Shown here: positions 1 through 34,368 of the stretch, piece by piece
How the letters are laid out: each line of letters starts with the position of its first letter
How positions within the stretch are numbered: position 1 is the stretch's first letter
Source: Terriglobia bacterium
Lineage (GTDB): Bacteria > Acidobacteriota > Terriglobia > Bryobacterales > Bryobacteraceae
Direction: 5' to 3'
DNA: 34,368 nucleotides
Assembly: GCA_020073325.1 (NCBI GenBank)
Contig: JAIQFJ010000012.1
Coordinates: 1 to 34,368 of the forward strand
Position numbers and translations under genes: made by a program
The notes under the pieces: generated by a model
The model's database searches: none
Seen by the model: the letters and a program-made list of their open reading frames with translations, nothing else
What the model was told of the DNA's origin: nothing

Positions 1-142
1 GGACCAGAAAGGCGAACATCGCGACGCTGCCCAGCACCTGGTGCCAGCCGGCCGAATCCTGGATGTCTTCATATAAGAAGTGATGGATCGCGCCCGCGAT
101 CCCGGTGCGCTCTTCCAGCCAATCAAGGATTTTCTTTAGCAT
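1..142 (-). CDS. Cytochrome b (bc-complex) N-terminus, partial at window edge
   Basis: The ATG at 142-140 opens a frame that runs off the left edge, giving 47 codons. It begins MLKKILDWLEERTG and continues through a segment rich in His and aromatic residues (AIHHFLYEDI, then SAGWHQVLGSVAMF), which is the usual amphipathic N-terminus and first membrane helix of cytochrome b/b6. The family carries two b hemes and the quinol-oxidation sites of cytochrome bc complexes in the cytoplasmic membrane. The start lies 6 nt after the stop of the Rieske gene on the same strand, the classical Rieske-cytochrome b order, and this supports the call more than the short peptide itself. The heme-ligating histidines lie outside the window. 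Whether this is a b6-type short or a full-length cytochrome b cannot be told. Confidence 0.8.
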   Translation of the reverse strand, partial: MLKKILDWLEERTGIAGAIHHFLYEDIQDSAGWHQVLGSVAMFAFLV

Positions 143-148
143 CGTCCT

Positions 149-634
149 CTATGCCTTCTGAATGGTGGGGGAAATCAGGAGTTTCCCATTGTCGACGCGG
201 GTGACGAAACGGTCGAGCGGACGCGGCGCGGGTCCCGTCAATACTTTCCCGTCGATCGAAAATGCCGAGGTGTGGCACGGGCAGACGAAGTTCTTCGTCG
301 GCTCGTCCCAGTGATAGGCGCAGCCCAGGTGCGTGCAGCTCGGCGAGTAGGCCACGACATTGTGCTCGTCGGTCCGAACCACCCATGCCGTCGCTTTTTC
401 ATTCAGTACGCGCCACCCGTCGACGCGCGAGCGCCGGAAGACGACCTCCTCCGGCTTGCCGACCTGCAGCGAATTGAGATCGGCCGCATCCACCCATTGG
501 GTCTTCGTGCCGGACTTCGGTTTCAGCAGCAGATAGGCCGCCGCTGGAATCGCCAGCACGGCTCCCATGATGGTCCCGAGCCCGGCAATGGCGGCCGAGT
601 AGAAGGATCGTCGAGTGGTTTCCTGGTTCTCCAT
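149..634 (-). CDS. Rieske [2Fe-2S] iron-sulfur protein of a cytochrome bc complex
   Basis: 161 aa if translated from the ATG at 634. A longer frame from 652 is possible but would run into the divergent gene's promoter. The N-terminus has a twin-arginine-like motif (TTRRSFY) followed by a hydrophobic helix at about residues 12-37, so the protein is probably Tat-exported and membrane anchored. The Rieske fold carries both cluster boxes: CTHLGC (C100, H102, C105) and CPCHTS (C118, C120, H121). The ligands would be C100, H102, C118 and H121, with a disulfide C105-C120. It transfers electrons from quinol to cytochrome c. The cytochrome b gene follows after 6 nt, so the two form an operon. A TACAAT hexamer at 653-658 on this strand is a plausible -10 box for a short leader. 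Confidence 0.95.
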   Translation of the reverse strand: MENQETTRRSFYSAAIAGLGTIMGAVLAIPAAAYLLLKPKSGTKTQWVDAADLNSLQVGKPEEVVFRRSRVDGWRVLNEKATAWVVRTDEHNVVAYSPSCTHLGCAYHWDEPTKNFVCPCHTSAFSIDGKVLTGPAPRPLDRFVTRVDNGKLLISPTIQKA

Positions 635-652
635 AGCCCCGTATGATCGCAC

Positions 653-662
653 ATTGTATACT
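653..662. promoter_or_regulatory. Overlapping divergent -10 boxes around a GTATAC palindrome
   Basis: The palindrome GTATAC at 656-661 is shared by TATACT (657-662, plus strand, toward the ZIP transporter) and TACAAT (658-653, minus strand, toward the Rieske gene). The plus-strand hexamer would start transcription near 669, three or four nt before a GTG at 673. The minus-strand hexamer would start near 646, 12 nt before the ATG at 634. No convincing -35 is visible for either direction. If real, the two promoters exclude one another. Confidence 0.35.
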
Positions 663-672
663 CGGGTTGGTA

Positions 673-1392
673 GTGAATTCTTCCCTCCTTTTAATCACGT
701 TTGTTGCGATCTTAAGCGCCGCCGCTGGTGTATCGTTAACCTCGATCCACGCCCTTTCGCGGCGTATGGTCCCGTTTGGAGGAGGAGTTCTGGTCGGCGT
801 GGCGCTGTTCTGGGTTCTTCCCGAAATCGCCCAGGTGTTACATTGGCGCGACGCGATCGGCTGGGCCGCCGCGGGTTTCGCCGTTCTCTTCCTGCTCGAT
901 CGCTTCGTCTATCCCGTGTGCCCTGCTTGTTCCCACACGCATGAACACGATCATTGCGAAACCCGATTGCACGGCTTCGCCGCCCCGTTGCTGATCGCCT
1001 CCGGACTCCACAGCCTGCTCGACGGCTGGGGCGCCGCATCGACACTGGTCGGCCCCGCGCTCGCGGCGGGCATGGTGTTTCATAAGATCCCCGAAGGAAT
1101 CGCACTGGGCGTGATCGTGCGGGCCTCGCTCAAGAGCCGGACCGCCGCGTTCCTCTGGTGCGCTCTGGCTGAAGGCGCGACGCTGATCGGAGGAGGATTC
1201 GAGACACTGCTCGCCCCGAAGCTCGGCATGCAGACGCTCGAGGCGATCCTCGCGATGGCGGGCGGAAGCTTTCTGTTCCTCGGAGCCCACGCGATCCACG
1301 GCGAGCTGCGCAGAAACGGTCCAGCCCCCGCGTTCGTCCCGGCTCTGACGGGAGTCGCAGGGTCCAGCGTCCTGCGATTCTTTGTGTCGTAG
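673..1392 (+). CDS. ZIP-family divalent metal transporter
   Basis: The product is 239 aa from the GTG at 673; an in-frame ATG at 643 would add 10 residues but overlaps the shared promoter region. It has about eight hydrophobic segments. A His/Cys-rich cytosolic-type loop (CPACSHTHEHDHCE) comes roughly a third of the way in. The ZIP signatures follow in paired helices: HSLLDGWG and HKIPEGIALG, the latter being the classic HxxPEG metal-binding helix. ZIP proteins import Zn(II), Fe(II) or related cations. The metal specificity cannot be read from sequence. It is divergent from the Rieske gene. The stop codon directly abuts the ATG of a small lipoyl-like ORF, suggesting cotranscription with it. 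Confidence 0.85.
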   Translation: MNSSLLLITFVAILSAAAGVSLTSIHALSRRMVPFGGGVLVGVALFWVLPEIAQVLHWRDAIGWAAAGFAVLFLLDRFVYPVCPACSHTHEHDHCETRLHGFAAPLLIASGLHSLLDGWGAASTLVGPALAAGMVFHKIPEGIALGVIVRASLKSRTAAFLWCALAEGATLIGGGFETLLAPKLGMQTLEAILAMAGGSFLFLGAHAIHGELRRNGPAPAFVPALTGVAGSSVLRFFVS

Positions 1393-1551
1393 ATGCCGTT
1401 CCTGTACAACCTCCCGGTTCCCTCCCTTGAAGCCGCGACGGCTCGACTCGCGGGCTGGCTCGTCGATGAAGGGGCAATTTTACGCAAGGGCGCAGCGATT
1501 GTGGTCCGCGGACCGATCCCCGGATCGGTCCTGCCGCGTTCGCAATCCTAA
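1393..1551 (+). CDS. Short lipoyl/biotinyl-domain-like ORF (possibly a gene remnant)
   Basis: This 52-codon frame starts at the base right after the ZIP stop codon. Its first 38 residues (MPFLYNLPVPSLE, then AGWLVDEGAILRKG) read like the first half of a lipoyl/biotinyl hammerhead domain: a P-x-L/PS-L-E opening, WLVDEG, and a hydrophobic strand after RKGAAIVV. The segment that would hold the ETDK lysine loop is missing. The frame instead runs through a GC palindrome to the stop. It may be a decayed fragment, a minimal domain, or a chance ORF. Its position directly after the ZIP stop favours translation. I am not sure it is a functional gene. Confidence 0.35.
   Translation: MPFLYNLPVPSLEAATARLAGWLVDEGAILRKGAAIVVRGPIPGSVLPRSQS
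1503..1531. repeat. Nested palindromes able to form alternative hairpins
   Basis: A perfect 12-bp palindrome GGTCCGCGGACC (1503-1514) overlaps a perfect 10-bp inverted repeat, GGACCGATCC (1510-1519) and GGATCGGTCC (1522-1531), separated by CC. The middle GGACC arm can pair with either side. There is no T-tract, so this is not a standard intrinsic terminator. It lies between the ZIP unit and the oxalate operon and could be a processing site, a Rho-independent-like boundary or a protein-binding site. Confidence 0.5.
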
Positions 1552-1649
1552 TCCTTCCCGAATAGCGCGGTCCGGAGAGCGCGCGCAGAGCAGCGCCTCC
1601 GCCCCCCTAAACTACACTTTGTTACCATCGCAATTTAGCCCTCTTTTTC

Positions 1650-3143
1650 ATGTCGAACCCAACTTCTTTAGCCGATATCCTGAATTCCGCTCCCCCGAAC
1701 CAGACTGCGATCATCCTTCCCGAGCCGAATATCCGAGTCACCTACGCCAGCCTTCGCGACCAGGTTTTTCAAATGGCCGACGGCCTCGCCTCGCTCGGCA
1801 TTGGACCCGGCGACCGCGTCGCGACAGTTCTTCCTAACGGCCTTCCCGCGATCGTCAGCTTTCTGGCTGCCTCGATCGCTGGAACCGCCGCCCCACTGAA
1901 CCCTGGTTATCGCCAGGACGAGTTCGCTTTCTTCCTGGAAGACACCTCCGCGAAGGTCCTGCTCTGCCCTCCTGACGGCGCCCCCGACGCGCGCAAAGCC
2001 GCCCAAGGCAAAGTTCCCGTTCACGACCTCGTGATGGACGACCACGGCTACGTCCGCATCGCCGGCGTCTCGAACGGACGAAAGTCCCCCGCCGCCGATC
2101 CGAATGGAGTTGCGCTGGTCCTCCACACCAGCGGCAGCACCGGACGCCCCAAGCGAGTCCCCATCCGTCATCGCAACCTCGCCGCGTCGGCCGTGAATAT
2201 CGTCAATCATTACAAATTCACCGGCGACGATGTCGCTCTTTGCGCGATGCCGCTCTTTCATGTCCACGGCCTGGTCGCATCCACGCTCTCGACCTTGCTC
2301 GCCGGCGGCACCGTCGTCGTTCCTTCGAAATTCAACCCGCTGAGCTTCTGGCGCACGGTCCGCGACTGCAACGTGACCTGGTATTCCGCCGTCCCGACGA
2401 TTCATTCGCTGCTGCTCGCCCGCGCCGGCGACGCGCGTCCCGAAGGAGCCGAAAAGTTGCGCTTCATCCGATCCTGCAGCGCCGCGCTGCCGCCGGAGAT
2501 GATGGCGAAAATGGAATCGGTCTTCGGCGCGCCAGTGCTCGAAGCCTATGGCATGACCGAAGCGTCGCACCAGATGGCCTCCAATCCGCTGCCGCCCTCG
2601 GCGCACAAAGCTGGATCCGTCGGACCTGGCACTGGTGTCAAGATCGGCATCATGGATGGCAAAGGCAACCTGCTCGCTTCGGGCGATCGTGGCGAGGTGG
2701 TGATCCAAGGCCCCAACGTCGTCGACGGGTACGAAAATAATCCGGAAGCGAACGCCGTCAGCTTCACCAACGGCTGGTTCCGCACCGGCGACCAGGGCTA
2801 TCTCGATGCCGACGACTATCTGGTCCTCACCGGCCGCATCAAGGAGCTGATCAATCGAGGCGGCGAAAAAATAGCGCCGCGCGAGATCGACGAAGTGCTG
2901 CTCGCGCATCCCGCGATTTCTGAAGCCGTCGCCTTCGGCTTTCCGCATCCCACCTGGGGCGAAGAAGTCGCCGCCGCGGTCGTTCTGAAGGAGCCGCAAA
3001 CCGAAGCGCAGCTTCTCGCCTATTGCAAGGATCGTCTGGCCGATTTCAAGCGTCCGAAAAAGTTCTACATCGTCGAGACCATCCCGCGCACCGCGACCGG
3101 AAAAATCCAGAGAGGCGCCGTCGCCAAGGCCTTAGCGGGATGA
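1650..3143 (+). CDS. Oxalyl-CoA synthetase-type (AAE3/Pcs60-like) acyl-CoA ligase
   Basis: 497 aa, an AMP-forming acyl-CoA ligase of the ANL superfamily. The phosphate loop HTSGSTGRPKR is at residues 159-169, the A5 motif YGMTE at 300-304, the adenosine-binding aspartate in WFRTGD near 381, the hinge GRIKELINRGGEKI at 395-408, and the catalytic lysine K485 in RTATGKIQR. Two stretches, MPLFHVHGL (200-208) and ASHQMASNPLP (305-315), are characteristic of the plant AAE3/yeast Pcs60 branch, whose members activate oxalate with ATP and CoA to oxalyl-CoA. Generic fatty-acyl ligases lack the ASHxMxSN stretch. Its neighbours are a PanE-type reductase, an OxlT-type carrier and malate synthase, which agree with oxalate as substrate. 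Substrate assignment is inference; the fold and ligase class are secure. No strong Shine-Dalgarno is seen before the ATG. Confidence 0.85.
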   Translation: MSNPTSLADILNSAPPNQTAIILPEPNIRVTYASLRDQVFQMADGLASLGIGPGDRVATVLPNGLPAIVSFLAASIAGTAAPLNPGYRQDEFAFFLEDTSAKVLLCPPDGAPDARKAAQGKVPVHDLVMDDHGYVRIAGVSNGRKSPAADPNGVALVLHTSGSTGRPKRVPIRHRNLAASAVNIVNHYKFTGDDVALCAMPLFHVHGLVASTLSTLLAGGTVVVPSKFNPLSFWRTVRDCNVTWYSAVPTIHSLLLARAGDARPEGAEKLRFIRSCSAALPPEMMAKMESVFGAPVLEAYGMTEASHQMASNPLPPSAHKAGSVGPGTGVKIGIMDGKGNLLASGDRGEVVIQGPNVVDGYENNPEANAVSFTNGWFRTGDQGYLDADDYLVLTGRIKELINRGGEKIAPREIDEVLLAHPAISEAVAFGFPHPTWGEEVAAAVVLKEPQTEAQLLAYCKDRLADFKRPKKFYIVETIPRTATGKIQRGAVAKALAG

Positions 3144-3164
3144 TCGATCGCGCATTATCGTGGG

Positions 3165-3233
3165 GCGGGCTTGTAGCCTGCGACGGACTTGGAGTCCGTC
3201 CCAACTCGATTCCAGGCGGATTACAAATCCGTC
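3165..3233 (+). repeat. Array of three short triloop hairpins before the PanE-like gene
   Basis: Three consecutive hairpins share one design, a 7-8 bp stem with a three-base loop. The first is at 3165-3181 (loop TGT, one G-T pair), the second at 3182-3200 (perfect 8-bp stem GACGGACT/AGTCCGTC, loop TGG), the third at 3215-3233 (stem with one G-T pair, loop ACA). Every unit has the core GGNNT..ANNCC. They fill the 103-bp gap between the ligase stop and the next gene. Arrays of this kind look like dispersed REP-like intergenic elements. No other copy is obvious in this window. Confidence 0.6.
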
Positions 3234-3246
3234 AAGCCGGCCCTAT

Positions 3247-4212
3247 ATGGCTATGAAGTACCTCATCGCTGGCGCCGGCGCCATCGGCGGATACATCGGC
3301 GCGAAAATGTCGCAAGCCGGTTACGACGTCACCCTCTTCGCCCGAGGGCCGCACCTCGCCGCCATGCAGCAGCACGGCCTCAAAATCATCGGCGAGACGG
3401 AAAACTTCACCGCGCACCCGCGCATCATCGGCGACCTCAAAGATTCCGGACCGTTCGACGTCATCTTCCTCGGCGTCAAAGCTCACGGGCTCACGCAGCT
3501 TGCGCCGCAACTGAAGGCGCTCATCACGGATACCACCACGGTCGTCGGCACGCAGAACGGCATCCCCTTCTGGTTCTTTCCCGATCAACCACTCGAGCGC
3601 GTCGACCCCGGCGGCATCGTGTCCGCGTCGATCCCCTATAAGAACGTTCTCGCGTCGATCGTCTATTTCGCCACCGATATCGCCGAACCGGGCGTGATCC
3701 GCCACAACGAGGGCAATCGCATTTCTCTCGGTGAACCCGATGGCTCGCGCTCCGATCGCGCGCGCGCTGTCGCCGAGGCCCTCATCAAGTCTGGCCTCCG
3801 CGCTCCCATCACCGCGCGCATCAAGCACGAAATTTTCGTCAAGATTCTCGGCAATGTCGCCTTCAATCCGCTCAGCGCTCTGACCCGTGCGACTCTGGCC
3901 CAGATGGTGCGCGACTCCGAAGTCTGCACGATCGTTCGCAATATAATGACCGAGGCGGAAGCTGTCGCCGCCAAACTCGGCATGGAACTCCCCGTGAGCA
4001 TCGATCAGCGCATCGCCGGCGCCGAAAAAGTCGGTGAACACAAGACGTCGATGCTTCAGGATCTGGAAGCCGGTCGCCCGATGGAAATTGAAGCGATCGC
4101 CGGCGCTGTCGTCGAGTTGGGCGATCGTCTGGGTGTACCCATGCCGCACACAAAAACCGTATACGCCGCGACACGTCTGCTCGATCAAACTGCGAGAGGG
4201 GTCACGAAGTGA
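3247..4212 (+). CDS. PanE/ApbA-family NADPH reductase, candidate oxalyl-CoA reductase
   Basis: 321 aa from the ATG at 3247 (a second ATG is at 3253). A frame open back to 3160 would be translated from inside the hairpin array and is not used. The N-terminal Rossmann fold has GAGAIGG at 9-15. The C-terminal ketopantoate-reductase helical domain has K199 in IFVKILGNVAFNPLS, at the usual catalytic lysine position, and SMLQDLEAGRPMEIE at about 268-282. Textbook PanE reduces 2-dehydropantoate for pantothenate synthesis. However, a PanE paralogue (PanE2) of Methylobacterium extorquens was shown to be an oxalyl-CoA reductase, giving glyoxylate. Sitting between an oxalyl-CoA synthetase and an oxalate-type carrier, this protein is more likely that enzyme; no other pantothenate gene is nearby. 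The stop overlaps the next start as GTGA. Confidence 0.8.
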   Translation: MAMKYLIAGAGAIGGYIGAKMSQAGYDVTLFARGPHLAAMQQHGLKIIGETENFTAHPRIIGDLKDSGPFDVIFLGVKAHGLTQLAPQLKALITDTTTVVGTQNGIPFWFFPDQPLERVDPGGIVSASIPYKNVLASIVYFATDIAEPGVIRHNEGNRISLGEPDGSRSDRARAVAEALIKSGLRAPITARIKHEIFVKILGNVAFNPLSALTRATLAQMVRDSEVCTIVRNIMTEAEAVAAKLGMELPVSIDQRIAGAEKVGEHKTSMLQDLEAGRPMEIEAIAGAVVELGDRLGVPMPHTKTVYAATRLLDQTARGVTK

Positions 4213-5432
4213 ATCGCTGGTACCGGCTTGCCGCCGCTGTCGTCGCGATGATGATGATCGCGAACCTGCAATATGCCTGGACGCTTTTTGTCGAGCCGCT
4301 TCGCGCGTCCACGCACTGGAAGCTGAGCGACGTGCAGTGGGGTTTCACGTTGTTCATCACGTTTGAAACCTGGGCCATGCCGTTCTCCGGCTGGCTGATC
4401 GACCGCATCGGTCCCAAACTGTTTCTTTCCTTCGCCGGGATTCTCTGCGGAGGCGGCTGGGCAATGTTGGGGCACGTCTCGTCGCTGAGCGAACTCTATT
4501 TCTACTATTCGCTCGCGGGATTCGGCGCGGCGCTGGTCTATTGCGGTTCCACCGGAATCGGCCTGAAATGGTTTCCCGACCGCCGCGGGCTCGCCGCCGG
4601 ACTCATCTCCGCCGGATTCGGCTCCGGCTCGGCGCTCTTCATCGGACCGATCGCACATATTCTGAAAGTGCAGGATTATCGCGCGGCTTTTCTGTACACC
4701 GGAATCGCCCAAGGCTTGATGATCGTCATCGCCGCGCAGTTTTTGGAAAATCCGCCAAAAGCGGCTCCGGTGACGACGACGCGCGTCAAAGTTCGCACGC
4801 ATTCGGAAGATTTCAACTCGCTCGAAATGCTGCGAACGCCGCACTACTACATGATGTTCTTCATGGCGCTGATGATGGGCATCGGCGGCCTGATGGTCAC
4901 CGCGCAGGTGGGGCCGATGTCTAAGACGCTGAAATTCAGCGCCGCGATTCTGACGCTGTCGCTCACCATCAATCCTCTGGCAAATGGCGGCGGACGCCTG
5001 TTTTGGGGATCGATTTCGGATCTGCTCGGCCGCGAACGCACCATGATGATCGCGTTTTTCCTGCACGCTCTGATGCTGCTGAGCGTGGTGACGCTCGGAA
5101 AATCGTCGCCGACCCTGTTCATCGTCACCATCGCGCTGGTCTTTTTCACCTGGGGCCCGGTCTATTCGCTCTTCCCGTCGTGCTGCGCTGATTTCTTCGG
5201 CGCGAAGAACGCCAGTTCGAACTACAGCTTCATTTACGCCGCCAAAGGCACGGCGTCGATTCTCGGCGGCGGAGCCGCGGCGGCGCTGTTTGAAAAGACC
5301 CACTCCTGGGATTACGGATTTTACGCCTGCGCCGCGCTCGCGCTGTGTTCATCGATCCTTGCGATCGTGCTCCGGAGAATGCCGCTGCCGCAAAAAATCG
5401 CGCTGGCTGCTCGATATGCCCACACCCCTTGA
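4209..5432 (+). CDS. Oxalate/formate-antiporter-family MFS carrier (OxlT-like)
   Basis: 407 aa, GTG start overlapping the previous stop by 4 nt. Twelve hydrophobic segments are seen, with the MFS loop signatures DRIGPK (65-70) after helix 2 and DLLGRERT (271-278) after helix 8. The opening [14 protein letters not shown] resembles OxlT of Oxalobacter. In OxlT the substrate oxalate is bound by R272 and K355. Here the same motifs occur as NGGGRLFWG with R263 and YAAKGTASI with K346. The spacing, 83 residues, is identical, so both charges are conserved. [13 protein letters not shown] (312-324) is also an OFA-family trait. The likely job is uptake of oxalate, or its exchange for a monocarboxylate, at the cytoplasmic membrane. 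It could take a related dicarboxylate. The 3' end overlaps the malate synthase start by 17 nt. Confidence 0.88.
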
Positions 5433-6909
5433 AATCACCGCGCCCGTTACCGGCGCACAGTCCGAGATTCTTTCGAAAGATGCTCTGCATTTTCTCGAAC
5501 AACTGAGTACCCGGTTCGAGCCTCGGCGGCGAGAACTGCTCGAAAAACGCGCGGCTCGTCAACGCGACATCGACGCCGGAAAATTCCCCGACTTTCTGCC
5601 TGAAACGGAATCGATCCGTAAAAAAGACTGGACCGTCGCGCCCATCCACGCCGATCTTCAGGATCGCAGCGTAGAGATCACCGGACCGGTCGATCGCAAG
5701 ATGGTGATCAACGCGCTGAACTCCGGCGCGAACGTTTTCATGGCGGATTTCGAGGATTCAAACTCGCCGACGTGGCAAAACAACGTCGATGGCCAGATCA
5801 ATGTCCGCGACGCCGTCCGCCGCACCATCGAATACACCAGCCCGGAAGGTAAGGGCTACAAGCTGAATGACAAGACTGCGGTTCTGTTGGTCCGTCCGCG
5901 CGGCTGGCACCTGGTCGAAAAACACGTTTTGCACAACGGACAGCCGATCTCCGGGTCGCTTTTCGATTTCGGATTATACTTCTTCCACAATCATGCTCAT
6001 GGCCGGCCGTACTTCTATCTGCCTAAATTAGAAAGTCATTTAGAAGCGCGATTGTGGAACGACGTGTTCAACTTCGCCCAGGATTCGCTGGGTGTTCCAC
6101 GTGGCACCATCCGCGCGACGGTGCTGATCGAGACGATTCTCGCGTCGTTCGAGATGGATGAAATTCTCTACGAGCTTCGCGATCATTCCGCCGGCCTGAA
6201 CTGCGGGCGCTGGGATTACATTTTCAGCTTCATCAAGAAATTCCGCAATTTTCCGACATTCGTATTGCCCGATCGTTCGCAGGTCACCATGGATCGCGCG
6301 TTTCTGAAAGCCTACGTCGACCTGCTGATCCAGACCTGCCATCGCCGTGGAATTCACGCAATGGGCGGAATGGCGGCGCAGATTCCCATCAAGAACGATC
6401 CTGCCGCGAATGAAGCCGCTCTCGAAAAAGTGCGGCAGGACAAGCTGCGTGAAGTGAAAGCCGGCCACGACGGCACGTGGGTGGCACACCCGGGACTGGT
6501 GCCGATCGCCAAAGAAATTTTCGACGCGCACATGAAAGGTCCGAATCAGATTTCGGTGAAGCGCGAAGACGTCCACATCACGCAGAAAGATCTGCTGGAG
6601 ATTCACCAGGGCGACATTACGGAAGCCGGCCTGCGCTGGAATATCGACGTCGGGTTGCAATATCTGGAATCGTGGTTGAAAGGCGTCGGCTGCGTGCCGA
6701 TTTACAACTTAATGGAAGACGCCGCGACCGCCGAAATCTGCCGCGCGCAGGTCTGGCAATGGGTGCGCCACGGCAAATTTTCCGCCGACCTGGTGCGCAA
6801 GATCGTCGACGAGCATCCTGGAAAAGCCGCGGAACTCTACAAGCAAATGATGACCGGCGGCGATTTCCAGGAATTCTTGACGCTTCCGGCGTACAACTAC
6901 ATCGACTGA
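5416..6909 (+). CDS. aceB: Malate synthase A
   Basis: 497 aa. I chose the ATG at 5416, which opens [13 protein letters not shown], rather than an upstream start inside the MFS gene; it overlaps that gene's end by 17 nt. The enzyme condenses glyoxylate with acetyl-CoA to malate. The malate synthase signature [18 protein letters not shown] is intact. Other family landmarks appear in order: [14 protein letters not shown] (substrate loop with Mg-binding acids), [58 protein letters not shown] and [14 protein letters not shown]. It ends in [12 protein letters not shown], typical of form A rather than G. No isocitrate lyase is present in the window, so the glyoxylate probably comes from the preceding oxalate genes. 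Its end overlaps the convergent folC end by 13 nt. Confidence 0.95.
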
Positions 6910-8114
6910 CGGGCTTCTCCCACTAAGAAGAGCGATCCCGTGACGACAATGACGTCATCGTGACTCGCGCGCGAGCGCGCTGTCGCAAGCGCCTCGCGCA
7001 CGTTGGCCGCGGTTTCGCCGCGTTCCGCGATCTCCACCAGTGCCTCCGGGCGCAGGGCGCGCGAATAATCGGGCGCTGTGAAAATCAGTTCCGACGCAAG
7101 CGGGAATAAGATCCCCGCGATCTCTTCCACCGCCTTGTCGCGCATCGCGCCGTAGATCATCCAGATCTTTCGGCGGGGATAAAAACGCTCCAGGTATCGC
7201 GCGAGCGCCCGCGCGCCCGCGGGATTGTGCGCGCCGTCGAGAATCACGTCGGGATTCGGATAGATGTGCTCCAGCCGGCCCGGCCAGCGCGCCTCGGCGA
7301 TCCCGGCAGGTGACACGGCGAGCTCCTCCAGCGCCAGCGCGGCGGTGATCGCGTTTTCCACCTGGTGCTCGCCGGCAAGCGGAACGCGAATTCCGGAAAA
7401 GCTCGCTCCCCGGGCGTCGATGTGCAGATCGCGCACCACGAACTCCTCCGCGCGCCGGACGCGAATCCCCAACTCCCTCGCAAATCGATCGAGCACCGCT
7501 GCTGCCTCCGGCCTCTGACTCGCGAACACAGCGGGAACGCCGGCTTTCAGAATGCCTGCCTTTTCTCCAGCGATCGCCTCGATCGTGTGGCCAAGAAACA
7601 TTTCGTGATCGAAATCGATCGGCGTGATCACCGTGAGCGCGGGCTCAACGACATTCGTCGCGTCGAGGCGGCCGCCGAGACCGACTTCGACCACCGCGGT
7701 TTCCACGCGAAGCTCGCGAAAAAGCCAGAACGCCATCGCGGTGACCGTCTCAAAGTACGTGGGGTGACAATCCAGGTCGAGCTTCTCCGCTGCTTCGTGC
7801 ACCACCTGAAACGCGCGACGAAATTGTTCGGGGGAAACCGGAACGCCGTCGATCTGGATTCTCTCGGTGGGCTCGATCAGGTGCGGCGACGTGAACAAGC
7901 CGGTGCGAATCCCCGCCGCGTGCAAGCCGGCGGCGATCATGGCGCACGTCGACCCCTTACCGTTCGTCCCAGCGACGTGCGCCACGCGATAAGCGCGCTG
8001 CGGATCGCCGAGCGCCGCCAGTACTTTTCGAATGCGATCCAGCCCGAGCTTGGCTGTCTTGATCTCGTTGCCAAGCGCATAAAGAAAGCGAACGGATTCC
8101 GGATACGTGATCAT
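6897..8114 (-). CDS. folC: Bifunctional folylpolyglutamate/dihydrofolate synthase
   Basis: 405 aa from the ATG at 8114, which overlaps the permease stop as ATGA; the frame stays open upstream but that part lies inside the permease gene. A Mur-ligase-type fold is evident. The P-loop GTNGKGST is at 49-56. [12 protein letters not shown] at about 76-87 is the pterin-binding and Mg region. [15 protein letters not shown] is the family signature, and [12 protein letters not shown] starts the C-terminal glutamate-ligase domain. FolC adds glutamate to dihydropteroate and folates in the cytosol. It is the last gene of the minus-strand train that contains purQLF. Purine synthesis consumes formyl-folates, so the pairing is sensible but not diagnostic. 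The malate synthase gene converges on it with a 13-nt overlap and no visible terminator. Confidence 0.93.
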
Positions 8115-9454
8115 CGGGTAAGGCGCTGACTTCGACGGTACAACAACCACGCGGTCAGGATCATCGCGAGCGTTGCCGCGGCGAGTTTGGATTCATAGAG
8201 CCAAACACGCGTCACCTGATCGGTGGGCACCACCGACGCCACGAGCGCAAGCGCCGTGATCGCCCATCCCGAAATCGCGCTGACTTTTTTTCCAATCTTC
8301 CAGGCCGCGCCGAAGATGTAGAGATAGGGCAGGAATCCCGCAATCACCATCAGCGACACCAGCGTGTCGTAGGCCGCCCGCAGAGTGTCGCCGAGCTGAA
8401 ACACGATCAGCAGGAACGACGCCACCACACCCAGCGCGATGATCGATACGTGCGGCGTATGCCAGCGCGGATGCACTTTGCCGAAGGACGCGGGCAAGAG
8501 CCGGTCCGCGCCCACTGCAAACGGCAGCCGCGAAACCGAGGTCCCGATGCCGCCGAATTGCCCGATTCCCGACAGCAGGACCAGCAGCGCGATTAAGGCC
8601 GCGAGCCATGGCGTGCCCAGCACCGCCGCCGCCGCCGAGCCGCCTTGCGCGAGCCCGTAGCGATCGTCCAGCTTCGACGGCTCGATCAGCACCAGCAGCG
8701 CGATGGTCATACCCGCGTAGAACACTGTTGCGAAAATCGATGCGATCCATCCGGCTTGCTTGATGGATTTTTCGGGATCCCGAATTTCGGCGCCCATCGG
8801 CGCGGCCATCTCGTATCCGCTCATCGCATAAGCGATGGTCGCCGCACCCAGGTTCAGCGTGTCCCAACTCCATTTGGGAACGATGTGCAGCGGCGTCGCG
8901 GATCCGCGCTTCAGCCAAACGAGCGCTGCAACGATCGCGAAGAGAACGGCGATGACCGCCGTCGCGATGCCGCCCACGTTCTCCGTCCATTTCCCGATCT
9001 TCATGCCGACCAGGTTCGTGCCCAGCGCGATCCAGATCGCCACCAGGGAGGTCACGATTAGAAACGCGCGGTTGTCGGCAAGGTAGGCAAACGACGGTCC
9101 CGCGGTGTACGCCGCGACGCTCATATAAAAGAGAGACGCCGTCGGAAACCAAAACGCCAGGCCGAGCCAGTAAATCCAGAAGCACAGGAAACCGTGAAAG
9201 GGACCGAACGCATCGCGCGCCCAATAGTACAGCCCGCCCGAGCCGGGACATTTCGCGCTCAGGGCTCCGACGGCAACGCCCAAAGGCGCGACGAAGAACA
9301 CGGCTGCCAGCAGCCACAGCGTGACGGTGCCTGGACCTGCGTGCGCGGCCATTGGAATCCAGCGCACGCCGACGATGCAGGTAATCGCAAAGAGCGTCAA
9401 GTCCCGAAGGCCGAGTTCGCGCCGCAGCGCGGGCTCTTCTTTGACGCTGTTCAT
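8111..9454 (-). CDS. APC-superfamily amino acid permease
   Basis: 447 aa from the ATG at 9454 (MNSVKEEPALRRELG); it shares one base with the previous gene's stop (TGATG). A soluble N-terminus is followed by about 12 hydrophobic helices. The first helix region RRELGLRDLTLFAITCIVGV and the helix-2/3 segment CPGSGGLYYWARDAFGP are typical of APC transporters. SGYEMAAPMGAEIRDPEKSIKQA corresponds to the helix 6 to helix 7 signature. APC members are proton- or exchange-driven carriers for amino acids or amines. The substrate cannot be read from the sequence. A class I aminotransferase lies two genes upstream, so an amino acid substrate is plausible. The stop overlaps folC (ATGA). Confidence 0.88.
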   Translation of the reverse strand: MNSVKEEPALRRELGLRDLTLFAITCIVGVRWIPMAAHAGPGTVTLWLLAAVFFVAPLGVAVGALSAKCPGSGGLYYWARDAFGPFHGFLCFWIYWLGLAFWFPTASLFYMSVAAYTAGPSFAYLADNRAFLIVTSLVAIWIALGTNLVGMKIGKWTENVGGIATAVIAVLFAIVAALVWLKRGSATPLHIVPKWSWDTLNLGAATIAYAMSGYEMAAPMGAEIRDPEKSIKQAGWIASIFATVFYAGMTIALLVLIEPSKLDDRYGLAQGGSAAAAVLGTPWLAALIALLVLLSGIGQFGGIGTSVSRLPFAVGADRLLPASFGKVHPRWHTPHVSIIALGVVASFLLIVFQLGDTLRAAYDTLVSLMVIAGFLPYLYIFGAAWKIGKKVSAISGWAITALALVASVVPTDQVTRVWLYESKLAAATLAMILTAWLLYRRSQRLTR

Positions 9455-9948
9455 CAGTGCGACGGGTGGTCGCAGCCGAAGGTGGCAGGCACGCGGCCGC
9501 CTTTGTTCAGCTCGCGATACCCGATTTCCGTGTTGTAGTAAATCCGCGCCGTCAGCGATTTTGCCTGGTCGAAGAATTTCTTGCCCGGCCCGCTTCCCTG
9601 CTCGATCGCCGTGAGCATCGCGATCTGGTCGGCGGCCGGGCAATGCACGAACGGATGCCCATGTTCCCGAATCGCGAATCCTTCCAGCCAGTTCAGGCCT
9701 GTCAGAAACGCCTCGCGCTGCGCCGGCAATCCGTCGCGAAGAAACAGATCGACGTAGCGATTCACGCGCGCGGCTTTCGCTCCGGGCGTGTCGGTCGCGG
9801 GGATGATCAGCTCCGTAAGCGCGATGACGGTCTCGTTCTGATGATCGTCGAAAACGGCGGGCTTCCAGTCTGACTTGGAGGCCTGTTGGGCCCAGGCGGC
9901 GGGGATGACGAAGCTCGCGCCGATCTTGAAAAAGTCGCGGCGTTGCAT
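9454..9948 (-). CDS. Gluconate 2-dehydrogenase subunit 3-like Tat protein
   Basis: 164 aa from the ATG at 9948. The N-terminus MQRRDFFKIGASFVIPAAWA is a Tat signal with cleavage likely after AWA. The mature part has LTELIIPATDTPGAKAARV, then FLTGLNWLEGFA, then YYNTEIGYRELNKGG. That matches the gluconate 2-dehydrogenase subunit 3 family: small exported partners that normally sit beside a GMC-type flavoprotein and help mature or export it. No GMC gene is present here. The next gene is a permease, so this copy looks orphaned. The gap to the upstream aminotransferase is 35 nt and holds an AT-rich TAATATAGAT stretch that could be a separate promoter. Confidence 0.82.
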   Translation of the reverse strand: MQRRDFFKIGASFVIPAAWAQQASKSDWKPAVFDDHQNETVIALTELIIPATDTPGAKAARVNRYVDLFLRDGLPAQREAFLTGLNWLEGFAIREHGHPFVHCPAADQIAMLTAIEQGSGPGKKFFDQAKSLTARIYYNTEIGYRELNKGGRVPATFGCDHPSH

Positions 9949-9983
9949 GGGTGTATCTATATTACCCGAAGGTTTAGCCGTTG

Positions 9984-11165
9984 CTAGCGTCGCGATTCGA
10001 GGAACAGTTTCACGCGCGACAGCGCTTCTTCGAGGATCGGCCGGTCCGAGGCGTAGCAGATACGCACGTTGCCTTCCCCGCCTTCGCCGAACGCGACGCC
10101 GGGAGCCAGCCCGACCTTCGTCTCCATCAGCAACTCTTTGCAGAATGCCGCGGAATCGGTGACGCCGTCGATTTTCGCGAAGAGATAGAACGCGCCTTCC
10201 GGATTCGGAATCGTGACGCCCGGGACCTTGGAAAGCACGCCCAGGCAATAATCGCGATTTTCGCGAAGCTTGCCGACCATCTCTCGCAGCAGATTCTCGC
10301 CCCACAACAGCGAAGTCTCGGCCGCGCGCTGCGCGAATCCGGACGCGCAGGAGATGATGTATTCGTTCAACGACGTCGCGCGCGCCACCAGATCCTTGCG
10401 GCCCACCATCCAGCCAAGCCGCCAGCCGGTCATGCAATACGACTTCGAAAACGACTGCACCACGACGACCGCATCCTCGCGCGTGCATTTTTTCAGAATC
10501 GACGGAACCGGCGCCGCTGCGTTCTTTCCGGCCGGATAGTACAGGCGCTCGTAAACTTCGTCGGCCATTAGCCACAGGTTGTGCCGGCGCGCGAACTCCA
10601 GCAGTCCCTGCTGCTCGTGTTCCGTCGCCACCCAACCCAGCGGATTCGACGGCGACGTGTACAGTAGCAACCGGGTCCGCGGCGTCACGGCGCGTTCCAG
10701 CGCGTCGAAGTCGATCGCGTAGCGGCCCGACGAATAGACGTACGGAATTTCGCGCGGCGTCGCGTGCGACATGGTGATGATCGCCGAGCCGTTGGGCCAG
10801 TTCGGCGTCAGCACGATGCCCTCGTCGCCGGGATCGAGAATGCTGCGGATCGCGACATTCAACGCCTGTACGCCGGACGCCGTGATGCAGATTTCAGACG
10901 AGGGGTCGAGTTCGACGCCGTGCAGTTCGGAGTAATAGCGCGCGAGCGCCTGCCGCAGCGATGGGAGGCCGGCATTCGACGTGTAGAACGTGAATCCGTC
11001 GGCCATCGCCTTTTGCGCTGCGCGCTTGATGTAGTCCGGCGTCGGCACGTTGGATTCGCCGAAATAGAGCTTGAAAACTCCGTCCATGCTCATCGCAAGA
11101 TCGGCGATCTCGCGAATTTTCGATTGGGGGACGGATAAAGCCGAAGAAGCAAGAGAGGCAGACAT
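9984..11165 (-). CDS. PLP-dependent class I/II aminotransferase
   Basis: 393 aa, a fold-type I aminotransferase. Landmarks are YTSNAGLPSLRQALARYY (61-78, substrate entrance), N174 in SPSNPLGW, D202 and Y205 in ADEVYERLYY, and the Schiff-base lysine K241 in QSFSKSYCMTGWRLGWM. The C-terminal arginine that binds the substrate carboxylate is in VRICYASDR. It should exchange an amino group between an amino acid and a 2-oxo acid in the cytosol; aspartate- and alanine-type subgroups look alike at this level. The stop of the upstream YjdF-like gene is 12 nt before this start. A TAAAAT hexamer lies inside that gene's last codons, 14 nt before this ATG. Confidence 0.92.
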   Translation of the reverse strand: MSASLASSALSVPQSKIREIADLAMSMDGVFKLYFGESNVPTPDYIKRAAQKAMADGFTFYTSNAGLPSLRQALARYYSELHGVELDPSSEICITASGVQALNVAIRSILDPGDEGIVLTPNWPNGSAIITMSHATPREIPYVYSSGRYAIDFDALERAVTPRTRLLLYTSPSNPLGWVATEHEQQGLLEFARRHNLWLMADEVYERLYYPAGKNAAAPVPSILKKCTREDAVVVVQSFSKSYCMTGWRLGWMVGRKDLVARATSLNEYIISCASGFAQRAAETSLLWGENLLREMVGKLRENRDYCLGVLSKVPGVTIPNPEGAFYLFAKIDGVTDSAAFCKELLMETKVGLAPGVAFGEGGEGNVRICYASDRPILEEALSRVKLFLESRR

Positions 11166-11177
11166 CGAGGTGAACTT

Positions 11178-11852
11178 CTATTTTACTGCTACAAACGACT
11201 CAATGCTCTCTTTGGCGAGCCGCGCGTCGCGACGCCTGACGATCGCCGCGATAATCAGCACCGCGACCACCGATCCCAAGCCCGCCATGAACATGTCTTC
11301 CTGTGAATCCCACATGTCGCCTTGCATGCCGACGAACTCCTCGCCGCGCTCCGGCGTCAGGATGTTGGCAGCTATCGCTTCCAGGATTTCGTAGATCGCG
11401 CTGAAGGATAAAGTCGCTTCGACGGGCAGGAAGTAGAGCCATCGCCCCCGCACGTTCGCCGCCCGCATCGCAATTTCGCGCATCGGATAGGCGAGCAGAA
11501 ATCCGAAGCTGAAATGCGCGATCCGGTCGAAATGATTCCGCTTGGTGTGCAGCAGCGGCTTGAGCCATTCGCCGATCGGCACATCGGAATATTTGTAGTG
11601 CGCTCCGTATTCGTGCAAACACAGGTACACGAAAATCAGCAGATAGGAAACATCGGAAAACTTAAAGCGGCGATACGTCGCGATCAGCGTAATCAGGAGC
11701 AGTGAAACGACGCCGTTCTCGAGCGCCAGGTCGAATTCCGTATCGGGATGATAGGCTGCCAGCAGCAGGACGATCGCGAATCCGGCGCAAAAATACTGCA
11801 AAATCCGGTTGTCACGGAACTGCGGCGACGTCGCGGTCGAAGCGGTGGTCAA
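11178..11852 (-). CDS. YjdF/DUF2238-family inner-membrane protein
   Basis: 224 aa with a TTG start; no ATG or GTG is available near the N-terminus in this frame. Five or six hydrophobic helices are visible. The family signature is strong: HEYGAHYKYSDVPIGEWL, then RNHFDRIAHFSFGFLLAYP, then IYEILEAIAA, and GMQGDMWDSQEDMFMAGLG. The conserved polar residues H, D, E and Q within membrane segments suggest a transport or catalytic role, but the function of this family is not established. It lies 42 nt after purF, separated by a small hairpin, and 12 nt before the aminotransferase gene. Confidence 0.85.
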   Translation of the reverse strand: MTTASTATSPQFRDNRILQYFCAGFAIVLLLAAYHPDTEFDLALENGVVSLLLITLIATYRRFKFSDVSYLLIFVYLCLHEYGAHYKYSDVPIGEWLKPLLHTKRNHFDRIAHFSFGFLLAYPMREIAMRAANVRGRWLYFLPVEATLSFSAIYEILEAIAANILTPERGEEFVGMQGDMWDSQEDMFMAGLGSVVAVLIIAAIVRRRDARLAKESIESFVAVK

Positions 11853-11879
11853 ATGAAATTAGACAACGGCGCGGGTGCT

Positions 11880-11895
11880 ATTCGCAAGTGCGAAT
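11880..11895 (-). terminator. Short hairpin at the purF stop codon
   Basis: ATTCGC (11880-11885) and GCGAAT (11890-11895) form a perfect 6-bp stem with an AAGT loop, touching the purF stop codon. There is no T-tract after it on the minus strand. It is therefore at best an attenuator or an mRNA-stabilising 3' structure between purF and the YjdF-like gene. Confidence 0.4.
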
Positions 11896-13310
11896 CAGCC
11901 GCGCCGATCCTTGGCAGCCATCAATTCTTCGATGTGGATCAGGTCCGTCGGATAATTGCCGGTGTAGCAGGCGTAGCAATAATCCTGACGGCTGTCGTTG
12001 ACGGCGTCGCGAAGCGCGGAGAGCGAAAGATAACCCAGCGAATCCGCTTCGACGAAACGCCGAATTTCCTCCACCGAATTGTTGGCCGCGATCAATTCGC
12101 CGACGCTCGGTGTATCGACGCCGTAGAAACACGGGGACTTGGTGGGCGGGCACGAAATTCGCAGATGAACCTCGCGCGCGCCGGCGTTACGGACCATGCG
12201 GACGATCTTGCGGCTGGTGGTTCCGCGCACCACGGAATCGTCGACCAGGATCACCCGCTTTCCTTCCAGCAGATGACGCACCGGGTTCAGCTTCAGCTTC
12301 ACGCCGAAATCGCGAATCGCCTGCGAAGGCTCGATGAAGGTACGGCCCACGTAGTGATTCCGGATCAGGGCCTGGCGGAACGGGATGTCCGCCTCGGCCG
12401 CATACCCAAGCGCGGCCGCGACGCCTGAATCGGGCACGGGCACCACTACGTCAGCATCCACGGGATGTTCACGAGCCAGCAGGCGCCCCATGAGTTCGCG
12501 CGATTCCTCGACCGAGCGTCCGAAGACGATCGAATCGGGACGCGAAAAATAAACGTGCTCGAAAACGCAGTGCGCGTGGTCGCGAATCGGAGCATAACGC
12601 TCGCGCGTGATTCCCTCGGGACCGGCGATCATCATCTCCCCCGGCTCAACCTCGCCCAGGTAGACCGCGTTGATCAGATCGAACGCGCAAGTCTCGGAGG
12701 CGAAAACGTAGCAGATGCGGCCTCCGGAAAGTTCCATCTGGCCGAAAGCCAGCGGACGGAAGCCGTGCGGATCGCGGGCGACGATGATCCGGTCTTCCGC
12801 CAGAAACACCAGCGAAAATGCGCCTTCGAGCTGCAAAAGCGCTTCCCGCAAGGCTCCCACCAGCGTCCGTTCGCGCGACCGGGCAACTAAATGAAGGATC
12901 ACTTCGGTATCGGACGACCCCTGGAAGATGGAGCCTTCCCGTTCCAGTTCACGCCGCAGTTCGCCGGCGTTAATGATGTTGCCGTTGTGGGCGACCGCGA
13001 TTTTTCCCTTGTTGCAGGCGACCGAAAAGGGCTGGGCATTCAGCAGGACGGTATCGCCGGCGGTCGAATAACGCGTGTGGCCGATCGCGTGGTCGCCGGG
13101 GAGTCTGCCTAAAACTTCCGGCGTGAAAATTTCCGCGACGTGCCCCATCGATTTGTGGCAGTGAATCTGCCGCCCGTCGCTCGAGCAGATGCCCGCGCTT
13201 TCCTGCCCACGATGCTGCAGCGCATATAAACCGAGATAAGACAGATTGGAGGCTTCAGGATGCCCGTAGATGGCGACGACGCCGCATTCATCGTGGAATT
13301 TATCCGGCAT
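11895..13310 (-). CDS. purF: Amidophosphoribosyltransferase (glutamine PRPP amidotransferase)
   Basis: 471 aa, first enzyme of de novo purine synthesis, making phosphoribosylamine from PRPP and glutamine. An eight-residue propeptide (MPDKFHDE) precedes the nucleophile C9 (CGVVAIYG), so it is processed like the Bacillus enzyme. The N-terminal Ntn glutaminase domain has HTRYSTAG (78-85) and NGNI near 109-112. The C-terminal PRPP motif [14 protein letters not shown] is at 353-366. Four cysteines that would hold a [4Fe-4S] cluster are present at C248, C394, C445 and C448, the spacing of the Bacillus-type oxygen-sensitive PurF. It overlaps the end of purL by 11 nt. Confidence 0.97.
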
Positions 13311-15480
13311 GGACGGTTAGCTGATTCTCCAGCGCGTTTTCACGAACGTCGCGAAGCTGCTCGACCGCGCAATCGATCCATGTCACCGAATCGTTGCGAA
13401 TCTGCAACCGCCCTTTCATTGTAACTCCGATGCGCAAAGCTTCCACGTGAAAATCGCGCGCGATTCGCTCGATTTCCTGAGGCTGTGTGGTCGAGACCAG
13501 AACTCGCGACGGACCTTCGTGAAACAAGGCGAGTTCCGGCCGCAGTGCGGTATTCAGATCGACCGCCGCGCCGATTCCCTGCGACGCGCACTCAGCCAGC
13601 GCCACAGCAAGCCCGCCATCGCTCAAATCGTGAGCCGATTCCGCAAAGCCGCCGTTGACGACTTCCCGAATCGCGCATTGCACACGCTTTTCATAGTCGA
13701 GATCGAGCGCGGGCGGCAGTCCCCACATCTTGCCGAGCACCGCTTTGGCGTATTGCGTTCCGCCGAACCGCGTCGCGTCGCAAGAGCCGAGCCCGCCGAG
13801 CAGCATCACCGTGCGAGCTTCGTTCTTGAACGGAATCGTCATTGGCGGAGCCGTCTTCATCAGCCCGACGATGCCCATCACGGGCGTCGGCCAGATCGCC
13901 TCGCCTAACGTTTCGTTATAGAGGCTCACGTTGCCGCCGGTGATCGGAGTTTCGAAGTGCCGGCACGCCTCGGCCATTCCTTCGATCGCCTCGACCAGCT
14001 GCGCCATGATCTCAGGACGTTCAGGATTGCCAAAATTCAAATTATTCGTTGCGGCGACGGGCAGCGCGCCTACCGTCGAAAGATTGCGGCAGCACTCGGC
14101 GACGATCAGCATCGCTCCCTCGCGCGGAGAAAGCGCGCAGTAGCGACCGCTGCCGTCCAGCGACATCGCAATGCTGGTGTCCGTGTCCTTGATGCGTACG
14201 ATCGCGGCATCGCCGCCCGGCCCGGCCAGGGTGTTGGTGCGGACCGTGTAGTCGTACTGCTGATAGATCCAGCGCTTCGAGCAGACGTCGCCGGATGCCA
14301 GGATTTTCAAGAGATCGTTCGTAAGGTCGCTGCTGGAAAATTCCGGCGCATCCATCGGCGCGGACCGGAACGGAGCGGTGTTGTGCGGACGATCGTAGAG
14401 CGGAGCTTCATCGGCAAGCTCGCGATTTGGAATTTCGGCGACCACGGTGCCGTGATTCCTGACGATCAGTTTGCCGGAGTCCGTCACGGTGCCGACGGTG
14501 ACCGCGTCGAGTCCCCATTTGTGGAACACATCGAAGACCTCCTGCTCCCGGCCTTTTTCGGCCACTAGCAACATGCGTTCCTGCGATTCGCTCAACATGA
14601 TCTCGTACGGGATCATGCCGGTTTCGCGCTGCGGAACCAGCGCCAAGTCGATCTCGATTCCGGTCCCCGCGCGGCTGCCCATTTCGCATGTCGAACACGT
14701 CAGCCCCGCGGCACCCATGTCCTGAATGCCGACGATTGCGCCGGTCTTCATCGCTTCCAGGCACGCCTCGAGCAGCAGCTTCTCCATGAACGGATCGCCC
14801 ACCTGCACGTTGGGGCGCTTCTGTTTCGATTCTTCGGTGAACTCGGCCGAGGCCATCGATGCGCCGTGAATCCCGTCGCGTCCGGTCTTGGCGCCGACGT
14901 AGATCACCGGGTTGCCTACGCCGGTCGCTCGGCCGTAGAAAATTTCGTCGTGCTTGAAGACGCCCAGGGCGAAAACGTTCACCAGCGGATTGCCGTTGTA
15001 GCAGGGCTCAAACACGCACTCGCCGCCGACGGTCGGGACGCCGAAACAGTTTCCGTAATGCGCGATGCCGCTGACGACGCCTTCAAGAATCCGCTGATTG
15101 CGAGGCTCCGTGAGCGGACCGAAGCGCAGCGCGTCCATCACCGCGATCGGCCGCGCCCCCATCGTGAAAATGTCGCGCAGGATTCCGCCGACGCCGGTCG
15201 CGGCGCCTTGAAACGGCTCGATGAAGCTCGGGTGGTTGTGCGATTCGATCTTGAAGGCGATCGCCACGCCGTCCCCGATGTCGATGATGCCGGCGTTTTC
15301 ACCCGGGCCCACCAGGACCCGAGGGCCGCGCGTCGGAAGCTTCTTCAGGTGAATCCGCGAAGACTTGTAGGAGCAGTGTTCACTCCACATCACCTCGAAA
15401 ATGCCGAGTTCGGTCTGTGTCGGCTCGCGTTTGAGGATTTGGCGGACTTTGTCGAGTTCGAACGGGGTGAGTGCACTCAT
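13300..15480 (-). CDS. purL: Phosphoribosylformylglycinamidine synthase, small PurL subunit
   Basis: 726 aa, the small PurL type that works as a complex with PurQ (glutaminase) and PurS, converting FGAR to FGAM with ATP. The N-terminus [20 protein letters not shown] carries the catalytic histidine of the family. [18 protein letters not shown] and [18 protein letters not shown] are the ATP/Mg-binding regions, with a duplicated half later ([32 protein letters not shown]). [15 protein letters not shown] closes the second AIRS-type domain. Its start overlaps the purQ stop (ATGA), and purF overlaps its end. No purS ORF is seen near this cluster, although the small PurL needs PurS. Confidence 0.97.
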
Positions 15481-16145
15481 GCCGTGACGAGCGAACGGAC
15501 CATACTCTCCAGAATCACGCGTCCGTCTTCGGATCCCATCAGAGAGTCGGCGGCGCGCTCGGGATGCGGCATCATGCCCATCACGTTGCGGCGCTCGTTG
15601 CAGATTCCGGCGATGTCGCGCAGGGATCCGTTCGGATTATCCATGTAGCGCACCACCACGCGGTCCTCTTTTTCGAGCATGTCGAGCGTGCGCTCGTCGG
15701 CGAAGTAGCAGCCGTCGCCGTGCGCCACCGGCATCCGCAGCAGTTGACCGCGCGTCGCGGCGCTGGTGAACGGAGTATGGGTGGTCTCCACCCGTAACGT
15801 CACGGGGCGGCAGACGAACTTCAAATCACGATTGCGCAGCAGCGCGCCCGGCAGCAGGCCGCTTTCGCACAGAATCTGGAATCCGTTGCAGAAGCCGGCG
15901 ACCAAGCCGCCTTCATCGGCGAATTTTTTCACCGCCGCCATCACCGGAGAGAACTTGGCGATCGCGCCGCAGCGAAGATAATCGCCGTAGGAAAATCCGC
16001 CCGGCAGGATTACCGCATCGACGTTGCCGACCGAGGACGAATCGTGCCAGATGAATTCAGCCTGTTGACCCAGATTGTGAGAGAGCGCGTACCAGGCATC
16101 GTGGTCGCAATTGCTGCCCGGAAAAACGACGACGCCGAATCGCAT
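15477..16145 (-). CDS. purQ: Phosphoribosylformylglycinamidine synthase glutaminase subunit PurQ
   Basis: 222 aa, a class I glutamine amidotransferase that supplies ammonia to PurL. The nucleophile is C86 in GFCNGFQ, with the catalytic H194 and E196 in [10 protein letters not shown]. The opening [12 protein letters not shown] and [17 protein letters not shown] are family hallmarks. It leads the purQLF block. A TAAACT hexamer at 16156-16161 (minus strand) sits 10 nt upstream of the ATG and may start transcription almost at the start codon. Between that box and the ATG is a near-palindromic GGGATTTCCC. The gap to the upstream REC-GGDEF gene is 42 nt, so read-through from it is also possible. 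Confidence 0.96.
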
Positions 16146-16155
16146 GGGAAATCCC

Positions 16156-16161
16156 AGTTTA
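16156..16161 (-). promoter_or_regulatory. Putative -10 box for the purQLF operon
   Basis: TAAACT on the minus strand, 10 nt before the purQ ATG, in an otherwise GC-rich 42-nt gap. There is no clear -35 element and no Shine-Dalgarno between it and the ATG. The call rests on position and resemblance to the other start-proximal hexamers in this window. Confidence 0.3.
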
Positions 16162-16187
16162 GCAGAACGCGCCGGCTGGTTCGACCA

Positions 16188-17054
16188 TCAGCTCCGCATG
16201 GCGAGCGCGTTCGGATTCATGTCCATCGACGCCTGGTCCAGCAGTCCTTCGAGCGACACGGGACGATCCGGATCGAAAATCGCCGCGCCCAGCAGGATCC
16301 GATGCGACTCCGCCGCCGAATGCAGCCGCGCCCAGATGGATTCGAGCGTCTCGAAGCCGGTCTCAAGCGTCGCCAATCCGAAGCGGCATTCTCCGATGCG
16401 CGCGATCAGATCCGTCGGGCCGGCGAGCCCGCGAAGATGATCGGCCGCTTCCACCAGCGTCAGGTCGCGGCGCTGTTCGCCGAATGCAATGGCGATCCCG
16501 GCGAGATTCTTCGGTTCGGCGATCAACAGCATCATCCGCCGCCCTAAGCGCTCCGCCAATTTCCGCTCGCGATCGGCGAACGTGATGAACGTCGACCGGT
16601 TCGGCAAGCCGGTAAGAACGTCGTTGATGGCCCCTGCCCGCGTCGACGTCAGCAAGCGGTGGCGTTCGATCGCATTTCGAATCGCGTGGGCCAGTGGAGC
16701 GCAGTCGATTTCGCGTTTGATCACAAAATCCTGCGCGCCTTCGCGGACCATCCGCACACCCATCGCGCCGTCCTCCGTGCCGAGCATCAGGATCATCGGA
16801 ATGCGTTCGGCCGCCGCGTGCACACGCCGAAACGTTTCCACACCCTGGCTATCGGAAAGATCGGGGTTGAGCAAAATAATGTCGACGGGCTCGTTGGCGA
16901 GAATGGCGGCTGCCTCACTCCAAGACGCCGCATGGAGAGTCTCGATATGGACCCAGTTGTTCCAAAAACGTCCTGCCTCAATTTCGATCAGGACGTCCCG
17001 CAGAAAAAGTACATCTTCCGCGACGGATTCGACCAGAAGAACGCGCAGAGACAT
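16188..17054 (-). CDS. Degenerate receiver-GGDEF signalling protein
   Basis: 288 aa. Residues 1-120 form a response-regulator receiver fold (LRVLLVES, then VDIILLNPDLSDSQG), with the conserved T93 and K113 kept. The phosphoacceptor position, normally Asp in LLDLxLPD, is N63, and the second acid of the acidic pair is S10. Residues 145-288 form a GGDEF-like domain that starts with the standard DVLTGLPNR. The catalytic signature is replaced by GECRF at 221-225, so diguanylate cyclase activity is not expected. It probably acts by protein binding. It follows the sigma-54 activator by 39 nt on the same strand, and that activator has no receiver of its own, so the two may work together. Confidence 0.8.
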   Translation of the reverse strand: MSLRVLLVESVAEDVLFLRDVLIEIEAGRFWNNWVHIETLHAASWSEAAAILANEPVDIILLNPDLSDSQGVETFRRVHAAAERIPMILMLGTEDGAMGVRMVREGAQDFVIKREIDCAPLAHAIRNAIERHRLLTSTRAGAINDVLTGLPNRSTFITFADRERKLAERLGRRMMLLIAEPKNLAGIAIAFGEQRRDLTLVEAADHLRGLAGPTDLIARIGECRFGLATLETGFETLESIWARLHSAAESHRILLGAAIFDPDRPVSLEGLLDQASMDMNPNALAMRS

Positions 17055-17093
17055 GGCTGAAGAGATAGTGCAGCGAAGGCGGCACTTTTCTCA

Positions 17094-18122
17094 TCAGTTT
17101 TCGAGATTGTATTCTTTGAGCTTTCGATAGAGCGTCGTCCGGCCGATTCCCAATAGATGTGCCGCTACCGCACGATCACCCTTGGTGTAATCGAGCGCGT
17201 TTAAAATGGCACGACGTTCCAGTTCGGCCAGCGGGATCACCGAAGGGACGTTTTGCACCGGGGCATGGAACGTCTCCTGTTCCGACACTTCCGGTTCGTT
17301 CGGCGCAGGGGCCCGATGTGCGGAGGCGGCGGCCATCAGATATTGCGACTTTTTCTGCGCCATGAAGTTCTGCAGACTGGACGGCAGGTCGCCCACATGC
17401 AGCAGCGGTCCGGAGTTGATCGCCACCATGTGCTGGATACAGTTTTCCAGTTCCCGGACGTTGCCGGGCCAGTCGTAGTTGAGCATGACTTCCATGGTCT
17501 CGGCCGTCAGCGTGTAATTTCCCCCCACCCGCGCCAGGAAGTGATTGATTAACGCCGGGATATCCTCGCGGCGCTCGCGCAGCGGCGAGAGACGTATATT
17601 AATAACGTTGAGGCGGAAATAGAGGTCGCGGCGAAAAGTCCCTTTTTCCACTTCTTTGGCCAGGTCGCGATTGGTCGCGGCGATGATGCGGAAATCCGAC
17701 CGTCGCGTGGTCAGCGCACCGACCGGGCGAAATTCCTTTTCCTGCAGGACTCTCAATAACTTAGCCTGCAGATCCAGCGGCAGCTCCCCGATTTCATCGA
17801 ACAGCGCCGTACCGCCATTCGCCGCTTCGATCAAGCCGATCTTGGCGACGGCGGCTCCAGTGAAGGCGCCTTTCGTGTGGCCGAACAGCTCGCTTTCCAT
17901 CAGCGGTCCGACCATCGACGAGCAGTCGATCGTCACGAACGGGCCGCTCGGGCTTATATTATGGATGGCGCGCGCCACCACTTCCTTGCCGGTCCCGGTC
18001 TCGCCGAGCAGCAGGGCCGGCCAACGGCATTTGCCCAATTTTTGTATGAGGTGCAGGACCTGTCGGGTCCTGGGCGATTGCCCCACAAGCACGTGTCTTG
18101 GATCGTCCATAAAAGGAAGCAT
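17094..18122 (-). CDS. Sigma-54-dependent transcriptional activator (AAA+ and Fis HTH, no receiver)
   Basis: 342 aa from the ATG at 18122; a TTG at 18161 would add 13 residues and an ATG at 18110 would remove 4. The AAA+ core starts almost at once. Walker A GETGTGKE is at 40-47, the sigma-54 contact loop GAFTGA at 85-90, Walker B ALFDEIG at 106-112, then FRRDLYFRLNV with arginine-finger region residues. NYDWPGNVRELENCIQHM marks the lid domain. A linker of about 60 residues rich in Ala, Pro and Glu leads to a Fis-type helix-turn-helix at the C-terminus (AVAAHLLGIGRTTLYRKLKE). It should bind upstream activating sequences and open sigma-54 promoters. There is no N-terminal sensory domain, so regulation must come in trans. 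No -24/-12 site is evident nearby. Confidence 0.9.
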   Translation of the reverse strand: MLPFMDDPRHVLVGQSPRTRQVLHLIQKLGKCRWPALLLGETGTGKEVVARAIHNISPSGPFVTIDCSSMVGPLMESELFGHTKGAFTGAAVAKIGLIEAANGGTALFDEIGELPLDLQAKLLRVLQEKEFRPVGALTTRRSDFRIIAATNRDLAKEVEKGTFRRDLYFRLNVINIRLSPLRERREDIPALINHFLARVGGNYTLTAETMEVMLNYDWPGNVRELENCIQHMVAINSGPLLHVGDLPSSLQNFMAQKKSQYLMAAASAHRAPAPNEPEVSEQETFHAPVQNVPSVIPLAELERRAILNALDYTKGDRAVAAHLLGIGRTTLYRKLKEYNLEN

Positions 18123-18233
18123 TCCCGCTTCAGGTGTATAAGTATGTAGTGTGTTGAGCAAGTATAAACTCTACGGTCATTTTGGAACTCTCTCAAGACC
18201 CGCGCCAGCGGAATAGGAGTAAGTCTGATGCGG

Positions 18234-18248
18234 GAGGGCATAGCCCTC
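18234..18248 (-). terminator. Short GC hairpin downstream of rlpA
   Basis: GAGGGC (18234-18239) and GCCCTC (18243-18248) pair perfectly around an ATA triloop, 15-29 nt beyond the rlpA stop and before the sigma-54 activator. There is no T-tract, so termination would be weak or Rho-assisted. The triloop design resembles the units at 3165-3233. Confidence 0.35.
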
Positions 18249-18262
18249 AAATGGGGGTAGCG

Positions 18263-18898
18263 TTACCGATCCGGGACAACCATCGCTTCGCCGGCGGTCT
18301 TCCGTACCTTTTGCGCCAATCGCTTGGCCTCGTCGAGCGAGAGATGATGACCGACCAGTACCCGGCAAACCGAGCTGCCTTCGACGACGCGGGAGTCGTC
18401 GAATTTTTTCGCGACGCTTTCGGCGCGCTCGCAGGTGGAGAAGGCTCCGGCTTGCACGGCGTAGTCGCCGGCGGGAAGAACGGCGTCCTTCGGAGGATCG
18501 ATCACTTTAAGATGGACGCGCGCGATTCCGGATCTCACCATGTCGAGGTCGCGTGCCGCGGCGAGAGAAAGATCGATGATGCGTCCGTCGACGAAGGGAC
18601 CTCGATCGGTGATGCGCACGTCGACGCGTTTTTGATTTTCGAGATTCGTCACTTCCACCCACGTGTTGAATGGAAGCGAGCGATGCGCGGCGGTGAGTTG
18701 CTCCTGATCGTAGATTTCTCCGGAGGAAGTCGCGCGTCCATGATAGGGAGCACCGTACCAGCTCGCGATTCCGGATTCGGTGGAACCGACGCGCGCGGGA
18801 GCGGCAACACGCGCCGAAGTTTTTCGCGCGCACGCACTCATCATCGCGACGACCGCGAGAAAAAGCACCGCAACCGCATAAACAGCGCCTCGCAGCAC
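18263..18898 (-). CDS. rlpA: RlpA-family septal-ring lipoprotein (DPBB + SPOR)
   Basis: 211 aa from the GTG at 18898. This start gives a standard lipoprotein signal (MLRGAVYAVAVLFLAVVAMM) with the lipobox ending at C23, and lies 7 nt after a TAGAAT box. An in-frame ATG at 18985 would prepend 29 mostly polar residues, which I consider less likely. Residues 42-132 are the double-psi beta-barrel (GIASWYGAPYHGRATSSGE, then RITDRGPFVDGRIIDLS), with H72 and D98 at the positions of RlpA catalytic residues. Residues 145-211 form a SPOR domain that binds denuded peptidoglycan. RlpA cleaves naked glycan strands at division sites or at least localises there. It is divergent from the lysine-rich peptide gene. 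Confidence 0.88.
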   Translation of the reverse strand: MLRGAVYAVAVLFLAVVAMMSACARKTSARVAAPARVGSTESGIASWYGAPYHGRATSSGEIYDQEQLTAAHRSLPFNTWVEVTNLENQKRVDVRITDRGPFVDGRIIDLSLAAARDLDMVRSGIARVHLKVIDPPKDAVLPAGDYAVQAGAFSTCERAESVAKKFDDSRVVEGSSVCRVLVGHHLSLDEAKRLAQKVRKTAGEAMVVPDR

Positions 18899-18905
18899 TA
18901 AAACA

Positions 18906-18911
18906 ATTCTA
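18906..18911 (-). promoter_or_regulatory. -10 box TAGAAT directly before rlpA start
   Basis: TAGAAT on the minus strand, followed by 7 nt and the GTG at 18898. At the normal 6-7 nt spacing between -10 box and +1, the mRNA would begin at the start codon. There is no Shine-Dalgarno. It supports choosing this start for rlpA. Confidence 0.5.
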
Positions 18912-18992
18912 CTCGAGTACGTTTCGGAGTGTTTTTCAATTCTCAACTGTGCGCGAGCGAGATCGTTATGGAAGTCGGCGTGCATTTTTTTC

Positions 18993-19021
18993 TTGACTTT
19001 CAACGCAAAGCACCTTATAAA
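18993..19021 (+). promoter_or_regulatory. Consensus sigma-70 promoter for the lysine-rich peptide gene
   Basis: TTGACT at 18993-18998, a spacer of 17 nt, and TATAAA at 19016-19021: a near-consensus housekeeping promoter, the best in the window. Transcription should start near 19028, leaving a leader of about 57 nt before the ATG at 19085. It lies upstream of rlpA on the other strand. Confidence 0.8.
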
Positions 19022-19067
19022 GGGGACACAACCGCGCTCTCCTTGTGAGTGGCGCGAAATTTGATGT

Positions 19068-19075
19068 AAAGGGAG
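19068..19075 (+). promoter_or_regulatory. Strong ribosome binding site of the lysine-rich peptide gene
   Basis: AAAGGGAG ends 9 nt before the ATG at 19085. It is among the clearest Shine-Dalgarno elements in the window, where most starts have weak or none. It supports translation of the 21-codon frame. Confidence 0.7.
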
Positions 19076-19084
19076 AATCAATCG

Positions 19085-19150
19085 ATGAAGAACGCAACCA
19101 AGAAGAAAGCGCCTGCAAAGAAAAAGGCTGCTCCGAAGAAAAAGAAGTAG
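19085..19150 (+). CDS. 21-residue lysine-rich histone-H1-like peptide
   Basis: A 21-codon ORF, MKNATKKK followed by APAKKKAAPKKKK; 11 residues are lysine and the rest are nearly all Ala and Pro. There is no acidic residue. The composition resembles the (K/A/P)-rich tails of histone H1 and of bacterial H1-like proteins such as Hc1, so binding to DNA, RNA or other polyanions is a reasonable guess. No family assignment is possible at this length. Three independent signals frame it: a consensus promoter (18993-19021), a strong Shine-Dalgarno (19068-19075) and a textbook intrinsic terminator (19182-19212). This argues against a chance ORF. An in-frame role as a leader peptide is unlikely because nothing lies downstream on this strand until 21188. 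The alternative is a small RNA whose transcript happens to contain an ORF. Confidence 0.7.
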   Translation: MKNATKKKAPAKKKAAPKKKK

Positions 19151-19181
19151 TCAGCAGCGCTAAGTTCGAGTTCAATCCAAT

Positions 19182-19212
19182 CGGCCCCGAGCAATCGGGG
19201 CCGTTTTCTTTT
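19182..19212 (+). terminator. Intrinsic terminator of the lysine-rich peptide gene
   Basis: CGGCCCCGA (19182-19190) and TCGGGGCCG (19195-19203) form a perfect 9-bp stem with a GCAA (GNRA) tetraloop, followed by TTTTCTTTT. It is oriented for the plus strand and lies 31 nt after the peptide stop codon. It is the only textbook Rho-independent terminator I see in the window. Confidence 0.88.
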
Positions 19213-19242
19213 GGTGGCGCCACTCGTCGGTGCGCCACAAAA

Positions 19243-20127
19243 CTAGGATGCGTTGGATTTGAACAGAGCGGCGACCAATGGACGCAGCTCTTCATAGGTC
19301 ATGCGCCCCGGATGATACAGGCGGACGATTCCATTGCGATCGACCAACACCAGAGTCGGGGTAGTGCTGACTCCGTAGCGCAGGAAATTCACTTCGCTGA
19401 CCGGCGCCGGATCGGCAATGATGTCGGCGTAGCGTTCCTTGCGGATCTTGTCGATGTAACGAAGCTCCACTTCAGGAGCCGCTTCCTCGCCGCCTTGCAC
19501 GTAGCCATACTTCTGCGTCGGCGCGACAATCGCGAGTCCTTTAAACTCCGATTGGAGCTGCGCCAGGATGGGTCCTTCGGCCTTGCAGTCTCCGCACCAG
19601 TGCGCCCAGAAGAACAGCAGCACCGGCTTGCCTTTCGGCAAAGCGACCTTTTGAAGCGCCGGCGCGGGCTTGCCTTCCATCGTCAGCAGATTGATATTTT
19701 TCTGGATGCGCGCGTTGATCGACGTCGCGCGGAAGAGCTTGAGCTGATCCTGCAAGTAGGTCACGGCTTCGGCGCGGCGATGCTGCGCGGCCAGGTAATT
19801 CGCCTCCACCTCGATCGCGGCTCCCAGCGCGATGGGCAAACCCCTCTCCTGATCGAGCGGGCGCTTCTTCAGCTCCGCCGTGCAGAGCTGATAAGTTTCA
19901 CTGGCATACTTCTCGGCCTGCCCGTAATTCCGCACGGCCAATTCGCCGCGCGCCATCCAACTGAGCGCTTCGAGCATCTCCGGCGTTACGCCGTTGGTCA
20001 TTCGATACGCCTTGATGAGTTGTGCGCCGGTCGCAAAGTCGTTAGCGGCGATCGCGGTGCGAACATCTTTGACGATCGCGGCGGAGGCGGTGAGGCTGGC
20101 CAGTGCAAGCCAGGCGCAGAGCTTCAT
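19243..20127 (-). CDS. Exported TlpA-like thioredoxin-fold protein with helical N-domain
   Basis: 294 aa. A signal peptide at residues 1-17 (MKLCAWLALASLTASAA) implies export. Residues 20-150 are Ala/Leu-rich helices that look like TPR repeats (ALSWMARGELAVRNYGQAEKY). Residues 152-290 are a thioredoxin fold of the TlpA/redoxin kind: PVLLFFWAHWCGDCKAE with active-site C178-G-D-C181, and a cis-proline in STTPTLVLVDRNG. CGDC is an unusual active-site pair compared with CGPC or CPPC. It probably reduces disulfides or otherwise assists redox chemistry outside the cytoplasm. GalU is 94 nt upstream on the same strand. The proximal leader contains a purine-rich GAGAGAGG 9-10 nt before the ATG, a fair Shine-Dalgarno. 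Confidence 0.85.
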   Translation of the reverse strand: MKLCAWLALASLTASAAIVKDVRTAIAANDFATGAQLIKAYRMTNGVTPEMLEALSWMARGELAVRNYGQAEKYASETYQLCTAELKKRPLDQERGLPIALGAAIEVEANYLAAQHRRAEAVTYLQDQLKLFRATSINARIQKNINLLTMEGKPAPALQKVALPKGKPVLLFFWAHWCGDCKAEGPILAQLQSEFKGLAIVAPTQKYGYVQGGEEAAPEVELRYIDKIRKERYADIIADPAPVSEVNFLRYGVSTTPTLVLVDRNGIVRLYHPGRMTYEELRPLVAALFKSNAS

Positions 20128-20221
20128 AGGGGTGACCTCTCTCTTTTTGAGGATACCCGGTGTGAGACGCGCGGGGTGGAACCGGTTATCCGGATTCGTT
20201 TGCGACCGTCCTACTCGCGAA

Positions 20222-21106
20222 TCAGAACGACAGGCCCTTCAGGTACGCGCGGAATTCTTCGCCCAGATCTTCGCGCTTGAGGGCGAACTCGACCGTGGCC
20301 TTCAGGAATCCAAGCTTGTCGCCCGCGTCGTAGCGCTTGCCTTCGAAGCGATATCCGTAAATCGGCCGGCTGCGCAGGACGTGCTTCAAGCCGTCGGTCA
20401 ACTGGATTTCTCCGCCGCTGCCGGGCTCGATCGCTTCGAGGCTGGTGAAAATCTCCGGCGTGAGGACGTAGCGTCCGATGATCGCCAGGTTCGACGGCGC
20501 ATCTTCCGCCTTCGGTTTCTCCACCATGTTGCGGATCCGATAGAGCCGGTCCTTGCCGCCATTGTGCGCGACGGGCTCGGCGTCGACCACCCCATAGGCC
20601 GAAATAAATTCTTTTGGAACTTCCATCAGCGCGACCACCGCCGCTCCGTAGAATTCGTACACGTCGAGGAGCTGGCGCAGACAGGGAACCTCGGCGTCGA
20701 TCACGTCGTCGGAAAGAATCACCGAAAACGGTTCGTCGCCGACCAGTTCGCGCGCGCGCAGAACCGCGTGCCCCAGGCCGAGCGCTTCCTTCTGACGGAC
20801 ATAAGAAATGTCGATCATGTCGGAAACGGCGCGAACCGTGGCGAGCAGTTCCTTTTTGTGGCGCGTCTCGAGCAGATGTTCCAGCTCGAAGCTCACGTCG
20901 AAATGATCTTCGATCGCGCTCTTGCCGCGTCCGGTCACGATAATGATGTTGCGGACGCCGGATTGCATCGCTTCCTCGACGCCGTATTGGATCAACGGCT
21001 TGTCGACCAGCGGAAGCATTTCCTTCGGTTGGGCTTTGGTGGCGGGCAGAAACCGCGTGCCCAGCCCGGCGGCGGGAAAAACCGCCTTGCGGACTTTGGC
21101 GATCAT
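20222..21106 (-). CDS. galU: UTP-glucose-1-phosphate uridylyltransferase
   Basis: 294 aa from the ATG at 21106. The nucleotidyltransferase motif AAGLGTRFLPATKAQPKEML sits at the N-terminus and identifies GalU. VDKPLIQYGVEEAM, VILSDDVIDAE (metal and sugar-phosphate binding) and EIQLTDGLKHVL follow in order. It makes UDP-glucose from UTP and glucose-1-phosphate for cell-envelope glycans. An ATG at 21115 would add MRR, with the sequence ATGAGGAGGATG placing a would-be Shine-Dalgarno immediately next to the second ATG. That spacing is unusable for it. A TAGAAT box 7 nt before 21106 favours a leaderless start at 21106. Confidence 0.93.
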   Translation of the reverse strand: MIAKVRKAVFPAAGLGTRFLPATKAQPKEMLPLVDKPLIQYGVEEAMQSGVRNIIIVTGRGKSAIEDHFDVSFELEHLLETRHKKELLATVRAVSDMIDISYVRQKEALGLGHAVLRARELVGDEPFSVILSDDVIDAEVPCLRQLLDVYEFYGAAVVALMEVPKEFISAYGVVDAEPVAHNGGKDRLYRIRNMVEKPKAEDAPSNLAIIGRYVLTPEIFTSLEAIEPGSGGEIQLTDGLKHVLRSRPIYGYRFEGKRYDAGDKLGFLKATVEFALKREDLGEEFRAYLKGLSF

Positions 21107-21113
21107 CCTCCTC

Positions 21114-21119
21114 ATTCTA
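21114..21119 (-). promoter_or_regulatory. -10 box TAGAAT directly before galU
   Basis: TAGAAT on the minus strand, followed by GAGGAGG and the ATG at 21106. Normal -10 spacing puts +1 at or next to the A of the ATG, so the mRNA would be leaderless. The intervening AGGAGG abuts the ATG and cannot act as a Shine-Dalgarno. Confidence 0.55.
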
Positions 21120-21175
21120 GCGAACATGCTCAGCGCGATTGGTGCGACGCGGCAGCTAGGCCAGCCAGGGAGACA

Positions 21176-21181
21176 TATAAT
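21176..21181 (+). promoter_or_regulatory. Perfect -10 box TATAAT before the alpha/beta hydrolase gene
   Basis: TATAAT at 21176-21181, 6 nt (CTGTCT) and then ATG at 21188. The predicted +1 is the A of the ATG, hence a leaderless mRNA. No -35 match is visible at 16-18 nt upstream. Confidence 0.6.
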
Positions 21182-21187
21182 CTGTCT

Positions 21188-22231
21188 ATGCTCACACTCC
21201 CCGCAGCGCTCAGACTCCTTGCAGCGCTCCTGACTGCTGCCCTCTGCTCCGCCGCCGAATTTCCGGCCGCTGTCGAAGGCGATTTTTCCATCCGCAATTT
21301 CAAATTCCACAATGGCGAAAGCATCGGCGAGCTGAAACTGCATTACTACACGGTGGGGAAACCATCGGCGACCAACGCCGTGCTCGTCATGCATGGCACC
21401 GGCGGAAGCGGCAAAGGATTTCTATCGCAGGGATTCGGCGGCGAGCTGTTCGGCGAAGGCCAGCCGCTCGACGCGTCGAAGTATTTCATCATCATGCCGG
21501 ATGCGATCGGGCATGGCGGATCGTCCAAGCCGAGCGACGGAATGAAGACGCATTTCCCCAAGTACTGCTACCACGACATGGTTCGCGCGGATTATCAGTT
21601 GCTGACCGAGAAGCTCGGCGTGAAACATCTGCGGCTGGTGATGGGGACGTCGATGGGCGCGATGCATAGCTGGGTCTGGGGCGAGATGTATCCCGACATG
21701 ATGGACGCGCTGATGCCGCTGGCGAGCGCTCCTGTTGAAATTGCCGGCAGGAATCGACTCTTGCGCGACATGATCATGCACGCGATCACGTCCGATCCAG
21801 ACTACAGGGGCGGCAACTACGATCATCCGATCCATGGGCTGCAGGCCGCGCAGGATGGATTGTCGATGATGACGTCGAGTGCGCTGCAGATGCACAAGCA
21901 GTATCCGACGCGGGCGAAGGCGGACGAAGGATATGAAAAGCTCATGCACACCGCGATGGACAAGGACGCCAACGACATGCTGTATCAGTTCGCGTCGTCG
22001 ACGGATTACAATCCGGAGCCGGAGCTGGAAAAAATCAAGGCCCGGCTGATCGCGGTGAATTCGGCTGACGACGAGGTGAATCCGCCGGAGCTGGGGATTC
22101 TGGAGCGAACGATCACCCGTGTAAAGCGGGGCCGCTACGTGCTGATTCCGACGGGTCCGGAGACGCGCGGGCATGGGACGCATTCAGTGGCGAAGCTGTG
22201 GAAGCAATACGTGGTCGAGCTGCTGAACTAA
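21188..22231 (+). CDS. Exported alpha/beta hydrolase of the MetX-like (homoserine acetyltransferase) fold
   Basis: 347 aa from the ATG at 21188. The N-terminus is a signal peptide (MLTLPAALRLLAALLTAALC, cleavage near SAA), so the protein is exported. The alpha/beta-hydrolase core has the oxyanion-side HGTGGSGKG (69-77), PDAIGHGGSS and the nucleophile elbow GTSMGAMHSW with S155. The acid is likely in NSADDEVNPPE and the histidine in HGTHS near the C-terminus. The elbow and LMPLASAP resemble MetX, which acetylates homoserine. A periplasmic location does not fit that reaction, so an esterase or another acyltransferase role is more likely. It converges with the ThiF-like gene with a 4-nt overlap. 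Confidence 0.85.
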   Translation: MLTLPAALRLLAALLTAALCSAAEFPAAVEGDFSIRNFKFHNGESIGELKLHYYTVGKPSATNAVLVMHGTGGSGKGFLSQGFGGELFGEGQPLDASKYFIIMPDAIGHGGSSKPSDGMKTHFPKYCYHDMVRADYQLLTEKLGVKHLRLVMGTSMGAMHSWVWGEMYPDMMDALMPLASAPVEIAGRNRLLRDMIMHAITSDPDYRGGNYDHPIHGLQAAQDGLSMMTSSALQMHKQYPTRAKADEGYEKLMHTAMDKDANDMLYQFASSTDYNPEPELEKIKARLIAVNSADDEVNPPELGILERTITRVKRGRYVLIPTGPETRGHGTHSVAKLWKQYVVELLN

Positions 22232-23241
22232 GACCCGACGTAGCGCGCGTAGAGACTTCGCGCGACCGATAAATCATCCGTGCCTTTGATGATCGCGCGG
22301 CCGTCGGGAAAAATCGTCATTTCATACAAATCGAGCACCACGCGCACTGCGTACTCGTTCGCGCGCACTTCACCCACCGGGCGGAGATGATTCGCCAGTT
22401 CCTGAAGATCGATGGGCCGTTCGCGCTCATGCACCTGGACTGCGTTGCGGCCGCACAACGAAATCGTGGCCCGGCGCGATCCGTCGAGATAGGAAAAGCG
22501 CCGCGCGCCGCAGCACTCACAATGCGGATCGATGGCGGGCGCCTCGAGCTGCCGAATCTCGCCCGACCACACGTCCACCGTCGTCAGCCGCGCGGACACA
22601 GCGGCGCCCGCCAGAATTTTCAGCGCATCGGCCGCCTGCAGTGCCGCGATCGTCGCCGTGATCGGACCCAGCACGCCCGCCGTTTCGCACGTCGGCTGCA
22701 CGCCTTCCGGCGGATCGGGATAGACACAGCGGAAACAGGCGGTGCGGCCGGGCGCTACTGCGAATTTCAATCCATAGCTGCCCACTGCCGCGCCGTAGAT
22801 CCACGCAACGTTGCGGCTCACCGCGACGTCGTTGATCAGGTAGCGGGTTTCGAAGTTGTCGGTGCCATCCAGGATCAGGTCGACATCGCCCAAGAGATCG
22901 GCGGCGTTGGCTGCGGTCAGGTCGGCGATCGCCGGCTCGATTTCCACCCCGGCGTTGATCTTCGACAGGCGGCGCGCGGCTGCGGCGGCCTTCGGAAGTC
23001 CTGCGCGCGCGTCGGATTCGTCGAACAGGAACTGGCGCTGTAGATTGCTGAACTCGACAAAATCGCGATCGATCAGCCGCACGCGGCCGACTCCCGCGCG
23101 CGTCAGAATTTCCGCCTGCACGCTGCCGAGCGCGCCGCATCCGACGATCGCCACGCGCGACCCGCGAATGCGTGCCTGGCCCTCTTCGCCGAGAGGAGCG
23201 AAGCGGATTTGGCGCGAATAGCGCGGGTCATTTATCCACAT
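22228..23241 (-). CDS. ThiF/MoeB-family E1-like adenylyltransferase with C-terminal extension
   Basis: 337 aa. The nucleotide-binding loop GCGALG is at 34-39 and DRDFVEFSNLQRQFLF (58-73) is the E1/MoeB signature. DGTDNFETRYLIND is at 125-138. Zinc would be held by C169-C172 (CFRC) and C241-C244 (CECC); a candidate catalytic cysteine is C185 in PTCETAGVLGP. Such enzymes adenylate the C-terminal glycine of ThiS or MoaD for sulfur transfer. Residues 260-337 (SLCGRNAVQVHERER, then YEMTIFPDGRAIIKGTDD) are an extra domain found in many stand-alone ThiF/HesA proteins. No sulfur-carrier gene lies next to it, so thiamine versus molybdopterin cannot be decided. It is divergent from the outer-membrane protein gene with 42 nt between starts. 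Confidence 0.88.
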   Translation of the reverse strand: MWINDPRYSRQIRFAPLGEEGQARIRGSRVAIVGCGALGSVQAEILTRAGVGRVRLIDRDFVEFSNLQRQFLFDESDARAGLPKAAAAARRLSKINAGVEIEPAIADLTAANAADLLGDVDLILDGTDNFETRYLINDVAVSRNVAWIYGAAVGSYGLKFAVAPGRTACFRCVYPDPPEGVQPTCETAGVLGPITATIAALQAADALKILAGAAVSARLTTVDVWSGEIRQLEAPAIDPHCECCGARRFSYLDGSRRATISLCGRNAVQVHERERPIDLQELANHLRPVGEVRANEYAVRVVLDLYEMTIFPDGRAIIKGTDDLSVARSLYARYVGS

Positions 23242-23272
23242 CGGTGCCTGCGTTGGTGCCCCACATCGGCGC
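23236..23272. repeat. Direct repeat in the thiF-like / tamA-like divergent gap
   Basis: CCACATCGGTGC (23236-23247) and CCACATCGGCGC (23261-23272) match at 11 of 12 positions, 25 bp apart. The first copy covers the ATG of the minus-strand gene. The pair may be an operator for the divergent starts, or a chance repeat. Confidence 0.3.
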
Positions 23273-23283
23273 TCTCAACGACG

Positions 23284-26259
23284 ATGTTAACAGTTAAGCC
23301 TGCGTTATTATTGAGGTTCGTGCGTCCGCCGGCGCTGGTTTTCGCGTTCTTATGCACGGTCGGGATCGCTCCGGCGCAGGAACCCGCGCCGCTGCCCGAC
23401 TGGGAAGGGCGATCTGTCGCGCGCATTCTCTTCGATCCTCCCGGTCAGCCGATCTCCGCGGCGGCGCTGGAAAAGATGCTGCCGTTCCATGTCGGATCGA
23501 AACTCACCTCAGCCGATGTGCGCGCCGCGATCCAGCGCCTCTATCAGACCGGCCGCTTTTCGGATGTCTCGATTGAAGGCGAGCCGGTCGAAAATGACAG
23601 CACGTCGATGACGGTCCGGATTGCCACGCAGTTCAACTATTTTGTCAGCCGCGTGAGTTTCAGCGGCGTCGCGGACCCGCCGACAAGAGGACAGCTCGCT
23701 ACCGCCGCGAAGCTCGAACTGGGATCGCAGTTCAACGAGGGCGAGCTCGAACAGGCCAGGGAAAATATCGAAGAGCGCCTGCGCGCCAATGGCCTGTACC
23801 GGGGCACGGTCACGACGCGTGTGGAGCGGAATCCGAATACCGAAGAGGTCCTGATTCATTTCGACCTCAACACCGGCGACCGCGCGCGCTTCGACGGCGT
23901 CAACCTCTCCGGTACTTTCTCCAAATCTCCTGCCCGGATCATGCGCGAAACGCATTGGCGGCGCGGTTTCGGCCCGGTCCTGCTGCCGGGGTGGCGCGAA
24001 ATGACCGAGGGCCTGGTCCAGCGCGGCGTTAATCGCGTGCTGGAAAATCTGCAAAAGGGCGACCATCTGCAAGCGCGGGTAACCCTGGAAGGGTTGGAGT
24101 ATCACGAGACCACCAATACCGTGACGCCGTCGCTTTCCATCGAAAGCGGTCCGATTCTGCAGGTGCGGACCTCGGGGGCCAAAGTTTCCTCAGGCCGCCT
24201 CCGGCAGGCCGTCCCCGTGTTTCAGGAGCGGACAGTGGACCGCAGCCTCCTGGTGGAAGGACGCCGCAACCTAGTCGAATATTTCCAGTCGCAAGGATAT
24301 TTCGACGCGCAGGTGGATTTTGAAGAATCGACGCCCGGCGCCGGCCGCGAATTGATCGATTACCAGATCACGCTGAACGATCGCGCCAAGCTGGTGCAGA
24401 TCGACATCGCCGGGAACCAGTTCTTCGACACCGATACGCTGCGCGACCGGCTGGCGATCACCCCGGCCCGGTTTCCGCGCAGCCGCTTCGGGCGATTTTC
24501 ACAACGCATGCTGGAGCGTGACCTGGACTCGATGCGCGACCTGTATCACTCCAACGGATTCCGCGACGTCGAAATTACGGCAAAGACGGAAACGGATTTC
24601 GACAACCGGCGCGGCGACCTTGCCGTGGAGATCCAGATCAAAGAAGGTCCGCAGTGGTTCGTCGATAGCCTGGTGATCGACGGCGCGCCGGAATCGGATC
24701 TGCCGTATTTGAAGTCGATTCTGCAATCCACCGCGGGCCAGCCTTTCAGCGAGTCGAATATCGCCGCGGATCGCGACAGCATCCTGAGCTACTACTTCAA
24801 CAACGGCTATCCGGATACGACGTTCGACTGGGCGCAGACCGCTGGGTCCGCGGATTATCGCGTGAACCTGACCTATACCGTGCGCATCGGGAAGCGGCAA
24901 TTCGTGCGCGACGTTCTGGTGCGCGGCCTGGACACCACGCGCGCGTCGCTGGTCGACAGCCGCATTCTGCTGCGCCCGGGGGATCCGATTTCGCAGAACA
25001 AGATCGCCGAAAGCCAGCAGAAGCTGTACGATCTGGGGGTCTTTTCGAAAGTGCAGACCGCCATCCAGAATCCGGACGGCGAAGAGGACGACAAATACGT
25101 CTTGTTCGATCTCGACGAGGCGAATCGCTATTCCTTCAATGCCGGAATCGGCGCACAGCTCGGACGCATCGGCGGCGGGGTGACGACGTTCGACGAACCG
25201 GCGGGAACCACCGGATTCAGCCCGCGCATCTCGCTCGGCGTCAGCCGCCTGAATCTTTTCGGAATGGCGCGGACGCTCAGCCTGCAGACGCGATTTTCCA
25301 CCATTGAACAGCGCGCGGTCACCAGCTATACGGCTCCGCAGCTTGCGGGAAATGAAAAGCTCACGCTGACGGTTTCGGGACTTTTCGACGTCTCGCGCGA
25401 CGTGCGGACGTTCGCCGCGCGGCGATGGGAAGGCTCCATCCAGCTTGCCGAGCGCATCACACGCGCCAACAGTATGCAGTATCGTTTCACCTACCGGCGC
25501 ATCAATATCACCGACCTGGTGATTTCGCCGGAGCTGATCCCGCTGTTCTCACAACCCGAGCGCGTGGGAGCTTTCTCGATGACCTTCATTCAGGACCGCC
25601 GCGACGATCCCATCGATTCGCATCGCGGGATCTACAACACGGTCGACACCGGAGTTTCGCTCGCCGGCTTCGGATCGGAGACCGAGTTCACGCGCCTGCT
25701 GCTGCGCAATTCGACGTACCATCCCATCGGAAAGGACATCGTGATCGCGCGCACCCTGCAATTCGGGTGGATCCAGCGTATCGGCGGAATGCCGGAGATT
25801 CCGCTGGCCGAACGATTCTTCGCGGGCGGCGCGACGTCGAATCGCGCGTTTCCCGATAACCAGGCGGGTCCGCGCGATCTGGAAACCGGATTTCCGCTCG
25901 GCGGCAACGCGCTTCTGATGCACTCGACCGAGGTCCGCTTCCCGCTGTTCGGAGATAATCTGGGCGGCGTACTGTTTCACGATATGGGGAACGTCTATGC
26001 GGATGTGCGGGATATCAGTTTCCGTTTCCGCCAGCGCAATAACCAGGATTTCGGTTACATGGTACAAGGCGTGGGTTTCGGCATCCGCTACCGGACACCG
26101 ATCGGTCCGATCCGCGTCGATTTCAGCCTGAGCCCGAACGCGCCGCGATTTTTCGGGTTCCAGGGAACCTTCGATCAGTTGCTGGCGGGGCAAGGAACGC
26201 TGGTGAACCAGAAGATCAACGCATTCCAATTTCATTTCTCTCTGGGGCAGACTTTCTGA
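23284..26259 (+). CDS. BamA/TamA-family outer-membrane assembly protein
   Basis: 991 aa from the ATG at 23284. Signal peptide to about residue 31 (CTVGIAPAQEP). Residues about 40-590 form a string of POTRA domains; repeated signs are an INxRLYQTGRF-like element, YFQSQGYFDAQVDFE, YHSNGFRDVEI and YYFNNGYPDTTFD. Residues about 600-991 are the Omp85 beta-barrel, finishing with FQFHFSLGQTF whose last residue is Phe, the outer-membrane insertion signal. The L6-type motif reads FFAGGATSNRAFPDN, with the conserved Arg kept and Ala in place of Gly in RGF. With tamB two genes downstream it is likely the outer-membrane half of a TAM-like machine. It could also be the main BamA; no second copy is in view. 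Its stop shares one base with the next ATG. Confidence 0.9.
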   Translation: MLTVKPALLLRFVRPPALVFAFLCTVGIAPAQEPAPLPDWEGRSVARILFDPPGQPISAAALEKMLPFHVGSKLTSADVRAAIQRLYQTGRFSDVSIEGEPVENDSTSMTVRIATQFNYFVSRVSFSGVADPPTRGQLATAAKLELGSQFNEGELEQARENIEERLRANGLYRGTVTTRVERNPNTEEVLIHFDLNTGDRARFDGVNLSGTFSKSPARIMRETHWRRGFGPVLLPGWREMTEGLVQRGVNRVLENLQKGDHLQARVTLEGLEYHETTNTVTPSLSIESGPILQVRTSGAKVSSGRLRQAVPVFQERTVDRSLLVEGRRNLVEYFQSQGYFDAQVDFEESTPGAGRELIDYQITLNDRAKLVQIDIAGNQFFDTDTLRDRLAITPARFPRSRFGRFSQRMLERDLDSMRDLYHSNGFRDVEITAKTETDFDNRRGDLAVEIQIKEGPQWFVDSLVIDGAPESDLPYLKSILQSTAGQPFSESNIAADRDSILSYYFNNGYPDTTFDWAQTAGSADYRVNLTYTVRIGKRQFVRDVLVRGLDTTRASLVDSRILLRPGDPISQNKIAESQQKLYDLGVFSKVQTAIQNPDGEEDDKYVLFDLDEANRYSFNAGIGAQLGRIGGGVTTFDEPAGTTGFSPRISLGVSRLNLFGMARTLSLQTRFSTIEQRAVTSYTAPQLAGNEKLTLTVSGLFDVSRDVRTFAARRWEGSIQLAERITRANSMQYRFTYRRINITDLVISPELIPLFSQPERVGAFSMTFIQDRRDDPIDSHRGIYNTVDTGVSLAGFGSETEFTRLLLRNSTYHPIGKDIVIARTLQFGWIQRIGGMPEIPLAERFFAGGATSNRAFPDNQAGPRDLETGFPLGGNALLMHSTEVRFPLFGDNLGGVLFHDMGNVYADVRDISFRFRQRNNQDFGYMVQGVGFGIRYRTPIGPIRVDFSLSPNAPRFFGFQGTFDQLLAGQGTLVNQKINAFQFHFSLGQTF

Positions 26260-26897
26260 TGCGAATCGCGATGGCGGCATTGTGGGCGATGGCGGCGGCG
26301 CAGGGCGTTGTGCTCGACCGCGTCGCCGTTACGGTCGGCAAACAGGTGATCGCCCAGAGTGACGTGCTGCGCGACGTCCGGGTCTCTGCATTTCTGGATC
26401 AGAGGCCCCTCGATTTAAGCCGCGATCAGAAGCGCAAGGCGGCGGATCGTCTGGTCGATCAGTTGCTCATTCTTCAGGAAGCCGCCTTCAGCCGCGTCGT
26501 GCTGGATGAAAAGGAGGACGCGCAGAAGGCGCTTCAGCAGATCAAGCTCTCCGCTTTTGCCGATGACGCGGAATATCGCGCGGCGCTTGCGAAATACGGG
26601 ATCACGGAGCAGGACGTACTGAATCACCTGGCGGCCGGCCTGCGCGCGATGCGCTTCACAGATCTTCGTTTCCGCCCCGAAGTCCAGCTTACCGACGAGG
26701 ATCTGCACGAATATTACGATCGCCTGGTGATCGAATGGCGCAAGAAAGATCCCGAGAAAGTCCCGACCTTCGAAGCCAGCCGCGATCAAGTCGAAAAATT
26801 GCTGACCGATGAGCGCACCACGCAGGCGCTGGATCGCTGGCTGGGCATGCAGCGCTCCGAAACACAGATTCTCTACCGGGAGCAGGCATTTCAATGA
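26259..26897 (+). CDS. SurA-like periplasmic chaperone domain without PPIase domain
   Basis: 212 aa. A short hydrophobic N-terminus (MRIAMAALWAMAAAQG) looks like a signal peptide. LDRVAVTVGKQVIAQSDVLRD matches the opening strand-helix of SurA/PpiC-type chaperones, followed by mostly helical sequence (ADRLVDQLLILQEAAF, YRAALAKYGITEQDVLNHL). The parvulin domain of SurA is absent: there is no room for it and none of its motifs are seen. SurA needs only its N- and C-terminal chaperone parts for binding unfolded outer-membrane proteins, so a pure chaperone is a sound inference. It lies between an Omp85 protein and TamB with 1- and 4-nt overlaps, which links it to outer-membrane assembly. Confidence 0.75.
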   Translation: MRIAMAALWAMAAAQGVVLDRVAVTVGKQVIAQSDVLRDVRVSAFLDQRPLDLSRDQKRKAADRLVDQLLILQEAAFSRVVLDEKEDAQKALQQIKLSAFADDAEYRAALAKYGITEQDVLNHLAAGLRAMRFTDLRFRPEVQLTDEDLHEYYDRLVIEWRKKDPEKVPTFEASRDQVEKLLTDERTTQALDRWLGMQRSETQILYREQAFQ

Positions 26898-29800
26898 GGC
26901 GTCCGGCGAAAATCACGCTGCAGATCAGCGCGGGCGTCGCGATCCTCGTCGCCGCGGCGGCGCTCGCCGGAGTGCTGGTGTTCCGCAGCGGCTGGTTTCA
27001 CGAACGCGTTCGCGAACGCATTGTGTCCGAGCTTCAAAACGCCACCGGCGCGCGCGTCGATTTCGGAAATTTCAGCTTCGACTGGACGCATCTCACCGCC
27101 ACTGCCGGTCCGGTCGTGCTGCATGGGCGCGAACAGGCCAGCGAGCCGCCGCTGCTTTCCATTCGATCCGTAACGATCGGCCTGCGCATCATTTCCATGC
27201 TCGAACGGAAATTCGACCTCGCCTCGCTGCGGATCGAACAGCCCGTGGTCCATATTGTGTTCTATCCCGACGGGTCCACCAACATCCCGCCGCGCAGGCC
27301 GAGCGACTGGGTGCAGGATCTGTTCGACATCGCCATCGGCCGCTACGAAATTTCGAACGGCCTGATCGAATACGACGATCGCCAGATTCCGTTGAACCTG
27401 CGCGGCGAAAATCTTGAAGCAGCCATGAGCTACGACGCGCGCGGGTTTCGATATAAAGGCGAACTCAAGTCGCGGCGCGTGCGTGCGATGCTCGCGGGCC
27501 TGGCGCCTATCGAGCTGGATGCGTCGGCGGCGTTCGTTCTGGACCGATCGAAGATCGAGCTGACGCAGTGCCGCATCGCGACGCGCCAATCGCGCGCGGA
27601 TCTGGCGGGTGTGCTGATCGATCCGCGCGCGCCGCACGGAACGCTCGCCATTAAATCGGCGGTCTCGATTCGCGAAGCGGTGGAGCTCTTCCGCCTTCCG
27701 CTGGCGCGCGCAGGTTCGGCTGCCTTCGACGGCCAGCTTACGGTCTCGTTCACCGAGCCTTTCCAGTTCGCGCTGAACGGACGCGCCAGCGCGCGCGGCG
27801 TCGGCTTCACAGAGGATCGCCTGAAGATCGAAAACGCCGAGGCCCGCGCCGATGTTCGCCTCACGCCGCAAAAGGTGGCGCTTTCGGGCATCATGCTCAA
27901 AGCGCTCGGCGCGACGGTCACGGGATCGGCCTCGCTCGACGATTGGAAGAAGTTCCACTTCGACGGCAAGCTCGGCGATTTCACCATTCGCGAAGCCGCG
28001 CGCGTCGCCAGCGATCGCCATATGCCCTGGACTGGCACGCTCGCCGGCGGATTTTCGATCGATGCGATCCTGGGTGAACCTTCGGCGATAATGCAGGCTT
28101 CGATCGCGATCTCGCCCTCGGGCGACGGGCCGGCGATCGAAGGGCAGATCGACCTGAACTACGACCAGGCCACCGGGAAACTTCATCTGGAAAATTCGCG
28201 TGTGGCGACGGCCGCGTCGAGCATCGAAGCGAGCGGCACGCTCGGGGAAACGCTCGCGGTGCGCGCGCAATCCACCAGCCTCGACGATCTGATGCCCGCG
28301 CTCGCCCTCGCCGGCCAGCCGGAGTTGCCCGTGAAGCTGACCTTCGCCCGTGCGAGCTTCAACGGCAGCGTGACGGGCACCCTCGCCGATTCGCAAGCCG
28401 TGGGCGACGCGAGCCTCGCTAACGCGTCCATCGACGGCCACGCCTTCGATCGCTTCACGGCACGAATTTCAGCCAGTCGCCGAGCCGTGAAAGTGGAACA
28501 TGCCGTGATCGCGCGCGGAGTGACGGAAGTGGAGGGCTCCGCCGAGATCGCGCCTCCCGATCGCAGCGGTTCCATCGCGGGCCAACTGCAGATCCGAAAT
28601 GCGCCCGTCGCTGAGTTGTCGAAAGAGGCGGGCTTCGACTCGCCGGTTTCCGCGACCGCCGCTGCCACCGTGAAATTCTCCGGCACCATCGCGCGTCCCG
28701 AAGCCGATCTCTCGCTGCAGCTCGACAAACCGGTGGGATTCGGCGAACAGCTCGACCAGCTTCGCGCGCACGTCCTCTATGCCTTCGATTCCGTCCGCGT
28801 CACGGAAGGAAGCGCCTCGGCCGGCGCGGCCCGGCTCCAGTTTCAAGGGTCGTTCCAGCATCGCGAAAACGACTGGAAGAACGGCGATATTCGTTTCGAC
28901 CTCGGCGCCCAAAACGTCATGCTCAGCTCCATCAAGTCGTATGCCGCGCTGCAGACCGGCGTCGATTCGAAAATCGAAGCTCATGCGGCCGGGACCGCGC
29001 GCCTGGTCGATGGCGGGCCTGTCGTCACCGCGCTCGACGGCACCGCGAAGGCAGCCGGAGTCACCTGGCAAGGTGGAACACTGGCCGACGTGAGCCTGGT
29101 CGCGAGCACGCGCGACTCCCAGTTGCACCTGGAAGCCGCGTCCAGGATCCGCGACGTCGATATCGACGCGCACGGCGCCTGGAAAATGGAAGGCGACTAT
29201 CCTGGAACGGCCGCCGTCCGTTTTTCGCGCGTCAACGTCGCGACGCTGCACCGCGTCGTCATGACGGGGAGTCCCCTGGAGCAAACGGCTCTGCCCTTCG
29301 AAGGCTTCCTCGACGGCGCAAGCGCCACCGTCAATGTCGCGCTTCGCAAGCCGCGCGATTTTCAGGCGGAGCTGACCATCCCGACGATCCAGATCAACGC
29401 GAAGGCCAGCCAGACGCTGCGCCTTGGCGTGCAAGCGCAGGACGTCGTCGTGAAGAATAGCGAACCCGTGGTCGTCGCCATCTCCGCGCGCGAGGCGCGC
29501 ATCCGCTCGGCGAAACTGACGGCTCGCGAAACCAGTCTCGAGGCGTCCGGAACCGTCGCGCTCGACCGCGCGGGAGCCGATCTTTCCGTGCGAGGCTCAG
29601 TCAACCTGATCATCCTGCAGCTTCTCAATCCGGACCTGGTGGCGCGCGGAAACGCGACCGTGCAGGCCTCGGTTCGCGGCAGCCTGCGCGACCCGGTTCT
29701 CAACGGGCGCATGGACTTGAAGAATGCGTCGCTTTACCTGGGCGATCTTCCCAACGGCGTCGACAACGCGAACGGAACCGTGCTGTTCGATCGCAACCGC

Positions 29801-30868
29801 GCGACCATCGAAAAACTGCGCGCCGAAACCGGCGGCGGCACCGTCGATTTTTCGGGATTCCTGGGCTTCGGCGCGCCGCTGGTCTACCGGCTGCAGGCCG
29901 TCGCGCAGAAGGTCCGCGTGCGTTATCCCGAAGATGTCAGCGTCACCTTCAACGCGACGCTCGCGCTGAACGGCACCTCCGACGCCAGCACCGTCTCGGG
30001 CCTGGTCACCTTAACCCGCGCCTCGTTCACGCCTCGCGCCGACCTGGCGCAGATCCTGGCGCAGGCGTCCAAGCCGGCGCCCGCCGCCGCGACCTCCAGC
30101 GAATATATCCGCGGCACGCAGTTCGATGTGCGCATCGAAAGCGGACCGAATTTCGAATTGGAAACCTCGCTCACGCGCAATCTGGATGCGGAGGTCGATC
30201 TGCGGCTGCGCGGTACTCCACTGCGTCCCGCGCTGCTCGGCACAGCGTCGGTGAACGAAGGCGAGGTGCAGATGTTCGGCAACCGCTACACGGTGAACCG
30301 CGGCGACGTGCGTTTCCTGAATCCCGTGCGGCTCGATCCCATCTTCGACATGGATCTCGAAACCAAGGCGCGCGGCGTCACGGTGAATATCGCGGTCTCG
30401 GGCAGTATGCAGAAGCTCAACGTGAACTACAGCTCCGATCCGCCCATGCAGCCGCGCGAAATCATCGCGCTGCTCGCCGTGGGCCGGGCCCCCGTCGAGA
30501 ACGCCGGCCTGAGTCCGGATCAGACGCCCGGCGCGGCTTCAAACAGCCTGGCCGAAGCCGGCGGCGGCTTGATCGGACAGGCGATCACCGCGCAGCTTTC
30601 CAGCCGCCTGCAGCGCTTTTTCGGGGCGAGCCGCGTGAAGATCGATCCGACACTCACCGGCGCCGACTATCTCCCGCAAGCGCGCCTCACCATCGAGCAG
30701 CAGGTGTCGAAGGACATTACCCTCACCTACATCACCAATCTCAACCGCACGCAGGAACAGATCGTGCAGGTGGAATGGGATTTCAGCAAACAGTGGTCCG
30801 CGATCGCCGTGCGCGAAGCCAACGGCCTGTTCGGAATTGATTTTCAATATAAGAAGAGGTTCAAGTGA
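26894..30868 (+). CDS. TamB-family AsmA-like bridging protein (DUF490)
   Basis: 1324 aa, start overlapping the previous stop (ATGA). One N-terminal membrane anchor (ITLQISAGVAILVAAAALAG) is followed by a long periplasmic beta-rich body with the repeated short-strand pattern of AsmA/TamB/YhdP bridge proteins. The C-terminal TamB domain is clear: GTASVNEGEVQMFGNRYTVN, RGDVRFLNPVRLDPIFDMDL and NVNYSSDPPMQPREIIALLA, then a final segment ending in FGIDFQYKKRFK that would contact the outer-membrane partner. TamB-like proteins span the periplasm and act in beta-barrel assembly and phospholipid transport between membranes. The length is close to the E. coli protein. Its stop overlaps the pcm start as GTGA. 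Confidence 0.93.
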   Translation: MRRPAKITLQISAGVAILVAAAALAGVLVFRSGWFHERVRERIVSELQNATGARVDFGNFSFDWTHLTATAGPVVLHGREQASEPPLLSIRSVTIGLRIISMLERKFDLASLRIEQPVVHIVFYPDGSTNIPPRRPSDWVQDLFDIAIGRYEISNGLIEYDDRQIPLNLRGENLEAAMSYDARGFRYKGELKSRRVRAMLAGLAPIELDASAAFVLDRSKIELTQCRIATRQSRADLAGVLIDPRAPHGTLAIKSAVSIREAVELFRLPLARAGSAAFDGQLTVSFTEPFQFALNGRASARGVGFTEDRLKIENAEARADVRLTPQKVALSGIMLKALGATVTGSASLDDWKKFHFDGKLGDFTIREAARVASDRHMPWTGTLAGGFSIDAILGEPSAIMQASIAISPSGDGPAIEGQIDLNYDQATGKLHLENSRVATAASSIEASGTLGETLAVRAQSTSLDDLMPALALAGQPELPVKLTFARASFNGSVTGTLADSQAVGDASLANASIDGHAFDRFTARISASRRAVKVEHAVIARGVTEVEGSAEIAPPDRSGSIAGQLQIRNAPVAELSKEAGFDSPVSATAAATVKFSGTIARPEADLSLQLDKPVGFGEQLDQLRAHVLYAFDSVRVTEGSASAGAARLQFQGSFQHRENDWKNGDIRFDLGAQNVMLSSIKSYAALQTGVDSKIEAHAAGTARLVDGGPVVTALDGTAKAAGVTWQGGTLADVSLVASTRDSQLHLEAASRIRDVDIDAHGAWKMEGDYPGTAAVRFSRVNVATLHRVVMTGSPLEQTALPFEGFLDGASATVNVALRKPRDFQAELTIPTIQINAKASQTLRLGVQAQDVVVKNSEPVVVAISAREARIRSAKLTARETSLEASGTVALDRAGADLSVRGSVNLIILQLLNPDLVARGNATVQASVRGSLRDPVLNGRMDLKNASLYLGDLPNGVDNANGTVLFDRNRATIEKLRAETGGGTVDFSGFLGFGAPLVYRLQAVAQKVRVRYPEDVSVTFNATLALNGTSDASTVSGLVTLTRASFTPRADLAQILAQASKPAPAAATSSEYIRGTQFDVRIESGPNFELETSLTRNLDAEVDLRLRGTPLRPALLGTASVNEGEVQMFGNRYTVNRGDVRFLNPVRLDPIFDMDLETKARGVTVNIAVSGSMQKLNVNYSSDPPMQPREIIALLAVGRAPVENAGLSPDQTPGAASNSLAEAGGGLIGQAITAQLSSRLQRFFGASRVKIDPTLTGADYLPQARLTIEQQVSKDITLTYITNLNRTQEQIVQVEWDFSKQWSAIAVREANGLFGIDFQYKKRFK

Positions 30869-31508
30869 ATCCGGCCGCCGCGGAAATGATGGAGCAGCTG
30901 ATCCACCGCGGGATTCGCGATCCGCGCGTGTTGGACGCCATGGCGGGCATCCCGCGCGAAAATTTTGTGCCGGAAAACGTTCGCGACACTGTCTATTCCG
31001 ATCAGCCGCTGCCGATCGGCTACGGCCAGACTATCACGCAGCCCTACATGACCGCGCTGATGGCGGAGCTGCTCGAACTGCGCGGTTCGGAAAAGGTCCT
31101 CGATGTCGGAACGGGGTCGGGCTATCATGCCGCCGTGCTCGGGAAACTTGCGCGCCGCGTCGTTTCGATCGAACGGATTCCTGAGCTGTGCGTGATGGCT
31201 CGCGCGAACCTCGCGCAGGCGGAGAACATCACAGTGCTGTGCGGCGACGGGTCGCTCGGTGTGCCGGAAGAAGCTCCGTTCGACGCGATCTCGGTGGCCG
31301 CGGCGTCTCCGCACACTCCGCCGGCGCTGATCGATCAGCTTGCCGATCCCGGCATTCTGGTGATTCCCGTCGGATCGCGCGATCAGCAGGACCTGCGCGT
31401 CGTTCGCAAACAAAATGGCACAATAACCACTCGGCTTGCCTCGGGTTGCCGTTTTGTTCCGCTCGTCGGAAGCCAGGGCTGGCCCGAAGACCGCCGGGAA
31501 AAAGATTA

Positions 31509-31509
<1 letters not shown>
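30865..31509 (+). CDS. pcm: Protein-L-isoaspartate O-methyltransferase
   Basis: 214 aa, GTG start overlapping the tamB stop. The active-site opening YGQTITQPYMTALMAELL is the PCMT hallmark that holds the isoaspartyl substrate. The SAM loop VLDVGTGSGYHAAVLGKLA follows, then VSIERIPELCVMA and FDAISVAAASPHTPPALIDQL. It methylates isoaspartate formed by damage to Asn and Asp residues, starting repair back to aspartate. In many bacteria pcm is cytosolic and stationary-phase-linked; here it is translationally coupled to an envelope operon. Its stop overlaps the ATG of the following decarboxylase by one base. Confidence 0.93.
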
Positions 31510-32903
<1,394 letters not shown>

Positions 32904-32926
32904 GGAGCGGTCCAACCGTCCGCTCC
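32904..32926. terminator. Hairpin between convergent genes
   Basis: GGAGCGG (32904-32910) pairs with CCGCTCC (32920-32926); the loop is 9 nt and could pair further. It starts at the base after the decarboxylase stop and lies 15 nt before the end of the convergent secreted-protein gene. There is no T-tract on either strand, so it is a weak or bidirectional boundary structure. Confidence 0.45.
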
Positions 32927-32940
32927 GCAACCGCCCGTCT

Positions 32941-33990
32941 CTAGGACGCCGGGATCAAGTAAATCACCATCACTCGACCGTCGGAGTGAAAACCCGCTCC
33001 GGTCGCGGTCTTCGCTTCTTTCGACGGATCCGACGGCATGATGTAATCCTTCTTCGCCACGGACCCGGTTTCTTCCAGGCTGCGGCCGACGTATTCGCGC
33101 TCCAGGTCGATATCGGGATCGATCTTATGCGTAATTTTCTTGCCGGGGCGGTTATCGCGATCGAAGCCAATGTCGTGCGTCGCCGCTCCCACCCATAATT
33201 CCTGGCCCTCGACTTTGAACGGAGCCTTCCACAAGCGCAGGTGATTCCGCTGCGCGACCACCGAGATGGGCTCGGCATGCGCCAGCCCGTAATCCTGCGG
33301 GCGGCCGAACAACGTCAGGACGCTCATCGGCATTTCGACATAGGATTGTTTCTTCAACGTCTCCACCAGACCGTTGATGAACGCCTCTTTCGTGTCTTTA
33401 TCGACCTTCACCCATCCGGCGGCTTTGAACGTGTCGATCACGTTGTCTTCCTTGCCGACCACGACGAAATTCGTATTGTCGCCGGGGTTGCCGTCAGCGT
33501 CGACGACACGGCGCGGGATGCGGTCGATCATTCCGAGCGTCACCGTGGGCAATTTGTAAGTTACCGCCGCCGGGTTTTCAGGACCGTGTTTGGTGAATTC
33601 GACGGTCGCCGTGTATTGCCCGTCGAGAGAATCGTTGCTGCCCGAGTTCACGCCCAAAAATAAGCGCCCGCCGCGGCGGACCTGGATTTCCTTGCGCGCA
33701 CCGATCGTGAACGGAAGCGCGACGTCGCTTGATCCGATGCGACCGATCAGCGTGCCCAGGCCCGAATCGTTCACCTGATAAACCTTCAGCAGGTCGCGAA
33801 ATCCGCGCGGCTGTCCGTCGGGTCCGCAGGACTTGGCTTGAGGAAGCTGCAGTGTTCCCTCGGCCGTAATGACGATCGCGTCACCTACCCGGAGGTCGAT
33901 CGAGGTGTCGGTCCATTGTTGCGAAGCAGAAACCGTGATCGATTGCGCCCACGCAGGCAGAGAGAGGAGAAGAAGTGCCGCCAAACGCAT
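32941..33990 (-). CDS. Secreted LecA-like jelly-roll and LssY_C domain protein
   Basis: 349 aa. A signal peptide ends at AWA, residue 15. Residues 17-130 look like a LecA (PA-IL)-type jelly roll: WTDTSIDLRVGDAIVITAEG, then LIGRIGSSDVALPFTIG and GGRLFLGVNSGSNDSLDG, the last resembling the calcium- and galactose-binding loop with its N/D-rich residues. Residues about 150-345 match the LssY C-terminal domain: GDNTNFVVVGKEDNVIDTFK, LTLFGRPQDYGLA, HLRLWKAPF, WVGAATHDIGFD and ITHKIDPDIDLEREYVG. LssY_C is of unknown function and often follows a membrane phosphatase-like domain. Here it is fused to a candidate sugar-binding domain and exported. A TAGAAT box 6 nt before the ATG predicts a leaderless mRNA. 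Confidence 0.78.
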   Translation of the reverse strand: MRLAALLLLSLPAWAQSITVSASQQWTDTSIDLRVGDAIVITAEGTLQLPQAKSCGPDGQPRGFRDLLKVYQVNDSGLGTLIGRIGSSDVALPFTIGARKEIQVRRGGRLFLGVNSGSNDSLDGQYTATVEFTKHGPENPAAVTYKLPTVTLGMIDRIPRRVVDADGNPGDNTNFVVVGKEDNVIDTFKAAGWVKVDKDTKEAFINGLVETLKKQSYVEMPMSVLTLFGRPQDYGLAHAEPISVVAQRNHLRLWKAPFKVEGQELWVGAATHDIGFDRDNRPGKKITHKIDPDIDLEREYVGRSLEETGSVAKKDYIMPSDPSKEAKTATGAGFHSDGRVMVIYLIPAS

Positions 33991-33996
33991 ATTTCC

Positions 33997-34002
33997 ATTC
34001 TA
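33997..34002 (-). promoter_or_regulatory. -10 box TAGAAT directly before the LecA-like/LssY_C gene
   Basis: TAGAAT on the minus strand, GGAAAT, then ATG at 33990. The 6-nt gap places +1 at the start codon. The whole divergent gap to the histidine kinase start is only 21 nt. Confidence 0.5.
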
Positions 34003-34011
34003 AAGCGCGCT

Positions 34012-34368
34012 ATGATGCAAGCGTTGGCGAAGGACCCGATCGACGAATTCGACGATGAGCGCCGCGAACTTGCCCACCGTTTGCACAGCACGGCGTCGCA
34101 GCAGTTGGCCGCTTTGCAGCTCAATTTGTCGTTGATCTCTACCGCATCTCCGGAAGGCGCCGAACAGGCGCTGAAGGATTCCCGCGAACTGGCCCACGCG
34201 TGCGCCAGGGAAATCCGCGCGATCACTGGCCGCCTTCATCCCCCGCTACTCGACGAAGCAGGTCTTGTCGCGGCGGTGAACGCGATGTGTGCGGAAATCG
34301 ACGTGTCTCTGACCAGTGAACTTCCAGAGAAGTTGAAGTTGCCGCCCCGTCTCGCGATCGGTGCTTTC
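34012..34368 (+). CDS. NarL-type sensor histidine kinase (HisKA_3), partial at window edge
   Basis: 119 codons run open to the window end. Residues 16-40 form the dimerisation/phosphoacceptor helix of HisKA_3 kinases, ERRELAHRLHSTASQQLAAL, with phosphoacceptor H25. The second helix ends in RLHPPLLDEAGLVAAVNAM, the usual LHPPLLDELGL signature. In typical members the residue after the histidine is Asp or Glu (HDxxxQ); here it is S26, while Q30 is kept. The ATPase domain is outside the window. No sensor or membrane part precedes the helix, so this is either a cytosolic kinase or the start lies differently (ATG at 34012 or 34015). The partner is unknown. It is divergent from the secreted protein gene. 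Confidence 0.82.
   Translation, partial: MMQALAKDPIDEFDDERRELAHRLHSTASQQLAALQLNLSLISTASPEGAEQALKDSRELAHACAREIRAITGRLHPPLLDEAGLVAAVNAMCAEIDVSLTSELPEKLKLPPRLAIGAF

Follow-up and report, generated by a model that had tools for sequence, protein, structure and literature searches.

Within the window, a stretch of 34,368 nucleotides from a Terriglobia bacterium that was analysed as a whole, lies a self-sufficient gene of 21 codons whose predicted product contains 11 lysines among its 21 residues (52%). This gene probably specifies a disordered polycation similar to the tail of histone H1, translated from a stable mini-mRNA, the transcript of which has become, or also is, a functional RNA. In the lineage of the window the peptide is, as judged from genome comparison, the best-supported product; in a related clade the frame has disappeared and the transcript has been retained. 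The same comparison shows that the conserved cassette occurs class-wide in Terriglobia.

Layout of the locus and its neighbours

The earlier note on this DNA had proposed a hidden gene with a near-consensus sigma-70 promoter, a Shine-Dalgarno site, a 21-codon frame with 52% Lys and an intrinsic terminator with a GNRA loop. All of these elements can be read directly on the forward strand at 18993-19213. A T-tract (18985..18991) abuts the −35 box (ATTTTTTTC-TTGAC) and is in contact with the start codon of rlpA, which runs divergently; an upstream T-tract precedes most of the promoter-bearing homologues. The −35 box TTGACT (18993..18998), recognised by reading, in our own scan and in the homologue alignment, is separated by a 17-nt spacer from the −10 box TATAAA (19016..19021), recognised by reading and in the scan. 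TTGACT-N17-TATAAA is the sole promoter on either strand of the window with at least 10 of the 12 consensus bases, compared with a mean of 0.4 in a first-order Markov control (10 replicates); a scan demanding T at position 6 of the −10 box does not list TATAAA. Transcription presumably starts near 19028. The RNA is predicted by folding to begin with a 5'-terminal leader hairpin with a GCGC stem (19033..19056), followed by the Shine-Dalgarno site GGGAG (19071..19075), which is kept also in relatives without the K-rich frame. Nine nucleotides further on, the ATG at 19085 opens the ORF MKNATKKKAPAKKKAAPKKKK, consisting of 21 codons and a stop (19085..19150; TAG at 19148-19150); no other ATG frame of 10-80 aa on either strand of the window reaches 40% Lys. 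The terminator (19182..19213) has a 9-bp stem, a GCAA loop and a T-rich tail, with the letters CGGCCCCGA-GCAA-TCGGGGCCG at 19182-19203 and then TTTTCTTTTG. Its description as the best terminator holds for the region compared, 15,000-23,000, where it has the most G-C pairs among nine candidates; shuffled sequence contains a similar number of candidates (mean 8.0).

The divergent neighbour, on the reverse strand at 18263..18985, encodes an RlpA-like protein with DPBB and SPOR domains and stands beside the gene in all 22 loci of the genus and in four of the eight other loci compared. The convergent neighbour (19243..20127, reverse strand) encodes a TlpA-like thioredoxin-fold protein and is present in 11 of the 22 genus loci. 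Different genes adjoin the cassette in different families: rsmE in family f8, genes for HlyD and VWA proteins in f5, a lactate permease and a SIS protein in f2, and a methyltransferase in another genus of f1. The cassette is thus a stand-alone unit, and the remark of the earlier note that the neighbours give no clue proved correct. A short frame followed by a terminator could in principle be a leader peptide or attenuator in which the terminator controls the gene downstream, and in many of the f8 loci that were read rsmE does lie downstream on the same strand. However, the next gene in the window is convergent and the neighbours vary among the families, so that this role is very unlikely.

Conservation of the cassette and of its reading frame

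A search for homologues with a 321-bp query revealed the cassette in 37 of 61 genomes, namely that of the window and 60 relatives. Within the genus, 22 of 23 genomes including the own one possess it, and the single miss is a genome of 65% completeness. The matches in the genus span promoter through terminator, and the terminator loop is of the GNRA type in all 22 loci. In 30 loci that were fetched, the T-tract, the −35 and −10 boxes, the GGGAG-type site and the terminator stem-loop co-align, and all 30 contain at the same position a K-rich ATG frame of 18-27 aa whose differences in length are whole-codon indels. The distance of 17 nt between the −35 box and a TATA-type −10 box is found in 28 of the 30; in locus L014 it is one base longer, and locus L023 also has a −35 box in the homologue alignment.

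The substitutions within the frame follow its codons. Among 18 distinct 63-nt frames of the genus, 16 of the 22 variable columns fall on codon position 3 and two on position 2, and the pairwise codon differences amount to 749 synonymous versus 248 non-synonymous changes; none of 300 column shuffles was as synonymous. In five further sets of equal-length frames from named records, none of 200 shuffles per set reached the observed value. Synonymous changes dominate in five of the six sets. The 23-codon MKN set contains 106 non-synonymous and 99 synonymous changes, yet it lies above every shuffle. These patterns indicate that the frame in the window is under purifying selection at the protein level and, together with the conserved cassette, they bear out the proposal of a hidden gene with complete expression signals. 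Since promoter, frame and terminator are conserved jointly, the cassette is far beyond chance, which the shuffles and the scan of the window likewise rule out. It was also considered that the AAR codons might form merely an (ARN)n site of the type bound by Hfq. Arguing against this reading are the variability of position 3 with hardly any at position 2 in the genus set, and the conserved start and stop codons; the argument is weaker in the 22-codon set, in which position 2 varies too (10 columns versus 19 at position 3).

The reach of the cassette was estimated with nucleotide models because a protein profile made from the peptide alignment was too insensitive for 21 low-complexity residues: it matched in just 3 of 396 genomes of the phylum and missed known copies (e.g. 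in G015). A sequence-only model extending from the promoter through the stop codon (R1) was searched in 299 genomes of the class. At E values up to 0.1 it matched in 229 of them, many of the matches being merely runs of Lys codons (model positions ~60-150), and reach was therefore judged on matches that cover also the promoter and the leader. Matches over most of the model were obtained in families f1, f4, f5, f6, f7, f8, f93, f96 and f100, whereas f95 and some others matched partially but have a K-rich frame. No promoter was recognised in the f95 loci, and the −35/−10 pair of f5 departs from the usual TTGACA/TATA type. At E values up to 0.01, a class-wide model from the T-tract to codon 7 (R2) detected frame-bearing and frame-less copies of the cassette in 125 of 150 order genomes, a few of them as partial matches. 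At E values up to 1e-4 it matched in 47 of 396 phylum genomes, of which 46 belong to the own class, at least nine of these being ORF-less. The match outside the class, locus L247 of genome G161, has MATKKKAAKKKKKC behind TTGACA and GGGAGGTG, followed by a stem-loop, and is possibly an outgroup copy elsewhere in the phylum. In family f3 of the own order no cassette was seen among 13 listed genomes (G038, G040-G051), and two f3 genomes match the 321-bp query through Lys-codon stretches alone; in contrast, family f1 has the cassette almost everywhere. The loci L286-L289 and L293 of genus g241 are outside all frame counts.

In a scan of named genomes with a degenerate pattern at least 118 stretches were retrieved. 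Among the matches listed, 103 of 118 carry the promoter, and all 103 are labelled as Acidobacteriota, including Bryobacterales, Edaphobacter, Granulicella rosea, Sulfotelmatobacter and others; the promoter-less stretches comprise 8 from other taxa and 7 from Acidobacteriota. The pattern itself requires GGGAGAAT and GCNACNAARAAR, so that their conservation in loci L104-L221 is in part a consequence of how these loci were picked, a bias in the letters that the loci found with R1 and R2 carry to a lesser degree.

The peptide consists mainly of Lys, Ala, Pro and Thr, with groups of Lys alternating with Ala/Pro and a length that drifts by repeat units. For the 103 promoter-bearing stretches among the matches listed, the residue totals are K 1052, A 621, T 139, M 100 and P 87. 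Across the class the products range from 12 aa (MAPKKKAAKKKR) to an (AAAPKK)n protein of 79 aa. In Sulfotelmatobacter-like genomes (L127, L143, L115 and others) the frame is down to 12-15 codons (MATKKKAKKKKKH), and a C-terminal His is frequent. Codon-level selection persists in 13-codon frames, of which nine distinct ones were compared. In a few Bryobacteraceae (L095, L098, L099, L168) the same cassette encodes repeat proteins of 52-79 aa, an expansion of the micropeptide to a complete tail of the H1 type. The genus g241 of the Bryobacteraceae possesses a second Lys-rich gene (L294-L302, L253) for products of 23-90 aa, MATKKAAKKAAPKKAAKKAAKKK and longer, which has the start region GGGAGAAT in common with the first gene and a different T-rich promoter region (of the TTACATAATAG type in several); a number of genomes contain both genes.

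The likeness to H1 tails that had been noticed in the window peptide is upheld by the residue counts, and the scores against H1-like models are weak and below the cut-offs. The 52-aa member matches the Pfam model HC2 (PF07382) with an E value of 1.2e-5 and 26.0 bits (cut-off 40) and the NCBIfam model hist_H1_lk_Burk with 5.1e-6 and 26.9 bits (cut-off 80); the scores with the H1-like NCBIfam models (NF038052, NF038053) are all below the cut-off (26.9 versus 80, 16.7 versus 135). The 90-aa protein of the second gene likewise has a weak H1-like score below the curated cut-offs. Three other long members have no Pfam match, and the members of 21-23 aa, including the window peptide, match neither Pfam nor NCBIfam; for the window peptide, the comparison with Pfam covered residues 1 to 20. 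The low-complexity composition rich in Lys, Ala and Pro that characterises HC2-type proteins is nevertheless present, and the 52-aa member may work like H1-like proteins without being filed as one.

Loss of the frame and retention of the RNA

The K-rich frame is gone in all 19 genomes of genus g35 and in 27 of 28 genomes of genus g33. Both genera keep the T-tract, the −35 and −10 boxes, the leader and GGGAG, as well as a GC-rich 3' stem-loop wherever the printed stretch is long enough. Three g33 genomes with TTGAC and CAATAC exhibit the same ORF-less architecture; locus L330 is a second weak match and not the RNA. A relic is found in some g35 species, where AGGCGACAAGAACGGCGAAAAAGAAG stands in place of ATGGCAAC...AAGAAG. 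At the place of the lost frame a possible new hairpin, GCGGTGGCAAAGGCCGC, was noticed by eye in the g35 loci L263, L267 and L270-L273. In a tree of the adjacent rsmE, all 45 ORF-less rows lie on one side of a single branch (support 100/98) among frame-bearing relatives; the tree comprises 83 of 97 sequences and omits same-genome duplicates, L092, which is not a duplicate, and those of the rows L184-L221 without a parsed promoter. Given this position of the ORF-less clade within frame-bearing lineages, the frame is the older state, and it was lost once in g33 and g35. Sporadic ORF-less copies occur in G308 (family f8) and in G509, G578 and G707 (Bryobacteraceae), and the frame of G657 is truncated; G308 is absent from the rsmE tree, and its loss is separate or unplaced. 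Relatives that keep promoter and terminator without the frame, which the earlier note had regarded as the sign of a small RNA, are found in the g33/g35 clade, but they do not refute the peptide in the lineage of the window. What did not stand is the reading of the gene as a source of peptide only: the ORF-less clade shows that selection can act on the transcript as the product, which that reading does not consider.

In 24 species of g33, mean pairwise identity is 1.00 (rounded) over the 20 columns from GGGAG onward and 0.92 in the columns near the beginning of the 3' stem; the 12 windows that precede the T-tract reach 0.16-0.43, and rsmE lies mostly at 0.55-0.8. In 18 of the 19 g35 loci the RNA windows reach 0.37-0.88, which is no better than rsmE, and a stretch upstream is also conserved (0.66-0.82). 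The strong argument for an RNA hence comes from g33, whereas the g35 unit is at least retained. A stretch of 22 nt is found exactly in 26 of the 28 g33 genomes and with two mismatches in one more; the last genome is 54% complete. In 21 of 24 g33 loci no start codon occurs within 45 nt after this stretch. Of the 24 g33 and 19 g35 loci, 5 and 10, respectively, have ATG frames of at least 10 aa that begin no further than 60 nt from GGGAG; Lys amounts to no more than 18% in any of them, and the 'MRSGGKGR...' frame of g35 is not common to the whole genus. In 19 of 24 loci, starts within the g33 leader that read through GGGAG share one frame; in five they occur in other frames alone. A coding leader frame is nonetheless disfavored by the near-identity at all codon positions and by a 1-nt indel (CCAAGG/CCAGG) after the stretch, which is thus probably non-coding.

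Because the sequence is conserved without the frame, the g33 transcript evidently has an RNA-level function of its own. It could be a base-pairing sRNA with GGGAG...GGCAAA as the active part, or a protein-binding RNA. The GGCAA motif occurs 3.0 times per 60 nt in g33 and 1.5 times in g35, versus 0.9 and 0.4 after shuffling. Long complementary target RNAs were sought as sites for the complement of the 22-nt stretch with up to three mismatches, and none is conserved: in the 28 genomes a single site was found beyond the own gene (G753, three mismatches), as many as in the backwards control. At the gathering score of Rfam, the window and 10 homologous loci, all of them frame-bearing, gave 0 matches.

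The leader itself is structured. From the inferred start to GGGAG, 67 of 69 leaders fold better than mononucleotide shuffles (z below −1, mean −3.4), the 69 loci being taken from the first 80 stretches. Stems of differing sequence occur at the same leader position across loci, as counted by the order of pair kinds along each minimum-energy stem, with no alignment. In the genus alignment, both-sided changes affect 4 of the 33 pairs predicted, including one within the leader hairpin; the covariation term is just −1 and formal covariation within the genus is weak. Since stable mRNAs usually carry a hairpin at the very 5' end, the leader hairpin fits high expression, and it fits an RNA function equally well.

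The promoter, leader, GGGAG and 3' stem-loop that persist without the K-rich frame in g35 and g33, the identity in g33, and the scattered ORF-less or truncated copies would also agree with a gene that, in the window's lineage as well, serves chiefly to make a small RNA, the frame being secondary. With frames sorted by their first letters, irrespective of a promoter, a GGCAA motif lies no more than 45 nt beyond the stop in 20 of the 30 frames of the MATKKA type and in 7 of the 17 of the MATKKK type, which points in the same direction. However, it does so in none of 25 MK-type genes, the type of the window. Codon-level selection in the window's own genus, the greater age of the frame in the rsmE tree and the ordinary conservation of the g35 RNA also argue against the primacy of the RNA, which we consider unlikely.

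The favored reading, an H1-tail-like peptide from a transcript that turned into a functional RNA or is one as well, places the gene close to dual-function sRNAs. On sequence evidence it combines a short frame of the translated type that is under selection with an RNA function that is separable from the frame, as seen in the conservation in g33 and less strongly in g35. SgrS, as described in PMC4021124, similarly has its own promoter and terminator and contains a short frame, SgrT, which some relatives lose while the RNA stays. It differs in that its targets are known, whereas none is at hand for the Terriglobia RNA, and the ORF-less state here is derived in the clade tested. SgrT, moreover, is not known as a polycation. 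In the Acidobacteriaceae-like family the transcript probably had both functions before the loss; in the window's genus it may have them. A more detailed history is tentative and falls just short of even chances: the ancestral Terriglobia transcript would have encoded an H1-tail-like polycation and acted as RNA, the ancestor of the two genera would have lost the peptide and kept the RNA, and one genus would have refined this RNA into a small RNA alone, with an active stretch of 22 nt that hardly varies.

Function of the peptide

According to the proposed mechanism, the self-contained mini-gene would give rise to an mRNA of presumably ~180 nt. The sigma-70 promoter and the T-tract would drive strong transcription, and the 5' hairpin and the GNRA hairpin of the terminator would cap and stabilise the RNA. 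Translation from GGGAG would yield a 21-residue, probably disordered polycation that would work like a free-standing H1 or AlgP tail and bind a polyanion by charge, most likely DNA, otherwise RNA or polyphosphate. Binding by charge would allow the length to drift over 12-79 residues while composition and Lys spacing are kept, and the RNA-level function, at least in the clade without the frame, would make the gene a candidate for a dual-function RNA. Composition together with repeat drift may be taken as the signature of a charge-driven disordered binder, as opposed to a precise fold. A composition of Lys and Ala is compatible with many polyanions and does not point to DNA in particular.

Similar sequences are known as parts of larger proteins. 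The KPAA-repeat tails of AlgP and PhaF of Pseudomonas are reported to bind DNA, with AlgP also present at polyphosphate granules (PMC9239181), and they resemble the Terriglobia peptide in their disordered Lys/Ala/Pro repeats of varying number; AlgP differs by a helical N-terminal domain joined to a repeat region of 154 aa, whereas here a tail of 12-79 aa is encoded by a dedicated mini-gene. The N-terminal helical domain of AlgP and PhaF is absent here, and the frame encodes the tail alone. Hc2 and the H1-like proteins of the Burkholderia type share the composition and the weak profile scores, but the Terriglobia scores remain below the cut-offs and typical members are far shorter. The Lys-rich tails of HU-type proteins carry PAKK/AAKK repeats, which is the point of likeness; the Terriglobia peptide lacks the HU fold, and each of the 46 genomes tested encodes HU separately, whether or not it has the peptide. 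Because HU is present in all of these genomes, also in those lacking the peptide, the peptide would supplement HU and not replace it, and is not the basic packaging protein. A whole clade without the frame and the lack of a copy among the 13 f3 genomes listed indicate that it is dispensable over evolution.

Tiny and very basic ribosomal micro-proteins exist in other phyla, and a small, very basic product with strong single-gene expression signals might belong to the ribosome or associate with it, as a micro-protein bound to rRNA at one defined place. Proteins of this kind generally keep their length, in contrast to the 12-79 aa with repeat expansion observed here, and the frame has been lost in whole genera and was not found in f3; we regard a ribosomal role as rather unlikely. 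An encoded substitute for polyamines, an oligolysine that serves as counter-ion, would be in line with the finding of AdoMet decarboxylase (PF02675) in just 7 of 46 genomes versus 8 of 14 controls. Yet the enzyme occurs in none of 13 g33/g35 and none of 8 f3 genomes, all peptide-less (0 of 21), and all seven genomes that possess it bear the peptide, so that no compensation is seen and the proposal is improbable. The failure to find AdoMet decarboxylase (SpeD) in 39 of the 46 Terriglobia genomes tested suggests an unusual polyamine metabolism. A secreted antimicrobial peptide would be cationic and small as well, but no hydrophobic stretch was seen in the peptide, no constant transporter or immunity gene lies alongside, and the gene is conserved class-wide; very little speaks for such a role.

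Lys-rich peptides of this size easily escape gene finders, tryptic proteomics and searches with low-complexity masking. No description of the gene was found in the literature by title and start of abstract, a scope that lay outside most subscription journals. The gene, kept across a main class of soil bacteria, appears to be unnamed at cut-off in Rfam, Pfam and NCBIfam, and what is new is a free H1-like tail on a gene that resembles a dual-function RNA. As a minimal natural tail of the H1 type it lends itself to studies of the nucleoid or of polyphosphate, and it presents a case of the conversion of a coding into a non-coding RNA in bacteria, for which cultured relatives exist on both sides.
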